Shown: piece after piece, positions 1-64,000 of the stretch
Layout of the letters: the number at the start of each line of letters is the position of its first letter
Numbering within the stretch: the first letter of the stretch is position 1
Source: Deltaproteobacteria bacterium
GTDB taxonomy: Bacteria; Desulfobacterota; Binatia; HRBIN30; JACQVA1
DNA: 64,000 nucleotides
NCBI GenBank assembly: GCA_016178705.1
Contig: JACOST010000005.1
Span: 1-64,000 of the forward strand
Direction: 5' to 3'
Program-made: the position numbers and the translations under genes
Notes under the pieces: generated by a model
The model's database searches: none
What the model saw: only the letters and a program-made list of their open reading frames with translations
Told to the model about the DNA's origin: nothing

Positions 1-1640
1 CCCGGCCCCGTCCACGTCGCCACGCCCGCGTTGTTCAACGTGCGCGTATCGAACAAGGTGATCGTCGAGGTCGTGCTCAGCACCAACCCGCCGTTGGCGT
101 TCACACTTCCCGTCCCGCGGATCAATCCCGCCTGCCACGTCATCACGCCGGTCACCGTCAAGTCGTCGTCCCCGGTCAGCGTCCCCGCGGTCTGCATGTA
201 CGTCGTCACCATCTTCGCTGTGCCCGTGTTCAGCGTCAGACTGCCGCCCTGGACCTTCAGCGTATTCGACAGCATCGCGTTGGCGCCCGCCGCGAACGTG
301 ACCGCGGCGTTGGTCACCAGCGTCTGCGCCCCCACGTTGTACGTGCTGCCGGACGTGAACGTGATGGTGCCCCCGGTGAACCCGATGGTGTCGGGACTCG
401 TCAGCGAGCCGCTCACCATGTGATCGCCACCCGTGAACGCCAACCCCGCCCCCGCCATCACCGTGGTCGTCCCCTGATGGAGCCCGTCGCCTGCGAGTTG
501 CAGCGTGCCACTGAGCACCTTCAACATGCCGCTGTCGGTGAAGAACGACGAGAGCACCGTGATCCCGTCGCCACTACCGAGCTCCTTGGTCACCATTCCG
601 TGGTTGTTGAACGTCCCGGCCCCCATGTCGGCGGCCGTCTTGATTTGGAAGGTCGCCCCCATCACGTTGTTGAAGATCGCGTTGCCACCGATCGAGAAGG
701 CCCCCGGCCCTGACCACGTCGCCACCCCGGCGTTGTTCAATGTGCGCGTATCGAACAAGGTGATCGTCGAGGTCGTGCTCAGCAGCAACCCGCCGTTGGC
801 GTTGACGTTGCCCGTCCCGCGGATCAGTCCCGCCTGCCACGTCATCACGCCCGTCACCGTCAGATCGTCCGCGCCCGTGAGCGTCCCCGCGGTCTGCATG
901 TACGTCGTCACTGTCTTCGCCATGCCCGTGTTCAGCGTCAGACTGCCGCCCTCGATCTTCAACGTGTTCGACAGCGTCGCGTTGGCGCCCGCCGCAAACG
1001 TCACCGCAGCGTTGGTCACCAGGGTCTGCGTACCGACGCTGTACGTGCTGCCGGACGTAAACGTGATGGTGCCCCCGGTGAACCCGATAGTGTCGGGACT
1101 CGTCAGCGATCCGCTCACCGTGTGGTCGCCACCCGTGAATGCCAACCCCGCCCCCGCCATCACCGTGGTCGTCCCCTGATGGAGCCCGTCGCCGGCGAGT
1201 TGCAGCGTGCCGCTGAGCACCTTCAACATGCCGCTGTCGGTGAAGAACGACGAGAGCACCGTGATCCCATCGCCGCTGCCGAGCTCCTTGGTCACCATCC
1301 CGTGGTTGTTGAACGTCCCCGCCCCCATGTCGGCCGCCGTCTTGATCTGAAAGGTTGCGCCCATCAGATTGTTGAAAATCGCGTTGCCCCCGAGCGAGAA
1401 GGTTCCCGGCCCCGTCCACGTCGCCACCCCGGCGTTGTTCAACGTGCGCGTATCGAACAACGTGATCGTCGTCGTCGTGCTCAGCACCAACCCCCCGTTC
1501 GCGTTCACGCTCCCCGTCCCCCGGATCAACCCCGCCTGCCACGTCATCACGCCGCTCACCGTCAGGTTTGCGCTCCCGGTAAATGTTCCTCCGGTTTGCG
1601 TGTACGTGGCAACGGTCGCGTTGGCGCCACTGAGGTCGAG
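1..1640 (-). repeat. Tandem 702-bp coding repeats
   Basis: Landmarks such as the segment beginning at 19, 721 and 1423 recur at exactly 702 bp (234 codons). The copies are nearly identical in nucleotides as well as in protein. The first copy in protein order is preceded by a diverged partial unit near 1560-1640. At least two full units and part of a third lie inside the window, and the array continues off the left edge. Confidence 0.9.
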
Positions 1641-1842
1641 CGTACCACTAGCCAGGATGACGTCGTCGCCGATTGCCGGAGCACCGGCAGGATTCCAGTT
1701 GCCACCGTTGAACCAATCCGCGGACATCGCGCCGGTGAACGTTTTGCTCACCGCGTGGGCTGGAGGAGGAGCCACCAGTGCAACCACGGCGAGCAGACAC
1801 GTCATCGCGAACAGGTTCAGCCGCATACGAGTCGACCACATG
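1..1842 (-). CDS. Secreted protein with 234-residue internal repeats (3' end outside window)
   Basis: The frame is open for all 614 codons from ATG 1842 to the window edge, so the C-terminus is missing. A strong Shine-Dalgarno (AAGGAGG, about 8 nt upstream) fixes the start. Residues 1-30 form a signal peptide (MWSTRMR n-region, hydrophobic core, APPPAHA cleavage region). The mature part is rich in Gly, Thr, Asn and Ala, with phrases such as MTWQAGLIRGTG, LFDTRTLNNAGVATW and GTFNNHGMVTKELG that recur exactly 234 residues apart. Composition and short beta-strand rhythm resemble extracellular parallel beta-helix or autotransporter-associated repeat proteins. Inference: a surface or secreted structural protein, perhaps adhesive. 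I cannot tell how it is anchored because the C-terminus is cut off. Confidence 0.85.
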
Positions 1843-2012
1843 GGACCCTCCTTACCGACCGCCGCGTTTCGCAACGCGTAACCGCGCGCCGCTCACGACG
1901 GGGAGAAGATGACACCGACGCGCGGGGCATACACCCAGCGGAGTCGCCGGGTCAACAATCTTTCGGTGAAAATCGAGAGGCAGCATCGCCAACGGATTTG
2001 TCGCGCTGGCTG

Positions 2013-2041
2013 TTTCGCTCACGCGACAGGCGCGCTATAGT
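2013..2041 (+). promoter_or_regulatory. Possible sigma70-type promoter for the S1 protein gene
   Basis: TATAGT at 2036-2041 is a good -10 candidate. A weak -35 (TTTCGC, 2013-2018) lies 17 bp upstream. The site sits about 33 bp before the start codon at 2075 and is followed by a T-rich stretch and CGGAGG. Confidence 0.3.
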
Positions 2042-2074
2042 TCGAGGCGTTATTTTTTTCGGAGGCCGTTTATC

Positions 2075-3322
2075 ATGATCGATCCCGACAACTCACAACC
2101 GGCGAAGCCCGGCAGCGCGGCGGGTGAAGAAGACTTCGCCGCGATGCTCGCCGCCAGTGAAACGCAGCAGACCCGACGCAAGAAGATCGTCGCCGGAGAT
2201 GTCGTGCGTGGCCACGTGATCGCCCTCTCGGCCAGCAGTGCGTTCGTCGAAATCGGAGGCAAGGGCGAGGCCGTCATCAATCTCGATGAGTTTCGCGATT
2301 CCCAGAGCGGCGAAGTGCAGCTCGCCGTCGGTGATCAAGTCGAAGCGACCGTCACCGACGATGGTGGCCAGTCCGGCCAGATCACGCTCAAACGCACCGT
2401 TGGTCGCGGCGGTCATGTGTCGGGCGAACTTGATCAGGCACTCGCCGGCGGAATTCCGGTCGAAGGCATCGTAACCGGGGAGAACAAGGGCGGCTTCGAT
2501 GTCCAGATCGGGACCGTGCGCGCCTTCTGCCCGGGATCACAGATCGATCGCCGTCGCGGCCAGGCGGCGCAGTACATCGGCCAGCGGCTGCGCTTCCGCA
2601 TCATCAAGATCGAATTCGGTGGACGCAACGTCGTGGTGTCGCGTCGCGCGCTGCTCGACGACGAGGCGGCCGCGCAGGCGATTACGACCTGGGAGCGCCT
2701 CAAGGTCGACGCGGTCGTCCAAGGCACCGTGACTTCCGTGCGCGACTTCGGCGCGTTCGTCGATCTCGGCGGTGTCGAAGGCTTGGTGCACATCAGCGAA
2801 CTCGGCCACGGGCGCGCGCGCCATCCGTCCGACGTGCTCACCGTCGGCCAAGCCGTCGAGGTCAAGGTCCTCAAGGTCGAACCGGGTGATGGCGGCACGC
2901 GACCGAAGATCGGCCTCTCGCTGCGCGCGCTGGCGGCTGATCCGTGGGGCGCGGCGCGTGAGCAGTTTGCTGTCGGAGCCACGGTGCGCGGGACGGTGCG
3001 TCGCCTGGAGAATTTTGGGGCGTTCGTCGAAGTCGCACCCGGCCTCGATGGGCTGGTGCACGTTTCGAAGATGGCCCTCGATCGCCGCATCGCTCACCCA
3101 CGACAGGTGGTCAACATCGGCGACGAAATCGACGTGACCATCATGGCGGTCGATCCCGAGAAGCGCCGCCTCAGTCTGTCGATGGTCGAACACGCGCGCA
3201 AGGAGCAGGACGCCGGCAAGGTCGAAGCGCGTCAGGAGGAACAAGCCGCGGTCGCGCAAGCCAATGAGCGCAAGACCCTCGGCACGTTCGCCGATCTGCT
3301 CGCGGTTTCGAAGAAGGGATAG
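2075..3322 (+). CDS. Ribosomal protein S1-like RNA-binding protein, four S1 domains
   Basis: A 415-residue cytoplasmic protein with four OB-fold S1 motifs at roughly residues 39-110, 125-193, 208-285 and 295-370. The last two are the most canonical (RDFGAFVDLGGVEGLVHISEL and ENFGAFVEVAPGLDGLVHVSK, each ending in the usual LSLR/LSLSM strand). An acidic, low-complexity N-terminus and a Lys/Glu/Gln-rich tail flank them. The family binds mRNA, on the ribosome (S1/RpsA) or as a general RNA-binding factor. E. coli S1 has six domains, and four-domain forms are common outside gamma-proteobacteria, so this could be the cell's S1 or a paralogue. CGGAGG precedes the ATG. It is transcribed alone. Confidence 0.88.
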   Translation: MIDPDNSQPAKPGSAAGEEDFAAMLAASETQQTRRKKIVAGDVVRGHVIALSASSAFVEIGGKGEAVINLDEFRDSQSGEVQLAVGDQVEATVTDDGGQSGQITLKRTVGRGGHVSGELDQALAGGIPVEGIVTGENKGGFDVQIGTVRAFCPGSQIDRRRGQAAQYIGQRLRFRIIKIEFGGRNVVVSRRALLDDEAAAQAITTWERLKVDAVVQGTVTSVRDFGAFVDLGGVEGLVHISELGHGRARHPSDVLTVGQAVEVKVLKVEPGDGGTRPKIGLSLRALAADPWGAAREQFAVGATVRGTVRRLENFGAFVEVAPGLDGLVHVSKMALDRRIAHPRQVVNIGDEIDVTIMAVDPEKRRLSLSMVEHARKEQDAGKVEARQEEQAAVAQANERKTLGTFADLLAVSKKG

Positions 3323-3326
3323 ACCT

Positions 3327-3345
3327 GCGCGCGCACGCAGCGCGC
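3327..3345 (+). terminator. Possible hairpin terminator after the S1 gene
   Basis: Immediately after the stop codon, GCGCGC and GCGCGC can pair around a short loop. A T-rich run (TATTTCTTTTCC) follows downstream. It lies between two convergent genes, but the T-run is interrupted and overlaps the msrB 3' end. Confidence 0.35.
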
Positions 3346-3351
3346 TTCGAA

Positions 3352-3768
3352 CTATTTCTTTTCCTTCGGCTCGTCTTGCGGATCGAAATTCAAGCTCACC
3401 GAGTTCAGACAGTAGCGCTGGCCGGTCGGCGCCGGACCATCGTCGAACACGTGACCCAGGTGAGACTCGCAATTAGCGCAATGAACCTCGATACGCCGCA
3501 TGAAGAAGCTGCGATCGCTCTCGATGCCGACGTTGCCGGGATCGAGCGGCGCAGAAAAACTCGGCCAGCCCGTGCCGGACTCGAATTTAGTTTCCGAACT
3601 GAACAGCGGCGCATCGCACGCCACGCAGCGGTAGACCCCACGTGCGTGATGGTCCCAGTACTGGCCGCTGAAGGCACGCTCTGTCCCCTTCTTGCGACAG
3701 ACCGCGTACTGCTCGGGGGTGAGCTGCTGGCGCCACTCGTCTTCTGATTTGCTCACTTTGGCTCCCAT
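3352..3768 (-). CDS. msrB: Peptide-methionine (R)-S-oxide reductase MsrB
   Basis: A 138-residue, full-length MsrB that reduces the R-epimer of protein methionine sulfoxide back to methionine. All hallmarks are visible: zinc ligands C48/C51 (CVAC) and C97/C100 (CANC), the GTGWPSF signature, the HCANCESHLGHVF segment, and the catalytic cysteine C120 in RYCLNS. No signal peptide is seen, so it should be cytoplasmic. It is the last gene of a three-gene minus-strand run (patatin, MBL hydrolase, msrB) and starts only 15 bp after the MBL gene ends, suggesting co-transcription. A Lys/Glu tail (EPKEKK) closes the protein. Confidence 0.96.
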   Translation of the reverse strand: MGAKVSKSEDEWRQQLTPEQYAVCRKKGTERAFSGQYWDHHARGVYRCVACDAPLFSSETKFESGTGWPSFSAPLDPGNVGIESDRSFFMRRIEVHCANCESHLGHVFDDGPAPTGQRYCLNSVSLNFDPQDEPKEKK

Positions 3769-3783
3769 CAGTCGTTCGCTCCG

Positions 3784-4635
3784 TCAGACTTCAAAGCGCC
3801 ACGCCGGACCATCACGCACGATGCGGCCAGCGGTCGGCGTGGCGAAGTGCGTGCCGAATACCAACACGGGGCCGTCGGCATAGCGGGTCAGAAACGCGCG
3901 CCGCGTCGTGCGCGCGGCGTCGGCATCGACATCGAAGCTGCTCGGCCATTGCGGTTCCGCGCACTGCACGGGATGATGCATCAAGTCGCCGGTAATCACC
4001 GCTTCCGCAGCGCGTGAGCTGATCCGCACGCTGACGTGCCCGGGGGTGTGCCCCGGTGTCGGTTCGAGCCACACCTCGTCGGTGAGACGATGATCCGACG
4101 CCACCAGGTCGGCGAGGCCGGCATCGAAAATCGGCCGCACCGAGTCGCCGATCACGTCGCCATCGGCATTGTCCGTGACCTGCCTCCAGTGCTCCCACTC
4201 AGCGCGTGCGAAGAGGTAACGTGCCCGCGAAAACGTCGGCAGCCAGCGACCGTCGACCAGCATCGTGTTCCACCCGACGTGATCGATGTGGAGATGAGTG
4301 CAAAGCACCGTGTCGATCGATTCGCGCGGAAAGCCGGCCGCCGCCATGTCTTGCAGAAACGGCCCCTGGAGATTGGTCCAATGCGGATTGGTGCGCTGCT
4401 TGTCGTTGCCGATGCAGGTGTCGACGACGATGCGTCGGCCGCACGACTCGATCACCAACGCGTGCACCGATGCGATCAGGCGGCCCGTCTCGTCGATGAA
4501 GCGCGGCCGCAACCAGCTCGCGTGCCGCAGCACACGTTCGGGTGTCGCATCCGGCAGGAGGAACGTCCCCGGCATCGGCACTTCGCTTTCAATCACGCGG
4601 GTGATCGTCACATCACCGATCGTCCATCGATGCAT
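3784..4635 (-). CDS. MBL-fold metallo-hydrolase (lactonase-like)
   Basis: A 283-residue metallo-beta-lactamase-fold hydrolase. The binuclear-metal signature HLHIDH is at 114-119. Further ligands are in PTPGHTPGH, the Asp in ITGDLMHHP, and a late His in FGTHFATP. The overall plan (N-terminal VDTCIGNDK, then HLHIDHVGWN) is that of quorum-lactonase-like or alkylsulfatase-like MBL proteins that open esters or lactones. The true substrate is unknown. The frame stays open further upstream, but that part overlaps the patatin gene. The ATG at 4635 (MHRWTIGDV) matches the usual family N-terminus, so I chose it. It lies between patatin and msrB on the same strand. Confidence 0.9.
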   Translation of the reverse strand: MHRWTIGDVTITRVIESEVPMPGTFLLPDATPERVLRHASWLRPRFIDETGRLIASVHALVIESCGRRIVVDTCIGNDKQRTNPHWTNLQGPFLQDMAAAGFPRESIDTVLCTHLHIDHVGWNTMLVDGRWLPTFSRARYLFARAEWEHWRQVTDNADGDVIGDSVRPIFDAGLADLVASDHRLTDEVWLEPTPGHTPGHVSVRISSRAAEAVITGDLMHHPVQCAEPQWPSSFDVDADAARTTRRAFLTRYADGPVLVFGTHFATPTAGRIVRDGPAWRFEV

Positions 4636-4699
4636 GGGTCGGATACTTAGCACGCAGCGCGGCTGAGGCGATAGCACGCCGGCCACGAACGTGACTGGC

Positions 4700-5809
4700 T
4701 CACGATGCCGCGGCGCGCGGGTGCCCGTGACCGTCGAAGCGGTCTTGGTACCACTCGGCACGCGCATCGATCGTCTCGAGCGTCACCTGATGCGCGTACT
4801 CCATCACGTGACGGCGGCGTTGAAAGCTCATCGGGCTGCGCAAGAGCATCAGCGAATCGGTGCAGCTCGGTTCGAACACCACGATCTCGACATCAGGGTG
4901 CGCGCGACGACACAGCACCAGCGCGGCCTCGAATCGTTCGCGACTGCTGATGCGGCTGGACTGCTCGCCGATGCAGCTCACTCCCATCTCTGAAACACTT
5001 GTGACCGCTTTCGGCGATGGCTCCGACGAGCCCGGCTGTTCAGGATCGTTGTCAAACGGCACCAGCGGATTCACCACCACGACCAACTCGGCGCCATGCT
5101 CGATGGCTACGTCGATCGGCGTGTTGCCGGCCGTCGCACCATCGATGTAGTGGCGGCCGTTGATCTCATAAGGTCGGAAGAACGCGGGGACGGCGCACGA
5201 CGCCGGCACCGCATCGCTGATCGCCACATGGCGCCACCCCTCGCTCCCGAACACCACGCGGCGACCGCGATCGAGGTCGATGGCCGGAACGTAGAACTCG
5301 CGGGCGAGGCGGACGAAGTCGTCGGCGATGCCTTCGCAGCGGAAAATCTCCGCCAAGTAGTCGCGCAACGGGGTCAGGGAGAAGAGGCCCGACGGGAGCT
5401 GCTCCTGCAAACGATAGAGAAACTCGGAGAACGACAAGTCGCGCCAGCTCGGCCCCGGCGTGTAGGAGGTCGTGACAACGTCGCGGATCGCCCCCCAGCA
5501 GGCGCCGAGGAAACTCCAGCCGTCAAACCGATAGATGTCGCCGCGCTTGAAGTTGAGGAGACACTGCTGCTCCTCGGCAATCGCCGCATACAGCTTGCCG
5601 GCCGGAACCTGGCTCGCCACCATTGCGGCGATGATCGCGCCGGCGCTAACGCCGATGTAGATGTCGAAGAACGTGTTCGCGAACTGGCTGCCAAGGCGTT
5701 GATCCAGTGCCGCGAGACAACCGATCTCATACGCCGCCGCCGTGATCCCACCACCGCTGAGCACCAAGGCGGTTTTGCGCTTCTTGCGCCGGAGCGAACG
5801 GAGGGTCAT
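4700..5809 (-). CDS. Patatin-like phospholipase
   Basis: A 369-residue patatin-family serine lipid acyl hydrolase. The oxyanion Gly-rich loop (LSGGGITAAAYEIG) is at 17-30, the nucleophile elbow GVSAG at 53-57 (Ser55), and the catalytic Asp in YIDGATAGN (Asp223). This is the Ser-Asp dyad arrangement of the family. A basic N-terminus (RRKKRK) precedes the domain and there is no signal peptide. The last 100 residues carry a second conserved block (MLLRSPMSFQRRRHVMEYA) seen in bacterial patatins. Expected role: hydrolysis of membrane phospholipid or other lipid esters. It is first in the run with the MBL hydrolase and msrB. Confidence 0.92.
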   Translation of the reverse strand: MTLRSLRRKKRKTALVLSGGGITAAAYEIGCLAALDQRLGSQFANTFFDIYIGVSAGAIIAAMVASQVPAGKLYAAIAEEQQCLLNFKRGDIYRFDGWSFLGACWGAIRDVVTTSYTPGPSWRDLSFSEFLYRLQEQLPSGLFSLTPLRDYLAEIFRCEGIADDFVRLAREFYVPAIDLDRGRRVVFGSEGWRHVAISDAVPASCAVPAFFRPYEINGRHYIDGATAGNTPIDVAIEHGAELVVVVNPLVPFDNDPEQPGSSEPSPKAVTSVSEMGVSCIGEQSSRISSRERFEAALVLCRRAHPDVEIVVFEPSCTDSLMLLRSPMSFQRRRHVMEYAHQVTLETIDARAEWYQDRFDGHGHPRAAAS

Positions 5810-6088
5810 TCGTTGCGATCACCATCACCTGCGAATTCTCACTGCAGGTTGCATGCCTTCACTCCAGAGGCATCGGAGCACGAGCAGCGCGCTTCCCGGA
5901 TCCGCCACGGCACCCGATCGAGCGCGCAAAACGGCGAGGGCGTGACGCAAACGCCACAACCCGTCGGCCAACTTCACACGGGGGACATTCGGCCAGGCCG
6001 CGGCGGCCGTGGTAGGTCACCCGCCATGCGAATTGCTTGGCGAGTCGAGGTGCATTGAGTGCGGGCGCAACCTTAACAGCGAAGGGAC

Positions 6089-7021
6089 TCAACCCGCGGC
6101 ATCCGCTAGCGGCACCGCCTGGGCGGGCGCGCCGGATGCATCGGACGCGGTCACGAACGCAAAGACACCGGCAGCGGTCAGCGCGAGGCCGAGCCATTGT
6201 TGCAGTGTCGGCACTTCACCGAGCAGCGCGAAGCTCGCAACCAACGACAGCAACGGAATCGACGGCACCACGATCGATGTCGCTCGCGCGAGATCGAGCC
6301 GCGTGATGGCTTGATACCAGAGCAGCGTGCCTCCGTAACTCAACACGACGCCTTGCAACGCCAACCACGGCAGTTGCGACAACAGGATCGAAGCGACGGG
6401 TAGTGCGGACAATCCGCCGGTCACCAGCCACGCGAGTGCGAGGATCACGCCCCCGTGGATGTAGCGCGCACCGGTCAAGATGGATGGCGGCACGCCGATC
6501 AGCCCGCGCAGCACGATCAGGTGCGAGGTCTGCCAGCACAGTGGCGTCGCGAGCAAGATCCACACGCCACTCGATCCGGAAAGCCCGTGTACACCAACCG
6601 CGAGCGCAATGCCTGTGAGCAATACGGCGGTGGCGACCACGCGACGCGGTGTCGGCCGATGACCGAGCGCGAACCAGGCCAACAGCAGCGCGTACGCCGG
6701 CTCGATTTGCAGACACAGCACCGCGTCGATCGCGCTGGCTCGACTCGCCCCGAGGAAGAAAAGGAAGTGCGCGCCCGCGGTACCCAGCGCGCCAATCGCG
6801 ACCAATCGCAACCCCACCGTTGGCCGCACCAGCCCACGCAACTCGCCGCGCAGTGCCAACACGATCGCCGCACACACACCGCCGAAGACGCTCGTCACGG
6901 CAGCGACGAACAACGGGGCCGCGTGGCCGGTGGTGAGCTTCGCCACCGCCGGCACAAACGCCCCGTTGAGCGCGCACAGGGCGGCGAACAGCAGCCCCAA
7001 GCGTTCTTCCTTTCGATTCAC
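6089..7021 (-). CDS. EamA/DMT-superfamily transporter
   Basis: A 310-residue integral membrane protein with about ten hydrophobic segments in two EamA halves, typical of drug/metabolite exporters (RhaT/YdcZ-like). Pro- and Gly-rich helices such as SQLPWLALQGVVLSYGG and the final LGLALTAAGVFAFV are characteristic. The frame is open about 70 codons further upstream, but that part is Arg-rich and non-membrane and overlaps the next gene's leader, so I chose GTG 7021 (VNRKEERLG). A TTG nine codons later, preceded by AAGGAAG, is a credible alternative. The substrate cannot be told. It is divergent from the LLM oxidoreductase at 7234. Confidence 0.88.
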   Translation of the reverse strand: MNRKEERLGLLFAALCALNGAFVPAVAKLTTGHAAPLFVAAVTSVFGGVCAAIVLALRGELRGLVRPTVGLRLVAIGALGTAGAHFLFFLGASRASAIDAVLCLQIEPAYALLLAWFALGHRPTPRRVVATAVLLTGIALAVGVHGLSGSSGVWILLATPLCWQTSHLIVLRGLIGVPPSILTGARYIHGGVILALAWLVTGGLSALPVASILLSQLPWLALQGVVLSYGGTLLWYQAITRLDLARATSIVVPSIPLLSLVASFALLGEVPTLQQWLGLALTAAGVFAFVTASDASGAPAQAVPLADAAG

Positions 7022-7233
7022 GCGAACGCTCTTCTCACGCCGGCTGTGATCATGGTCGCGAGGGTCTACCGGCTCCGCCGTACCGTCGCAAGGTGCGCCC
7101 GCCAAATGTAGCGGCTCCCCGTAGCCGCAGGCTTCAGCCTGCGTCCGCAATCCAACCTCGATGCCCCCACCTGCTGCCCCCGCTTCCCACAACGCTGCGC
7201 GGCGCGCATGATGGCGCGCGACGGGAGACAAAC

Positions 7234-8163
7234 ATGAGCGGTATCAAGATCGGCATCGGCTTTGGGCTCTCGCGCTTCGGCATGCCGAGCCCCGAGACGA
7301 TCTGCGCGTATGCCGAACGCGCCGAGGATCTCGGCATCGACTCGATCTGGCTCTCCGACCGCATCGTGTCGCGCCAACCGCAGCTCGACATCGCCTGCGT
7401 GATGGCGTTGTTCGCCGCCCGCACCAAGCGCATCAAGATGGGACCCGCGGTGCTGACCTTGCCCGCCCGCGATCCAGTGCAGGTCGCGCGCACCTACGCC
7501 ACGCTCGACTATCTCAGCGGTGGGTGTCGCCGCATCATCATGGCGGTCGGATTGGGCAGCGATCCGCGCGACTGCATCGCCTGCGGCATCAAGCCCGAGG
7601 AGCGCGTCGCACGCCTCGAAGAAGGCGTCGAGGTGCTGCGCAAGTTGTGGAGCGCGCCGAACGTCACCCACCACGGAACCTTCTATCACTTCGACGACGT
7701 GACCATTGAGCCACGCCCTGCCCACGGCGCGCTCGACATCTGGATCGGCGGCCGCAGTAACCCAGCGCTGCGGCGCACGGCAAAGTACGGCGACGGCTGG
7801 TTCCCGTCGTTCATCTCGCCGACGGAATTCACCGAGGGCATGACCAAACTAACCGCGTACGGCGCCGCGCTGGGGCGCACCATCGATCCGGGCGAAGCCG
7901 GCGTCGTACTGCTCACCTACGTCAACCGTGACCGCGACCGCACTCGCCAAGTGGCCGAACTGGTCGCGCAGAATTTTCGCGCACCCGCCGACGCGATGGC
8001 CGCGCGCAGCGCAATCGGCACGCCGGAGGAGTGTGCCGACGTCATTCGCACCTATGTCGCCGCCGGCTGCACGAAGTTCGTCCTGTTCCCCATTGTTCCG
8101 CCCGATGAGTTGGTCGGCCAGATCGAACTCTACGGCCGCGACATCGTGCCGCGGTTCCAGTGA
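7234..8163 (+). CDS. LLM-class (luciferase-like) F420/flavin-dependent oxidoreductase
   Basis: A 309-residue bacterial luciferase-like TIM-barrel monooxygenase or dehydrogenase. The family core is clear: ICAYAERAEDLGIDSIWLSD, TKRIKMGPAVLTLP, the flavin-site LDYLSGGCRRIIMAVGLG, PAHGALDIWIGG and AKYGDGWFPSF. Such enzymes use F420 or FMN to oxidise diverse substrates (TIGR03619-like). The ATG at 7234 is preceded by GGGAGA. The frame is open upstream, but that leader is not protein-like. Its TGA overlaps the next ATG (TGATG), so the VOC protein is translationally coupled and probably acts in the same pathway. The substrate is unknown. Confidence 0.92.
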   Translation: MSGIKIGIGFGLSRFGMPSPETICAYAERAEDLGIDSIWLSDRIVSRQPQLDIACVMALFAARTKRIKMGPAVLTLPARDPVQVARTYATLDYLSGGCRRIIMAVGLGSDPRDCIACGIKPEERVARLEEGVEVLRKLWSAPNVTHHGTFYHFDDVTIEPRPAHGALDIWIGGRSNPALRRTAKYGDGWFPSFISPTEFTEGMTKLTAYGAALGRTIDPGEAGVVLLTYVNRDRDRTRQVAELVAQNFRAPADAMAARSAIGTPEECADVIRTYVAAGCTKFVLFPIVPPDELVGQIELYGRDIVPRFQ

Positions 8164-8849
8164 TGCAACTCGACAGCGCTCACATCGGCGTCGACGATCT
8201 CGATCGCGCCGCAGCGCACTACGCGCTACTACTCGGCAGTGCACCGGTGACGACCGCCGGCGGCACGCGACGTTTCCAACTCGAACGCGGTGCGGTCGAA
8301 CTGGAAGTCGGCGCACCCGGCGTTCACGCGATTCGTTTCGTGCCGGCCGCGATGAGCACGCCGACGTGGCCGGTCGATGTCGACGCGTTCAACGGCCTCG
8401 ATGTCCGCATTGGAGCGATGACCAGTCCCTCGATCACCACGGTCTCGGCCAACGCCGTGCACGCGATCGATCACGTCGTCATCAACACACCGGACCTCGA
8501 CCGCGCGATCGCCCTGTGGCGCGATCGTCTCGGCGTGCGGCTCGCGCTCGATCGCGAGTTCCCCTCGCGCGCGCTGCGCATCTGCTTCTTCCGCAGTGCC
8601 GACATCACACTCGAGTTTGTCAGCAGCTTGCCGCCGCCGCCCGATCGTTCCGGCCCCGACCGTTTCTTCGGTATCGCGTATCAAGTGGCGGATCTCGCCG
8701 GATGCCGCGATCGGCTGCTGCAAGCGGGCATCGACGTCAGCCACGTCCGCCCGGGCCAGAAGTCAGGCACCGAGGTCGCCACCGTGCGCAGCCACACATC
8801 GGGCGTGCCGACGCTGCTGATCGCGCCGGTCAGCAGCCGTAGCGTCTGA
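8163..8849 (+). CDS. VOC (glyoxalase/dioxygenase-fold) protein
   Basis: A 228-residue protein of two vicinal-oxygen-chelate modules. Each opens with the betaalphabeta phrase of the family: LDSAHIGVDDLDRAAAHYALLLG (residues 2-24) and IDHVVINTPDLDRAIALWRDRLG (about 101-123). The second module keeps a complete strand pattern through FGIAYQVADLAG. Metal ligands could be the His of IDHVV and the Glu of ITLEFV. The family includes glyoxalases, extradiol dioxygenases and epimerases, and nothing here fixes the reaction. The ATG overlaps the stop of the LLM oxidoreductase by one base. A GTG three bases earlier is the alternative start. Confidence 0.85.
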   Translation: MQLDSAHIGVDDLDRAAAHYALLLGSAPVTTAGGTRRFQLERGAVELEVGAPGVHAIRFVPAAMSTPTWPVDVDAFNGLDVRIGAMTSPSITTVSANAVHAIDHVVINTPDLDRAIALWRDRLGVRLALDREFPSRALRICFFRSADITLEFVSSLPPPPDRSGPDRFFGIAYQVADLAGCRDRLLQAGIDVSHVRPGQKSGTEVATVRSHTSGVPTLLIAPVSSRSV

Positions 8850-8866
8850 TACGCTGCAAAGAATGC

Positions 8867-11251
8867 TCAGTGCTGGGTGCGGACGCATCCGTAGAGAGAA
8901 GCATTGAGGGCGAGAATCAGTTCATCGATCGTCACGTGCCGATTGCCATCGCTGTCCGCCCGTGGACACCCCGCATACGTCGTCTCATCGAGCGCGATAT
9001 GGACGCCCTTCACCAACTCGTCGACGGTCACGGCACCGTTGTCATCGCAGTCGCCGAAGCACAGGCCAGGGGTCGGCGTCGGGGCACGCGTAGGAGTTGG
9101 GCTTGGGGTTGGTGTGGCTGTCGCGATCAATGGCCCCGGGTCGGACGGTAGCGTGAGAACGTAAAGTTGCGGACTTCGAAAGAAGTAGGGTGGACTGCCA
9201 ACGATATTAGTATAGGCAACAAAGGCGAGGTGCTCGCCCGTCGCGTCAAATTTCAGCCCTTGCGCATCGCGGGGTACGCCCAGGAGCTGGTGTACGCCGG
9301 TCGGAGTGATCATCTGCCCCACGCCGTACGGGCCGACAGAAAGCATCAGCGCGATGCGCGATGCGTCGGCATTCAGAGTGTAGCTGCCGATGAACACCCT
9401 TGGATCGGTGTTGTGTGTCAACTGTCGCAAGGGCCCGCCGATTTGCTGAGCATAGAGCTGAGCGCGCGCGTCTTGGTTCGTGCCAACGAGGTCGGCCGAC
9501 GACTCGAACACCACCCATTTTCCATCACGGCTAAGGCGCCATCCATACGCGTCCGCAGAGGTGAGCTGGATGGTCTTCCCGCTGTGAACGTCGAACAAGT
9601 AAAGATGCCCTTCGGCGAACGTTGCACCGTTGTCATTGTCCGGTACATAAACATAGGTTGATCGCTCGAACAGTATCCGCTGACCGTCGGCGCTCAACTG
9701 GGGCGAGTAGACAGCGTCATCGTTCGGACCTGCCTTCGTCACCTGCCGCAGCGGTTTGTTCTCGCGCCAGAGGAACATCTCACCATGATGGTCAGGATTG
9801 GTACCGACGTAGTCTGCCGTCGATGTGAACACGACTGTGCGACCGTCAGCACTGATGTCCGGGCCGAAGTTGGGCCGTGCGCTTGGGTTCGTGATCGCAA
9901 TTGGGCCGCCCGGCGTAAACAGCACCATCTCTGCATCACCACCCTTGCCCGGCTCCGTCTGAAAGGTGGTACAGGTTGCCACGACGCGAGTGCCATCTCC
10001 GTTTACGCGAACGTGGTCACAAGCGCGACCCGATCTCTGGCCATCGTTCAGTTGCCGACGATTCTCACCGTCGGTTTCCACTGCGATCAGATCGGCCAGG
10101 TTAGTGTAAGCGACCACGGTGCCGTCGTCACTGATGTCCAAATCATAGACCTCTGCGACGTCCCCACCCGATGTCAGCAAGCGTGCATTGGGAACGGGCG
10201 ATGGGGTTGGTGTCGGAGTCTGCACCGGACAGCCGCCGGGTATTGTGCCGATCAGTATCTTTCCCGGTTGTCCTCCAACCGTAGTCGTGGCGACCACCGC
10301 GTTCGTAGCCGTATCAATCGCCGCAACAGCGGAATAGCCCGCCAGCGTCACGTAGACCCGACGGCCGTCCGGGGTAATGGCGACGTGCCTTGGATAGCTG
10401 CCGTCGCCAAGAAAGATGCTCCCAACAACCACGTTCGTATCGAGGTCGATCACGGAGAGTTCGCCCGTATTCAACTGCGCCACGTAGGCACGCCGCAACT
10501 CAGCGCTCACGGCCAGATTGGTCGGCGCGCTGCCATGAGTAAACGGGATGGTCGATGCAATCGACCCCGTCGAGACATCGATCACAGAAACGGAATCCGA
10601 CAACGAGTTCGCGACGTACACGCGGTCACCGCTCGGAGTGATGGCGATGCCTTCAGGATAGCTGCCGACGGCGATCCGCTGCACGACCGCCCTCGAATTC
10701 GTGTCGATGACGGCAACGCCACCAAACAGGCCCTTGGTTACATATGCGAATGCCGAATCTGGAGTAATCGCAACGCGTGTCGGAAAATATTCAACGTCAA
10801 CAGACGTAGCGATCTTGTTCTGCGCCGTATCAATCACGGCGACTCCTCCCCCATAATCCTGACCCGATGCTGCCTGAAAGGCGACATAGGCAAATCGGCC
10901 GTCCGGGCTGACCGCGATGTCCTTGAGCTTGGGATTTCCACTCAATGCAATTTCCCCGACCTTGTCGTACGTGCGCGCGTCGATCACCACGATCGTACTT
11001 TCATACAGCTTCGCGGCATAGAGGAATCGACCATCTGGCGTTAGATCTCCAGTCGTGAGCGCGCCTTGCCTAATGTGGGCCGCAATCTGGTCTTCACCAG
11101 TATCGATGACCGCTGTGGCGTCCGCACTATTGGTAACGAAGGCGCAGTACTGCGCCGCACACGGGGTTGCCAGCGCGCCGAGGACAAGGCCGCCCACCAC
11201 CGCCGCGACTCGCTGCCAGATGTGGAGCATCACGTGATCGGTGCAATGCAT
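8867..11251 (-). CDS. Secreted YVTN/TolB-like beta-propeller protein with dockerin-like C-terminus
   Basis: A 794-residue exported protein. A signal peptide (hydrophobic AAVVGGLVLGALA, cleavage near CAAQ) is followed by YVTN-type propeller blades at about 35-340, with repeated phrases such as VAISPDGRFAYVAF and VYVANSLSDSVSVIDV. A Thr-Pro linker comes at about 341-352, then a PD40/TolB-like propeller (about 355-690, DISADGRTVVFTS), a second TPTPSPTPTR linker, and a cysteine-bracketed pair of EF-hand/dockerin-like loops (GDCDDNGAVTVDELV and RADSDGNRHVTIDELI). The final pair probably binds calcium. The role is unknown: extracellular or periplasmic, perhaps a binding scaffold. An ATG at 11230 is an alternative start that leaves a tidier signal peptide; neither has a clear ribosome site. 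Confidence 0.88.
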   Translation of the reverse strand: MHCTDHVMLHIWQRVAAVVGGLVLGALATPCAAQYCAFVTNSADATAVIDTGEDQIAAHIRQGALTTGDLTPDGRFLYAAKLYESTIVVIDARTYDKVGEIALSGNPKLKDIAVSPDGRFAYVAFQAASGQDYGGGVAVIDTAQNKIATSVDVEYFPTRVAITPDSAFAYVTKGLFGGVAVIDTNSRAVVQRIAVGSYPEGIAITPSGDRVYVANSLSDSVSVIDVSTGSIASTIPFTHGSAPTNLAVSAELRRAYVAQLNTGELSVIDLDTNVVVGSIFLGDGSYPRHVAITPDGRRVYVTLAGYSAVAAIDTATNAVVATTTVGGQPGKILIGTIPGGCPVQTPTPTPSPVPNARLLTSGGDVAEVYDLDISDDGTVVAYTNLADLIAVETDGENRRQLNDGQRSGRACDHVRVNGDGTRVVATCTTFQTEPGKGGDAEMVLFTPGGPIAITNPSARPNFGPDISADGRTVVFTSTADYVGTNPDHHGEMFLWRENKPLRQVTKAGPNDDAVYSPQLSADGQRILFERSTYVYVPDNDNGATFAEGHLYLFDVHSGKTIQLTSADAYGWRLSRDGKWVVFESSADLVGTNQDARAQLYAQQIGGPLRQLTHNTDPRVFIGSYTLNADASRIALMLSVGPYGVGQMITPTGVHQLLGVPRDAQGLKFDATGEHLAFVAYTNIVGSPPYFFRSPQLYVLTLPSDPGPLIATATPTPSPTPTRAPTPTPGLCFGDCDDNGAVTVDELVKGVHIALDETTYAGCPRADSDGNRHVTIDELILALNASLYGCVRTQH

Positions 11252-11355
11252 GCAGGATCGTGATGCACAACTGGACAGTGTACTTTACACGCCACCATCG
11301 TGACGTCGCTTGTGGATCAACGTGGCGCCTTTGTCAACGTCGCTGATCGCGCGGA

Positions 11356-11694
11356 TCAGCAGCGGCATTGCGCGGAAGGATTGACGTCGCGCACTCGCGC
11401 CGCCACGAACTCCTTCACCCCTTCGCCGCCAGTCAGTCGCAGCCACAGCGGTCCCGCCGCCGGTTCCCATTCGAGCGCGATGCGGAAGAAGGGGCAGCAG
11501 CGTCGTTCGAACAACACGAACTCAGCGGCCGCCTGACTGGCGGATGAATCCAGTCGCAGCGCGAAGCCGTCGGCTAGCTCGCGCACTTCGCGTACGCCGC
11601 TGCGCACCGCGGTCGCGAGCGCCTCGTAGCAGACTCGTTCATCACCCGTGAAGGCGTTCAGATCGCAGGCGATCGGCAACGACTCGTTGGCCAT
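11356..11694 (-). CDS. Small conserved CCPF-motif protein, function unknown
   Basis: A 112-residue soluble protein. Its distinctive feature is the double-cysteine motif RRCCPFFRIALEWE near residue 65, followed by a Trp/Leu-rich strand and LTGGEGVKEFVAARV, ending in QCRC. Short proteins with a RCCPF core are widespread hypotheticals, and the vicinal cysteines suggest metal binding or redox chemistry, but no reaction is established. The ATG at 11694 has AAAGGAA about 8 nt upstream. The frame runs further into the amidase 3' end, which I consider read-through. It lies 19 bp downstream of the amidase gene on the same strand and may be co-transcribed. Confidence 0.72.
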   Translation of the reverse strand: MANESLPIACDLNAFTGDERVCYEALATAVRSGVREVRELADGFALRLDSSASQAAAEFVLFERRCCPFFRIALEWEPAAGPLWLRLTGGEGVKEFVAARVRDVNPSAQCRC

Positions 11695-11713
11695 GGGCGG
11701 TTCCTTTCCCCGT

Positions 11714-13156
11714 TCACGCATGGATTGATGGACGCCGCGCGCGCCACGGCTGCGCCTGTTCGAGCTGCGCCGCGACGCGGATGAGCAGATCCTCGCGCGC
11801 ATACGCCGCGACCAATTGCACGCCGATCGGCAGGCCCGCGTCGGTCCAGTGCAGCGGCAGCGAGATCGCCGGCTGGCCGGTCATGTTGAACGCGGAGGTG
11901 AAGGTGCTGAACGCGCCCGCCCGCATCAAACCGGCGAGCGGATTGTCGGGCGGTGAGGCGAAGCTGCCGAGCGGCGGCGCGGGCTCGGCCGTCGTCGGCG
12001 TGAGTAGAAGATCAAGGCCGCTCGCCCACCAACTCGCGATGCGGCGGGATTGCGCTTGCGCCGACTGGACCGCCCGCAGGTAGTCGCGCGCCGACACCTG
12101 CCGGCCTAGCTCGGCAAACGCCCAGGTCATCGGCTCCACGCCGTCGCGGCCGATTGTGCGGCCGGTCTTCTCGCTCCACAAATCGAGCGCGCGCGCCGCC
12201 GCCGCCGACAACATGGTGCCGAACGCGCGCAGGATCTCCACGTCCATCAACGCGGCGGGCGACGAGTCTTCCACTGTATGGCCGAGCGACGCCAGCAGAC
12301 GCGCCGCGCCTTCGGCCGCGGCGACGCAGTCGCGGTGCACCAGCACGCCGTTGGGTGCCCGCGTCAGCAGTCCGATGCGCAGACGGCCGGGATCGGCACC
12401 AACCTCAGCCGCGAACGCACGAGCGGGCGGCGGCGCGGAGTACGGATCGCCAGGCATCGGCCCGTGCACGGCGTCGAGGATGGCCGCGGTATCGCGCACC
12501 GAATGCGTGACCGAGTTCTCGACCGAGCAGCCGCCCCAGCGTTCACCGGCGTCGGGACCGAGCGAGTTGCGTCCACGCGACGGTTTCAGTCCGACCAACC
12601 CACAATGGCTCGCAGGAATGCGGATCGAGCCGCCGCCATCGGTCGCATGCGCCACCGCGACCATACCGGCAGCGACCGCCGCCGCGGCGCCGCCGCTCGA
12701 ACCGCCCGACGAGCGCGACACATCCCACGGATTGCGCGTCCGGCCGTACGATTGCGGCTCGGTGGTCGGCAGCAGCCCCAGCTCGGGCGTGTTGGTCTTG
12801 CCGAGAAAGATGAAACCCGCCGCGCGGAACTTTGCCGCCAGGTGCGTGTCGTGCGGTTCCACCCAGCCAATGTCGCGCAAGCAGCGCATGCCGACGTGAT
12901 ACGGATCACCGGCCGAGTGCGCGCCGAGATCCTTCAGCAAGAACGGTACGCCACGAAACGGTCCGGCTGGCAACGCGGCCGACTGGGCCTGCGTGCGCGC
13001 TCGATCGAACATCGTCGTGATCACCGCGTTGAGTTTCGGATTGATCCGCTCGATGCGCGCGATGGCTACATCGACCAGTTCGATCGGCTTCACGTCACCG
13101 CGCCGAATCAAGTCGGCTTGCGCGGTCGCATCGAGAGTAGCGTGTTCGTCACTCAT
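11714..13156 (-). CDS. Amidase (amidase-signature family)
   Basis: A 480-residue amidase-signature hydrolase with the Ser-cisSer-Lys triad visible: K75 in PFLLKDLG, cis-Ser S154 in the Gly/Ser-rich [10 protein letters not shown] loop, and the nucleophile S177 in [11 protein letters not shown]. Family length and the C-terminal substrate-channel region ([24 protein letters not shown]) are complete. GatA belongs to the same family, but no gatB or gatC is nearby, and the sequence ([18 protein letters not shown]) fits stand-alone amide hydrolases such as 6-aminohexanoate-cyclic-dimer or aryl amidases. Cytoplasmic. The substrate is unknown. It precedes the CCPF gene. Confidence 0.93.
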
Positions 13157-13193
13157 GGGTGCGGGCTATACACCGCAATCGATAGAGACGGAA

Positions 13194-13271
13194 CACCGGC
13201 TGGAAGCCGGTGCCACCACATGATTGGGAAGATCACCGACAACCATCGGTGGCACAGGCATCTTGCCTGTG
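13194..13271. repeat. Pair of REP-like palindromes
   Basis: Two short perfect hairpins stand side by side: CACCGGCT-gga-AGCCGGTG (13194-13212) and CACAGGCA-tct-TGCCTGTG (13253-13271). The bases outside them (GGTGCCACC and GGTGGCAC) are also complementary. The pair fills the gap between the TesB stop and the amidase start. It resembles dispersed REP elements and could act as a processing or termination signal. Confidence 0.6.
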
Positions 13272-13275
13272 TCCA

Positions 13276-14118
13276 TCACCTTCGCAGCAATCCTTCCTGC
13301 GCGACCGACACCACGCGCGTGCCGTTGCGATCGTACATGGCGCCAAGCAGCAACGCGCGCGCGGCGTGCGCCACCGGGCTCTCGGTAGCGAACAGAATCC
13401 AGTCGTCGAAGCGGGGCGGATGATGGAACCAGACGGCGTGATCGAGACTCGCTCCGGTGCGCAACCGCCACGTCAACCCGTGCGGACGCGCGGCGGTGCG
13501 CAGCAACGTACGATCGCTGGCGAATATCAGCAGCGCGGTGTGCACTAGCGGATCGTCGGGTACCGGGCCACGCGGACGCAGCCACACGCGCCGGCGCGGC
13601 GCCAGCTTCACGTTCGGGTCGGGGCTATCGGGATCGCACACGCGCACTTCGATCGGGCCGTCGGGCCGACGCTTGGTCGGATCGCCGAGCAACGTGGCGC
13701 GCACGTCCTCCCAGTCCGGCAGCGTTTCCGGCTCGGGCGCCGCGGGCGGGAGCGAGTCCTGATGGGCGATGCCGTCTTCTGGTTTGGTGAAACTCGCCGA
13801 CAGATGGAAGATCGCTTCGCCGGCTTGATGCGCGACGACGCTCCGCGTCGCGAACGTGCGGCCGTCGCGAATGCGATCGACGATGAAACGAATCGGTACG
13901 TTGTGTTTGCCGGGGCGCAGGAAGTAGCCGTGCAACGAGTGCAACTGCCGATCGGCGACCGTACGTGCGGCCGCCACGGCGGATTGCGCCGCGACCAGCC
14001 CGCCGAAAAGCGCGCCTTCGCCACGTCCCGACGAGCCGAGAAACAAGTCGCGATCGAGTTGTTCGACGGCGAGCCGTCGCAGCAAGCGCGTCAGCGGCGT
14101 CGGGCGGGATTCGGCCAT
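13276..14118 (-). CDS. tesB: Acyl-CoA thioesterase II, TesB-like
   Basis: A 280-residue double-hotdog acyl-CoA thioesterase that hydrolyses fatty acyl-CoA to free acid and CoA. Family features in order: DRDLFLGSSGRGEGALFGGLVAAQ, the VADRQLHSLHGYFLRPG strand, RDGRTFATRSVVAHQAGEAIF at the end of domain 1, and the second hotdog with LDHAVWFHHPPRFDDWILFATESPVA. The ATG at 14118 overlaps the stop of the DUF4139 gene (TGATG), so it is translationally coupled; an in-frame ATG two codons upstream is less likely. Last gene of the six-gene operon that begins at 20387. It may release a CoA-bound product of that pathway. Confidence 0.93.
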   Translation of the reverse strand: MAESRPTPLTRLLRRLAVEQLDRDLFLGSSGRGEGALFGGLVAAQSAVAAARTVADRQLHSLHGYFLRPGKHNVPIRFIVDRIRDGRTFATRSVVAHQAGEAIFHLSASFTKPEDGIAHQDSLPPAAPEPETLPDWEDVRATLLGDPTKRRPDGPIEVRVCDPDSPDPNVKLAPRRRVWLRPRGPVPDDPLVHTALLIFASDRTLLRTAARPHGLTWRLRTGASLDHAVWFHHPPRFDDWILFATESPVAHAARALLLGAMYDRNGTRVVSVAQEGLLRR

Positions 14119-15656
14119 CACCACGTGTAGCGCACGGTGTAACGCACCGTGGCGCCGCCGTCCTTCTTCAACGGCACTGGAAATTGAATCGTGCGCGCGT
14201 CGACCTTCTCGAAGTCTTGGCTCTTCTGCGCGATCGTCCAGTTCGTCCAGCGGTAGAGGTTCTCCTTCACCAGCACAGTGACCGGCTCGTCCTTGTGATT
14301 GCGCAGCGTGATCTCGATGGTCTCTTCCATCGAATTGCGCGCGGTGTCGATCTTGAAATCGATCTGCTTGCGCTCGCCCACCACGTCGAACGCGCTGCCG
14401 AGCTTGATCAGCACCGGCTCGTCTTTGGGCGTGTGATCGATGGTGTCTTCGCCGATGAACTCGAGCGTCTGATCGGCCGGGTCGAGTTTGCTGACGCGCA
14501 CGCGGCCCGACGGCAGCGGCATGCCCATGCCGTGGTTCTTCGCGTTTTTGAAGCGGAGGTAGATGTCGACTTTCTTGTTGGACTCGGCGCCGAGATTGCG
14601 GTCAGTGACCGGGCTGCCGAAGAAGCCGCGATACCCTTCGCTCAAACCGTAGTACACCAGCACCTTGTCGCACGGCACATCGCGCGCGCTCGGGAATAAT
14701 TCGAGTTGCTTGGTCGAGTTGTCCGGAAGCGTGGTCGAGCGCCCGAGAGTGTAGAGGTGATACTCGAAGAAGGCCTTCTCTTCGAAGCCGGGTGCGGTTC
14801 GTGCGTCCTTGGCGAGAAACATGTCAGCTCGCCCACCGGCGGCCGCGCGCATCGGCGCGCGGTGCACGTCGCCGGCAATCAGCTTGAGCTTGGCATCGGG
14901 ATAGCTCGCGCCCGATTGATTGATGATGCTGACCCACGCGCCAACGTCGAGCACGCCGCTGTTGGCGTCCTTGCCCTCAGCAAAGACGAGGTTGTAGTCG
15001 GCCCACCACGTCATGCCGCCGGTCTGGTAGCTGACGCGAGCGCGATGGGCCCCGGGCTTGTCGGTGTCGATGTCCCACACCAACGTCGGCTTAGTGATCA
15101 ATCCGCCGGGCAGCTCGGGCAAGCGGACGTTGGAGTAGCCGTTAACGATCTGCACCGCGCCGTTGGCGTCTTTGAGCACCACGCCCCCCGACGTGCTCAG
15201 CAGCGTGCCGGTCGCTGTCGTGATCGCGTTGCCGACGGTTTGCTCGACGGTGATCGTGCGATCGAGGTAGCGCTGCAGCAGCTTCTCGGTGCTGACGAGA
15301 TCGAACTGGTAGTTCTGCTCCAGCACATGCGTGCCGGTGGGATCAGTGAGCGACTCGAACGACACGGTAGTCGGATCGATCTGCGCCGCGACATCGCTGA
15401 AGCGGATGCTGCTGTGCCCCTTGTCGAGCGTGAGCGCGCGCTCCTGCTTGACGACGGCATAGCCCGGAATCTGCCCGACGTACGGCGCGCGATACTCGCC
15501 GCCTTGCGGCGCGGGCCGATAGAGTTCCGGAGGAATAGCCCCGGGTGCAGCGCTGCTGTAGATCGTCAACGCAGTCGATCCGGCGGGCTCGTCGGCGGCG
15601 GCAATCCCAACCACGAGCGCAACCAACGCTAGCGCGTGCGAGACACGAACTTGCAT
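14118..15656 (-). CDS. Exported DUF4139-domain protein
   Basis: A 512-residue protein with an N-terminal signal peptide (ALALVALVVGIAAADEP). The DUF4139 core follows, with landmarks TWWADYNLVF, GAWVSIINQSGASYPDAKLKLIAGDV, FFEYHLYTLGRSTTLPDNSTKQLELF, YLRFKNAKNHGMGMPLPSGRVRVSK and a final beta-rich region (ITLRNHKDEPVTVLVKENLYRW). No catalytic residues are recognised in this family, whose molecular role is unknown. It is expected in the periplasm or outer envelope. It lies between aldehyde dehydrogenase (9-bp gap) and tesB (overlap), an odd partner for metabolic genes, and may sense or bind a product. Confidence 0.85.
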   Translation of the reverse strand: MQVRVSHALALVALVVGIAAADEPAGSTALTIYSSAAPGAIPPELYRPAPQGGEYRAPYVGQIPGYAVVKQERALTLDKGHSSIRFSDVAAQIDPTTVSFESLTDPTGTHVLEQNYQFDLVSTEKLLQRYLDRTITVEQTVGNAITTATGTLLSTSGGVVLKDANGAVQIVNGYSNVRLPELPGGLITKPTLVWDIDTDKPGAHRARVSYQTGGMTWWADYNLVFAEGKDANSGVLDVGAWVSIINQSGASYPDAKLKLIAGDVHRAPMRAAAGGRADMFLAKDARTAPGFEEKAFFEYHLYTLGRSTTLPDNSTKQLELFPSARDVPCDKVLVYYGLSEGYRGFFGSPVTDRNLGAESNKKVDIYLRFKNAKNHGMGMPLPSGRVRVSKLDPADQTLEFIGEDTIDHTPKDEPVLIKLGSAFDVVGERKQIDFKIDTARNSMEETIEITLRNHKDEPVTVLVKENLYRWTNWTIAQKSQDFEKVDARTIQFPVPLKKDGGATVRYTVRYTW

Positions 15657-15665
15657 GGCAACTCC

Positions 15666-17150
15666 TTACACCTTCACCCAGATCGATTTCAGTTTTGTGT
15701 ACGCGGCGAGCGAATGGGCGGCCATCTCTTTGCCCCAGCCGCTCTGCTTGAGGCCGCCGAACGGGCTGGCGAAGTCGTAGCAGCCGTAGCGGTTGATGAA
15801 CACCATGCCGGCGTCGAGCTGATTGGCCACTCGATGCGCGCGCGAGAGATCGCGCGACCACACACCGGCGGCGAGCCCGTACGGCGTGTCGTTGGCCATC
15901 CGCACCGCTTCGGCTTCTTCGGCGAACGGGATCACCACCAGCACCGGCCCGAAGATCTCATCGCGTGCGATCTGCATCGCGTTGGTGCCGGCGAAGATCG
16001 TCGGCCGCACGAAGTAACCGGCGGCATTGCTGCCGCGCACGTCGCGCCCACCCCCGGCAAGCAGTTGCGCGCCTTCGGCCTTGCCGATGGCGATGTAACG
16101 CAGGCATTTCTCCATCTGCTCCTGCGTACACTGCGGGCCTTGCTCGCTACGCGTATCGAAGGGATCGCCGCACACCACGCGCTCCGCCATCGCCACCAGG
16201 CGCTCGACGAAGCGGTCGTAGATACCGCGCTGGATCAGAAACCGCGTCGGCTCGGAACACTTCTCGCCCTTCTGTGCGAACATCAACTGGAACGATCGCT
16301 CGGCCGCGAAGTCGAAATCAGGGACATCATCGAAGACAATGTTGGGCGACTTGCCGCCGAGTTCGAGCGTCACCGTCTTCAAGTTCGAGTCGGCCGCGTT
16401 GTGCAGGATGCGGCGGCCAACCGCGGTGCTGCCGGTGAAGGAGATCTTGTCCACCTGCGGATGCGCGCTGAGCTGCTCGCCGACCTCGCCGCCGCCAAGC
16501 ACGAGATTGATCACACCCGCTGGGACATCGACCTGTTCGTGAACCAACTCGATGAAACGAATCAGCGAGTACGAGGTCGACGGCGACGGCTTGATGATCA
16601 CGGTGTTGCCCATCGCCAGCGCCGGCGCCAGCTTCCACGCCGCTAACAACAGCGGAAAATTCCACGGCACGATCAGGGCGCACACACCGACCGGCACGCG
16701 CGCGGTGTAATTGATGAAGTCGCCGTCGACAGGACAACTCTCGCCGTAAACCTTGTCGGTCCAGCCAGCGTAGTAGTCGAACACATCGCCGGTGTCGGGC
16801 ATGTCGTCGTCGTACGCCTCGCGGTACAGCTTGCCGTTTTCAAGCGCGATCAACGTGGCCAGTTCGGCGCGATGCGTACGTGCGACCTCGCCGATGGCGC
16901 GCAGCACGCGCGCCCGCTCGCGCCGTGCCAGCGCGCCCCACGGACCACTCGCAAACGCTCGCCGCGCCGCCGCCACGCCGGCGTCGACCGCTGAGGCATT
17001 CGCGCACTGCAGCGTGCCGAGCAATTCGCCGGTCGTGGGATTGATCGTCGCGACGGAGCCGCCGCCGCCATCACGCCACACGCCGTCAATGAACCCGCGC
17101 TTTGGCGTGCGCAACCATTCACGGGCCCAGTCGAGTCGTGCGGGTTCCAT
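15666..17150 (-). CDS. NAD(P)-dependent aldehyde dehydrogenase
   Basis: A 494-residue ALDH-superfamily enzyme oxidising an aldehyde to the acid. All key residues are present: N164 in PWNFPLLL, K187 in IIKPSPS, the FTGSTAVG nucleotide loop (238-245), general base E264 in ELGGKSP, and catalytic C298 in QKGEKCSEPT. Length and spacing match betaine- or phenylacetaldehyde-type ALDHs. The ATG at 17150 is preceded by GGAGAGA, which lies inside an 8-bp tandem repeat shared with the end of the upstream lyase gene. Fourth gene of the co-directional run 20387-13276. The aldehyde is unknown but may be generated by the oxygenases and lyase encoded upstream. Confidence 0.95.
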   Translation of the reverse strand: MEPARLDWAREWLRTPKRGFIDGVWRDGGGGSVATINPTTGELLGTLQCANASAVDAGVAAARRAFASGPWGALARRERARVLRAIGEVARTHRAELATLIALENGKLYREAYDDDMPDTGDVFDYYAGWTDKVYGESCPVDGDFINYTARVPVGVCALIVPWNFPLLLAAWKLAPALAMGNTVIIKPSPSTSYSLIRFIELVHEQVDVPAGVINLVLGGGEVGEQLSAHPQVDKISFTGSTAVGRRILHNAADSNLKTVTLELGGKSPNIVFDDVPDFDFAAERSFQLMFAQKGEKCSEPTRFLIQRGIYDRFVERLVAMAERVVCGDPFDTRSEQGPQCTQEQMEKCLRYIAIGKAEGAQLLAGGGRDVRGSNAAGYFVRPTIFAGTNAMQIARDEIFGPVLVVIPFAEEAEAVRMANDTPYGLAAGVWSRDLSRAHRVANQLDAGMVFINRYGCYDFASPFGGLKQSGWGKEMAAHSLAAYTKLKSIWVKV

Positions 17151-17157
17151 TTGGGAT

Positions 17158-17189
17158 TCTCTCCGCCTCTCCGTCCCTGCGCCTCAGCG
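17158..17189. repeat. Octad repeat array spanning the lyase stop codon
   Basis: Four 8-bp units in register (TCTCTCCG, CCTCTCCG, TCCCTGCG, CCTCAGCG) lie between the aspartase-like lyase and the ALDH gene. The lyase stop codon (17184-17186) is inside the fourth unit, and the ALDH ribosome-binding site is inside the first. It is the same style as the arrays at 20485-20632. Confidence 0.7.
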
Positions 17190-18425
17190 TTGAATTGTGG
17201 ATTTTCCGAACGCTGCCAGAGCACGGCAACGTTCCTCGTTCACGCGAATGCCACTCACGCAGCGCTCCGCAAACAACGTCACGCCGTTGGTCAGCATCGC
17301 GAACGCATCGAACAGGTTCACCGCGGCAACACCCTCGAACACGTTGAGATGCAACTCGCCGCGTTCGAGCGCGAGCTGCACCGCGCGATCGCAAGCGAGC
17401 ACTTGGAAGCCGCATTGCAGCATCGTCTCCGGCACGACCGGATTGATTTTCGCCGCGAAGAACGACGAACCCTCCTGCACCGCCGGCAGCCGCAACTCGC
17501 CGAAGCCACCGTCGGGGCCCGACGATAGCAGGCGCAGATCCTGGGCGATCTTCATCATGCTGTCCGCGAGCAACGCAAGTTGCGTCGAGACCGAGGCGAG
17601 ATCGTCGATGTTCTGCGCCGCATCGTAGAGATTCTCACGCGCCGTGAGTTGCTGACCGGTGATGTCGTTCAATGCCGGAAGAACCGCCGCTCGATACGCA
17701 TCCGGAGCGCCGTCGCCCGAGCCGATCACCGTGCCGCCGAGATTGACCTGGCGCAACGCCTCGACAGTGCGGGCGAGTTCGGTCGTGCGCCGCCCGAGCA
17801 ACGCAGCGTAACCACCGAAGAGTTCCCCCATCGAGACCGCCAGTCCGTCTTGTAAGCAGGTGCGCGACAAGGTCATGACCGGCGCGAACTCGGTGGCCTT
17901 GGCCCGCAGCGCGACGCCGCACGCATCCAAGGCGCGCTGCAATCCCACCCACTGATCGAGCAACGCCAAGCGCGTCGCCGTGTGGCAGACATCGGCGGTC
18001 GACTGCGACGCGTTGACATGCTGCTTCGGATGCACCGGATCGTAGACGCCACGGCGTCCACCCAACGCTTCGTTGGCAAGGTTCGCGATCACTTCGTTCA
18101 CGTTCATGTTCACCGCGATGCCACCGCCGCCGGCGAGCAGATCGACCGGAAACTGATCGAGATAGCGGCCGGCGATCAGCGTTTCGCACGCTGCTTCGAT
18201 GGCGTTGGCGAGGCGCTCGTCGAGCACGCCCGCCGTGCGATTGGCGCGGGCCGCCGCTCGTTTCACCTGCGCCAACGAGCGCACGTAAACCGGATAGTCG
18301 CTCAGGCGGTGTTGCGAGAAGCTGCAATTGAGAAGCGCGCGCTGCGAGTGAATTCCGAAGAGCGCGTCGGCGGGGAGGGCCAACTCGCCGATGAGGTCAC
18401 GTTCGATGCGGGTCGCACTCGCCAC
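17184..18425 (-). CDS. Aspartase/fumarase-superfamily lyase, C-terminally short
   Basis: A 413-residue member of the class II fumarase/aspartate ammonia-lyase family, which eliminates ammonia, water or an amine to give a fumaryl product. Diagnostic regions: IERDLIGELALPADALFGIHSQRA at the N-terminus, VNMNVNEVIANLANEALG, HPKQHVNASQSTAD (substrate site), and the mobile-loop signature GSSFFAAKINPVVPE near residue 325. Full-length relatives are about 460-470 residues. Here the frame stops just after ERCRALAAFGKST, inside an octad repeat, so most of the small C-terminal domain is missing. That may alter or abolish activity. Signature deviations (SFFAAK instead of SIMPGK) hint at a non-aspartate substrate. 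Confidence 0.88.
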   Translation of the reverse strand: MASATRIERDLIGELALPADALFGIHSQRALLNCSFSQHRLSDYPVYVRSLAQVKRAAARANRTAGVLDERLANAIEAACETLIAGRYLDQFPVDLLAGGGGIAVNMNVNEVIANLANEALGGRRGVYDPVHPKQHVNASQSTADVCHTATRLALLDQWVGLQRALDACGVALRAKATEFAPVMTLSRTCLQDGLAVSMGELFGGYAALLGRRTTELARTVEALRQVNLGGTVIGSGDGAPDAYRAAVLPALNDITGQQLTARENLYDAAQNIDDLASVSTQLALLADSMMKIAQDLRLLSSGPDGGFGELRLPAVQEGSSFFAAKINPVVPETMLQCGFQVLACDRAVQLALERGELHLNVFEGVAAVNLFDAFAMLTNGVTLFAERCVSGIRVNEERCRALAAFGKSTIQR

Positions 18426-18445
18426 GGCTGCGCCACGCCTCCGCG

Positions 18446-19243
18446 CTACGCTGCGCGGCCGTAGCGCGCCAACTGCAACAGCTCGGTGCTGCGCGTGCCG
18501 GGCTTGGTGTCGTAGGCGAGCAGCGCCACCAATCGCGTCGTCTGGCCGCGGATTGGCGTGACGCGGTGAATCGAATGGCGGCCTTCAAACAGCAGCAGCG
18601 TGCCCGGACACATCGGCACGTGCACGATGTCATCGCGCTCACCCGCAAGCAGCCGCTGCACACGCGGGTAGTTCTCTTCGCCGACGCTGCGAATAAGCGG
18701 AACGTATTCGAAGTCGCCGCCTTCGTCACCGTCGCGCAGGGCGATGGAAGTCACGAAGTCGGTCTGATCGAAGTGCCAGAATAGTTCCTCGCCCTCGCCC
18801 ATGACCGCCACGTTGAGCGCCCCAAGCGGGTCGGCGTAGCGATACAGCGGATGCCGCGCCAGCGCCGCGCCGATGAATTGCATCAGCGGCTCCCACTCGT
18901 AGAGCTGACGCAGCAGCGAGTGCGCGGGGAATTGATCGTAGGCAATGACGCCGACGGCGGAGTTGCCGATGACGCGGCGCGGATGATCGTTCGGCAACGT
19001 AAAGTCCGGGATCTCTAGATACGCGGTCCCAACGCCGTTGCTGTGATGAGCGAGCGCGGCGAGAGTTTCCGCCTCGTGCACGAGTTCCGCGGTCGCCGCC
19101 GCGGTGAGGAAGCCGGGCAGCTCGCAGGCGCCGGTACCGTCGAGTTGCCGGCGACAGGCAGCGGTCAGCGTGCGCGCAGCTTGCGTCGCGAGATCGAGAA
19201 TCGGATAGCGGGCGAGGTCGATCAGCTCGGCGGGAGACGGCAT
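18446..19243 (-). CDS. 2-oxoglutarate/Fe(II)-type oxygenase
   Basis: A 265-residue cupin-fold oxygenase. The facial triad is H157-x-D159 (WHFDQTDF) and H226 (IHRVTP), followed by R237 (QTTRLVALL) for the 2-oxoglutarate carboxylate. This is the HxD...H...R pattern of prolyl-hydroxylase/PhyH-like dioxygenases. The N-terminal half is helical and Ala/Leu-rich. The ATG at 19243 (MPSPAELID) was chosen because the upstream 18 codons are an Arg run overlapping the preceding gene. No good ribosome site is seen, so coupling to the upstream di-iron gene (13-bp gap) is likely. Presumed to hydroxylate or desaturate a small molecule handled by this operon. Confidence 0.85.
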   Translation of the reverse strand: MPSPAELIDLARYPILDLATQAARTLTAACRRQLDGTGACELPGFLTAAATAELVHEAETLAALAHHSNGVGTAYLEIPDFTLPNDHPRRVIGNSAVGVIAYDQFPAHSLLRQLYEWEPLMQFIGAALARHPLYRYADPLGALNVAVMGEGEELFWHFDQTDFVTSIALRDGDEGGDFEYVPLIRSVGEENYPRVQRLLAGERDDIVHVPMCPGTLLLFEGRHSIHRVTPIRGQTTRLVALLAYDTKPGTRSTELLQLARYGRAA

Positions 19244-19256
19244 GGCGATGCGGCGA

Positions 19257-20387
19257 TCACGCCGCCGACGCGGCCTCGCCGTTGAGCGCGCGACCAATGC
19301 GTTTGCGATTGCGATTGATGTCGCGCAGGTACTCGATGCCAGCCATCGCGATCGGATCGCCGACCATCTCGTCGCTCTCGCCGGCCAACTCGTCCATGTC
19401 GACCCACATCGCGTAGAGGCCGCGCGTGCGCTCGGTGATGATGCCGGCTTTGAGCAACGTCTTGATCAGCACGCGGAAGATGTTGTTGCTCTGCTTCATC
19501 AGGCGACGCCGATCGTCGTCGGTGAACGCCTCCATGACGGCGGCGCGCACCCATTGCCAGTCGAGATCGAAGCGCGCGTAGATGATCTGCTTCTGTTCGG
19601 CGTTGATCAGGTTGAACAGCAGCGTCTGGAAGCATTGCGCGGCCCAGTCTTCGACGCGCTGGTGCTCTTCTTCGGTGAGTTTTGGAATCGTGCGGTCAGC
19701 CCAGATCTTGCCGAACTTGTGATGGAACGCCTCGTCGGTCATCACCAACTGCGTCAGCTTGACCAGCAGCGGGTCCTTGGCGCGCGAATGCAGCGTGGCA
19801 AAGGCGCCCATCGCCAAACCTTCGACCAGCATCTGCATGCCGACCAGCTTCTTGTAGACCTCGGGCGCCGTCACCATCTCGTTGAGCAACACCTTCAGCG
19901 TGTGGCCGGCTGGCAACGGAGCACCCCAGCGCGCCTTCATATAGGCGGCGTAGGCGGTAACGTGGCGCGCTTCTTCACGCACTTGATTGGCGGCGTACTC
20001 CTGCGCGCCCGGATCGCGCAGCAACTGACACAAGCTGGCCGAGAGCGACAGCGCGCCTTGCTCACCGTGGAGAATCGACGACAGCACCCAGCGCGTGCTT
20101 TCGTTCGCCAGCTCGATACGCTGCTGCGCGTCCAAGCGATCGGCGACGGCAGAGTTCAGCTCGGGCACCATCTCCTTTGGCAGGATAGTGTCGGCACTCA
20201 GGTCGAAGGGCTGCTCGAAATTTACGTAGACCGGATCGGTCGGGTCCCAGAAGTGATCGTGGGTGGCAGCGATGATGCTGTCGAACGCGCCGGTGCGATC
20301 GCCGTAGCGGTCGACCTCGAGCATGGCGGGGAAGTCATCCGGCGCCACCGTGTTGTAGATCGGATCGTACGTAATCTGGTCGACCAT
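19257..20387 (-). CDS. Ferritin-like di-iron protein (AurF/R2-like fold)
   Basis: A 376-residue helical protein with a complete di-iron ligand set: E109 (HGEQ), E139-x-x-H142 (EEARH), E189 (LVEG) and E219-x-x-H222 (DEAFHH). Two ExxH motifs plus two isolated Glu is the ferritin-like oxygenase/oxidase pattern, as in ribonucleotide reductase R2 and AurF-type N-oxygenases. The ATG at 20387 has a perfect AGGAGG. The frame continues 25 codons upstream without such support. First gene of the run ending at tesB, so it probably makes the first oxidative step. Candidate reactions are N-oxygenation, hydroxylation or desaturation; none is proven. Confidence 0.85.
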   Translation of the reverse strand: MVDQITYDPIYNTVAPDDFPAMLEVDRYGDRTGAFDSIIAATHDHFWDPTDPVYVNFEQPFDLSADTILPKEMVPELNSAVADRLDAQQRIELANESTRWVLSSILHGEQGALSLSASLCQLLRDPGAQEYAANQVREEARHVTAYAAYMKARWGAPLPAGHTLKVLLNEMVTAPEVYKKLVGMQMLVEGLAMGAFATLHSRAKDPLLVKLTQLVMTDEAFHHKFGKIWADRTIPKLTEEEHQRVEDWAAQCFQTLLFNLINAEQKQIIYARFDLDWQWVRAAVMEAFTDDDRRRLMKQSNNIFRVLIKTLLKAGIITERTRGLYAMWVDMDELAGESDEMVGDPIAMAGIEYLRDINRNRKRIGRALNGEAASAA

Positions 20388-20484
20388 CAACAACCTCCTG
20401 CTGGCCTGGGCGGGCACGCTATCGTCAGTGCCGGTTCTGGTCAACCGCACGGGAACTATCATCCCCAGTCCGAAAATATTTCAA

Positions 20485-20632
20485 CGCAAAGTCGCAAGGA
20501 CGCGAAGGCGCAAGGCGAGCATTCCTTGAAGAGAGTCCATTTCTCTGAAAGGTGTTCCAGTGGCACTCGGGTGTTCGAGTCGAGCGATCGGACCAACCCC
20601 TCTCGCCTCTGTGTCTCGGCGGCTTTGCGGCT
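20485..20632. repeat. Inverted pair of octad repeat arrays
   Basis: At 20485-20516 four 8-bp units (CGCAAAGT, CGCAAGGA, CGCGAAGG, CGCAAGGC) run in register. At 20601-20632 four units of the complementary type (TCTCGCCT, CTGTGTCT, CGGCGGCT, TTGCGGCT) run in the opposite sense. The arms can fold together. They fill the gap between the Roco gene 3' end and the di-iron gene. Confidence 0.65.
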
Positions 20633-20671
20633 ACGGAATCGCCTTTCAGAACCGGTTCGCGTTGCTCGCGC

Positions 20672-23600
20672 TCAATACTCGTTCGCAAACTGCGGATGGA
20701 CCCAGAGGAACTCCTGCCGCTTGTTCTGCACCCGCACCAATCCCCCGAAGCCTGCGTCCTTCTCTTTGAGCCATGCCTGAAACTCCCGCAACACACCTCC
20801 GTCGGCGCGGATGACTCCGGTACGTTCTACCTCCGGCCCATCTTTCTCTGCGAGCCATTCCGTCGTTTTTTCACCTGCGCTCAACATCGCCTCGGCGCAC
20901 CCCTTGCCGAAATCGAGTTGGTTCTCCAGGGCCTTGTAAGCGGCTTCGTCGAGCGCCAGCTTGGTGGCGGACGCAGCCACCGGCAGCACCAGACTGAGTG
21001 TGCCCGCCAACACCTTGAGGAATGGCGCCGCCTTCGCGAACCACTCCCGCGTCACGTCAAATTCATACACGCCTTCCTTCTCGTGCTTGTTCAGCAAGGG
21101 AAGCGGCAAACGCGTGTGCTCGCACCACAGCGTGACGCGGAATTTCTTTTTCACCCAGCCGTTGGGATTGAATGCTAAGCGCTCAACCGGTTGCAGGCTG
21201 AACAGCCGCGGCCCTTCCTTCGCTTCATCGACCAAGGCTCGCATCAAGCCCGCGAAGGCGTCGTCCACGCGGCTGAGAATACGCGCTTCGTTCGTGTCGA
21301 ACCGCCGCATCACCGCGCCGTGCTGCGACAGCAACAGGGGGCGGATGACGGCTAATTCGGCCTTCATGGATTGGAAGTTCTCCAGCAACTCCGTCACCGG
21401 ATCACGCCGCGCCGCCGGCGCGTTGCGCAGCAAACAGTCGATGCTCTGCCACTCGTTGCAGACGGGACACGGATAGTCCGGCCGCCTGCGCCGTTTGCTC
21501 TCGATCAACTTCTGCACTTCATACAAGCCAGTGCCCGGCAGCTTCTGACCACACGGGTCGATGCACGGCACCATCACGTCGCAGCGCAAGCCCGCCCAGA
21601 AACTCTCCACCAACCATTTCACTTCGCGCGTCAGCACCGCCAGAAAAGCCTCGGGATACGCCGCGCGCACGGTGATGCGGACATCGTTGCCGGTGTGCTC
21701 CAGCAACGCCCGCCCGTTGTAGTCGTCATCCAGCACCAAGCCACGCTGCCAGTGGACGCTCTCCTTGTAGTTCACGCGCCCCAGCGAGAATTTGTGCAGC
21801 CGGACGATCAACTGGTAGAATAACCCCTCCGCAGTGGCCGACTGCCCGTTCTTCGTCTCCACAATCCGGCAGATTTGCACTTGCTGACCGTCGCCGTCGG
21901 GAAGATTGGCAGGCCACACCGCGGCGAGTTCCGGTTCCGACGGACGGAGGTCCGGGACCAGCTGCGCGATCAGGCTGGTGTAATGGAGTTCGGCGGGTGG
22001 CTTCTTTGCAGTTCCAAGGAGTCTCCCCATCCGCTGCCAGAATCCGAGGGCATCCTCCGGCTCGGCGGGCACGGCCACTTTGTAAGAGAGGTCAAACCGC
22101 TCCATCAATCGCAGGAAGAGCGGATGCAGGCTGGCGTCGTAACGCGATTCAGCCGGCCGCGCTGGATCGTTCCACACCTCGCCCAGGCGAGCGAACTCCA
22201 CCAAACCGTGGCTGTCGCGGGTCTGCTTGTCGTCGAGCACATAGCTCATGGCGGTCGAGAGCCAGTCCGGCTTGAGGACGACAATGTCCCGCAAAGCCGG
22301 GTCGTGCGCGTAATGGATCAGGTGGCCCAGCCGATGCGAGACACGGATAAAATCCTTCGCCTCTTCCTCGTCCATCTTGCGGTCCGTGCAAAGCTTGAGG
22401 ACTGTCTCCAGCGGCAGATAGGCTGCTACATTTTCCTTCAGCGCGGTGCGGATCTCTTCCCACCGCTTCGGAACCGAGCGGCCCACTTCGGGCAGGCTGG
22501 CGGCGACGCGGGCGATGGCGTCCTTCAAATCATTGATGCCAGTACGTTCCCCGACCCACCTCTTTCTTTTCTCATCATAGCTGCGCGGCCTGCTTTCGAC
22601 GAAGAAGAAGTCGAGCACCGTCTCCTTGCCGAACAGGTCCCAGATTTCCTGCCGATCGATGTCGGGCTGACGCTCCTTTGGACCGCCGTGCGTGGCGACG
22701 ACGATGATTTTCGCCTCCGGCTCGCGGTGCTTCACCAGCTTGATCCACTCCTTCACGAAACCCTGCTGCGGACCTTCGCGCGGCTTCCACACCACCAGAT
22801 AGACGGCAGGGGCGCTGAAGAACAACTGGTGCGTGGGTCGATACACCCGCTGCCCGCCGAAATCCCAGCCGTTCAGCGTGATCTCGGTGCCGCTGCCGGG
22901 AGCGGTCACCTTCACTGGCTTGATTTCGATCCCGTGCGTGGTCGGGCGGCCCTCTTCCCACGGATCGCCGCGCAGGGCGCCGAGCAGGCAACTCTTCCCC
23001 ACCTCGCCCTCGCCGATGAGGATCAGCTTGGCCTCGTTCAGCGCCACCTGCGCTTCCGCCTTCGCGCGCAGGTACCGTTTGACAGCGTCGAGACCCTCTT
23101 CGTAGGCAGCGGCGAGTTCGGGATTAAGTGGATTCCCGTCTAGATTGAGATCTTCGAGATGGATGAGTTGAACAATGCAGAGAGGCAAATCAGCCACTTT
23201 GCCAGCCATCGGAGGTTCCCTAGTCCAGCCTTTGGCGAGTCCTTCACCGCCGAGAACAAGGCGGCGTAGCTCACGGAGGTTGGCGATTGCATCTGGAAGG
23301 CTCTCGAACTCATTGCCTCCTGCATAGATTTCCCTAAGTTGCCTTAGTTCGCCAATCCGAGATGGAAATGACCTGAGACGGTTGTCGGAAAGTGAGAGGA
23401 TAACCAACTCCTTCAGATCAAATGTGAAGTCCGGCAGCTCCGGGAGTTGGTTTGACCAGAGTTCCAACTCCTTCAACTGGGTGAGCTGGCCCAGCCACTC
23501 CGGCAGCGCCGTCAACTGGTTCTGGGCGAGGTTTAGCGACTGCAACTGGGTGAGCTGGCCCAGCCACTCCGGCAGCGCCGTCAGTTGGTTGCAGGCGAGG

Positions 23601-24175
23601 TTCAGCGACTGCAACTGCGTGAGCTGGCCCAGCCACTCCGGCAGCGCCGTCAGTTGGTTGAAGGAGAGGTCGAGCAACTGCAACTGCGCGAGCTGACCCA
23701 GCCACTCCGGCAGCGCCGTCAGTTGGTTGTTGCCGAGGTCCAGCGACTGCAACTGCGCGAGCTGGCCCAGCCACTCCGGCAGCGCCGTCAGTTGGTTGAA
23801 GGAGAGGTCGAGCATTTGCAACTGCGCGAGCTGGCCCAGCCACTCCGGCAGCGCCGTCAGTTGGTTCTCGGAGAGGTCCAACGACTGCAACTGCGCGAGC
23901 TGGCCCAGCCACTCCGGCAGCGCCGTCAATTGGTTGGAGGAGAGGTTCAGCGACCGCAACTGAGTGAGCAGACCCAGCCACTCCGGCACCGCTGTCAGTT
24001 CGTTGCGCGAGACGTTCAGCGACTGCAACTGCGTGAGCTGACCCAGCGACTCCGGCAACTCTGTGAGTCTCTGCAAGTTCGCATCCCACGGCCCCAGATC
24101 GAGTTCCTTCGCCCCCGTCCGCCGCGCTGCTTCAATCTTCTGTTCCGCGTTTCGATATGCTTCGTCTCGTGCCAT
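20672..24175 (-). CDS. Roco-family LRR-Roc-COR GTPase
   Basis: A 1167-residue multidomain protein. After a short charged helix there are about twelve 23-residue leucine-rich repeats (37-312), nine of them almost identical (LTALPEWLGQLAQLQSLDLS). A Roc GTPase follows, with P-loop GEGEVGKS at 388-395, switch II WDFGG at 437-441, and a THGG motif in place of NKxD, as in bacterial Roco proteins. A COR region runs from about 565 (Roc-COR dimerisation). The C-terminal third contains a Cys pair (CPVC) and ends in a compact domain (FGGLVRVQNKRQEFLWVH). Bacterial Roco proteins are GTP-regulated dimers; their targets are unknown. The gene abuts a truncated ORF6N gene, suggesting acquisition. LRR and kinase-like switch architecture would also suit a defence sensor, but that is speculation. 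Confidence 0.93.
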   Translation of the reverse strand: MARDEAYRNAEQKIEAARRTGAKELDLGPWDANLQRLTELPESLGQLTQLQSLNVSRNELTAVPEWLGLLTQLRSLNLSSNQLTALPEWLGQLAQLQSLDLSENQLTALPEWLGQLAQLQMLDLSFNQLTALPEWLGQLAQLQSLDLGNNQLTALPEWLGQLAQLQLLDLSFNQLTALPEWLGQLTQLQSLNLACNQLTALPEWLGQLTQLQSLNLAQNQLTALPEWLGQLTQLKELELWSNQLPELPDFTFDLKELVILSLSDNRLRSFPSRIGELRQLREIYAGGNEFESLPDAIANLRELRRLVLGGEGLAKGWTREPPMAGKVADLPLCIVQLIHLEDLNLDGNPLNPELAAAYEEGLDAVKRYLRAKAEAQVALNEAKLILIGEGEVGKSCLLGALRGDPWEEGRPTTHGIEIKPVKVTAPGSGTEITLNGWDFGGQRVYRPTHQLFFSAPAVYLVVWKPREGPQQGFVKEWIKLVKHREPEAKIIVVATHGGPKERQPDIDRQEIWDLFGKETVLDFFFVESRPRSYDEKRKRWVGERTGINDLKDAIARVAASLPEVGRSVPKRWEEIRTALKENVAAYLPLETVLKLCTDRKMDEEEAKDFIRVSHRLGHLIHYAHDPALRDIVVLKPDWLSTAMSYVLDDKQTRDSHGLVEFARLGEVWNDPARPAESRYDASLHPLFLRLMERFDLSYKVAVPAEPEDALGFWQRMGRLLGTAKKPPAELHYTSLIAQLVPDLRPSEPELAAVWPANLPDGDGQQVQICRIVETKNGQSATAEGLFYQLIVRLHKFSLGRVNYKESVHWQRGLVLDDDYNGRALLEHTGNDVRITVRAAYPEAFLAVLTREVKWLVESFWAGLRCDVMVPCIDPCGQKLPGTGLYEVQKLIESKRRRRPDYPCPVCNEWQSIDCLLRNAPAARRDPVTELLENFQSMKAELAVIRPLLLSQHGAVMRRFDTNEARILSRVDDAFAGLMRALVDEAKEGPRLFSLQPVERLAFNPNGWVKKKFRVTLWCEHTRLPLPLLNKHEKEGVYEFDVTREWFAKAAPFLKVLAGTLSLVLPVAASATKLALDEAAYKALENQLDFGKGCAEAMLSAGEKTTEWLAEKDGPEVERTGVIRADGGVLREFQAWLKEKDAGFGGLVRVQNKRQEFLWVHPQFANEY
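23447..24067 (-). repeat. 69-bp coding repeats (leucine-rich repeats)
   Basis: Nine consecutive 69-bp units encode the near-identical LRRs of the Roco protein. The central six differ at only a few bases, much less than the remaining three or four diverged LRRs downstream. Such DNA-level identity points to recent expansion by slippage or unequal exchange. Confidence 0.9.
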
Positions 24176-24192
24176 AGTCGATCGCTTCCAGA

Positions 24193-24534
24193 TTATCCCA
24201 TCACCTTCACTCCGCGCTCGCTCCGCAACACACTGGAGCGCATCGCCACGCCTTGCTCGGTGAAGACATAGGGGTTGTGTCTTCGTCCGCCCCGTTGTTT
24301 TGATATTCCAGATTGGAAGATCAAAGCCGTCGCCTCTTCATCCGCCAGTTGAAACATGAAATCGGGTGAAAACCGGCCCCGGTTGCGCTTGACGGCTTTG
24401 TTCAAGTTGCCGGTGGTAACGCCGTAGAGCTTGGCCAGATCGGCGTCGAGCAACACTTTCTCCCCTCGCGCCAGATGGATCAGTCGTTCGACCCGCTCAA
24501 TGGGGACCAGTTGAGTTGCTCGTGTGCTGTTCAT
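24193..24534 (-). CDS. ORF6N-domain protein, C-terminally truncated
   Basis: A 113-residue protein carrying an ORF6N (KilA-N-like, phage antirepressor-type DNA-binding) domain: VERLIHLARGEKVLLDADLAKLYGV, RFSPDFMFQL, then RHNPYVFTEQGVAM. In relatives the domain continues ...LSSVLRS(E/D)RAI..NI.IMRAFVRLR plus a variable effector part. Here it breaks off after SSVLRSERGVKVMG at the very edge of the Roco gene (17 bp away). It is therefore probably a remnant. Proteins of this class occur in prophages and other mobile regions. Confidence 0.75.
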   Translation of the reverse strand: MNSTRATQLVPIERVERLIHLARGEKVLLDADLAKLYGVTTGNLNKAVKRNRGRFSPDFMFQLADEEATALIFQSGISKQRGGRRHNPYVFTEQGVAMRSSVLRSERGVKVMG

Positions 24535-24598
24535 GGGCCGCTTCGTTTGAAATGCCAGATTAGAATATCAAAGCTCAAGCTTCTTGCGCCCGCCCTCC

Positions 24599-24811
24599 TT
24601 ATTCAGCGGGTCGCGAAAACGGAACGTACCGGACCGCCCAGTCGGGGCCGAACGCATACGCCGACATGCAGAGCATGTGGCTGAGGAAGACATCGTGGAT
24701 GAAGTCTGCGTCGCTCATGGTGACCGGCACGACGATACGAGAATTCCACGGCTCACGGCAAGCCGGGCAAGGAATTCCAAATCGGTGCCAAGCGATCGAG
24801 TCAAAGGCCAC
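24599..24811 (-). CDS. Possible small hypothetical protein
   Basis: A 70-residue open frame with GTG start and weak upstream signals. Composition looks protein-like rather than the Arg/Ala/Pro mix of shadow frames: PCPACREPW, VPVTMSDADFIHDVFLSH, YAFGPDWAVRYVPF. The CPAC could be half of a metal site. No homology recognised. It may be a remnant from the same mobile stretch as the ORF6N gene. Confidence 0.35.
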   Translation of the reverse strand: MAFDSIAWHRFGIPCPACREPWNSRIVVPVTMSDADFIHDVFLSHMLCMSAYAFGPDWAVRYVPFSRPAE

Positions 24812-24919
24812 CCCAAACTAGGACACTACCCAGAATCGCTTCTCCATTTGACAAGCGTGACGCCGGAGGACTAGCACCGGGTGCGTGAGCACGCAGCGCC
24901 ACGCACGCGGAGGTTCTTG

Positions 24920-26614
24920 ATGGCTCGCTACGACACAGTGATCACAGGCGGCATGGTTGTCGATGGCACGCGCATGCCGCGACGGCGTTGCGACGTCGCG
25001 ATCACCAACGGCCGCATTGCCAAGCTCGGGCACATCAAGCCAGCGGATGCCACCCGCGTGTTGGATGCCGACGGCATGATCGTCGCGCCGGGTTTCGTTG
25101 ACTTGCATACGCATTACGACGCGCAGGTGTTCTGGGATCCGTACTGCACGCTGTCGGGCTGGCACGGCGTGACGTCGGTGGTGATCGGCAACTGCGGATT
25201 CGGCTTTGCTCCCGTGCGTCCCGACGATCGCGAGCGGGCGATGCGCTCGATGACGCGCGTCGAGGCGATCCCGTACAACGCGATGAAGGCCGGCTTGCCG
25301 TGGGACTGGATCACGTTCCCGGAATTTCTCGACTGTCTCGATCGGCTGCCCAAGTCGATCAACGTGCGTCCGTTCATGCCGGTGGGGCCGCTGCTGGTGT
25401 GGGTGCTGGGTGCTGAGCGCGCCAAAGCCGGCGTGATGCCGAGCGAGGCCGAGCACACCGAGATGCGGCGCCTGCTACACGAAGCGATGGATCACGGCGC
25501 CGGCGGTTGGTCGGCGCAGCGGCTCGAACCCGGCAGCGGCGTCGAGGTGCAGCGCGACTTCGACGGCACGCCGATGGTCAGCGACGTCATGCGCGACGAA
25601 ACCTGCATCCATCTCGCCGAAGTCCTGGCCGAACGCAACGAAGGCTTCATTCAGATGACGCTGGCGAAGAGCGACGGCACCACGCTCGATCACCTCGCCA
25701 CGTTGGCCGAGGTCAGCGGCCGGCCGATTCTCTGGAATGTGGTGCTCGCCTTCGACAACGCGCCGCACGTGCATCTCGGCCAACTCGCGTGGTTGCGCGG
25801 CTGTCACGAACGCGGCTTGCCGGTGTACGGCCAAGGCGTCACCACCGACGCCGGATTCACTTTCTCGTTCGACGAGTGGAACCTGTTCGACGAAATGCAA
25901 TGCTGGGCTGAAGCGACCACCGGCACGGTGGCCGAGCGGCTGCAGAAACTCTCCGACCCGGCGCGCCGCCCCGATCTCCGCGCGAATCGGCCGTGGATTG
26001 CGCTGAGCGCGATCGAGAACATCGTCGTCGCCGAGACCTTCTGCGATGAGACCAAACAGTACGTCAACGAAACCATCGGCGATATCGCCGAGCAGCTCGG
26101 CAAAGATCCGGTCGATGTGCTGCTCGACATCGCGTGCGCCGATGGCCTCAAGGCGACGTTCTTCTCGTTGCCGGCGAATACCACGCTCGCCGGCTTTCGC
26201 GATCTGATGCTCGATCCGTACGTCATCCCCGGCGTCTCCGATGGCGGGGCGCACACGCGCTTCCTGACGGCCGGCCGGTATCCTACCGAGACCATCATCC
26301 GCGCCACCCGTGACAACAACGTCCTCTCGCTCGAAGACGTGCACTGGAAATTGTCGACCTTGCCGGCCTATTGCGCCGGCTTCACCGACCGCGGCACGTT
26401 GGAAGAGGGCAAAGCCGCCGACATCGTCGTCTACGACTTCGATCGGTTAGCGATGACGCCGGTGGAAAAGGTCCACGACTTCCCCGCCAACGAATGGCGC
26501 CGCATCCAGCGGGCGATCGGGTATCGCTACGTGCTGGTGAACGGTGAAGTCACGATCGAGAACGACAAGCAAACCGGTGTAGCCGCGGGGCGGCTGCTGC
26601 GGAGTAGTTGCTGA
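24920..26614 (+). CDS. D-aminoacylase-type amidohydrolase
   Basis: A 564-residue amidohydrolase-superfamily enzyme with the small N- and C-terminal beta domains around a TIM barrel. Metal site HTH in GFVDLHTHYDAQVFWDP, then GVTSVVIGNCGFGFAP (conserved Cys of N-acyl-D-amino-acid deacylases), and the late Asp in VSDGGAHTRFL. The C-terminal GTLEEGKAADIVVYD strand is typical. It likely hydrolyses an amide bond of an N-acyl amino acid or related compound; the exact substrate is open. The ATG at 24920 follows GGAGG. A palindromic repeat element begins two bases after the stop, possibly serving as its terminator. Confidence 0.92.
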   Translation: MARYDTVITGGMVVDGTRMPRRRCDVAITNGRIAKLGHIKPADATRVLDADGMIVAPGFVDLHTHYDAQVFWDPYCTLSGWHGVTSVVIGNCGFGFAPVRPDDRERAMRSMTRVEAIPYNAMKAGLPWDWITFPEFLDCLDRLPKSINVRPFMPVGPLLVWVLGAERAKAGVMPSEAEHTEMRRLLHEAMDHGAGGWSAQRLEPGSGVEVQRDFDGTPMVSDVMRDETCIHLAEVLAERNEGFIQMTLAKSDGTTLDHLATLAEVSGRPILWNVVLAFDNAPHVHLGQLAWLRGCHERGLPVYGQGVTTDAGFTFSFDEWNLFDEMQCWAEATTGTVAERLQKLSDPARRPDLRANRPWIALSAIENIVVAETFCDETKQYVNETIGDIAEQLGKDPVDVLLDIACADGLKATFFSLPANTTLAGFRDLMLDPYVIPGVSDGGAHTRFLTAGRYPTETIIRATRDNNVLSLEDVHWKLSTLPAYCAGFTDRGTLEEGKAADIVVYDFDRLAMTPVEKVHDFPANEWRRIQRAIGYRYVLVNGEVTIENDKQTGVAAGRLLRSSC

Positions 26615-26615
26615 T

Positions 26616-26803
26616 CGGGTTTTGCACAAAAGAGTCGTCCTGAGGGGAGCCCCTCGATATGCAGCCCTCGATACGAAGCCTGCGGCTCCTACTCGGTCCT
26701 GCTACTCGGGGAAACGGATACTCTTGAGCGATCCCCCCAAGATCCGTTTGCCCGAGGAGATCGCGCAGCGATCGTATCGAGGGCCCCTTTTGTGCAAAGC
26801 CCG
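26616..26803. repeat. Nested-palindrome dispersed element, copy 1
   Basis: The outer arms cgggttttgcacaaaag (26616-26632) and its complement at 26787-26803 match at 16 of 17 positions. Inside lies a 133-bp core (26651-26783) bounded by CCCTCGATA(T/C)G and CGTATCGAGGG, with a second inner palindrome CTACTCGGGG(A)AACGG / CCGTTTGCCCGAG and a small GATCGCG-AGCGATC hairpin. The core recurs at 34430-34560. It resembles a MITE or long REP element and probably folds into an extended hairpin. Confidence 0.8.
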
Positions 26804-26987
26804 CTGATCGCTGATCGAGATTCACCGCGTTCTCGTCAAAATCCGCTGCTGCCCGTGCCGTGAGCAGCTGATCAATTTGCAGCCACACTACTCAGTCCCG
26901 TTAACGCACCGGGCAGGCCCGGTGCGCGTTTGGTGGCGGCACGCGCCATGCTTCTCTGAACGTCGCCGGTCTGCCGGTCGATGACCT
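26804..26987. other. Leader region of the Anbu cluster, no gene seen
   Basis: The remainder of the 373-bp gap contains a GC-rich hairpin (GCACCGGGCAGGCCCGGTGC region, about 26908-26927) and then the sequence before the ATP-grasp start. I see no convincing promoter boxes or ORF. Confidence 0.4.
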
Positions 26988-28484
26988 ATGCTCTTTCAGG
27001 ATTACGACACCGGGGACTTCTTTGACGAGTTGCTACTCGCCGACGGGCAACCGCGCTCGGAAGCCGAAGTACTCGTCGGGAAACTCCAGTCCTTTTCCGC
27101 CGACGAATTGCGGCGGCGACAACACACCGCCGAACGCTTGCTGCTGCAAATGGGCATCACGTTCAACGTGTACGGCGATACCGCCGGCACCGAACGGATC
27201 TTTCCATTCGATATCGTCCCGCGGATTGTGGCGGCGAGTGAGTGGGCGCGCATCGAGCGCGGCCTCAAGCAACGCGTGCACGCCCTCAACGCCTTCGTCG
27301 ACGACATTTACCACGAGCAGCACATCCTCAAGGATCACATCCTGCCGGAGGAAATCGTCCGCTCCGCCGCCTCGTACCGCCAAGCCTGCGTCGGGCTTCA
27401 TCCGCCGCGCGGCATCTGGTGCCACATCACCGGCACCGATCTGGTGCGCGATCGCGACGGGCAGATCTACGTCCTGGAGGACAATCTGCGCTGTCCGTCG
27501 GGGGTTTCGTACGTGCTCGAAAACCGGCACGTGATGAAACGCACCTTCCCTGAAGTGTTTGATGCCTCGCGCGTCCTGCCGGTCGATGACTACCCCAGCC
27601 GCTTGCTCGACATGCTGCAGTACGTCGCGCCGGAGACCGGTGGGTCACCGACGGTGGCGGTGCTGACGCCGGGCGTTTTCAACTCGGCCTACTTCGAGCA
27701 CTCGTTCCTGGCCCAGCAGATGGGCGTGGAACTCATCGAGGGACGCGATCTCGTGGTGGCCGACGGTTGGGTGTGTGCGCGTACGACGCGCGGCTTGCAA
27801 CGCGTCGATGTGATCTATCGCCGGATCGATGACGATGCCCTTGACCCGCTGGCGTTCAATCCGGATTCGTTGCTCGGGCTGCCCGGCCTCATGGACGTCT
27901 ACCGTGCCGGGCGGGTGGCGCTCGTCAACGCGCCGGGCACCGGTATCGCGGACGACAAGGTGCTGTACGCCTACGTGCCGAAGATCATCCAGTATTACGA
28001 GGGCGAAGATGCGATCTTGCCCAACGTGCCGACGTATGTGTGCTGGGATGCGGCGGACCGCCAGTATGTGCTCGACCATCTCGACGAGTTGGTGGTGAAG
28101 GCGGTGAACGAGTCGGGCGGCTACGGCATGCTGGTGGGGCCGCATTCGACGGCGAGCGAACGCGAGGAATTCGCGCGGCGCATCGCCGCGCATCCACGCA
28201 ACTACATCGCGCAGCCGACGCTCGGTTTGTCACGCGCGCCGGTGCTGGTCGACGACCATTGCGAAGGGCGCCATGTCGATCTCCGTCCGTATGTGCTGTA
28301 CGGCCGCGACATCTACGTGCTGCCCGGTGGGTTGACGCGCGTGGCCCTCAAGAAGGGCTCGCTGGTGGTGAACTCATCGCAAGGTGGCGGCAGCAAAGAC
28401 ACGTGGGTGGTCGCGGACGGTGCACGCGGCACCGCTCACGCCGACGTCACCCCAGCGGCCGGAGCGGCATCGGTCGCATGCTGA
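26988..28484 (+). CDS. Circularly permuted ATP-grasp protein (Anbu cluster)
   Basis: A 498-residue circularly permuted ATP-grasp type 2 protein. Recognisable core: [58 protein letters not shown], then [10 protein letters not shown] and [19 protein letters not shown], ending with [49 protein letters not shown]-grasp enzymes join a carboxylate to an amine using ATP; this subgroup is predicted to make a peptide tag or to modify a peptide. It always travels with alpha-E, transglutaminase and often Anbu genes, exactly as here. Its stop overlaps the alpha-E start by 7 bp. Confidence 0.93.
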
Positions 28485-29479
28485 GTCGCGTCGCCGATTC
28501 GATCTATTGGATGAGCCGCTACATCGAGCGGGCGGAGAATGTCGCCCGCTGTGTGGAAGTCAACGTCCATCTCACGCTCGATCTGCCGACCGCGGCCACG
28601 GCCGAGCAGTGGGAAGCGTTGGTCACTACGTCCGGCGATCGCGTGCGGTTCGCGGAGCGTTTCGACGTGGCGTCGCGGACCAACGTGATCCAGTTTCTCG
28701 CGTTCGACATCGACAACCCGAATTCGATTCTGTCGTGTCTCACCGCGGCGCGCGAGAACGCCCGCATGATCCGCGAAGTCATCACCAGCGAAATGTGGGA
28801 GCAGCTCAATACCTTCTATCTTCTGGTGCGGGACGCGGCGCGGCAGCCGCGCGTGCTGGAGGCGCCGCAAGAGTTTCTGACCCAAGTGCGGATGGCGAGT
28901 CATCTCTTTACGGGAGTGACCGATGCCACCATGTCGCACGGCGAAGCGTGGCGCTTCGATCGACTCGGCCGCAAACTCGAACGCGCTGACAAGACCACGC
29001 GCATCTTGGATGTGAAATACTTTCTGCTGCTGCCCGCCGTGTCCGACGTCGGCTCTCCCGTCGATGACGTCCAGTGGGCCGCGGTGCTGCGTTCGGCCAG
29101 CGCGCTCGAAATGTATCGCAAGCGGCACGGCCGCGTGGCGCCCGACGGCATCGTCGACTTCTTGCTGCTCGATCGCGAGTTCCCGCGCGCGGTGCACTGC
29201 TGCCTGATCGTTGCCGACGATTCCCTGCATGCCATCTCGGGCACGCCGAGCGGCACGTTCAGCAACCCGGCGGAACAGCGCCTCGGGCAATTGCGATCGG
29301 AACTCGCGTTCACCGACGTTCGCGGCATCATCGCCGCCGGCGTGCATGAGTTCCTCGACGGTCTGCAACTCCGACTCAACTTGGTCGCGGATGCGATTCA
29401 CGAAACCTTCTTCGTTCGGTCGATGGCCATCGAGCAGCCGTACGGTCCCGCTTCTGGTTTCTGGGGTGCAAACCAATGA
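28478..29479 (+). CDS. Alpha-E domain protein
   Basis: A 333-residue, almost entirely helical protein of the alpha-E family (DUF403). Signature N-terminus [24 protein letters not shown], then [22 protein letters not shown], the His/Glu-rich middle ([31 protein letters not shown]), and the C-terminal [13 protein letters not shown]. No catalytic function has been shown. It is a constant partner of the CP-ATP-grasp protein, presumably in one complex. The ATG at 28478 overlaps the preceding gene's end and its TGA overlaps the next ATG (ATGA), so three proteins are translationally coupled. Confidence 0.93.
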
Positions 29480-30222
29480 CGTTTTGTCTCGGCATCAAGG
29501 TTGACGACGGCCTGGTCTCGATTGCGGACACGCTGGTGACCGCCGGTAGCGAATGCAGCACCGCCGGCAAGATCTTTACCTACGAAAGCGAACGCCAGTC
29601 GCTCTTCATCATGACGTCCGGTCTGCGCTCGGTGCGCGACAAAGCACTCACCTACTTCGAGGAAGTGCTGGACGAAAGCGGTCCGACGTTCGATCGCGTG
29701 TTCAAGGCGCTCAACGCGTTCGGTGCGCAGGTGCGTCGCGTTGCCGAAGAGGACAAGGTCGCGTTGACCGGCAGTGGGCTGGATTTCAACATCCACGCGT
29801 TGGTCGGCGGCCAGTTCGAACGCGACCGCGAGCACAAGCTCTATCTGATGTACCCGCAAGCGAATTGGATTGAGGTCGGGCAGGGCACGCCATCGCAGAT
29901 CATCGGCGCGGCCGGCTACGGCAAGCCGGTACTCGATCGCACGTTGAAGTACCAGGATCCGATGTCCTACGCGTTGAAGGTCGGTTGTCTCGCCTTTGAC
30001 TCCACCCGCATCAGTGCAGCGGACGTCGACTTCCCCATCGATGTTGTGCTCTACGAGCGCGACTCATACCAACTCGTGCAGCAGCGCTATGAGAAGCAAG
30101 ACCTCGCCGAGATTTCCAACTGGTGGCAAGAGCGCTTGCGTCGCTCGGTGAACGAGTTGCAGTCGGATTGGATCGAGCCCTTGCTGGCGCGGCTGCCTTC
30201 GCGGCGCGTGGCCACCAGGTGA
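29476..30222 (+). CDS. Anbu-type proteasome-like peptidase (Ntn hydrolase)
   Basis: A 248-residue proteasome-type Ntn-hydrolase of the Anbu (ancestral beta subunit) family. Met1 is followed by Thr2 ([19 protein letters not shown]), which would become the N-terminal nucleophile after processing. The KIFTY lysine (K32 region), the LVGGQ..LYLMYPQANWI strand and the GAAGYGKPVLDR turn are family features. Anbu assembles into helical or ring oligomers; its substrate is uncertain. The ATG overlaps the alpha-E stop by four bases. The transglutaminase gene follows directly, completing the classic four-gene cluster. Confidence 0.93.
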   Translation: MTFCLGIKVDDGLVSIADTLVTAGSECSTAGKIFTYESERQSLFIMTSGLRSVRDKALTYFEEVLDESGPTFDRVFKALNAFGAQVRRVAEEDKVALTGSGLDFNIHALVGGQFERDREHKLYLMYPQANWIEVGQGTPSQIIGAAGYGKPVLDRTLKYQDPMSYALKVGCLAFDSTRISAADVDFPIDVVLYERDSYQLVQQRYEKQDLAEISNWWQERLRRSVNELQSDWIEPLLARLPSRRVATR

Positions 30223-30242
30223 GTGGCATCCGCGTTGTGCCG

Positions 30243-31106
30243 ATGCGGTTCGCCGTCACGCACACGACTCGCTACCGTTACCAACGGGCGGTGCGACTCG
30301 ATCCGCATGTCCTGCGGCTGCGCCCGCGTAACGATGGCTCGCAAGCGCTGCTGGACTTTCGGGCTCGCGTTCAGCCACGTCCGGTCGGATGGTCGGAGTG
30401 TGTCGATCTCGATGGCAACGCCGTCGCGCAGGTGTGGTTCGACGGCCTGACGGATTCGCTGATCATCTCCACCACCTGCACCGTCGAGTCTCGGCGGACG
30501 AACCCGTTCGATTTCCTTCTCGATGCATGGGCGACGACCTTGCCGCTGCATCCGAGCGGTGAATTGGAGCGCGCGCTCGCGCCCTACCGACTCCGCTCGC
30601 ACCCAGACGATTCGGTTACCGCGTTCGCCACGTCAGTGTTGCGAGACGCGACCGGACAGACCGTGCCATTTCTCACGACGCTGGCGCGACGGATTGCCGA
30701 ACGGTCGCGAGCAACAATCCGTCTGGAGGGTGACCCACAGGCGGCTGCAGTTACGCTCAGCGAGGGCACCGGCGCTTGCCGGGATCTCGCCGTGCTGTTC
30801 ATCGACGCGTGTCGCGCCGTCGGCCTGGCGGCGCGATTTGTCAGTGGGTACTACTGCGGAGCGGTCGAGAGCGATCGTCGCTATTTGCATGCGTGGGCAG
30901 AAGTGTTCTTGCCGGGCGCCGGTTGGCGCGGCTTCGATCCGCTGCAAGGCGTCGCGGTCGTTGATCAGCACATCGCCGTCGCCGCCAGCGCGCAGCCGGC
31001 GGCTGCCGCACCGATCAGCGGCACGCTCTGTGGCGGCGACGCTGTCGCCACACCCCAGGTAGAGTTGTCAATTCGCGAGTGTGGAGAGCGGTGCAGCGAG
31101 GACTAG
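30243..31106 (+). CDS. Transglutaminase-like cysteine protease (Anbu cluster)
   Basis: A 287-residue transglutaminase-fold protein. It opens with the bacterial transglutaminase N-domain (MRFAVTHTTRYRYQRAVRLDPHVLRLRPR) and has the catalytic Cys-His-Asp set in TGACRDLAVLFIDACR, RYLHAWAEVFLPGAGW and RGFDPLQG. Such enzymes cleave or cross-link amide bonds. In Anbu clusters they are thought to remove or attach the peptide made by the ATP-grasp partner. I chose ATG 30243 from homology. A GTG at 30219 overlapping the Anbu stop (GTGA) would add eight residues and fits coupling equally well. No signal peptide. Confidence 0.92.
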   Translation: MRFAVTHTTRYRYQRAVRLDPHVLRLRPRNDGSQALLDFRARVQPRPVGWSECVDLDGNAVAQVWFDGLTDSLIISTTCTVESRRTNPFDFLLDAWATTLPLHPSGELERALAPYRLRSHPDDSVTAFATSVLRDATGQTVPFLTTLARRIAERSRATIRLEGDPQAAAVTLSEGTGACRDLAVLFIDACRAVGLAARFVSGYYCGAVESDRRYLHAWAEVFLPGAGWRGFDPLQGVAVVDQHIAVAASAQPAAAAPISGTLCGGDAVATPQVELSIRECGERCSED

Positions 31107-31266
31107 ACTTCGCGACGGGTAGAGAACAGATCGGATTGGTCGTCGTCAGGTAACGCATTCGGTTCTATCCCTCTCCTTTGACGAGTCTTCTGACTCCGCA
31201 TTTGCCTGACCCTATCGGCTGACGTATCCTTCGGTCCGCGCAGATCGAGAGTGACGGTCGGCTCCG

Positions 31267-31740
31267 GTGAAGGACAAGGTCTACATTGAAACGTCCGTGG
31301 TCAGTTATCTCGCGGCCCGTCCGAGTCGAGACCCAATTGTGGCTGGCCACCAGAAGAGTACGCACAAATGGTGGCGCGAACGACGGCGTGACTTCGACCT
31401 GTTCTGCTCACAACTTGTCGTGCAGGAAGCGTCGGCCGGCGATTCCGATGCCGCCGCGAAGCGGTTGCGCCTCTTGCGACACGTGCCAGTGCTGGTTGCC
31501 GCTGAGGCCATCGGGGAATTGGCGCGGCGAATCACGAAGTCCGGTGGAATCCCCAGCGAAGCGTCGGAAGATGCCGTTCACGTTGCGTTCGCCGTAGTCC
31601 ACGGTATGGACTACCTGGTTACATGGAATTGTCGGCACATTGCGAATGCGCAGATCAGACACAACCTGAGCGCGACCTGCAACGCCGCGGGCTATGAACT
31701 CCCGGTCATTTGTACGCCGGAGGAGCTCCTAGGAGAATGA
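31267..31740 (+). CDS. VapC-type PIN-domain toxin
   Basis: A 157-residue PIN-domain ribonuclease-like protein. The N-terminus VYIETSVVSYLAARPSRD carries Glu rather than Asp at the first acidic position, a known variant of this PIN subgroup. Further acidic residues are in QEASAGD, EDAVHVAFAVVHGMDYL and the last strand YLVTWNCRHIAN. The C-terminal CTPEELLGE is characteristic. PIN toxins cleave RNA. It starts with GTG and overlaps the small downstream gene (ATGAG), an order (toxin before antitoxin) used by this family. Expected to be held inactive by that partner. Confidence 0.88.
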   Translation: MKDKVYIETSVVSYLAARPSRDPIVAGHQKSTHKWWRERRRDFDLFCSQLVVQEASAGDSDAAAKRLRLLRHVPVLVAAEAIGELARRITKSGGIPSEASEDAVHVAFAVVHGMDYLVTWNCRHIANAQIRHNLSATCNAAGYELPVICTPEELLGE

Positions 31741-31742
31741 GT

Positions 31743-31919
31743 ATGTGGAAGGATCCGATCGTCGAAGAAGTGAGGAAAGTGCGGCAGCAGCACGCTGCGA
31801 AGTTCAACAACGACATTGACGCAATTGTTGCGGATCTTCGCGAGCAGGAAAAGAAATCCCGGCGGAGGCTCGTGAATCTCAAGCCGAAGGCGCCGCGCCT
31901 AAAGCCGAAGCGCGCTTGA
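31743..31919 (+). CDS. Small antitoxin-like partner of the PIN toxin
   Basis: A 58-residue protein, MWKDPIVEEVRKVRQQHAAKF then DIDAIVADLREQE, with a very basic tail (KPKAPRLKPKRA). Small proteins of this (W)xDPIVxEVRxxR type sit immediately after VYIET-type PIN genes and are taken as the antitoxin. The ATG at 31743 has AGGAG at ideal spacing; ATG 31737, overlapping the toxin stop, is the alternative. Confidence 0.78.
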   Translation: MWKDPIVEEVRKVRQQHAAKFNNDIDAIVADLREQEKKSRRRLVNLKPKAPRLKPKRA

Positions 31920-31944
31920 GAGCAAGCCGCCTGTTCCTCGAACC

Positions 31945-33075
31945 TCACTCGGCCGCGCCGGCGGTGAGTCGCTGCAACCGTTCGCTGGCTTCGAGGTACT
32001 CTTCGACCAACTGTCGGACGACTTCTTTGACCGGACGCACGGTGTTCATCGTGCCGACGATCTGACCGACCGGGTTGAACATCACCTTCGTCGCTTTGTC
32101 GGCGTAGCGGTGGCCGCGCGAGACGGCGTCGGAGGTAACCATGAACTGCATCGGCATGCCGAGCGTGCCGGGCGAGTCGGGGCCTTCCCACGCTTCGGTC
32201 CAATCGTTCTTCAGCATGCGGCACGGCTTACCGGTGAATGAGCGCGAGCGCACGGTGTCGCGGCTGCTCGCGTCGAGGAGTTGCTGCGTCTGCGCCGGCG
32301 GCGCGTCGGCTTCTTGTACGGTGAGCCACAGCGAGCCGGTCCACACCCCTTGCGCGCCCATGGCCAGCGCCGCGGCGATCTGCCGGCCCGTGCCGACGCC
32401 GCCGGCGGCGAGCACCGGGGTCGGCGCGACCGCGTCGATCACTTCGGGCCACAACACCACGCTGCCGATCTCGCCCGTGTGGCCGCCGCCCTCGTAGCCT
32501 TGCGCGATGATGATGTCGATGCCCGCCGCTTTGTGTGAGAGCGCGTGCTTGCTCGAACCGCACAACGCGGCGACCAACCGGCCGCTGCCATGGATCTCTG
32601 CGATCACGTCGTTCGGCGGTGTACCGAGCGCGTTAGCGATCAATTTCACCTTCGGATGTTTGAGTGCAACTTCGACCTGCGGAGTCGCGGTCGCGGCCGT
32701 CCAACCCAACAACTGACTCGCCGGCTTCTCGTCGGCCGGCAGTTTGGGCACGCCGTGATCAGCGAGGACCTTGTCGGCGAACGCCCGGTGCTGCGGCGGG
32801 ATGGAAGCGAGCAACTGCTCTTCGAGCTTCTTCGGATCGATTTCGCCCATGCCTTCGTACTTGCCGGGAATGACAATGTCGACGCCGTACGGCTTGTCGC
32901 CGATGTGTTCGTCGATCCACTTCAACTCGATCTCGAGCTGGTCGGGTGAGAATCCGACCGCGCCGAGAACACCGAATCCGCCGGCCTTGCTAACGGCGAC
33001 GACGACGTCACGACAGTGGCTGAACGCAAAGATGGGAAACTCGATCCCGAGTTGATCGCACAGTTCGGTACGCAT
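31945..33075 (-). CDS. Nitronate monooxygenase family protein
   Basis: A 376-residue FMN-dependent TIM-barrel enzyme of the nitronate monooxygenase / 2-nitropropane dioxygenase family. FMN-site features: FPIFAFSHCRDVVVAVSKAGGFGVLGAVGFS, AQGYEGGGHTGEIGSVVL (active-site His in GGGHTG), PVLAAGGVGTGRQIAAALAMGAQGVWTGS. Family enzymes oxidise nitronates or, in related branches, act as enoyl reductases. It lies 19 bp downstream of the cytochrome P450 gene on the same strand and is probably co-expressed with it under the TetR-like site upstream of that gene. Confidence 0.92.
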   Translation of the reverse strand: MRTELCDQLGIEFPIFAFSHCRDVVVAVSKAGGFGVLGAVGFSPDQLEIELKWIDEHIGDKPYGVDIVIPGKYEGMGEIDPKKLEEQLLASIPPQHRAFADKVLADHGVPKLPADEKPASQLLGWTAATATPQVEVALKHPKVKLIANALGTPPNDVIAEIHGSGRLVAALCGSSKHALSHKAAGIDIIIAQGYEGGGHTGEIGSVVLWPEVIDAVAPTPVLAAGGVGTGRQIAAALAMGAQGVWTGSLWLTVQEADAPPAQTQQLLDASSRDTVRSRSFTGKPCRMLKNDWTEAWEGPDSPGTLGMPMQFMVTSDAVSRGHRYADKATKVMFNPVGQIVGTMNTVRPVKEVVRQLVEEYLEASERLQRLTAGAAE

Positions 33076-33093
33076 TGCAGACTCCTTGTCGAC

Positions 33094-34326
33094 TCACGCT
33101 TCGATCGCGCCGGGGCGAAAGCGGATGCGCATTTCCTTTACGCCATTGATGAAGGTCGAGCGCAAGCGGCGCGGCGGGGCGGCAAGTTCGATGTCGTGCA
33201 GGTGGGTGACGATGCCGCGGAAGATCTCGTTGAGTTCGAGCCGCGCCAGATTCGCCCCGAGGCAGAAGTGCTCGCCCACTCCGAAGGCCAGATGGTCGTT
33301 GGGGTGCCGGCGGATGTCGAATACCTGCGAGTTCTCGAACACGTCCTCGTCGCGATTCACCGACGGGTACCAGATCGTCAGCTTGTCGTCGGTCTTGAGC
33401 GGTTGGCCGCGCACCACCGTGTCGGCGGTGACGGTGCGGCGGAAATTATGCACCGCCGGTGCGTAGCGGAGGATCTCCTCGATTGCTGACGGCAACAGCG
33501 AGGGATCGGCGCGCACATCGCGCAACTGATCGGGGTGGTCGATCAACGCCAGCATGCCGTTGCTGGTGACGGTGCGCGTGGTCTCGTTGCCGGCGATGAC
33601 CAGCAACAGGAAGAAGAAGTTGAAGTCCGAGTCGCTGAGCTTGTGACCGTCGAGCTCGGCGTTGACCAACGCCGTGGCGAGATCGTCGCCGGGATGCGTG
33701 CGCGCCTTTTCGAGCAGATGGCCGGCGTACATGAACATCTCGGCGGCGGCGGCCTGGCCATCGTTCATCGCGGAAGGCTGGCCGTCCGGCTGCAGATCGG
33801 GGTCGTCGAAGCCGACCATGCGGTTGCCGACTTCGTACACGTTGCGGCGGTCGGCGTCGGGGACGCCCATCATCTCGCAGATGACTTCCAACGGCAGCAG
33901 CGCCGCGATGTCCTCGACGAAGTCGCACTCGCCGCGTTCGATCACGCGGTTGATGATGCGCTTCACCATGTCGCGCACGCGCCCGTGCAGGCCCGTGATC
34001 ATGCGCGGCGAAAACGCCTTGTTGACCAAGCCGCGATACTGGCGGTGGCGCGGCGGATCCATGCTGAGCATGATCGACTGCACGAACGGGAGATCCTGCG
34101 GCAACGGGTCGCGCATGATGGCACCCTGCCGCTCGGACGAGAACAGTCCCGGGTTCTTCGAGATCTCCTTCAAGTCGGCGTATTTCGTGATCGCCCAGAA
34201 GCCGCGGCCGTTCTTCTCGGGGTGCCAGAAGACCGGGGCTTCGCGCCGCAGCACGGTGAACATCTCGTGCGGCGTGCCGCGCTGAAAGAGATCTGGATCG
34301 GTGAGATCGACGTCGCTAAGTTGCAT
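33094..34326 (-). CDS. Cytochrome P450
   Basis: A 410-residue bacterial P450. The I-helix oxygen-binding AGNETT is at 245-250, ExxR at 284-287 (EEILR), and the haem cysteine C355 in FGVGEHFCLGANLAR. Sequence style (AFSPRMITGLHGRVRD, RNPGLFSS-like region) resembles the CYP125/CYP142 sterol and alkane group, but substrate assignment needs comparison. Soluble, no membrane anchor. It needs ferredoxin and reductase from elsewhere; a [2Fe-2S] ferredoxin is encoded at 58138, distant. An AAGG precedes the ATG, and a near-palindromic TetR-like operator lies 13 bp upstream. Confidence 0.95.
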   Translation of the reverse strand: MQLSDVDLTDPDLFQRGTPHEMFTVLRREAPVFWHPEKNGRGFWAITKYADLKEISKNPGLFSSERQGAIMRDPLPQDLPFVQSIMLSMDPPRHRQYRGLVNKAFSPRMITGLHGRVRDMVKRIINRVIERGECDFVEDIAALLPLEVICEMMGVPDADRRNVYEVGNRMVGFDDPDLQPDGQPSAMNDGQAAAAEMFMYAGHLLEKARTHPGDDLATALVNAELDGHKLSDSDFNFFFLLLVIAGNETTRTVTSNGMLALIDHPDQLRDVRADPSLLPSAIEEILRYAPAVHNFRRTVTADTVVRGQPLKTDDKLTIWYPSVNRDEDVFENSQVFDIRRHPNDHLAFGVGEHFCLGANLARLELNEIFRGIVTHLHDIELAAPPRRLRSTFINGVKEMRIRFRPGAIEA

Positions 34327-34338
34327 AGTTTTGACCTT

Positions 34339-34352
34339 AACGAACGTTTGTT
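34339..34352. promoter_or_regulatory. TetR-family-like operator before the P450 gene
   Basis: The 14-bp AACGAACGTTTGTT is an inverted repeat (AACGAAC / GTTTGTT, 6 of 7 matched). It resembles operators of TetR-type lipid regulators such as the AACnnGTT core of KstR sites. It lies directly upstream of the P450 ribosome site. No tetR gene is in the window. Confidence 0.5.
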
Positions 34353-34429
34353 TATCAACTTGGCGCGTGGTGCGTCAACCCATTTTTGCGAGATTGCGCT
34401 CGGGCGAGAGGGGGTGCGCAATGAGTCCC

Positions 34430-34560
34430 CCCTCGATACGCAGCCCCTCGGTACGAAGTCTTCGGCTTCTACTCGGGGCCTGCTACTCGGGGAAACGGTT
34501 TCTCTCAGAGAATCGAATACCCGTTTGCCCGAGTAGATCGCGAAGCGATCGTATCGAGGG
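34430..34560. repeat. Nested-palindrome dispersed element, copy 2
   Basis: A 131-bp relative of the core at 26651-26783: it starts CCCTCGATACG, has an inner palindrome (CTACTCGGGGAAACGG / CCGTTTGCCCGAGTAG) and a GATCGCGAAGCGATC hairpin, and ends CGTATCGAGGG. The outer ttttgcacaaaag arms of copy 1 are absent. It lies between the divergent side of the P450 and the 3' end of the MFS gene. Confidence 0.8.
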
Positions 34561-34570
34561 CGGGCTTGGA

Positions 34571-35719
34571 TCAGGATTCGTCGGGTCGCAGACGCTGCAG
34601 CAGCGCGGCGGCGAGAGCGGCCATCGCGCCGGAGAGCAGCGCGTAGAAACTCATCCCGGCGACCAAACCAACGCCGTCGGCGATTGCCGACATCGCCCAG
34701 GGGATCACGATGCCGCCGAGCCCGGCGCCGGCGATCAAGACGCTGGTGGCGGCCGCGGTGTTGTGTGGGTGGTGCCGGCCACCGAGCGCGATCACGGCGG
34801 GGAAAATTCCGGAGAAGCCGAGGCCGGTTAGCGCGAAAGCAGCCGTGGCAGACCAAGCCTGGGGTGCCAGCAGAGCGGCGGCGGCGGCCGCTGTGGCGAA
34901 GGCCGCCAGCCCGACGATGAGACGTTCTTCGCGCACGTGATGCGCCAGCCCGGTCAGCACCAGCCGACCGGCTGCCAGCCCGAGCCAGTAGAGCGACAGC
35001 GTGGTGCCGCCGTAGGCGAGGCTGACATCGCGAACGCTCACCATGTACTTCGTCAACCAGCCGCCGATGCCGGTTTCGACACCGACGTAGACACCGAGCA
35101 GCACGGCAAGCAGCAGAGTGAGCGGCGTGGTCGCCCGTGCGCGCGGTGAGTCGCTCGTGGCCGCGCTGGGTGCGTCGGTGTGCACACGGAGAAAACTCCA
35201 TCCGGCCGCCACCAGCGCCGTGAAGCCGCCCGCCACCGCGAACGGCACGCGCCACGTCACCCCGGCGGCGACGGCTTGCGCCGTCAGCGCCGGTGCCACG
35301 AACGATCCGACGCCGAAGAAGAGATGCGAGAAGTTCAGCAAGTTCGAGCGCCGTTCGCCGCCGATGGTGATCAGCAGCGAGTTGAGCGCAACTTCCATCA
35401 CCCCGAAGCCCAGACCGCTGACGAACAGCAGCGCGGCGCCCGCACGCCACGTTGACGTCAGCGCGAAACCGGCGATGCCGACGGCGAATGTGCCCACGCT
35501 CACGCGCAGCACTGCACGCGTGCTAAAGCGCGCGAGCAATCGCCCGGAAACCAGCACCGACAGCAAATACGCGATCGGTTGCAGCGCAAGCATCGAGCCG
35601 GCTTCGACCAACCGCATGTCAAACTGCACTAGCAACAGTGGCAAGACCATCCCGGGCAACGTGACGCAGGCGCCGAGCATGAAGAAGGACGCCGAGGCGA
35701 GCGCGACGGCGAGCTTCAT
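34571..35719 (-). CDS. MFS transporter
   Basis: A 382-residue integral membrane protein with about twelve hydrophobic helices. Major-facilitator landmarks: MLALQPIAYLLSVLVSGRLLARFSTRAVL between helices 2 and 3, the GxLxxRxxxxxxL-type loop, and the central loop near residue 190. It resembles FucP/fosmidomycin-resistance type MFS proteins (GLGFGVMEVALNSLL, GLGFSGIFPAVIALGG). Substrate unknown. It is on the same strand as the P450 but separated from it by the dispersed repeat, so independent transcription is possible. Confidence 0.92.
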   Translation of the reverse strand: MKLAVALASASFFMLGACVTLPGMVLPLLLVQFDMRLVEAGSMLALQPIAYLLSVLVSGRLLARFSTRAVLRVSVGTFAVGIAGFALTSTWRAGAALLFVSGLGFGVMEVALNSLLITIGGERRSNLLNFSHLFFGVGSFVAPALTAQAVAAGVTWRVPFAVAGGFTALVAAGWSFLRVHTDAPSAATSDSPRARATTPLTLLLAVLLGVYVGVETGIGGWLTKYMVSVRDVSLAYGGTTLSLYWLGLAAGRLVLTGLAHHVREERLIVGLAAFATAAAAAALLAPQAWSATAAFALTGLGFSGIFPAVIALGGRHHPHNTAAATSVLIAGAGLGGIVIPWAMSAIADGVGLVAGMSFYALLSGAMAALAAALLQRLRPDES

Positions 35720-36146
35720 GCTGCTCCTCTCACTCGAATCGCCGGCATGGTGCGGGAGCTATAGCAGGTTGCACGAAGAGCCGTCGCCTCGGTCTATGGG
35801 TGGTGCGACTGTTCGGAGGCGAGACGTCCGCTCCGCGCTCAGCGCATCGGGAGCGCCCCCAGACGGCGGCGTAAAACCGCGATCACGCCGCAGCCTCGCG
35901 TCAACTGAAATTGCGGCATCCACAGCAGCTCGGTCGATGATGAGCGCAAGCGTCGCCTCGGACCGGTTGTCAAATGCAAGCTGCCTGTCGAACTGAACTT
36001 GCAATCTTGACGCGACCTCCATGCGTGCGACGATGTCGATCAAATTGATCTGAAGCGTTTGTTCAGGGTTGGCCCAACTCCAGTCACCGGACCGCCTGCT
36101 GTGGCGCACGCAACCCTGACGGTCGCAGTCACGCAGGGAGAGCGTT
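35720..36146. other. Intergenic region, no supported gene
   Basis: This 427-bp gap holds the divergent start regions of the MFS gene (leftwards) and the secreted protein (rightwards). A minus-strand frame of 186 codons crosses it, but its composition and overlap with the next gene argue against it. I see no clear promoter or repeat. Confidence 0.4.
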
Positions 36147-37985
36147 ATGAAGTCACGGTGGATTCGCTCGGTAAGAATCATCGCAGCGTGCTTCGGGTTG
36201 CTGATGCTGGTGACAGTCTGGCGGCCGTTGGCGGCTGCAGCGAATACAGGCAGCAGCTCGGCATTCGGCGAGTCGGTGAGTCTGAGTGTCGTGCCTGCCC
36301 TACCACCGACCGTTAGCATTACTAGCGCCCCACTGCCGACAGTGTCAGGGAGCGCGCCGCCATCCTACATGCTCACCGACACCTTGGCCTCGGTGCTGGT
36401 GTCGGACACCTTGACGGGACAAGTGCTGAGTACGGGCACCCTGACTGTGAACGCTAGCTCCACGCTGCCTACTACCGACAGCGCCAGCGCTGATGCGACG
36501 GTGAATGGGCTCGATATCGACGTGGTGACCTTGCTGTCGTTGCTAACGATCGACGCCACCTCAGTGCAATCGACCGCCTCGATCACCGGGACGTGTGGCG
36601 ACTCGCTCAGCGCGGCGGGCAGCACCACCTTTGCCAACCCGAGCGTCACCAGCACGCTGGCGATCGGACTATCTATTGCCGTCTCGCCGGCCGCCAATAC
36701 GATCCTGCTCAATGTCTCCGGCGTGAAGGTCGTGTTGAATGAGCAAGTACAAACTGGGGACGGCTCGACGGCTGCGGGCCTGACGGTCAACGCGATCCAC
36801 ATCACCCTGACGAATGTCGCGCTCGCCGGTATTGGAACGATCAACGGCGATATCATCATCGCTCAGTCCGTTGCGACCTTGGATTGCACGAGCCCGACTC
36901 CCACGCAGACACCCACTGACACACCGACAGCCACGCCCACCGGCACCCCGACCGCAACACCAACAGCGACGCCCACAGCTACTGCGACAGAGACGCCGAC
37001 TGAAACATCAACCGCAACCCCAACAAGTACCCCTACGGCGACTCCAAGCGATACGGCCACCGCCACGCCAACCGCGACTGCGACCGAGACGCCGACGGAC
37101 ACGCCGACGGCCACACCGAGCGATACTCCGACGGCAACGCCCACGAGCACCCCGACTGACACGCCGACCACGACCGCGACTGAGACGCCGACTCACTCGC
37201 CGACCGCAACCCCGACTCACACACCGACGGTCACTCCGACGGACACACCAACCGCTACGGCCACGACGACGCCGACCCAAACACCCACCACAACGCCCAC
37301 CGCCACCCCGACCGCCACGCCGACGATGACCCCCACCGCCTCGCCTAGTCCGAGCAGAACGGCCAGCCGAACAGCCAAGCCAACGAAGACACCGGGCCCG
37401 CCGGATGCCGATGGCGATGGTATCCCCGATGCCATCGAAGGTTCCGCCGACCGCGACGGCGATGGAATTCCCAATTTCCTCGACTACGATCCGAGCGGCC
37501 ATTTGTATGACGAGGCCACCGGCCGCATTCTCAAGGGCGGACACGTGCAGGTGAGCCCAGCAGGACCTGTCAGCCTTCTGGCCAACGGCTCGCAAGGCTT
37601 CTATCAGTTCACCGTCGCCGTGGCCGGCCTCTATACCATCACGATCCAGCCACCGACTGGATTTCGTCCGAGCAAGATGTGTCTGCGCCAGGATCCGCCG
37701 CCGTTTGATCCGACCGGCGGCATGGACCCGTTGAGCTTGGGCAACGGTGAAGCGGGCGCAACAGGCATGCTGACCTCGAATGCGTGCACGCCCTTTTATC
37801 TCACGTTCAATCTCGAGCTCGGTGACCCCTTCATCATCAACAACAACATCCCGTTGCGCCGGATACCGACGGCGGTTCCGACGATGACATCCGGTACCCA
37901 GCTCCTCACGGTACTTGCGCTCTGTTTGCTGGCAGCCGCAACGCTCGGCGGTTCTGCCGCACGGCGGAGTAGCAGACAGCGATGA
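36147..37985 (+). CDS. Secreted PT-rich protein with IPTL-CTERM-like tail
   Basis: A 612-residue exported protein. Signal peptide at 1-32 ([15 protein letters not shown]). A beta-rich domain (about 33-248) rich in Ser/Thr/Val follows. A Thr-Pro repeat of about 165 residues (units such as TPTATPTDTP) then forms an extended, probably glycosylated linker. Next are two thrombospondin-3-type Ca loops (DADGDGIPD and DRDGDGIPN), a small beta domain ([15 protein letters not shown]), and a C-terminal VPTM + hydrophobic helix + Arg-rich end ([10 protein letters not shown]). The last part fits the IPTL-CTERM pattern, a sorting signal for membrane-coupled processing. Start ATG has AGGGAG. Inference: surface-displayed protein. 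Confidence 0.85.
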
Positions 37986-38165
37986 TGCGGGGCCGCGATA
38001 ACCGAAGGAAGCGGACGCAGACGGAGGACACAAGAAGCCACCTCATCGTGACAGTGGATTCCCATCGACAGCTCAACATCGCGCGCCGCCGATCCAGCAG
38101 GTGTCTTCGGGTGCATATGCTGCCGGCGCGTGACAGGTCGGCGGTGTTTCTGGTAGTGGCAGCGC

Positions 38166-39663
38166 GTGCCGCGTCGCCCTTCGTCCCTGCTCGACACCCG
38201 CATCATCTACTGCGGCGATTGTCTCGATCAGCTCCCAAAGCTGCCCGATCATTGCGTCGATTTGATCTACATCGATCCGCCGTTCAACTCGAACCGCAAC
38301 TATGAAGCGTTCTGGGGCGAGACGAAGGAAAAGCGCGCGTTCGAGGATCGGCACGCCTCGACACAAGCCTACTTGGAGTTCATGCGCCCGCGCTGCGTCG
38401 AGCTGGCGCGCGTGCTCAAGCCCACGGGCAGCTTCTACTACCACTGCGACTGGCACGCCTCGCACTACGTCAAGGTCATGCTCGATCAGATTTTCGGCGA
38501 GAACAATTTTCGCAACGAAATTATCTGGCAGCGTTCAAACTCTCACAATGAAGCCCGTCAGTATGGGCGCATCCACGACACGATCTTCTTTTACACGGGA
38601 TCAGACACCTATACGTGGAACGCGATCAGGCTCCCCTATAGCCGCGAGCAGATGAAACGCTATAAGCAGGACGCGGACGGGCGTTGGTACAAGGGCGAGA
38701 ACCTTACCGCCGAGCGACTGGATAGCGATTCTGGGAAATTCGAGTGGCGCGGGACAAAGCCTCCGCCGAGTCGCGGCTGGGGGTATAGCGTCGAGCAACT
38801 TGAGAAATGGTGGCGCGAAGGTCTGATCCTTACGAAGAAAGATGGCACGCCGCGAATGGACGGCCAAAAAGTGTACCTCGACGATACGCTAGGCAAGGGA
38901 CTCCAATCCATTTGGACCGATATTCCCCGTATCGCAAACACCAGTTCTGAGCGTCTCGGCTACCCGACGCAAAAGCCACTCGTCCTGCTAGATCGAATCA
39001 TCGCCGCGAGTACCAATGAAAACGACATCGTGCTCGACGCCTTTTTGTGGCTGCGGGACCGCTCTTGTGTCCGCGCAGAATCTGAAACGCCAGTGGATCG
39101 GCATTGACGTGTCGCCGACTGCGTGCCGCGTGATGGCGAAGCGGCTGCGCGATGTCTGCAAGCTGCGCGAGAATGAGGAGCTGTGGCAGGCGGGACGAGG
39201 CTTCGTGGTGCGCGATTTGCCGCGCAGCGAAGACCAACTCCGCAAGCTGCCGCACTTTGAATTTGAGAATTGGGCAGTCATCGCGCTCGGCGGCATCCCA
39301 AACAAAGCACAAGTCGGCGACATGGGAATCGATGGCCGTATCTATCCGGTGTCGGCAGTGGAACAGAGGCGCGACACCTCGCAGCGGCGCGAGAAGGAAG
39401 CGAAAGCGCAGGAACTTGGTTTCATGGATCAATGGTATCCGATCCAAGTGAAGCAGAAGGACAAGGCTGGCCGACCGGACATTGACTCGTTCGAAGCCGT
39501 GATGGCGCGCGAGGATCGCACCAAGGGTTACTTCGTCTCGTTCGATTTCACGCAGGATGCCTACATTGAAATCCGTGCGTTCTTGCGGAAGTCCGGGCGA
39601 ATGATCATTCCACTGACCGTCCGCGAAATACTAGATGAGCAGATTGCGCAGAAGATGGTTTGA
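38166..39663 (+). pseudogene. Site-specific DNA methyltransferase fused to Mrr-like nuclease, frameshifted
   Basis: The first part (GTG 38166 to about 39043) encodes an adenine/cytosine-N4 methyltransferase: CGDCLDQLPKLPD, motif IV DPPF (37-40), and a target-recognition region (ERLGYPTQKPL). The frame then needs to shift: NDIVLDAF should continue CGCGTALVSA (motif I, SAM binding), but a run of five T (39042-39046) puts that out of frame, and the unshifted reading ends at 39107. In the second frame the protein continues to 39663 with motif I and then a C-terminal nuclease-like domain: GDMGIDG ... YPIQVKQKD, the D...QxK pattern of Mrr-type PD-(D/E)xK enzymes. Deleting one T restores a single protein of about 499 residues. 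It could be a real mutation, a sequencing error, or phase variation. Confidence 0.82.
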
Positions 39664-39678
39664 CCCGCCTACAGCCGT

Positions 39679-39698
39679 TTTGAGCGCGCGCGCTCAAA
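39679..39698. terminator. 20-bp perfect palindrome between convergent genes
   Basis: tttgagcgcgcgcgctcaaa is fully self-complementary and lies 16 bp after the methyltransferase-nuclease stop and before the convergent PIN gene end. It could fold as a bidirectional terminator hairpin, although no T-run follows, or act as a binding site. Confidence 0.45.
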
Positions 39699-39793
39699 CA
39701 GATCCTCACCGCGAGCAAAGAGAAAGTGCTGCGACGCGAAGCGGTGTGGCACGGGAACGACTGAAGCGTCGACGGAAACGGAACCCTTAGGTG

Positions 39794-40315
39794 CTACTTC
39801 TTCGGCGGCAAAAGTGGGAGCACTCCCTGTGACGAGACGGGTCGGCGGGGCGCCTTGGTATCCAAGGTATGCCGGCCAGCGATTGTAGGGCCAAGAGGCA
39901 AAATCTTTCGGACCTTCTTGTCGACTGGATCGGCACCATCGAACGTAAAGAAGGTTTCGCAAGGTATCGCGATCGCCGTCGCCAAGTGAATTGCATCTGG
40001 CGTCGTAATCCTCGGTGTAGGGTAGTGATCGCGGATCTGGTGGGCGAGGTCAGCAACTGCGGATGTGACGCCATCGACGCGGATGGTAGAACGCCGTAAA
40101 CATGCTTGAAACTGCGCCGCTTGCTCGGACATGAGACGTGAATCCAGCACCTCGATGCGTGTGATCGTCGAGGTGGCTATGACCAACCGCCCAGCGTCCC
40201 ACTCATCCACGAGGTAGGCGATGCCATCCATGTCGAGCGGATTCGCGCGGTGCTCATCCTTGAGCCACGCGATGAAAATGCACGAGTCCCAGTAGACAAC
40301 TCGCCTACCAGGCAT
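39794..40315 (-). CDS. PIN-domain protein
   Basis: A 173-residue PIN-domain protein. Acidic positions in order: D10 in YWDSCIFIAWLKDEH, E55 region in ITRIEVLDSRL, D in TTPDAIHLATAIAI and D in TFDGADPVDKK, the usual four of a metal-dependent RNase. The C-terminal 30 residues are a Pro/Arg-rich tail. Its start overlaps by 11 bp the end of an uncharacterised 267-residue gene upstream. That is the layout of a toxin with its controlling partner, although the partner is far larger than a usual antitoxin. It converges on the frameshifted methyltransferase gene. Confidence 0.85.
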   Translation of the reverse strand: MPGRRVVYWDSCIFIAWLKDEHRANPLDMDGIAYLVDEWDAGRLVIATSTITRIEVLDSRLMSEQAAQFQACLRRSTIRVDGVTSAVADLAHQIRDHYPTPRITTPDAIHLATAIAIPCETFFTFDGADPVDKKVRKILPLGPTIAGRHTLDTKAPRRPVSSQGVLPLLPPKK

Positions 40316-41108
40316 TCCTCAGCCTTCGGACAAACACGTCAGAGGATTCCCCGTTCGCGGCATCAGGAGCAATGCCCCGAAGACCGCGAAGCGATGGCAG
40401 GTCAACATCCGCATCGTGGACTTCTAACTCGCGCGCGTTCACCGCGTGCGGTTGAAGCATCTTCGCTTTGAATCGCAGCATCCCGGTCACCGTGACGTGG
40501 CGCCGTATGGCTTGCCCGACTTTGGCCACCAGCTCTTGAGTGAAGAAGCACCTGATCCGCTCTTGGCCACCGGCAGGATAGAGCCAGAAAAATGGGCGCG
40601 GCTGATGAACGTTGATGATGTCCAGCATCCCAGAGACAGCGCCGTGCTCCCGCCGATCCGGACCGACGATCTGCGCGATTTTCTCTCCGAAGGACGCAGA
40701 GACCTTCGCCTTCACACTGCGATGCTCGAAGGATGCTTCGCGCAGACGCCCGTTGAGGTGCTTCGCCAGCTGTTGATAGTCGAGGAGCAGCCCTGCGCCA
40801 AAACCTCTAGGCACGGCACCCGATAAAATCTCGTTCACCCCGCCGACGAAGGTGGTCAAGACGCGATCGCGTAGATCCAAATCGATTTCCCGCTTCTCGG
40901 CGCGGAGCACCACTGTCGCCGGGCTCGAATGGCTCAGATCACGCACACTATAGTATGTGGTTGGCTCGTCACTGTGAGCTATAGCGCGGTCAGTGGCATG
41001 GAGGACCGTACGTAGATCAAAAAGGAAATCAAGGAAGTCATCAAGCCGCACGTCCCGATCGCCAGTGGACGGACCCTTCATTTGCACGATGAGACGATAG
41101 TCGGCCAT
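40305..41108 (-). CDS. Uncharacterised partner of the PIN protein
   Basis: A 267-residue soluble protein I do not recognise. The ATG at 41108 (MADYRLIVQMKGPSTGDRDVRL) is a good N-terminus; the frame is open upstream in poor composition. Visible pieces: an N-terminal alpha/beta part (residues 1-60, FLDFLFDLRTVLHATDRAIAH), a central helical part (LNGRLREASFEHRSVKAKVSASFGEKIAQIVG), and a beta-rich C-terminus with FFWLYPAGGQERIRCFF then VTGMLRFKAKMLQPHAVNARELEV. The last region could be a small OB- or SH3-like barrel. The 11-bp overlap with the PIN gene means they are co-translated. Inference: it regulates or targets the PIN protein. Confidence 0.75.
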   Translation of the reverse strand: MADYRLIVQMKGPSTGDRDVRLDDFLDFLFDLRTVLHATDRAIAHSDEPTTYYSVRDLSHSSPATVVLRAEKREIDLDLRDRVLTTFVGGVNEILSGAVPRGFGAGLLLDYQQLAKHLNGRLREASFEHRSVKAKVSASFGEKIAQIVGPDRREHGAVSGMLDIINVHQPRPFFWLYPAGGQERIRCFFTQELVAKVGQAIRRHVTVTGMLRFKAKMLQPHAVNARELEVHDADVDLPSLRGLRGIAPDAANGESSDVFVRRLRNAW

Positions 41109-41445
41109 GGCTGCCCGAATCTTAGCAACCGCCACGACGGGGTGTCCAGCGGAGACCGAGGTAGGGGAGACCGCGAGGTAGGGCAAGCAAAGGTACCGCT
41201 ACCATACCCACAAGCTCGAAGTTGGCGACGGTGGCCGGTTTGTTGAGGCGCTGAGCACGGCGACCGGGCGGCGGCTCACTTAGAAGCAACTGATCGGCGA
41301 CGGTGCAGCAGGACGACTCTCAGCGACGTTCAACCGAGGTCCACCAACCGAGGTTCGGCCTTGACGATCGCGTCGCCGTGCAGACAGAATGCACGCCGTG
41401 CCCACCAAGGATCCCGAATGCGCTTTGCCGCCGACCGAACATGAG
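41109..41445. other. Intergenic region, divergent promoters, no gene seen
   Basis: The 337-bp gap separates divergent genes. It contains a short direct repeat AACCGAGGT...AACCGAGGTT (about 41326-41352) and nothing else I can name. An upstream ATG at 41389 for the SDR gene lies here. Confidence 0.4.
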
Positions 41446-42240
41446 ATGATCGACCTCGGCCTAGCAGACAAACGCGCGCTGGTGACGGGAGCGGGCGCTG
41501 GGTCGGGACGCGCGATCGCCGTGTGGTTGGCACGCGCCGGCTGCGCGGTAGCGGTCAACGACATCGATGCTGGGCGCGCCGCCGAAACCGTTACGATGAT
41601 TCGCGCCGCAGGGCACTCGGCGATCGTCTGCGTCGCCAACGTTCGTAGCGAGGATGAAGTTCAGGCCATGGTCGGCGCCGTGGTGCGCGATCTCGGCGGT
41701 CTCGACGTCGCGGTTAACAACGTCGGCATGCTCGCCAGCCGGCACGCGCGGCCGTTCCTCGACATGGACGGCGAGTACTTCCGCGACATCGTCGAGCAGA
41801 ACCTGATCGCGACCGCGCTGTGCTGCCGCGCGGAGGCGCGCGCGATGGTCACGCAAGGCGCAGGCGGCTGTATCATCAACGTCAGCTCGGGCGAGAGCCA
41901 GCGGCCGGCGCCCGACCTCGCGCTCTACGGCGCCGCCAAGGCCGCGGTGAATCACTTGAGTCGGACACTTGCCTACGAACTCGGGGCCCACAGCATCCGC
42001 GTCAATGTCATCGCGCCCGGCACTATGCTGACCGAGCGCGTGCGCGCTGCGTTGTCGCCGGAGTACCTCGAAGCCTTGCGCGCCTCGATTCCACTCGGCC
42101 GGATGACCGAGCCCGACGATCTCGCGCGCACGGCGGTGTATCTCGCCTCGGATCTCGCGCGCAATGTCACCGGTCAATTCATTCTCGCCGACGGCGGAGC
42201 CGATCTCTCGCGGGACCGCCCGCAGCGATCGAGGAGGTAA
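41446..42240 (+). CDS. SDR-family oxidoreductase
   Basis: A 264-residue short-chain dehydrogenase/reductase. Rossmann motif TGAGAGSGRAIA (TGxxxGxG) near residue 12, NNVG in VAVNNVGMLASRH, catalytic Ser in INVSSGESQ, and Y-x-x-x-K in YGAAKAAVNHL. The C-terminal NVTGQFILADGG is typical. Probably oxidises or reduces a hydroxy-acyl or alcohol substrate with NAD(P). I chose ATG 41446 because it matches family N-termini; ATG 41389 would add 19 unlike residues. It converges with the acyl-CoA synthetase gene and may serve the same CoA pathway. Confidence 0.92.
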   Translation: MIDLGLADKRALVTGAGAGSGRAIAVWLARAGCAVAVNDIDAGRAAETVTMIRAAGHSAIVCVANVRSEDEVQAMVGAVVRDLGGLDVAVNNVGMLASRHARPFLDMDGEYFRDIVEQNLIATALCCRAEARAMVTQGAGGCIINVSSGESQRPAPDLALYGAAKAAVNHLSRTLAYELGAHSIRVNVIAPGTMLTERVRAALSPEYLEALRASIPLGRMTEPDDLARTAVYLASDLARNVTGQFILADGGADLSRDRPQRSRR

Positions 42241-42252
42241 GGACTGTCGCTG

Positions 42253-43857
42253 CTATGCGGTGAAGATCCCGGGGTCACCGGGTTTGAAGCGCTCGATCAG
42301 AAAGCGCTCTTGCGGTTTCTCCGAGGCGGTCTTGGGGATCTCGTCGACGACCTGCAAGTACGAGGGCACGAAGTTGGGCTCAAGGCCTTTAAGGCACGCC
42401 TCGAAGATCGTCGCTGGGATGAGCGCCACGCCGGGCTCGACCACGATTGCCGCAACCACGTCCTTCTCGCCCGGCGCACCCGAGGCCGCCGGCACGCCGT
42501 AGACGAAGACGTCGGCCACCGCCGGGTGTTCGGCGATGACCTTCTCCACGAACCCGGTATTGATGAAGTCGCCGTTGTGGCGAATGCTGCCGCCTTTGCG
42601 GTAGTCGAAGAAGAACCAGCCGTCGGCGTCGCGATGACCCATGTCGCCACTGCGCAACCACCCGCGCGCGGTTTTTTCTTGCGACGCCTTTTCGTTCGCG
42701 TAGTACTCGACGCTGGCGGCTTCGCCGCTCGCCGGACGCGAGACGATCTCGCCGATCACGCCCGGGGGGCACTCCTTGTCGTCTTCAGCGACGATCTTCA
42801 TATCGAGGCCGGGCACGGGCTTTCCGAAACTGCCGATCGGACCATCGCCGATCGGCTTGAACGCGAGGCCGCCTTCCACCGCGCCGTACCACTCGAACAC
42901 CTGCACGCCGAAGCGGCGCTCGAACGGCTGACAAATCGCCGCCGGCATTCCGGCATCAATCACCATGCGCACGAGATTGTCCGTGTCGTTGGCGCGCGGC
43001 GGCTCGCTATAGATCGCCGTCGCCATGCCACCGAGCATCGAGAAGGTGGTGCAGCGATAGCGACGACAGATGTCCCAGAGGCGAGACTTAGTGAAGCGCC
43101 GGCTGAATACCGCGCGCAATCCCATGTTGAGCGACGGCCCGAGCGTAACCGCCTGCGCGTTCCCGTGCGTAAGCGACAGACCGGTGTAGGGTCGATCATC
43201 CGGCTGGTAACCGAGCAACGCGCCGAGCATGCCGAACATGCCGAAGCGTGCGTTGGGGAATACCACGCCCTTGGGGTCGCCAGTGGTACCGGAGGTATAG
43301 ATGATCTGCAGCGGATCATTCGGATTCGCCAGTCGGACATCGACCGTTACGGCCGGCATGGCGAGCGCGGCGTTGAGTGACTCGGCATTGGCGAGCGCCA
43401 CCGGCTCGGGGGTCTCGCGGGTTTCGAGCGCGAGGATCCACGTGAAATCTGGGAGCGCCGCGCGCACCGCCTCCACTTGATCGAGGCAATAGTCGGCGCA
43501 CACGACGCCGCGGCAACCGGACTGCCGCAGCATGTAGGCGAGCTTCTCACCGCGTGTGCGGGGATCAATCGGCACGAACACGCACGCGCTGATCGAGGCG
43601 CCGATCATGGTCTCGACGAACTCCGGATGATTGCGCATCATCAAGCCGAAGCGCTGACCGGGACTCATGCCGCGCGCCAGCAGTGCGGCGGCGATGCGAT
43701 GGCCGTTGGTGTGCAGATCGGCATAGGTTCGCACTTCGTCGGGCAGTTCGGCGTTGCCCAAACTCCAGCGTTCGAACGTGAGCACGTCGAGATCCGGCTG
43801 CCGCTCGGCGCGGATCGCGACGAGGTCGGCGAGAATCAGGTCGTTGCGTTCGCGCAT
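42253..43857 (-). CDS. AMP-dependent acyl-CoA synthetase/ligase
   Basis: A 534-residue ANL-superfamily enzyme activating a carboxylate with ATP to acyl-AMP and then acyl-CoA. The phosphate loop IIYTSGTTGDPKGVV lies near residue 190. The acyl-AMP motif FEWYGAVEGG and the GWLRSGDMGHRDADGWFFFDYRKG hinge region are intact, and the final catalytic Lys region (PKTASEKPQER) is present. It resembles crotonobetaine/carnitine-CoA ligases (CaiC-like). Last gene of the minus-strand run acyl-CoA dehydrogenase - nitroreductase - thiolase - ligase, 13 bp after the thiolase gene. Confidence 0.94.
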   Translation of the reverse strand: MRERNDLILADLVAIRAERQPDLDVLTFERWSLGNAELPDEVRTYADLHTNGHRIAAALLARGMSPGQRFGLMMRNHPEFVETMIGASISACVFVPIDPRTRGEKLAYMLRQSGCRGVVCADYCLDQVEAVRAALPDFTWILALETRETPEPVALANAESLNAALAMPAVTVDVRLANPNDPLQIIYTSGTTGDPKGVVFPNARFGMFGMLGALLGYQPDDRPYTGLSLTHGNAQAVTLGPSLNMGLRAVFSRRFTKSRLWDICRRYRCTTFSMLGGMATAIYSEPPRANDTDNLVRMVIDAGMPAAICQPFERRFGVQVFEWYGAVEGGLAFKPIGDGPIGSFGKPVPGLDMKIVAEDDKECPPGVIGEIVSRPASGEAASVEYYANEKASQEKTARGWLRSGDMGHRDADGWFFFDYRKGGSIRHNGDFINTGFVEKVIAEHPAVADVFVYGVPAASGAPGEKDVVAAIVVEPGVALIPATIFEACLKGLEPNFVPSYLQVVDEIPKTASEKPQERFLIERFKPGDPGIFTA

Positions 43858-43870
43858 GGAACCGATTCCC

Positions 43871-45103
43871 TCAACGTATCAGGATGGTCACGCACATCGC
43901 CGCGGCGTCAGTCCCAATGGCGCCGCCGCCGTTGTGCGCGAGCGCGACGTGGGCGTGTTCGACTTGGCGCTGGCCGGAGCGGCCTTGCAACTGTTCCGTC
44001 AGCTCGACGATTTGCGCGATGCCGGTGGCGCCGACCGGATGGCCCTTGCGCAGCAATCCACCCGACGTGTTGACCGGGATTTGGCCGCCCAACTTCGTGG
44101 AGCCCGAATCAACGAGCTTGCCGCCCTCGCCCTTCGCGCACAGACCGAGCGATTCATACGCCATCAATTCGGCCGGCGCCGAGGCGTCGTGGCACTCGAT
44201 CACGCTGAGGTCGTTCGGTCCGACGCCGGCTTCGGCGTACGCTTCGCTCGCGCACACCTCGACCGTGCCCGGCTCGTCGCTCCCGTGATCCCATCCGGAA
44301 TGCAATACACTCGACACCACGCGCACGGGGTTCTTGATGCCGAGCGCGCGCGCCTTGCGTTCGCTGATCACCACCACGGCGGCGGCGCCGTCGCCAATCG
44401 GCGAGCACATCGGGCGCGTGAGCGGCTCGGCGATCATCGGCGCGGCCAACACATCGGCCACGCTCATCACCTCGCGGAACTGCGCGCGCCGGTTCATGCT
44501 GCCGTGCAACGAGTTTTTGGCGGCGATGGCGGCGAATTGCTCCACGGTGGTTCCGTAGTGGTGCATGTGGGCGCGCGCCGCCGCCGCGTAGATGTCCATG
44601 AACATCGACCGCTTCTCGCCCGCGCCGGTGCCCGCCGACTCACCCCCCTGCGCCTGCGCGCCCGCGCGGAGCGCTTCCAGCAGCCCGGCCATGATTTCGA
44701 CATCGACCGCCCCGCTGAAGGCCGCGAAGCTCTTGCGCTTGTCGGGGTGGTAGAGCTTCTCGACCCCGAGCGCGAGCACGACGTCGTAGAAGCCCGCCGT
44801 CACCATCGCGCACGCCTGGTTGAGCGCGGTCGACGCACTGGCGCACGCGTTCTCGACGTTGACCACCGGAATGCGGCCGATCCCAATGCTGCGCAGAATC
44901 ACCTGGCCGCGGATGCACTCCTGGCCGGTCACCAGTCCCGCCGCCGCGTTGCCGACGAACGCGGCTTCGAGGTCACGCGCCTCAAGCCCCGCGTCGGCAA
45001 TCGCCGCATGCACCGCTTGCGCACCGAGCGCTTTGAGGCCGGTCTCCATGTGCTTGCCAAACTGGGTCATCCCGACCCCGGCAATCACCGCGTTGAAGCG
45101 CAT
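43871..45103 (-). CDS. Thiolase-family acetyl-CoA acetyltransferase (SCP2-like)
   Basis: A 410-residue thiolase-superfamily protein, closest in style to the lipid-transfer/SCP2-thiolase branch. Active-site Cys C87 in NVENACASAS, and the late SGGLLRKGHPVGATG with the catalytic His. The second Cys of classical thiolases is replaced in a branch-typical way (LAHNGGGAIGTDAA). It would cleave 3-ketoacyl-CoA or condense acyl-CoAs. Co-directional with acyl-CoA dehydrogenase, nitroreductase and ligase (gaps 51 and 13 bp), supporting a beta-oxidation-like pathway. Confidence 0.92.
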   Translation of the reverse strand: MRFNAVIAGVGMTQFGKHMETGLKALGAQAVHAAIADAGLEARDLEAAFVGNAAAGLVTGQECIRGQVILRSIGIGRIPVVNVENACASASTALNQACAMVTAGFYDVVLALGVEKLYHPDKRKSFAAFSGAVDVEIMAGLLEALRAGAQAQGGESAGTGAGEKRSMFMDIYAAAARAHMHHYGTTVEQFAAIAAKNSLHGSMNRRAQFREVMSVADVLAAPMIAEPLTRPMCSPIGDGAAAVVVISERKARALGIKNPVRVVSSVLHSGWDHGSDEPGTVEVCASEAYAEAGVGPNDLSVIECHDASAPAELMAYESLGLCAKGEGGKLVDSGSTKLGGQIPVNTSGGLLRKGHPVGATGIAQIVELTEQLQGRSGQRQVEHAHVALAHNGGGAIGTDAAAMCVTILIR

Positions 45104-45154
45104 GACAGCATCCTTTCCTTCACCTGATCCGAAAGCTCCTTCTCGCCCCGCACC

Positions 45155-45943
45155 TCAGATCAGCCCATGTCCTTTGATCCCGAGCGCATGCTTCAAGTAG
45201 TTGAGTTCCTCTTCGCGCCACGGCTGCGGCGCCGGACTTTGGATCATGCCGTCGTCTTTCAATTCGTCGACTACCTTCTCGCTGCGCGGGAACGGCTTGC
45301 CGTAGCGATTCAGGTGGAAGAGTTTTTCGAACGGTTGCCGCGGACGCTGGCCGCCAGCGTCGGGACTCTCGGCCGGATAGCCGACGGTCTGCAGCAGCAA
45401 CACCCGGCAGGTGTCCGGCAAGCCAAGGTTGCTGCGAATCTGATCGAGATTGGGCGACCCCAGGCAGCATGTGCCGAGCCCTTGTTCGAACGCCATCAAC
45501 GTCGCCTGGGCGATGCCTTGGCCGCAATCGACTTCACCCAAGCCGGGCTGCTTGAGCCCTTCACGAATCGAATCGAAGATCGGGATGAGCTGCGTTTCCA
45601 GCGCCTCTTTCTTGCCATCACCGAAGCCGAGTGCGCCGGCGGCGAGCAACTCGCGCAAGCGGTTCGATTGATCGTCAACTGCGGCGGTGTCGATGTACCA
45701 GACGATGACCACCGGGGCGAGGCGGATCTGGAAACCCGCGATCGGTGCGACCAGTGAGTCGACCACGTCCTTCGGCGCGCTATCGCGGAACACCACGACC
45801 GCACGCAAGCTGCCGACGTTGCCCCAGTGCGACGCCAGCCTCGCGGCTTCGAGCATGCGTTGAATTTTCTCCGGCTCGACCGGCTTGTACGGCAGGAGAA
45901 ATCGAATCGAGCGGCGCCGGCCGATGACTTCTCTGAGTTCCAT
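45155..45943 (-). CDS. Nitroreductase-family protein
   Basis: A 262-residue FMN-binding nitroreductase-fold protein: ELREVIGRRRSIRFLLPYKPVEPEKIQRMLEAARLASHWGN at the N-terminus (RRSIR phosphate contacts), GEVDCGQGIAQATLMAFEQGLGTCCLG for the dimer-FMN region, and VLLLQTVGYPAESPD. Longer than classic NfsB, with a C-terminal PWREEELNYLKHALG tail. It may reduce nitro compounds, quinones or enones. ATG 45943 follows GGAGGAGG; the frame is open upstream into the dehydrogenase gene, which I do not use. Embedded in the CoA operon, so the substrate may be an acyl-CoA-derived compound. Confidence 0.9.
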   Translation of the reverse strand: MELREVIGRRRSIRFLLPYKPVEPEKIQRMLEAARLASHWGNVGSLRAVVVFRDSAPKDVVDSLVAPIAGFQIRLAPVVIVWYIDTAAVDDQSNRLRELLAAGALGFGDGKKEALETQLIPIFDSIREGLKQPGLGEVDCGQGIAQATLMAFEQGLGTCCLGSPNLDQIRSNLGLPDTCRVLLLQTVGYPAESPDAGGQRPRQPFEKLFHLNRYGKPFPRSEKVVDELKDDGMIQSPAPQPWREEELNYLKHALGIKGHGLI

Positions 45944-45963
45944 GACCCTCCTCCGGTTCTGGG

Positions 45964-47169
45964 TTAGAGTTTCGCCGCACCCACGATACTGAGCACGTCG
46001 TTGCACCCATCTTCGATCATCGACGCGCGCGCGTCGCGCAGCATCTTCTCGATCGGGTACTCGCGGGTGAGGCCGTTACCACCGAAGACCTGCAGCGCCG
46101 CGCTCGCGACTTCGAAGGCGGTGTTGGTGCAGAACACTTTCGATGCGATCGAGTACTGCACCAGCGGCGGGTTGGTGCTGTTGTAGAGCATCACGCGCCA
46201 GGCCAGCGAGCGGGCGGCTTCCACCTGCATGAACATCTTGAACAAGCGCGCCTTGACGCTCTGGTGCTCGATGATCGGCACGCCGCCCTGGACGCGCTCC
46301 TTGGCGTACGCCAGCGCGAGTTCGAGCGCGGCACGGCCGAGGCCGACGAAAATTGCGCCCATCGAGGCATTCGCCATCGTCAGCACGGCCTCGACGACCA
46401 TCGCATAGGCGTCGGGGCCGACGATCATGTAGTCCGCCGATATGCGCACGTGGTCGAAGAATATCTCGCCCTGGTTGAGCGCGCGCTGACCGAGTTTGTC
46501 GAGCGGTTTGCCGCGCGAGACGCCGGGCAGGTCGAGCGGCACAAGACACACGCCGCCACCCTTGAAACCCTGGCTCGGGTCGACAGTGCAGAACAGCGTC
46601 GCCACCGTCGCGATGGTGCCGTCGGAAACCCACGCGGACTTCTGCCCATTGATGACGAACTCGTCGCCGTCGCGCAGCGCAACACAATTGGCTTTGAGTT
46701 TGGGATCGCCAAAGTGGCGCTCGGTCACCGTCAGTGAATCGCTGCCGTGATCGGGCTCGGTGACCGCCCAACACCCGATGTCCCGGTTCTCCGCGGTGCC
46801 GAAGCGTTCCATCAGCGCCGGGCGCGCCGACATCTGCGCGAACATCTTGTGAAAGCCGGCAACGCCGAGACTGATGGCGAGACCCGCGTCGCCCCAGCCG
46901 AGTTCCTCACAGACGAGAAAGCGCAAGCGCGAGCGCTCCAGCGGCGTCAGCTCGGGGCCGGCGTAGTCCAGCACATCGAGATCGAGCTCACGGTGCTGCC
47001 GAAAGACATCCCAGAGCACTGAGCCCGGCGCGATCACGTCGGCCGGATCCGGCAAACGATCCAACGCTATACCGGCGGGACGCATTACCTTCTCAGCGAA
47101 CCGGCGCGCGCTGTCACGGATCTCCCGCTCCTGGTCGGTGAGGGTCACTTCGATATCAGCCAAGGGCAT
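45964..47169 (-). CDS. Acyl-CoA dehydrogenase
   Basis: A 401-residue flavoprotein of the acyl-CoA dehydrogenase family, catalysing alpha,beta-desaturation of an acyl-CoA. Features: N-terminal helical domain (TLTDQEREIRDSARRFAEKV), FAD-binding beta domain with CWAVTEPDHGSDSLT and INGQKSAWVSDGTIAT, and a C-terminal helical domain ending LQVFGGNGLTREYPIEKMLRDARASMIEDG. The catalytic Glu is expected in the last segment (IEDG). First gene of the four-gene run. Start ATG 47169 has GGAGG at good spacing. Its electron acceptor (ETF) is not in the window. Confidence 0.95.
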   Translation of the reverse strand: MPLADIEVTLTDQEREIRDSARRFAEKVMRPAGIALDRLPDPADVIAPGSVLWDVFRQHRELDLDVLDYAGPELTPLERSRLRFLVCEELGWGDAGLAISLGVAGFHKMFAQMSARPALMERFGTAENRDIGCWAVTEPDHGSDSLTVTERHFGDPKLKANCVALRDGDEFVINGQKSAWVSDGTIATVATLFCTVDPSQGFKGGGVCLVPLDLPGVSRGKPLDKLGQRALNQGEIFFDHVRISADYMIVGPDAYAMVVEAVLTMANASMGAIFVGLGRAALELALAYAKERVQGGVPIIEHQSVKARLFKMFMQVEAARSLAWRVMLYNSTNPPLVQYSIASKVFCTNTAFEVASAALQVFGGNGLTREYPIEKMLRDARASMIEDGCNDVLSIVGAAKL

Positions 47170-47298
47170 CGCGCGACCTCCCGCTGACGGCCAGCCTACC
47201 CGCCGCTAGGGCGAGTGATATGACCTCGGTCAGCGCTCAGATTGATGGGCCGCAGCCGAGTGGCGCCCCGCAGCGCGAGATTGCTCATCGCTGGCGCC

Positions 47299-48006
47299 TC
47301 AGGTTTCCGCTTCGTCGTAGCTGGCGACGCGCGAGAGCTTATCGGCGTCGGCGATCACGATGTCGCGGCGCTCGATGCCGATGACGTGTTTCTTCTTCAG
47401 CTTCGCCAGCAGTCGGATGGCGGTTTCGGTGGAGACCCCAACCATCTCGGCGAGCTCGCGGCGAGTGTAGCGGAGCTGGAGGCGTTTGCCCGACTCCAAG
47501 TCGCCGGTCGCGCGCGCGAGTTGCACCAGCAAACCCGCCAAGCGGCTTTCCGCGCCTTTGAGTGCGAGGTCGCGCACTTTGCGCCGAGCCAGGGCCAACT
47601 CCGCGCTGAGCGCGGCGATCAGGCGCACGCCCGTCATCGGCTGCTTCTGCAGAAAAGCGACCAATCGATCGCGTTGGAGAAAGCACAGTTGCGATTCGGT
47701 GATCGCCTCCGCCGACACCGACAAGCGCTGATCGCCATTCAGCGGCAGCTCCCCCAACACGGCGCCAGGGCCGGCGACCTCGAGGATGTGATCGCGGCCG
47801 AAACGATCGGAGTGATACAGCTTCACCAACCCGTGGCAGACCAAGTAGAGACCGGTGGTCGGGCTGCCCTCGGTGAACAGCACCTGCCGCGGCTTGTAAA
47901 TCGCCGTGGTGCCGGCCGCGCGAAATTCATCGAGCGCTTCCGCCGACAGATCACAGATCCAACCTTGGTGACGGACCGGGCACGCTTCGCATTGAATCTT
48001 GCGCAT
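47299..48006 (-). CDS. Crp/Fnr-family transcriptional regulator
   Basis: A 235-residue regulator with an N-terminal cyclic-nucleotide/cNMP-like beta-roll (TGLYLVCHGLVKLYHSDRFGRDHILEVAGPGAVLGEL) and a C-terminal winged helix with RRELAEMVGVSTETAIRLLAKLKKKH, the recognition-helix pattern of the family. Cysteines C6, C9 and C18 (CEACP...IC) plus the VCHG cysteine hint at an FNR-like Fe-S sensor, but the spacing differs from E. coli FNR. The ATG at 48006 follows GGAGGTG. It lies 129 bp upstream of the acyl-CoA dehydrogenase operon on the same strand and could control it. Confidence 0.9.
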   Translation of the reverse strand: MRKIQCEACPVRHQGWICDLSAEALDEFRAAGTTAIYKPRQVLFTEGSPTTGLYLVCHGLVKLYHSDRFGRDHILEVAGPGAVLGELPLNGDQRLSVSAEAITESQLCFLQRDRLVAFLQKQPMTGVRLIAALSAELALARRKVRDLALKGAESRLAGLLVQLARATGDLESGKRLQLRYTRRELAEMVGVSTETAIRLLAKLKKKHVIGIERRDIVIADADKLSRVASYDEAET

Positions 48007-48169
48007 GGGAGCACCTCCCCGTTGTGTCCCAAGCATTACCGCACATCGCGTTCCGTGCCGGCGGGGCGCCGAGAAGGCTGACTTTTGACGTGTCCGCCGG
48101 TGTCACTACATCAGAAATGGGAAGCCGTAATCCGAACGCTGCGAATGGGTAGCGCCGGAGGTCCGATCT

Positions 48170-49312
48170 TCATCCTGTGGCGAACCGAGCAGGAGCCAGC
48201 AGCGCGGCATCGAAGCGCTCGGTGCGACCGTCGAGCAGAAGCTCGGCGGCGATCCGGCCAACAGCGGGGCTGGTCTCGATGCCGCAACCGCCCTGCCCCG
48301 CCAGCCAGAAGAATCCCTTCACCCGCGGATCCTCGCCGACCACGAGTACGCGATCGGGTGCGAAGGTGCGGAGGCCCGCCCAAGTGCGCCGCAGTGTCTT
48401 CGGCGCCAGACGCGGCGCCACCTTCGCCAGACGCGCGACGGCTTCGGCCACGACCAACTCATCGGGTGTGGCGTCGCACGGTTCCATCGGGTCCTCGTCC
48501 ATCGGACTCGCCAGCAAGCCAGCCGATTCGGGCGAGAAGTAAAGATGATGCGACTCGTTCGCCACTAGCGGCCAGCCGCGCACGTCGAGGTCGGCGGGAG
48601 CGGCAAAGGTGATGATGGTGCGGCGCCGCGGAGTGAGCGCAATCGGCGTCGCGCCGGCGAACGCACCGATTTGCGCCGCCCACGCACCGGCGGCGTTGAC
48701 GATCCACTTCGCCTGCAATTCGCCATCGTTGGTCACCACCGATCGCGCACGTCCGCTTTCCACGCGGATACCGCGCACCTCCACCCCGCAGCGACGTTGG
48801 GCGCCGCGCTGTCCGGCGTGACGAAGATAGCTCCAGAGCAGTTCGTGAACGTCGAGATGTCCGTCTTCGGGCAGGAACACGCCGCCATCGAAGCAGTCGA
48901 CCGCCAGCACGGGTATACGGGCGAGCACCTCCGACACCGACAGCGATTCCACTACCGTACCGCGACTACGCAGCAGCGGCAGGGCCTGCTGCACCGCGCT
49001 CCACGCTGGTTCTTGGAATGTGATTAGGATTCCGGCCGCGCGCAGCAACGGATGCTCGGAGAAACCGCTCGGCGGATGGCGGAAGAACGCCGCGCCCAGC
49101 GCCTTGAGTTCTTGCAACGCGGGAATCGGATCCCACTCGACGAGCGATGCCGCGCTACGGCCGGTGGTGTGATAGCCCGGCTGCGATTCGCGCTCGATGA
49201 GAAGGATGTCGCTCATCCCCTTCTCAGTCAGAAAATACGCCAGCGACGCCCCGGCAATGCCGCCGCCGATGATGATGACTTCAAAACGATCCCGGCTCTG
49301 CACGATCGACAT
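48170..49312 (-). CDS. FAD-dependent oxidoreductase (DAO/glycine-oxidase family)
   Basis: A 380-residue FAD enzyme of the DAO superfamily. The Rossmann motif IIIGGGIAGASLAYFL is at residues 13-28, and the C-terminal GFFWLAGQGGCGIETSPAVG is the second FAD block. GRSAASL and TPRRRTIITF are family turns. It would oxidise an amino acid, sarcosine or 2-hydroxyacid. It lies at the far end of the regulator/CoA region and is divergent from the amidohydrolase at 49425, with 112 bp between starts. Confidence 0.93.
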   Translation of the reverse strand: MSIVQSRDRFEVIIIGGGIAGASLAYFLTEKGMSDILLIERESQPGYHTTGRSAASLVEWDPIPALQELKALGAAFFRHPPSGFSEHPLLRAAGILITFQEPAWSAVQQALPLLRSRGTVVESLSVSEVLARIPVLAVDCFDGGVFLPEDGHLDVHELLWSYLRHAGQRGAQRRCGVEVRGIRVESGRARSVVTNDGELQAKWIVNAAGAWAAQIGAFAGATPIALTPRRRTIITFAAPADLDVRGWPLVANESHHLYFSPESAGLLASPMDEDPMEPCDATPDELVVAEAVARLAKVAPRLAPKTLRRTWAGLRTFAPDRVLVVGEDPRVKGFFWLAGQGGCGIETSPAVGRIAAELLLDGRTERFDAALLAPARFATG

Positions 49313-49424
49313 TGGACACTGGCGGGCGACCCGCGGTCAAGTCGTGCGCCGAGCTGGGCACCGACCTGGCTTGACGCGTAGCCCTGTCAGAGCGTACACG
49401 GGGCTCCTTTCAGGAGCGCCACTC

Positions 49425-50186
49425 GTGTCGGAGCCCTTTAGCGAAACCGCTAGCATCGACTACCCGATCATCGACGCCGACGCGCATGTGTATGAACCAC
49501 CCGGCGTGTGGCAGGAACGCGTCCCGGCGCGACTGCGGGCCCTGGCTCCAAAAGTGATGCGCGGCGACGACGGTGACGTGTGGCTGTTCAACGACGGCGA
49601 GCGCGTGCGGCCGATCGGTCTGATGGCGGCGGCGGGCGCGAGCTATCTCGATTTCCGACCGTCGGGCCTGACCTACGAAACCATCCGCCCCGGTCACTTC
49701 GAGGCAACCGCGCGGCTCGCTGATATGGACGTCGACGGCATCGCCGCGCAGTTGCTCTATCCGAGTGTCTGCGAAGAGGGTCCGCGCATGTTCGGCGATG
49801 ACCGCGCGCTGCAACTCGCCTGCGTGCGCGCCTACAACGAATGGATCCTTGAATTCTGCAGCGCCGCGCCCGATCGTCTCTTCGGCCATGCGATCATGCC
49901 GTCAACCGGAGTCGCCGATACGGTTGCGGAGTTCGACTGGGCGCTGCAACGCGGCTTCGCGGGCGTGCTGATTGCGGCCTTTCCCAACGGCTCGGTCGAA
50001 CCAACCACCGACGACGATCCGTTCTGGGCGCGGGCGCAAGAAGCCGGGGTTCCAGTCGCGCTGCACATCGGCAGCTTCCACGCCGACGGGCCGGTCAAGC
50101 GCCGCCGCTTCGAACCGACTGCGGTGCTACCGCGCGCCTGTATCAGCAAATCCGGCGCGAACACCGTGCCGCTGGTGCGCGCATGA
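49425..50186 (+). pseudogene. Amidohydrolase family protein, N-terminal half of a split gene
   Basis: The first 253 residues of an amidohydrolase/ACMSD-like TIM-barrel protein: metal-site DADAHVYEPPGVWQERVP, MDVDGIAAQLLYPSV, then HIGSFHADGP. It stops with a TGA at the sequence NTVPLVRA just where homologues continue into (D)MIFTGLFERFP. The next frame takes up that exact text from ATG 50183. A one-base deletion in GCGC(A)ATG explains it. Start GTG 49425 has AGGAG at normal spacing. Read together the two halves make one complete enzyme. Confidence 0.8.
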
Positions 50187-50599
50187 TCTTCACCGGGCTG
50201 TTCGAACGCTTCCCGCGTTTGCGCGCGCTGTTAGTCGAGGCGAACATCGGCTGGATTCCGGCGATGCTCGAACAGGCCGACGACATGTTCTTACGCTACC
50301 GCTGGTTCACCGACACCGCGCAGAGTTTGCCGACGATGCCGAGCCGCGTCTTTCACCGCAACTTCTGGGCGACGTTCATGATCGACACCGTCGGCATAGA
50401 ACTGCGCCACCGCCTCAACCTCGATCACCTCATGTGGTCGACCGACTATCCCCACACCGGTACCGACTGGCCGAACAGTCGCACAACCATCGCGCGCGTG
50501 TTCCGCGGCGTGGCGCGCGACGACGTCAAGAAGATGTTGCACACCAACTGCAAGCACCTCTACGGGCTCCAGCGGATTCCCGATCGCCTCGCACCATGA
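50183..50599 (+). pseudogene. Amidohydrolase family protein, C-terminal half of the split gene
   Basis: 138 residues continuing the preceding gene: MIFTGLFERFPRLRALLVEANIGWIPAMLEQADD, the LMWSTDYPHTGTDWPNS metal-site Asp region, and the last helices. The ATG overlaps the first half's stop (ATGA), so ribosomes could reinitiate and make two chains. Alternatively it is simply the product of a frameshift. Its TGA overlaps the start of the next SDR gene (ATGA). Confidence 0.78.
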
Positions 50600-51375
50600 T
50601 GCTGCAGGGCAAGACCGCGGTGGTGACCGGCGCCGGCTCGGGGATCGGCCGTGCGATTGCGCTGCGTTTCGCGCGCGAAGGCGCCCGCGTGGTAGTGGCC
50701 GGTCAGCGCCGGGCGCGTCTCGAGGAAACCATTCGCCTCATCGAGGCAAACGGGAACCTCGCGCGCGCCGTGATCTGCGACGTGGCCGACGCGGCGCAGG
50801 TGCGGCAACTCATGCACGAGACGGTCGCGGCGTTCGAGCGCATCGACATCTTGGTCAACAACGCAGCCAAGAACCGGCCTGATGACCCGGTGTCTGAACG
50901 CGTCGCCGAGTTACCCGAAGCGTGGTGGGCGGCAACGCTCGATGTCAATCTCACCGGGGCCTTCCTGTGTTGCAAGTACGCGTTGCTGCAGATGACCGCA
51001 AGCGGCGGCGGTTGCATCCTCAACACCGCTTCGACTTCGGGATTGGCCGGCAACTGGAATCAGGGCGCGTATGTGGCGTCGAAGCACGGCCTGGTCGGCC
51101 TCACGCGATCGATCGCACTCGACTACGCCGCGCAGAAGGTCCGCGCCAACGCGATCTGTCCGGGCTTCATCGAAACCGAGCGCTCGATCAAGTTCTCCGC
51201 GCTCTATCGCGGCGATGATTGGCAGACCAAAAAACTGGGGGACATTCCGCTCGGCCGCTTCGGTCAGCCGGAAGAAGTGGCAAGTCTCGCCGCCTTCCTC
51301 GCATCAGACGATGCCGCGTACATCACCGGCGCGGTGATCCCCATCGACGGCGGCACCGCCGCGCGCCGCGGCTAG
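50596..51375 (+). CDS. SDR-family oxidoreductase
   Basis: A 259-residue classical [18 protein letters not shown] for the cofactor, [26 protein letters not shown] with the catalytic Ser, and [14 protein letters not shown] with Tyr and Lys. C-terminal [14 protein letters not shown] 50596 overlaps the stop of the split amidohydrolase; ATG 50599 is the next codon. It probably belongs with the amidohydrolase. It converges with the nucleotidyltransferase gene, whose end overlaps its stop. Confidence 0.92.
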
Positions 51376-51872
51376 TGCGCCTTCCGCTGCTCGATGAGAC
51401 GCGCCAAGAAGGCACGGTCGAGCTTGTCCTTCTCGCGATACGTGTCTTTCATCCGCAAGAGCAGCTCGGGGTTCGCGAACGGGATAGAAACACCGTCGAC
51501 CGCGACGATATCTACGTGCCTGCGGGCCTCTTCGTACGCGATTCCGCACGCCGCCTTCATGAGGTCGACGACGATCTCATCGGCCACGCGTACCACAGCG
51601 TAGCGGTCGAGATCGTCGGAGGCCACGTCACGAACGGCTTGATCCGGTAGCTTCATCAGTGCCCGCCGCACGCGTTCTTGATTTGTCGGGGAGACGTCGA
51701 TCAGTAGATCGATATCTCCCGTGGCCCGCGGGAAGCCGACCTGAATCACGGCCATGCCGCCAATGACCACGTACGCTGCGTCCGCCGCGTTCAGATCTCG
51801 GCACAGCGCGACGAGATCCGCTAGGAGCGGGGGGCGTGCTTCCGGGGCCTCGTCAGCATCGTCAGAGACCAT
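51372..51872 (-). CDS. Nucleotidyltransferase-fold protein (MNT/AbiEii-like)
   Basis: A 166-residue protein with the minimal nucleotidyltransferase pattern: VIGGMAVIQVGFPRATGDIDLLID, GG at 38-39 and D53-x-D55, and a third acidic position in ADEIVVDLMKAA. The rest is helical (RMKDTYREKDKLDRAFLARLIEQ). Proteins of this group act as antitoxins or toxins that transfer nucleotides to proteins or tRNA (as in AbiE or MNT/HEPN pairs). Its upstream neighbour is a small 80-residue gene overlapping by 52 bp, which supports a two-gene module. Confidence 0.82.
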   Translation of the reverse strand: MVSDDADEAPEARPPLLADLVALCRDLNAADAAYVVIGGMAVIQVGFPRATGDIDLLIDVSPTNQERVRRALMKLPDQAVRDVASDDLDRYAVVRVADEIVVDLMKAACGIAYEEARRHVDIVAVDGVSIPFANPELLLRMKDTYREKDKLDRAFLARLIEQRKAH

Positions 51873-52063
51873 GCGTCGCTCTCTTCGAAACTTGCGAAGC
51901 GATGCACTCCCTTGGGGACGAATGGCTTGTCACCGCGGAGACGCAGTGCGAGCTCAAGCAGGCCCGCGGTGGCTGCAAGCCCGCCTCGCCACTGTCGCCG
52001 TCCGACAACCTTCATAGGCAGCTCATCGCTCGGGAAAGGAATTCGTCGCGAATCGGCCGTCAT
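51821..52063 (-). CDS. Small partner of the nucleotidyltransferase
   Basis: An 80-residue protein: MTADSRRIPFPSDELPMKVV then LLELALRLRGDKPFVPKGVHRFASFEESDAW and a basic C-terminus. The phrase PKGVHRF(x)SFEE(A/S)DAW is a recurring feature of small proteins encoded just before nucleotidyltransferases. It overlaps the transferase start by 52 bp. Function as an antitoxin or a targeting partner is inference. Confidence 0.6.
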   Translation of the reverse strand: MTADSRRIPFPSDELPMKVVGRRQWRGGLAATAGLLELALRLRGDKPFVPKGVHRFASFEESDAWSLTMLTRPRKHAPRS

Positions 52064-52233
52064 GCGAAACGCATAGTATCACACACCCGCCAAGTCGAGC
52101 CAGGCATAGCGACTCCACAGAAACTCGTGCGTACGCCGGGTGCGATGTGGTAAGCCGCTACCACCATGCCCAAATCGGAACGGGGCCTCGGTGCGCTGAT
52201 GGAAACACTCGCAGCCGCGTGGCGGATCACTCG

Positions 52234-52794
52234 ATGCCAAGCGTGACCCACGACGGACAGCGCTGGAGCAACGCCGAGCGCGATCGCGTGGAGCTGCTGC
52301 CGTACGACCCGAGCTGGCCAGCGCTGTTCGCTGCGGAAGCCGCGGCACTACGCGCGCAGCTCGGGGAATTCGCGCCGCTCGTCATTGAACACGTCGGCAG
52401 CACCGCGGTTCCCGGTCTCGCCGCCAAGCCGATCATCGACATTGTGCTGATCGGGCCGGACACCGCTGCCTGGCCCAGGCTCATCGAGCCGATCCAAGCG
52501 CTCGGCTACGTGTACTGGGCCGACAATCCGCGGCGGGATCGGCTGTTCTTCGTCAAGGGCATGCCGCCGTTTGGCACCCGCCGCACGCATCACGTTCACG
52601 TGCGGCTGCCCGACGACGCGCAGGCCATGCTGCGTTTCCGTGACCATCTGCGCGCGCACGCCGACGTCGCCGCGCGCTACGCCGCACTCAAGTACGAACT
52701 GGCCGCGCAGAATCCCACCAATCGCGATGCCTACACGGCAGCGAAGACCGATTTTGTCAGTGAAGTGCTGCGCTATGCGGCGCCGGCGCGCTGA
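52234..52794 (+). CDS. GrpB/UPF0157 family protein
   Basis: A 186-residue GrpB-like nucleotidyltransferase-fold protein: VELLPYDPSWPALFAAEAAALRAQLGE, VIEHVGSTAVPGLAAKPIIDIVLIG with GSTAVPGL..KPIID, and RTHHVHV. The family is widespread, sometimes fused to dephospho-CoA kinase; its role is unclear. ATG 52234 was chosen for family fit; the frame is open another 29 codons upstream. Confidence 0.88.
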   Translation: MPSVTHDGQRWSNAERDRVELLPYDPSWPALFAAEAAALRAQLGEFAPLVIEHVGSTAVPGLAAKPIIDIVLIGPDTAAWPRLIEPIQALGYVYWADNPRRDRLFFVKGMPPFGTRRTHHVHVRLPDDAQAMLRFRDHLRAHADVAARYAALKYELAAQNPTNRDAYTAAKTDFVSEVLRYAAPAR

Positions 52795-52820
52795 ATTGCT
52801 GAAACGGAAATCGACCGGCA

Positions 52821-53174
52821 ATGATCTCGTCTGCGCTACGACTGTCGATGGTTGGACTCGCGCTGATGCCGTCATACATCATGGCACAGCCGCCGCCGGC
52901 ACCGGATCCACCAAAATATCGGATGGAGCTGGTCTATGTTTTCGACGGTGACAAACCGGAGTATCTGTTCGTCATCGGCAACTCGGGTTTCAAGTCCGTG
53001 GCGTCGCTGAAGCAGTTCCTGGCGACGTTGCCGCCCGGCTCGACGCTCGAATGGGCACCCGGATGCGAACGGTTCGGTGGCGAGCCGCTCTTGTCGTCTG
53101 AAGAGGACATGGCAGCCTTCAAATCGTTCTGCGCGGAGAAGCAAATCCGTTTCATCCTCAAGCCCTCGGGCTAA
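52821..53174 (+). CDS. Exported small hypothetical protein
   Basis: A 117-residue protein with a signal peptide (MISSALRLSMVGLALMPSYIMAQ). The mature part has a beta-alpha-beta look: MELVYVFDGDKPEYLFVIGNSG, then SLKQFLATLPPGSTLEWAPGC, then a short C-terminal strand. Two Cys could form a disulfide. No family recognised. It follows grpB by 26 bp. Confidence 0.65.
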   Translation: MISSALRLSMVGLALMPSYIMAQPPPAPDPPKYRMELVYVFDGDKPEYLFVIGNSGFKSVASLKQFLATLPPGSTLEWAPGCERFGGEPLLSSEEDMAAFKSFCAEKQIRFILKPSG

Positions 53175-53246
53175 CGCTGGCTACCTACCGGCGCGGCCGC
53201 CCATCGTCTTGACGGGTGCGCGCCAATCGGCGACAACCCTCGACCG

Positions 53247-53552
53247 ATGGCTTCGCTCCCACTCCCGAAGATGATGCTCGGGTTTGTCGTGCGCCGTTGC
53301 ACGGTGGCGCTCGGCCACGCGCCGTCGGCGAAGGAGTTCGCCGCGTGGGCCAACGCGCAGGTGGACGACGGCCGACCCGCCCGCCTGTTCGGCCGGCCGA
53401 TCAGCGAACGCGAAGCCGCGCTGATCTTGCGCCATCCCGAGCGACCGGTGTCGGCGCGCGGCGCCAAGCCGCACGAACAAATCAGCGATGCACCTCCGCA
53501 CGCCTCAAACGTGATTCCGCTCCGCGCCGCGGCGCGACGCCGAATGCGGTGA
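53247..53552 (+). CDS. Small hypothetical protein
   Basis: A 101-residue soluble protein. Core: GFVVRRCTVALGHAPSAKEFAAWANAQVDDGRPARLFGRPISEREAALILRHPERPV, with a Pro/Arg-rich tail. Short proteins with this SAxEFAAWAN pattern occur elsewhere as conserved hypotheticals. Later start codons (53271, 53274) are possible. No function. Confidence 0.6.
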   Translation: MASLPLPKMMLGFVVRRCTVALGHAPSAKEFAAWANAQVDDGRPARLFGRPISEREAALILRHPERPVSARGAKPHEQISDAPPHASNVIPLRAAARRRMR

Positions 53553-53565
53553 GAAATCGGAAAGC

Positions 53566-53663
53566 AGGAGTCAGGAGCGAGGAGGCAGGAGTCGGAATTT
53601 AGGAGTCAGAATTCAGAATGAGCGATTCAAAATCCCTAACCCGTAACCCCTAACCCCTGCCCC
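53566..53663. repeat. Heptad repeat array A
   Basis: Fourteen 7-bp units in strict register, starting AGGAGTC, AGGAGCG, AGGAGGC, AGGAGTC and passing through AGAATTC, AGAATGA into CTAACCC, GTAACCC, CTAACCC, CTGCCCC. Their sequence drifts but the spacing does not. The array runs up to the start of the next gene (53667) and occupies its ribosome-binding region. Confidence 0.8.
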
Positions 53664-53666
53664 CTC

Positions 53667-54383
53667 ATGTCCGTCGAATTCATTCCTGCTGCGCACGTGC
53701 GCGCACTGACGAAACGCATCGAAGCCGCGCGTCAGCGAGCGGTCGACCGGCTCGGCGTACCGCCAGCGCAACCCGATACGCGCTACTGGGAGGAGCTGTT
53801 CGAAGCCAACGCTGCGGAAGTGCTCGCCGCAATCCCCACCGTGCAACTCGCGACCGCCTTCGTCGTCCGCTATCGCAGCTACGGCCAACAAGGGCGCGAC
53901 TTGCTCGTGCGGCCATTCGTCGCGCGCGCCGGCACCGATGTCGATACAGTCCGCCAGCTCCTCGATTGGCACGCGGCGCCCGATGCGGTCGCGTCTGCCC
54001 TCGCGAGCGCACCGACTCAGGACGTGGAGCTGCTGTACCGCCACTTCACGTTTCCACGCACGGCAGCCGGAGTGTTCGAATACTGGCTGGCGATGCAGGA
54101 ACTGTGGGCGAGCGCGCGCTGGGCGCACTCGCATCTGATCGCCTCCGCCGACGAGCTGAGCCAGATCACCGCCGGCGAGGGCTGGCAGGTGATGCATCCC
54201 GTCGAGGCGTACGAACCCGCCGTCGTGCTCGCCGCCGACAGCGCGCGCCTAGCGGTGTTGGTGCAGTGTCCGATCGGCCGCTTCGAGATCGCGCTGCATC
54301 AGATCGACGTGAACGCGGATCAGTCGCTAAGCTACGGCGAGCCTGTCATCGTCGCCCACGGCCCGAAGGGATATGTGATTTGA
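53667..54383 (+). CDS. Hypothetical protein flanked by heptad arrays
   Basis: A 238-residue soluble protein. N-terminal helix with AHVRALTKRIEAARQRAVDRLGVPPAQPDTRYWEELFEANAAEVLAAIP, then helices and a mixed C-terminus (FEIALHQIDVNADQSLSYGEPVIVAHGPKGYVI). Not recognised. No ribosome site is visible because heptad array A lies right before the ATG; array B follows the stop. It may have arrived as, or within, a repeat-bounded segment. Confidence 0.65.
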   Translation: MSVEFIPAAHVRALTKRIEAARQRAVDRLGVPPAQPDTRYWEELFEANAAEVLAAIPTVQLATAFVVRYRSYGQQGRDLLVRPFVARAGTDVDTVRQLLDWHAAPDAVASALASAPTQDVELLYRHFTFPRTAAGVFEYWLAMQELWASARWAHSHLIASADELSQITAGEGWQVMHPVEAYEPAVVLAADSARLAVLVQCPIGRFEIALHQIDVNADQSLSYGEPVIVAHGPKGYVI

Positions 54384-54384
54384 T

Positions 54385-54419
54385 TGCGGATTGCGGATTG
54401 TGGAATGCGGAATGCGGAA
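54385..54419. repeat. Heptad repeat array B
   Basis: Five 7-bp units in register (TGCGGAT, TGCGGAT, TGTGGAA, TGCGGAA, TGCGGAA) fill the gap between the hypothetical gene and the glmS stop codon. A different unit from array A but the same period. Confidence 0.8.
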
Positions 54420-56252
54420 TCACTCCACTGTGACGCTCTTGGCGAGGTTGCGGGGCTGATCCACGTCGGTGCCGCGGCGCACTGCGACGTGGTAGGCGAA
54501 CAACTGCAGCGGGATCGTCAGCACCACCGGCATCAGCAGCGGGTGCAGGGTGGGCACGCGCAAGATGTCGGCAGCCACCGCTTCCAGCTCGTCGTCGACC
54601 GCGTCGGTGACGGCGATGATCCTGCCGCCGCGCGATTCGACCTCCTTCATGTTGCTCACCGTCTTGGCGTACACGCGATCGTGCGGCAGCAACAGTAGCA
54701 CCGGCACTTCTTCGTTGATCAACGCGATCGGGCCGTGCTTCATCTCGCCGGCCGGATAGCCCTCGGCGTGGATGTACGACAGCTCCTTCAACTTCAACGC
54801 GCCCTCGAGGGCGATCGGGTAGTTGATGCCGCGGCCGAGGAAAAGCACGTCGCGTGCGTGTTCGTAGCGCCGCGCCAGTTGTTCGATCGCTGCGTCTTGC
54901 TGCAACACGGTCTCGATGTGGTGCGGAACCGTAACGAGATGCTGCAGCAACTCGCGCCCGTTCTCTGCCGTCACGGTGCCGCGGCGCCGAGCGAGGTGGA
55001 GCGCGAGCAGAAACAACGCCGTCACCTGCGTGGTGAAGGCCTTGGTCGACGCGACGCTGATTTCCGGCCCGGCGTGCGTGTACAGCACCGCGGCGGCGCG
55101 GCGCGCGATCGAGGAGTCGACCACATTGCAGATCGCCAGCGTTTGCGCGCCCCGCTCGCGCCCGGTCGCCAGTGCGGCCAGCGTGTCGAGGGTCTCACCC
55201 GACTGCGACACCGCGATCACTAGTGTGCGCCCATCGACCACCGGATCGCGGTAACGAAACTCGCTACCGTAGTCGACGTCGCACGGGATGCGCGCCAGTT
55301 GCTCGATGTAGAATTTCGCAATCAAGCACGAGTGCCACGCGGTGCCGCACGCCACGAGCGTGATGCGGTCGATGCGTTGCCACCACTCGGGGCCGAGGTC
55401 GATCTCGGGCAACGCCACGTCGCCGGCTTCGAGTTCGAGGCGACCGCGCGTGGTGTCGATGATCGCCTGCGGTTGTTCGTGGATCTCTTTGGCGAGGAAG
55501 TGTTTGTAGCCACCCTTCTGCGCCGTCACCGGATCCCACAGCACGCGCCGCGGCGCACGGGTAACCGGCGTGCCGGCGAAGGTCGACAGCTTCACATGAT
55601 CGCGGGTGACCTCCGCCAACTCGCCGTCTTCGAGGAACAACACGTCGCGCGTGTGATCGAGCAGCGCGGGAATGTCTGAGGCAATCAGATTCTCTCCGTT
55701 GCCGAGCCCGATCACGATGGGCGTCGCGCTCTTGGCGGCGAGCAGCTTGTCGGGTTCGAGGTCGCACATCACCACGATCGCGAACGAGCCTTCGAGTTGC
55801 TCGATGGCGCGACGCGTCGCCGCCACGAAGTCGAGCCCCTGCTGCATCCAGTCGTCGATCAGGTGCGAGATGATCTCGGTATCGGTCTGCGAGCTGATCG
55901 TCCGCCCCTTGGCGATCATGGCTGCGCGCAGCAGGAGATAGTTCTCGATGATGCCGTTGTGGATCAACACCACATGGCCGGCGCGGTGCGGGTGCGCGTT
56001 CGCATCGGTCACCCCGCCATGGGTGGCCCAGCGCGTATGGCCGATGCCGATGGGACCGTGCAGCGGCGCTTCGCGCAGCAGCTTCTCCAACTGATCGAGC
56101 TTGCCGATGCAGCGGCGGATGTCGATGCGACCGTCGTCCGCGCGGATAGCGATCCCGGCGGAATCATAGCCGCGATACTCCAGGCGCTTGAGGCCTTGGA
56201 ACAAGATGAAGCTGGCCTCGCGGTCACCGACATAGCCCATGATGCCGCACAT
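54420..56252 (-). CDS. glmS: Glutamine-fructose-6-phosphate aminotransferase GlmS
   Basis: A 610-residue GlmS: the N-terminal class II glutaminase (MCGIMGYVGDREA, nucleophile Cys2; RLEYRGYDSAGIAI; GHTRWATHG) and two SIS domains (ISQSGETLDTLAA and ARDVLFLGRGINYPIALEGALKLKELSYIHAEGYPAGEMKHGPIALI), ending AKSVTVE. It makes glucosamine-6-phosphate from fructose-6-phosphate and glutamine, the first step to UDP-GlcNAc for peptidoglycan. It follows glmU (12-bp gap) on the same strand, an operon for the two ends of the pathway. Confidence 0.97.
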   Translation of the reverse strand: MCGIMGYVGDREASFILFQGLKRLEYRGYDSAGIAIRADDGRIDIRRCIGKLDQLEKLLREAPLHGPIGIGHTRWATHGGVTDANAHPHRAGHVVLIHNGIIENYLLLRAAMIAKGRTISSQTDTEIISHLIDDWMQQGLDFVAATRRAIEQLEGSFAIVVMCDLEPDKLLAAKSATPIVIGLGNGENLIASDIPALLDHTRDVLFLEDGELAEVTRDHVKLSTFAGTPVTRAPRRVLWDPVTAQKGGYKHFLAKEIHEQPQAIIDTTRGRLELEAGDVALPEIDLGPEWWQRIDRITLVACGTAWHSCLIAKFYIEQLARIPCDVDYGSEFRYRDPVVDGRTLVIAVSQSGETLDTLAALATGRERGAQTLAICNVVDSSIARRAAAVLYTHAGPEISVASTKAFTTQVTALFLLALHLARRRGTVTAENGRELLQHLVTVPHHIETVLQQDAAIEQLARRYEHARDVLFLGRGINYPIALEGALKLKELSYIHAEGYPAGEMKHGPIALINEEVPVLLLLPHDRVYAKTVSNMKEVESRGGRIIAVTDAVDDELEAVAADILRVPTLHPLLMPVVLTIPLQLFAYHVAVRRGTDVDQPRNLAKSVTVE

Positions 56253-56264
56253 AGCCGCGTGCCT

Positions 56265-57758
56265 CTATCGACTTCTGCGCTTCTTTGCCGCCGCCGTGCG
56301 CGCTCGCAGCTTGGGCACCGCGCGGCGCTTGGTGGTTGATTTGGTTTTCTTGGCCGGGGTCGCCGGTCCAGCCTTGGTTTCGCGCGCGTGCCGCGTGGCA
56401 ACCCAACCGGGGCGGTGCTCCTGCCGCTTGACCGTGAAGGCGAGCGCGCCCGCGGGCACGTCCTGCATCACGGTGGTGCCGGTGGCGATGTAGGCGTCGT
56501 CGCCGATGGTGACCGGCGCGATCAGTTGGCTGTCGCTGCCGATCTGCACACGCGCGCCGATCACGGTGCGATGTTTGCGAACGCCGTCGTAGTTGCACGT
56601 GATCGCGCCGGCGCCGACATTGCTGTCGCGTCCGATCTCGGCATCGCCGATGTAAGCGAGGTGATTCGCCTTGGTGCCGCTGCCGATCACGGCGTTCTTG
56701 GTCTCGACGAAATCGCCGATGTGGACGTTGGCGGCGAGGTGCGTGCCCGGCCGCAGTTGGGCGAACGGGCCAATCTGACACCCTGCGCCGATGTGCGACT
56801 CGGTGATTACGACGCCGAACTTCACGTGCACCGCGTTGTCGATGACGGAATCGACGATGAGATCGCTGCCATCGATGCGGCAGGCATCGCCGATCTGCGT
56901 GCTACCGCGCAGGATCACGTTGGGACCGATCACCGTGTCGTGCCCGATCATCACATCCGGCCCGATGTAGGTCGTGTCGGGATCATCGAGCGTAACGCCG
57001 TCGGTCATCCACCGATGGGTGATGCGTTGGCGCAGCGCTCGTTCGACGTTGGCGAGTTCGACGCGCGAGTTCACCTGCGCCACCTCGGCTTCCGCCACGG
57101 GCGCGTCCGCGATCACGCTCCCTTGCGCCGCCGCCTGGCCGACGATGTCGGTGAGATAGAGTTCGCCCTGTGCGTTGTTCGACCGCAACCGCTTCAACGC
57201 GGGGAAGAGAAACGACGATGCGACGCAGTAGACGCCGACGTTCACCTCGCGAATCGCGCGCTGGGCGGCATTCGCATCGCGCTCCTCGACGATGCCGACA
57301 ACGCGGCCGTGCTCACGGATGATGCGCCCAAAGCCGTGGGCATCGTCGATGGTCGCGGTCAGCAACGACAACACCGCTCCCGCACCGCGATGCGCAGCCA
57401 CCAGACTCGCCAGCGCCTCGCTGGTCAGCAACGGCAGATCGCCGTAGAGGATCAGCACATCGCCGGTGAAGTCTGTCAGCACCTCGGCGGCGCATTGAGC
57501 AGCATGACCGGTCCCGTGTTGCTGCGACTGATGCGCAAAGCGAACCGAGTGCTCGCCACACGCCGCCATCATCTCATCCGCCTGATGGCCGATGACGACC
57601 ACCACCGGATCGGCGTCAAGCGCGCTCACGGCGCGCAACGGGTAGCGGATCAACGGTAAGCCGGTGAGTGGATGCAACAGTTTGGCCTGGCGCGAGCGCA
57701 TGCGCGTGCCGAGACCGGCGGCCATCACAATTGCAGCGAGTTTTTGGGGAGACGCCAA
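56265..57758 (-). CDS. glmU: Bifunctional GlmU with basic C-terminal extension
   Basis: A 497-residue GlmU. Uridyltransferase domain with AAIVMAAGLGTRMRS and the QAKLLHPL motif, LYGDLPLL, and RAIREVNVGVY. The C-terminal left-handed beta-helix (GVTLDDPDTTYIGPDV, IGSFVE-like TKNAVIGSGTKANHLAYIGDAEIG) carries the acetyltransferase. It makes UDP-GlcNAc from GlcN-1-P. Typical GlmU ends near residue 456. Here about 45 more residues rich in Lys, Arg, Ala, Pro (TPAKKTKSTTKRRAVPK) follow, a histone-H1-like tail of unknown purpose. Confidence 0.96.
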   Translation of the reverse strand: MASPQKLAAIVMAAGLGTRMRSRQAKLLHPLTGLPLIRYPLRAVSALDADPVVVVIGHQADEMMAACGEHSVRFAHQSQQHGTGHAAQCAAEVLTDFTGDVLILYGDLPLLTSEALASLVAAHRGAGAVLSLLTATIDDAHGFGRIIREHGRVVGIVEERDANAAQRAIREVNVGVYCVASSFLFPALKRLRSNNAQGELYLTDIVGQAAAQGSVIADAPVAEAEVAQVNSRVELANVERALRQRITHRWMTDGVTLDDPDTTYIGPDVMIGHDTVIGPNVILRGSTQIGDACRIDGSDLIVDSVIDNAVHVKFGVVITESHIGAGCQIGPFAQLRPGTHLAANVHIGDFVETKNAVIGSGTKANHLAYIGDAEIGRDSNVGAGAITCNYDGVRKHRTVIGARVQIGSDSQLIAPVTIGDDAYIATGTTVMQDVPAGALAFTVKRQEHRPGWVATRHARETKAGPATPAKKTKSTTKRRAVPKLRARTAAAKKRRSR

Positions 57759-57813
57759 AGTGCGCGGATTATAGCGGCAGGTGGCAGACCGTCAACCGTT
57801 CGAAGCGTGTTGA

Positions 57814-57914
57814 GCGCGCGCGCAACGCGCGCATGCGGAAGAGGGGAGCTGCAGCCGCCGTGCACGTCTGCAGCTCCCCGCGGTTAGTCTAGGCAAGGGC
57901 TGCGTCCCTTGCCT
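57814..57914. other. Three stem-loops in the divergent glmU/ferredoxin gap
   Basis: In the 379-bp gap (57759-58137) lie a GCGCGC-rich hairpin (57814-57832), a perfect 12-bp stem GGGGAGCTGCAG / CTGCAGCTCCCC (57843-57879, loop 13 nt), and a 9-bp stem AGGCAAGGG / CCCTTGCCT (57891-57914). No T-runs follow. They are oddly placed for terminators, as both neighbours point outward. The rest of the gap holds no gene I can support. Confidence 0.65.
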
Positions 57915-58137
57915 GCCTGACCATCGAGCAGAGCAGGACACATGCCAGTGAGCGCGTGATGATCGGCAACTCGAAGCGCCGCGCTGTCGCGCGCTGTGCG
58001 CGCGGCATGTGCGTCATCGGCGATATCAATCTTGAGCAACGGCGGAGAAATTGCCGCGGGCGCGACGCGACGCAGACGACACCGCTTGCTCCGCTGAGAT
58101 GGCTTCGCTATGGACGCCCGCCGGGAGGCTCTGCCAC

Positions 58138-58488
58138 ATGCCGACAGTTCACTTCGTCAAGCAGAACGTCACCGTTCACTGCCCCGCAGGCAGCAATCTA
58201 CGCGAAGTCGCGCTCGCCAACGGAATCGACCTCTACGTCTTTCCAACCAACATCCTCAACTGCCGCGGCTTCGGGTTGTGCGGCACCTGTCGGGTGAAAG
58301 TGAGCAACCCCCGCGCGCTGTCCGCTCGCACTCCGACCGACGAGAAGAAGACCGGCTGGGAAGGGCCCGAATATCGACTCTCGTGTCAGACTCGTGTCCT
58401 AGCCGATGTCGAGGTGATCACCAGCCCACGCAAAGTGCTCGGCTGGATGGCCAATCCGACCTATCAGTGGATGCGCGGAGAAAAGTAG
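58138..58488 (+). CDS. [2Fe-2S] ferredoxin, adrenodoxin-type spacing
   Basis: A 116-residue ferredoxin: C42-x5-C48-x2-C51-x31-C83 (NCRGFGLCGTCRVKV, LSCQTRV), the spacing of adrenodoxin-like [2Fe-2S] ferredoxins that feed P450s and Rieske systems. It is preceded by a short beta-rich PTVHFVKQNVTVHCPAG. ATG 58138 follows GGGAGG. Its TAG stop lies at the start of heptad array C. It could be the redox partner for the P450 at 33-34 kb. Confidence 0.92.
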   Translation: MPTVHFVKQNVTVHCPAGSNLREVALANGIDLYVFPTNILNCRGFGLCGTCRVKVSNPRALSARTPTDEKKTGWEGPEYRLSCQTRVLADVEVITSPRKVLGWMANPTYQWMRGEK

Positions 58489-58575
58489 GCGGTCGGCAGG
58501 GGACGGTCGGCAGCCGGATGAAGGATCTCTTCTGCCTGCCGTCTTCTGCCGACTGCCTACTGCCTACTGCCGACT
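58485..58575. repeat. Heptad repeat array C
   Basis: Thirteen 7-bp units in register, the first half of type GTAGGCG/GTCGGCA and the second of type GCCGACT/GCCTACT, that is, roughly the reverse complement. The two halves can form a hairpin. It covers the ends of two convergent genes, including both stop codons. Confidence 0.8.
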
Positions 58576-59039
58576 ATCCCCCGGTACGCGCCGCGAAAGT
58601 ACAGTAGCGGATCGCGCTCAGTCGCTTCCGCGCCCTCGACTTCCCCGACATAGATCGTGTGATCGCCACCGTCGTAAACATGGACCGTGCGGCATTCGAG
58701 CGAACCGACGGTGCCCGCGAGCAACGGCACTCCGACGCTGCCCCAGCGAAACGAAACATCGGCAAACTTGTCGCCGCCTGACTTGGCGAAGCGGCCCGAG
58801 ATGGCCTCCTGATCGACGGCGAGAAAGTTGACGCCAAAGATGCCCGAGCTGAAGTGCGGATAGCTGTCGGCCTTTTTGTCGACGCACACCAGCACCAGCG
58901 GCGGCAGCAGCGACACCGAGGTGAACGCCGTCGCCGTCAAGCCGTACGGTTTGCCGTCGGCGCCGCGCGTGGTCACCACCGTAACCCCCGCGGCAAAGTG
59001 ACCCAGCACCCGGCGGAACTCATTCTTGTCGATCGGCAT
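58557..59039 (-). CDS. Flavin reductase-like FMN-binding protein
   Basis: A 160-residue flavin reductase of the HpaC/RutF split-barrel family: FRRVLGHFAAGVTVVTTRGADGKPYGLTATAFTSVSLLPPLVLVC, VNFLAVDQ, and the C-terminal GDHTIYVGEVEG. It supplies reduced FMN or FAD to a flavin oxygenase (an LLM protein is at 7.2 kb). ATG 59039 follows AAGGAG. The open frame continues upstream in unrelated sequence. Its 3' end is inside heptad array C. Confidence 0.92.
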   Translation of the reverse strand: MPIDKNEFRRVLGHFAAGVTVVTTRGADGKPYGLTATAFTSVSLLPPLVLVCVDKKADSYPHFSSGIFGVNFLAVDQEAISGRFAKSGGDKFADVSFRWGSVGVPLLAGTVGSLECRTVHVYDGGDHTIYVGEVEGAEATERDPLLYFRGAYRGIVGSRQ

Positions 59040-59166
59040 CCGGAATTCTCCTTGGTCTGACCGCAACGCGCGGTCGCTCGGCCCGGGCAAGTGCCACCAT
59101 TCGACACAGAAGGCAACCCGTGCACCGCTTCCGTTCCACCAACGTCTCGACGTATGATCCGCCGCC

Positions 59167-59637
59167 ATGTCGTCGAGGGCCGTGCGGACACCCGCATCGA
59201 CTAGTTACCTACGCTGGCTGGCGGCGCTCGGCGTCCTTTGCCTAGTCGTTGCCAGCACGCAAGTCGGTGCCATCGGCCCGAATCGTGCCGGCTCTCCCGA
59301 TCTGCTGCGGCTCGAGGGCTACGTGACTAACGCCCCGGCGGGGATCAAACCGGAAGCGCATCTCGTGTTGCAGTACCAAGGCAAGGACTATGAGTTCGAT
59401 CTCAGCAAGATGGTCGTCGTCACCGGCAGTCGTACCTACGGTCAGGTGTTGCAGGAGATCACGCCCTATCGCGTGAGCTTCCTCCTGCGCGGCCCATCGC
59501 CCGCCGTCGGCAAACTCACCGGTGCCGCGCCAGGGCAGAAGCTGATCGTGCTCGGCCGTCACCGCGCCGGGTCACGCGACTTGCAACTCGTCGATGTCAG
59601 CGAAGCCCCGCCCGACGCGACGCCGACCGTGCCGTAG
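59167..59637 (+). CDS. Exported hypothetical protein
   Basis: A 156-residue protein with an N-terminal hydrophobic segment (LAALGVLCLVVASTQVGAIG), signal peptide or membrane anchor. The mature part is beta-rich: LLRLEGYVTNAP, AHLVLQYQGKDYEFDL, LRGPSPAVGKLTGAAPGQKLIVLGRHR. It could be an OB-like barrel, but no family is recognised. It is divergent from the flavin reductase (128 bp between starts). Confidence 0.65.
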   Translation: MSSRAVRTPASTSYLRWLAALGVLCLVVASTQVGAIGPNRAGSPDLLRLEGYVTNAPAGIKPEAHLVLQYQGKDYEFDLSKMVVVTGSRTYGQVLQEITPYRVSFLLRGPSPAVGKLTGAAPGQKLIVLGRHRAGSRDLQLVDVSEAPPDATPTVP

Positions 59638-59651
59638 CGCGGAAGAAATGC

Positions 59652-59797
59652 AACCGCCGATGCACGCCGATGAACGCCGATCAGAGTCATCCCCAAGAGC
59701 GGGAGACATCGGCACACGTCATCACAATGCCCTTGGCGATCACTCGATGAGTCGCGCCGCATTCCTCATCTGCGTTCATCGGCGTCCATCGGCGGTT
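59652..59797. repeat. Inverted-repeat element D1 before ppa
   Basis: It begins AACCGCCGATGCACGCCGAT and ends with the complementary ATCGGCGTCCATCGGCGGTT. The arms are about 30 bp and the centre is diverged. The same element flanks the other side of ppa at 60472-60602. Confidence 0.75.
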
Positions 59798-59842
59798 TCC
59801 TCTCCTTCTGCTGATTGAGTTGGAAGGCATCTGAGGCAGGCT

Positions 59843-60472
59843 ATGGATCAACCACTCGCGTTTCGTCCGCATCCTTGGCACGGCGTTGATCCGGGGTCGC
59901 GCTTTCCGGAGATCGTGCGGGTCTACATCGAGATGGTGCCGACCGACGGCGTGAAGTACGAGATCGACAAGCACTCCGGCTATCTCAAGGTCGATCGTCC
60001 GCAACGCTTCTCCAACTTCTGTCCAACGCTGTACGGCTTCGTGCCACAGACCTACTGCCACACGCTCGTCGCCGCGCATCCGATTCCGGGCGCGCCAACA
60101 GTCACCAGCGGCGATGGCGATCCGCTCGACATCTGCGTGCTCACCGATCGGCCGATTTCGCGCGGCGAGATCCTGCTCGAAGCGCGTCCGCTCGGTGGCC
60201 TGCGGATGGTGGAACGAGCCGAGGCCGACGACAAGATCATCGCCGTACTGCTCGGCGATCCGACCTACGGCGAGATGGCCGACATCACCCAAGTGCCGCG
60301 CGCCGTGATCGATCGCTTGCGCCACTACTTCCTCACCTACAAGGCCATCCCAGGCGAGGCGGCGAATCCGATCAGCGTCGACCCGGTCTACAACTCGATG
60401 GAAGCGCGCGCCATCCTCAACGCCGCTCGCGCCGACTACCAAGCCGAGTTCGGCGACAAGAAGAGATCATGA
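59843..60472 (+). CDS. ppa: Inorganic pyrophosphatase, family I
   Basis: A 209-residue family I PPase hydrolysing PPi to two phosphates: VKYEIDKHSGYLKVDRP, YGFVPQTYC, and the catalytic DGDPLDICVLTD (D-G-D-P-x-D) near residue 92. DDKIIAVL and HYFLTYK complete the site. Essential for pulling biosynthetic reactions. The stop codon is immediately followed by repeat element D2. Confidence 0.96.
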   Translation: MDQPLAFRPHPWHGVDPGSRFPEIVRVYIEMVPTDGVKYEIDKHSGYLKVDRPQRFSNFCPTLYGFVPQTYCHTLVAAHPIPGAPTVTSGDGDPLDICVLTDRPISRGEILLEARPLGGLRMVERAEADDKIIAVLLGDPTYGEMADITQVPRAVIDRLRHYFLTYKAIPGEAANPISVDPVYNSMEARAILNAARADYQAEFGDKKRS

Positions 60473-60602
60473 AACCGCCGATGGACGCGGATGGACGCCG
60501 ATCGGAGCTTTCGGAAGAGCGGGAGAAAGAATGCACTGGGTGATCCAGCGATGAGCTGCATCCAATTCCCCATCGGCGTTCATCGGCGTGCATCGGCGGT
60601 TT
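60472..60602. repeat. Inverted-repeat element D2 after ppa
   Basis: It opens AAACCGCCGATGGACGCGGA and ends GTGCATCGGCGGTTTC, matching element D1 at both ends and partly inside (GGAGCTTTCGGAAGAGCGGGAG versus AGTCATCCCCAAGAGCGGGAG). One copy on each side of ppa. Confidence 0.75.
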
Positions 60603-60645
60603 CCTCTCCCTCCGGCTACCGCAATTGCTGACGAAAGGATTTTTG

Positions 60646-61446
60646 ATGTCGTACACCACGTTGGATCTCACACGCGACGGACAAGTCGCCTGGCTGACGC
60701 TCAATCGCCCCGACGCGCTCAATGCGCTCAACAGCACGATGGTGACGGAGTTGCGCGACTACTTCGGCGGGCTACCCGCCGATCTCGACACCCGCATCGT
60801 CGTGCTGCGCGGCGCCGGGCGCGCCTTTTGCGCCGGCCTCGATCTGAAGGAGAACACCGGTGGCGACGGCGGCGCCGGCGCCGTGCAAGCTGCGCTGCGC
60901 GGTCAGCGCCGCATCAGCGAGCTGGTGATGCTGATGCGGCGAGCACCGCAGCCGATCATTGCCGGCGTGCACGGCGCGGCGTGCGGCGGTGGCTTCGCCT
61001 TGGCACTCGCCGCCGACGTGCGCATCGCGGGGGAGAGCGCGCGCATGAACGCCGCGTTCATCCGCATCGGTCTGTCAGCATGCGACGTCGGCGTCAGCTA
61101 TTTTCTGCCGCGCCTGGTCGGCGCCTCGGTCGCGGCGGAGCTACTCCTCACCGGCCGCTTCATCAACGCGCAGCGTTCGCTCGCCACCGGCTTGGTGTCC
61201 GAGGTGGTTCCCGATGGAGAGATCGAAGCCGCGGTGCGCCGTCTCGTCGACGATATGTTGCTGACCTCGCCCGTCGGGTTGCGTCTCACCAAGGAGTGCC
61301 TGAACGCCAGCATCGACGCTGGCAGCCTCGAGCAAGTCATCGCAATGGAAGACCGCAACCAGGTGCTCTGCACGCAGACCAACGACTTCCGCGAAGGCGT
61401 GCTGGCGTTCCTGCAAAAGCGCCGGCCGCAGTACACGGAGAGTTGA
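60646..61446 (+). CDS. Enoyl-CoA hydratase/isomerase family protein
   Basis: A 266-residue crotonase-fold enzyme: WLTLNRPDALNALN, oxyanion-hole regions AFCAGLDLKE and GVHGAACGGGFALALAADVRIA, and IGLSACDVGVSYFLPRLVG. It hydrates or isomerises enoyl-CoA esters. ATG 60646 follows AAAGGA; an in-frame ATG seven codons earlier is less well placed. A well-formed palindromic repeat follows 45 bp after the stop. Confidence 0.94.
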   Translation: MSYTTLDLTRDGQVAWLTLNRPDALNALNSTMVTELRDYFGGLPADLDTRIVVLRGAGRAFCAGLDLKENTGGDGGAGAVQAALRGQRRISELVMLMRRAPQPIIAGVHGAACGGGFALALAADVRIAGESARMNAAFIRIGLSACDVGVSYFLPRLVGASVAAELLLTGRFINAQRSLATGLVSEVVPDGEIEAAVRRLVDDMLLTSPVGLRLTKECLNASIDAGSLEQVIAMEDRNQVLCTQTNDFREGVLAFLQKRRPQYTES

Positions 61447-61490
61447 ACTCGTCCGTTGCGGGTTGTTGCAAAGATATCGAGCCGAGGGTC

Positions 61491-61570
61491 CGTCATGCCC
61501 GCGAAAGCGGGTATCCAGGCGGGGTGGTGGGCAGGTTCCAAGATGGATTCCCGCTTCCGCGGGAATGACG
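61491..61570. repeat. Palindromic repeat between convergent genes
   Basis: CGTCATGCCCGCGAAAGCGGG on the left and CCCGCTTCCGCGGGAATGACG on the right pair as an inverted repeat around a central ATGGATTCC-like core. This is the common CGTCATTCCCGCGAAAGCGGGAATCC class of dispersed element. It may serve as terminator for the hydratase and hpnJ. Confidence 0.75.
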
Positions 61571-61592
61571 AATCGGATCGCCCGCGCGTCGC

Positions 61593-63044
61593 TCAGGCCG
61601 TGCCGGCGCTGATGCCGTTGGCGCTGCTCTTACGATTGCGCATCGCACCCAAAAATTGTCCGGCCTCGCTCAGCATGCGTTTGCGCTCTTCTGAGCTGCG
61701 CGCCATTTTCTTGAGTGCTTTGAAGATGTACGTTGGGCGGAAGTAATACTTCTTGTAAAAGCGTTCGACCGCCGCGAAGATCTCTTCGCTCGAAATATCC
61801 GGGTAGCTGACCGTGCAGCGCTGGTACCCGGCCTCGTCGTTGTAGATGTCTTGCACGAGGAAGCCGTTGTCCTTCACGTACTCGAAGAAGTGCGTGCCCG
61901 GGTATGGTGACGCGAGGGACACCTGCAAGGTCTCGGGGTTCATCTCGCGCGCGAACTGGATCGACTCTTCGATGGTCTCGCGCGTTTCGCCGGGCAGGCC
62001 GACGATGAACGTGCCGTGAATCAGGATGCCGAGATCGTGGCAATCTTTGGTGAAGCGGCGCGCGCGTTCGGTGCTGACGCCTTTCTTGATGTTCTTGAGA
62101 ATCTGATCGTTGCCCGACTCGTAGCCGACCACGAACAAGCGCAGGCCGCCCTCCTTCAGCACCCGCAAGGTCTCGCGATCGACATTGGCGCGCGAGTTGG
62201 TCGACCAGCACAGGCCGAGCGGCTTGATCAACTCGGCGATCTTGCGAGCGCGCGGCGGATCGGCGGTGAAGGTGTCATCGTCGAAGAAGATCTCCTTCAT
62301 CTGCGGAAAGAGCCGCTTCATGTTCTTCACTTCTTCGAACACGTTCTCCGGGCTGCGCGTGCGGTACGAGTGGCCGGTGGTGACCTGCGGCCACAGGCAG
62401 AACGTGCAGCGCGCCGGGCAGCCGCGCCCGGTGTAGAGCGACACGTACGGATACTGGCAGTACGGGCTGTTGTATTTCAGATAATTCAGATCGCGGGCGT
62501 AGATCTCGGTGACAAACGGCAACGAGTCGAGGTCGCCGCCATCGAGCGGCAAGCGCTCGGGGTTATGGCGCACCTTGCCATCGACGCGGTAGCTGATGTT
62601 GGAGATCCCCGCGCGGTCGCGTCCCTCCGCGAGGTCGCGCACGGCGTGATCGAACTCCTTGCGCACGATGACGTCGAGCGCCTCCGAGGCGAGCAGCGAC
62701 TGATCCGGCTGCGCGGTCACGTGGCCACCGACGAAGGCGATGAGGCAGTCGGGATTCGCCGACTTGATCATCTCCGCGGTGCGCAGGTCGAGCTTGAAGG
62801 AGGGCGTGCTGGTGTGCAGCACGACGAAGTCATAGTCCTTGGCGATGTCGACGACTTGCTGCTGATTGAGATGTTCCGGCGGTGCATCGAGCAGGCGCGT
62901 GTTCGGCAGCATGCCCGCCGGGTAGGCGAGCCAGGTTGGATACCAAAACGACCACACCTCGCGCGTCGCCTGATAACGCGAGCCCGCCCCGCCATCGAAG
63001 TCGTCATACGACGGCGGATTCAGCAACAGCGTCTTCATCGACAT
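61593..63044 (-). CDS. hpnJ: Hopanoid-associated radical SAM protein HpnJ
   Basis: A 483-residue B12-binding radical SAM enzyme. N-terminal cobalamin-type Rossmann part with KTLLLNPPSYDDFDGGAGSRY and HTSTPSFKLD, then the 4Fe-4S motif C209-x3-C213-x2-C216 (GRGCPARCTFC), FFDDDTF and the LVGYESGNDQILKNIKKG block typical of HpnJ. HpnJ acts in bacteriohopanetetrol cyclitol ether formation (radical rearrangement of the sugar-derived side chain). ATG 63044 follows GGGAGGG. The open frame upstream (to 63785) is shadow of the sensor kinase gene. No other hpn gene is in the window. Confidence 0.95.
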   Translation of the reverse strand: MSMKTLLLNPPSYDDFDGGAGSRYQATREVWSFWYPTWLAYPAGMLPNTRLLDAPPEHLNQQQVVDIAKDYDFVVLHTSTPSFKLDLRTAEMIKSANPDCLIAFVGGHVTAQPDQSLLASEALDVIVRKEFDHAVRDLAEGRDRAGISNISYRVDGKVRHNPERLPLDGGDLDSLPFVTEIYARDLNYLKYNSPYCQYPYVSLYTGRGCPARCTFCLWPQVTTGHSYRTRSPENVFEEVKNMKRLFPQMKEIFFDDDTFTADPPRARKIAELIKPLGLCWSTNSRANVDRETLRVLKEGGLRLFVVGYESGNDQILKNIKKGVSTERARRFTKDCHDLGILIHGTFIVGLPGETRETIEESIQFAREMNPETLQVSLASPYPGTHFFEYVKDNGFLVQDIYNDEAGYQRCTVSYPDISSEEIFAAVERFYKKYYFRPTYIFKALKKMARSSEERKRMLSEAGQFLGAMRNRKSSANGISAGTA

Positions 63045-63166
63045 CAGACCCTCCCCCTTCGGCCAGTCGCGCCGGAGCCTATCCGCGAGCGCCAACGAAC
63101 GCAAGACTCTTTGAGTCCACGAAGCGCCCGGTGTGTTTTCGTGAACGGCGGAACGTCGCGACACCT

Positions 63167-63247
63167 GTAGGGTGGGCCCACCGCGCGGTCCGGTTCGAGC
63201 GACGGCGACTTCCCCCCGACGCACGGTGGGCAGTGTGCCCATCCTAC
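63167..63247. repeat. Inverted-repeat element GTAGGGTGGGC
   Basis: GTAGGGTGGGC (63167-63177) is mirrored by GCCCATCCTAC (63237-63247), with a second CCCACCG / CGGTGGG pair inside. It lies between the kinase 3' end and hpnJ, both on the minus strand, and is a typical dispersed intergenic palindrome. Confidence 0.65.
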
Positions 63248-63282
63248 GCGCCGAACACGGCCCACTGAGCGAGAAATCCAAT

Positions 63283-64000
63283 CTAAGCCGGCGCAACGGG
63301 TTCGGCGTCATTGCGCAAGATCCGCCACCAGCGGGACGGTGGGGATGACCGCTCCGCCCGCAGCGCCGCAATTGGAAGCCGCACGGTCGCGGTCGTCCCT
63401 CGCCCCGGGTCACTTTCCATCTCAACCGCGCCGCCATGGGCGCTGACGATGGCCTGCACGATGAAGAGTCCAAACCCTGAGCCCTCCCGACTCGATTGTG
63501 CGCGGCGATGATCTCTCTCGAACAAGGAGGGTAGTTCCGCGGCCGCAATGCCGCGGCCCGTATCGGCGACCCTGAGGACGAGCTGGTCGCCCTCTCGAGA
63601 CACCGACGCATCCACCATCCCCCCGCGCGGCGTGAACTTGATGGCGTTGTCGAGCAGATTGGACACCACACGCTCGATGTACGCCGTATCGATCTGCACG
63701 ATCGGCAGATCGGTCGCCGCCGAACACTTGAGCGTGATGCCCTTGAGATCGCCGGCGCAGCGGGCGCGCTCCACGGCATTGGCAACGAGGTTTGCGAGGT
63801 CTTCTGGCGTCGGTTGCAGCGTCAGACGGCCGGCGTCGATGCGGGCCTTGTTTAACAGGTTGTGCGAAAGCGCGATGAGATGATGCGCGCTGGCGCGAAT
63901 GCGCTGGACCAGTTGCGCTTGGTCGTTCGTGAGTGCGCCAGCGGCGTCGTCGAGCAGCAGTTCGGCGATCGATTGAATCACCCCCAGCGGACTCTTGAGA
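63283..64000 (-). CDS. Sensor histidine kinase (5' end outside window)
   Basis: The visible 238 residues are the C-terminal part of a histidine kinase: end of the HisKA dimerisation helix (LKSPLGVIQSIAELLLDD..., the phospho-accepting His lies just outside), then the HATPase_c domain with N box LLDNAIKFTP, G1 VADTGRGIAA, F box LFERDH, G2 GSGFGLFIVQAIV. It phosphorylates a response regulator not seen here. The frame stays open to the window edge. Confidence 0.92.
   Translation of the reverse strand, partial: LKSPLGVIQSIAELLLDDAAGALTNDQAQLVQRIRASAHHLIALSHNLLNKARIDAGRLTLQPTPEDLANLVANAVERARCAGDLKGITLKCSAATDLPIVQIDTAYIERVVSNLLDNAIKFTPRGGMVDASVSREGDQLVLRVADTGRGIAAAELPSLFERDHRRAQSSREGSGFGLFIVQAIVSAHGGAVEMESDPGRGTTATVRLPIAALRAERSSPPSRWWRILRNDAEPVAPA

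Follow-up and report, generated by a model that had tools for sequence, protein, structure and literature searches.

A pair of overlapping genes in the window, the 64,000-nucleotide stretch of DNA analysed here, is probably a VapBC-like toxin-antitoxin module whose OB-fold antitoxin has a new architecture. The partner of the PIN protein belongs to a real family, and its pairing with PIN is conserved. The genes lie as follows:

40305..41108, reverse strand: partner, the proposed OB-fold antitoxin (ATG at 41108, stop at 40305, 267 aa)
39794..40315, reverse strand: PIN-domain protein, the proposed toxin and putative ribonuclease (ATG at 40315, stop at 39794, 173 aa)
40305..40315, reverse strand: overlap of the partner and PIN genes (11 bp), which may couple their translation
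41119..41148, reverse strand: weakly supported match to a sigma-70-like promoter, TGGACA-18-TAAGAT, 10 bp upstream of the partner ATG

The original prediction, that a gene for a 267-residue protein overlaps a PIN gene by 11 bp, is confirmed, with both genes on the reverse strand. An alternative TTG start at 41186 would give a partner of 293 aa, but the ATG at 41108 was adopted because family alignments favour it. Chance does not account for the pairing: in its relatives, too, the partner has a PIN gene next to it, with a similar overlap.

Relatives were gathered by whole-genome searches, with the protein first and then with growing profiles, and the family could be reached only via profiles and a few divergent members. 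When genome and viral contigs were scanned with P0001 alone, as a single protein or as a pattern, nothing was returned; searches of plasmids gave no matches, either by tblastn with P0001 and five other partner queries or with tail peptides alone as queries. The searches yielded 22 relatives of the partner, and therefore 23 loci with the window copy; one candidate, L003, was rejected as a chance match inside an MnmG-like gene. The relatives come from the window's phylum, from Alphaproteobacteria, from viral contigs (IMG/VR) and from a Rhodospirillales MAG, and plasmids of Roseomonas marmotae and Methylobacterium oryzae carry family members. Their distribution is patchy, with members in 4 of 390 genomes of the window's phylum and 11 of 385 in the alphaproteobacterial sample.

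PIN lies directly downstream of the partner in all 21 evaluable loci, the window counted; this number leaves out L044, at a contig edge, and L046, an element in decay whose transposase is broken. The profile search that had been proposed for the partner thus led to PIN as its constant neighbour and to no unrelated known family. Spacing between the two genes ranges from -17 to +5 bp, with the exception of L040, where PIN is frame-broken. Distance matrices of partner and PIN correlate (Mantel r = 0.74, p ≤ 0.0002, n = 16 loci). At both L040 and L046 the partner is intact and PIN is broken or missing; retention of the partner while PIN decays is the direction expected of an antitoxin and its toxin, in a sample biased by the use of the partner to find the loci.

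VapBC and FitAB systems have a PIN toxin with four conserved acidic active-site residues and, next to it on the upstream side, an antitoxin gene that usually overlaps it; both features are found here. The window PIN matches Pfam PF01850 (E = 1.6e-7), and the PIN profile matches the VapC 7by2 (E = 0.0017). Its acidic residues are D10, E55, D107 and D126; among 16 PINs, no variation is seen at E55, D107 or D126, and D10 is present in at least 90%. RNA is a frequent substrate of PIN nucleases, and the window protein would act as a toxin in the form of a metal-dependent ribonuclease.

The partner had been described as belonging to no known family, and the database comparisons agree. It has no match in Pfam, NCBIfam or PADLOC, and when it is taken together with the 18 first aligned relatives, only single chance-level matches are obtained in Pfam, NCBIfam, PADLOC and PHROGs. 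Across the family the protein measures 250–340 aa, and the window partner is larger than its toxin (267 vs 173 aa). Three regions are distinguished in it:

about 150 residues before the OB fold: N-terminal region, probably alpha/beta
residues ~151–236, central: predicted OB fold, from structure comparison of the model
residues ~236–267: C-terminal tail, LPSLRGLRGIAPDAANGESSDVFVRRLRNAW, variable across the family

An AlphaFold2 model built from a shallow alignment is usable only for partner residues ~150–232 (pLDDT about 75), and the modelled core runs in the order strand-strand-strand-helix-strand-strand. Beyond the OB fold the model is poor (mean pLDDT 45), and a second AlphaFold2 model, of the partner at L053, was no better. 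When residues 151–236 were compared with VIA-align, the best Z score (10.1) was to OBody, an engineered OB fold, and the OB folds of PriB, SSB and aspartyl-tRNA synthetase scored at Z about 8.5–9.8. As modelled, the centre of the partner is an OB fold. Two other likenesses were set aside: that to lysyl-tRNA synthetase, at the top of the whole-model Foldseek search, stems from the OB fold only, and the full structures superpose poorly, and a PDB sequence search of the partner returned only designed coiled coils over a helical region, which were judged spurious.

The tail of VapBC and FitAB antitoxins ends in an Arg motif, and this is matched in part of the partner family: the long tails of the window, L019, L017, L042, L043 and L048 end in (F/Y)(V/I/L)xx(L/M)R. 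Several subclades have a short tail (e.g. ...LPTPEDVRGIL) that lacks the terminal Arg motif, which argues against the antitoxin reading. So does the absence from the partner of any AbrB, RHH, Phd or HTH domain recognisable by family match, although the protein may still bind DNA. VapBC and FitAB antitoxins are small and carry an AbrB, RHH or Phd domain, whereas members of this family are longer and combine an OB fold with an N-terminal alpha/beta region, and the partner matches none of the antitoxin family models. Because the search for a classical DNA-binding domain found none, it has not been filed as a VapB member.

Tails of this family are also found on recognised antitoxins. L056, an independent relative that was found last, has a different tail and a canonical VapC-like PIN (PF01850, 4.4e-20; NF047863, the tRNA(fMet)-endonuclease VapC model, 7.4e-24, below its cut-off). 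A search of 168 genomes with the L056 tail alone retrieved two short proteins, L057 and L058. The latter is a small antitoxin of ~97 aa (tail match to L056, E = 1.5e-5) encoded directly upstream of a VapC that is 37% identical to the L056 PIN, so the likeness of L056 to VapBC and FitAB extends both to a canonical VapC-like toxin and to the tail of a VapC-linked small antitoxin. L057 has a VapB-type tail and no PIN nearby, which counts against the antitoxin reading. The tail type of the window partner is present on HicB-like proteins at L020 as well (PF15919, 7.3e-7; tail E = 3.7e-12 with the family profile), whose N-terminal domain differs from that of the window partner; no toxin was recognised beside these proteins, again contrary to the antitoxin reading. 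The two L020 proteins are near-identical and lie about 1.4 kb apart on the reverse strand (8028–8369 and 9398–9739), and a PIN remnant is seen at 11220–11363. Since tails are shared with VapC-linked and HicB-like antitoxins, the tail would appear to vary with the kind of toxin and the OB body to remain constant. The original prediction that the partner is far too large and unlike known antitoxins is therefore half right: it is larger than usual, but tails of its family are shared with recognised antitoxins, the L056 tail with L058 and the window-type tail with a HicB-like antitoxin.

The mechanism that we propose is as follows. The partner, with its N-terminal alpha/beta region, central OB fold and C-terminal tail, would be the antitoxin, and its tail would reach over the active site of PIN. 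In the VapBC complex of S. flexneri, Arg64 of the antitoxin tail occupies the acidic pocket of VapC, where in the authors' view it displaces metal (PMC3384007). By analogy, the partner tail may act in the same manner in the acidic pocket of PIN. The overlap of the two genes would allow antitoxin and toxin to be made together, with the antitoxin first. If the module were lost, the toxin would outlast the antitoxin and the cell would be harmed, so that the module would be kept, together with its carrier DNA. We infer PIN toxicity, neutralisation by the tail, an RNA target and a ligand for the OB fold; the benefit would be maintenance of the carrying element, or it may be phage defence.

The carrying DNA in most relatives is an IS1595-type transposon, and the window pair stands alone. 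An IS1595-type transposase or its remnant is found beside the pair in about 14 of the 23 loci (for the L048 transposase, PF12762, E = 6.6e-35), and inverted repeats surround transposase, partner and PIN in nine (L015, L016, L018, L021, L024, L038, L039, L048 and L054). Seven of these nine repeat-bounded elements exhibit an 8-bp target duplication:

L018: AACTCTCC
L021: TATCTTTA
L024: TAAATTTT
L038: TATTTTTT
L054: AATCGGAA
L016: TTTGAAAA, read inside a longer reported arm
L039: AAATATTT, read inside a longer reported arm

Most relatives' pairs are thus cargo of small IS1595 transposons. Gene order around the transposase varies (convergent in L018 and L024, co-directional in others), and frames overlap in some. 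The pair is intact without a transposase in the window and at L019, L041, L042, L045 and L053. A small third ORF recurs after PIN in L021 (6348–6533), L047, L051 and L054; it has a motif like F.E.AR.LG.DE...F....IA..KP and may be a third gene of IS1595 cassettes.

Passenger genes are known in IS1595-family elements, namely in tISs such as tISCpe8 (PMC5704250). The tISs resemble the elements of the relatives in having a transposase, terminal inverted repeats and target duplications round the passengers, but those of their documented passengers that were found here are resistance and mobilisation genes. Our literature searches found no description of this PIN pair as an IS1595 passenger, although an earlier mention may exist. 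The Tn3 family offers a parallel: toxin-antitoxin pairs, of which two have a PIN (PF01850) toxin, are found inside its transposons, beside the transposition genes (Lima-Mendez et al. 2020, PMC7157771). In those Tn3 elements PIN is accompanied by a Phd/YefM, AbrB or RHH_6 antitoxin and TnpA is large, whereas the elements described here are small and IS1595-type and the partner has a predicted OB fold.

The window copy differs from these elements. No IS1595 transposase was found in the 12 kb around it, and within 7 kb of it there was no credible IS1595 repeat end and no enclosing repeats or 8-bp duplication; the best match to the repeat consensus (17/24, at 42532) lies outside the island and is unpaired, and shuffles reach 14–16. 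The GC content of methylase, PIN and partner is 57–59%, as opposed to 63–68% in neighbouring genes, and their GC3 is 0.66–0.73 against 0.82–0.88. Because this low GC is common to all three genes, they look like one acquired island. The neighbour of the pair is the following:

38166..39663, forward strand: fusion of an N6_N4_Mtase DNA methylase with an Mrr-type nuclease, convergent with the pair at a distance of 130 bp

The frame of this gene is interrupted at a T-run (39042–39046), with most of N6_N4_Mtase in a first ORF and the end of that domain plus Mrr_cat in a second. The frame change may reflect a sequencing error, phase variation or a pseudogene. Upstream of the methylase, at 36147–37985, a predicted secreted protein has a long Thr-Pro-Ser repeat (PTATPT-like).

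A methylase-nuclease had been noted beside the pair, and it is indeed there; the further suggestion that the three genes form a defence or abortive-infection trio was weighed as an alternative. In that case the OB-fold protein would sense phage or damage nucleic acid and release PIN, with the methylase-nuclease in the same unit. We regard this as unlikely. The shared low-GC island favours it, and an OB fold suggests nucleic-acid binding. Methylases also recur: at L048, transposase, MTase-HNH (2569–4005, on the same strand), partner and PIN lie between IS1595 inverted repeats, with an MTase domain 38% identical to that of the window, and at L019 the pair is preceded by a methylase that looks type III. 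Counted with the window, however, methylase neighbours amount to only 3 of the 23 loci, an occasional association rather than a fixed or defining one. In the window itself, an operon of methylase, partner and PIN was rejected, since the genes are on opposite strands and the methylase frame is broken. The methylase-Mrr gene is thus probably not part of the pair, and of the trio only the recurrence of methylases beside it was upheld.

A single PARIS-like neighbour was found, at L053 (6022–8486), where AriA/AriB-like genes adjoin the family member on a viral contig, and this speaks for a defence role; an integrase-like ORF and a TmtA-like ORF lie upstream. In contrast, PADLOC models match neither partner nor PIN, and the majority of copies travel as transposon cargo with no further defence gene. 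There is likewise only a small chance that the OB-fold protein is a nucleic-acid-sensing PIN inhibitor in a minimal mobile defence unit, spread by IS1595 and sometimes accompanied by a methylase-nuclease. The defence explanation overlaps with the toxin-antitoxin reading, because a toxin-antitoxin pair may itself give phage defence.

The transposon carriage might instead indicate an accessory unit for transposition, in which the OB-fold protein binds single-stranded DNA of the transposon, PIN is a DNA nuclease aiding IS1595 excision or target choice, and stand-alone copies are decayed remnants. The frequent adjacency to the transposase, in some loci co-directional with overlapping frames, the recurrent third ORF and the SSB/PriB-type structural neighbours are consistent with such a role. 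We nevertheless consider it very improbable: the pair is intact at six loci that lack a transposase, gene order round the transposase is not constant, neither of the two transposases in the window's genome has a family member elsewhere in it, and the sharing of tails with antitoxins would be left unexplained. An RNA-processing pair with no toxin role, in which the OB-fold protein would hold RNA in place for a PIN nuclease of a housekeeping kind, is hardly credible, since the closeness of the OB fold to tRNA-synthetase anticodon-binding domains and the frequent RNA-directed activity of PIN nucleases are set against a patchy distribution and a transposon carriage unlike those of housekeeping genes.

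If the pair is indeed a VapBC-like module, it would add to these systems an apparently undescribed antitoxin architecture, in which an OB fold is combined with an exchangeable PIN-binding tail, and a swap of tails would be predicted to swap toxin specificity. It would also put a name on a family that annotation pipelines label "hypothetical protein". IS1595-type elements, for their part, would gain a recurrent toxin-antitoxin cargo, parallel to that of Tn3 transposons.
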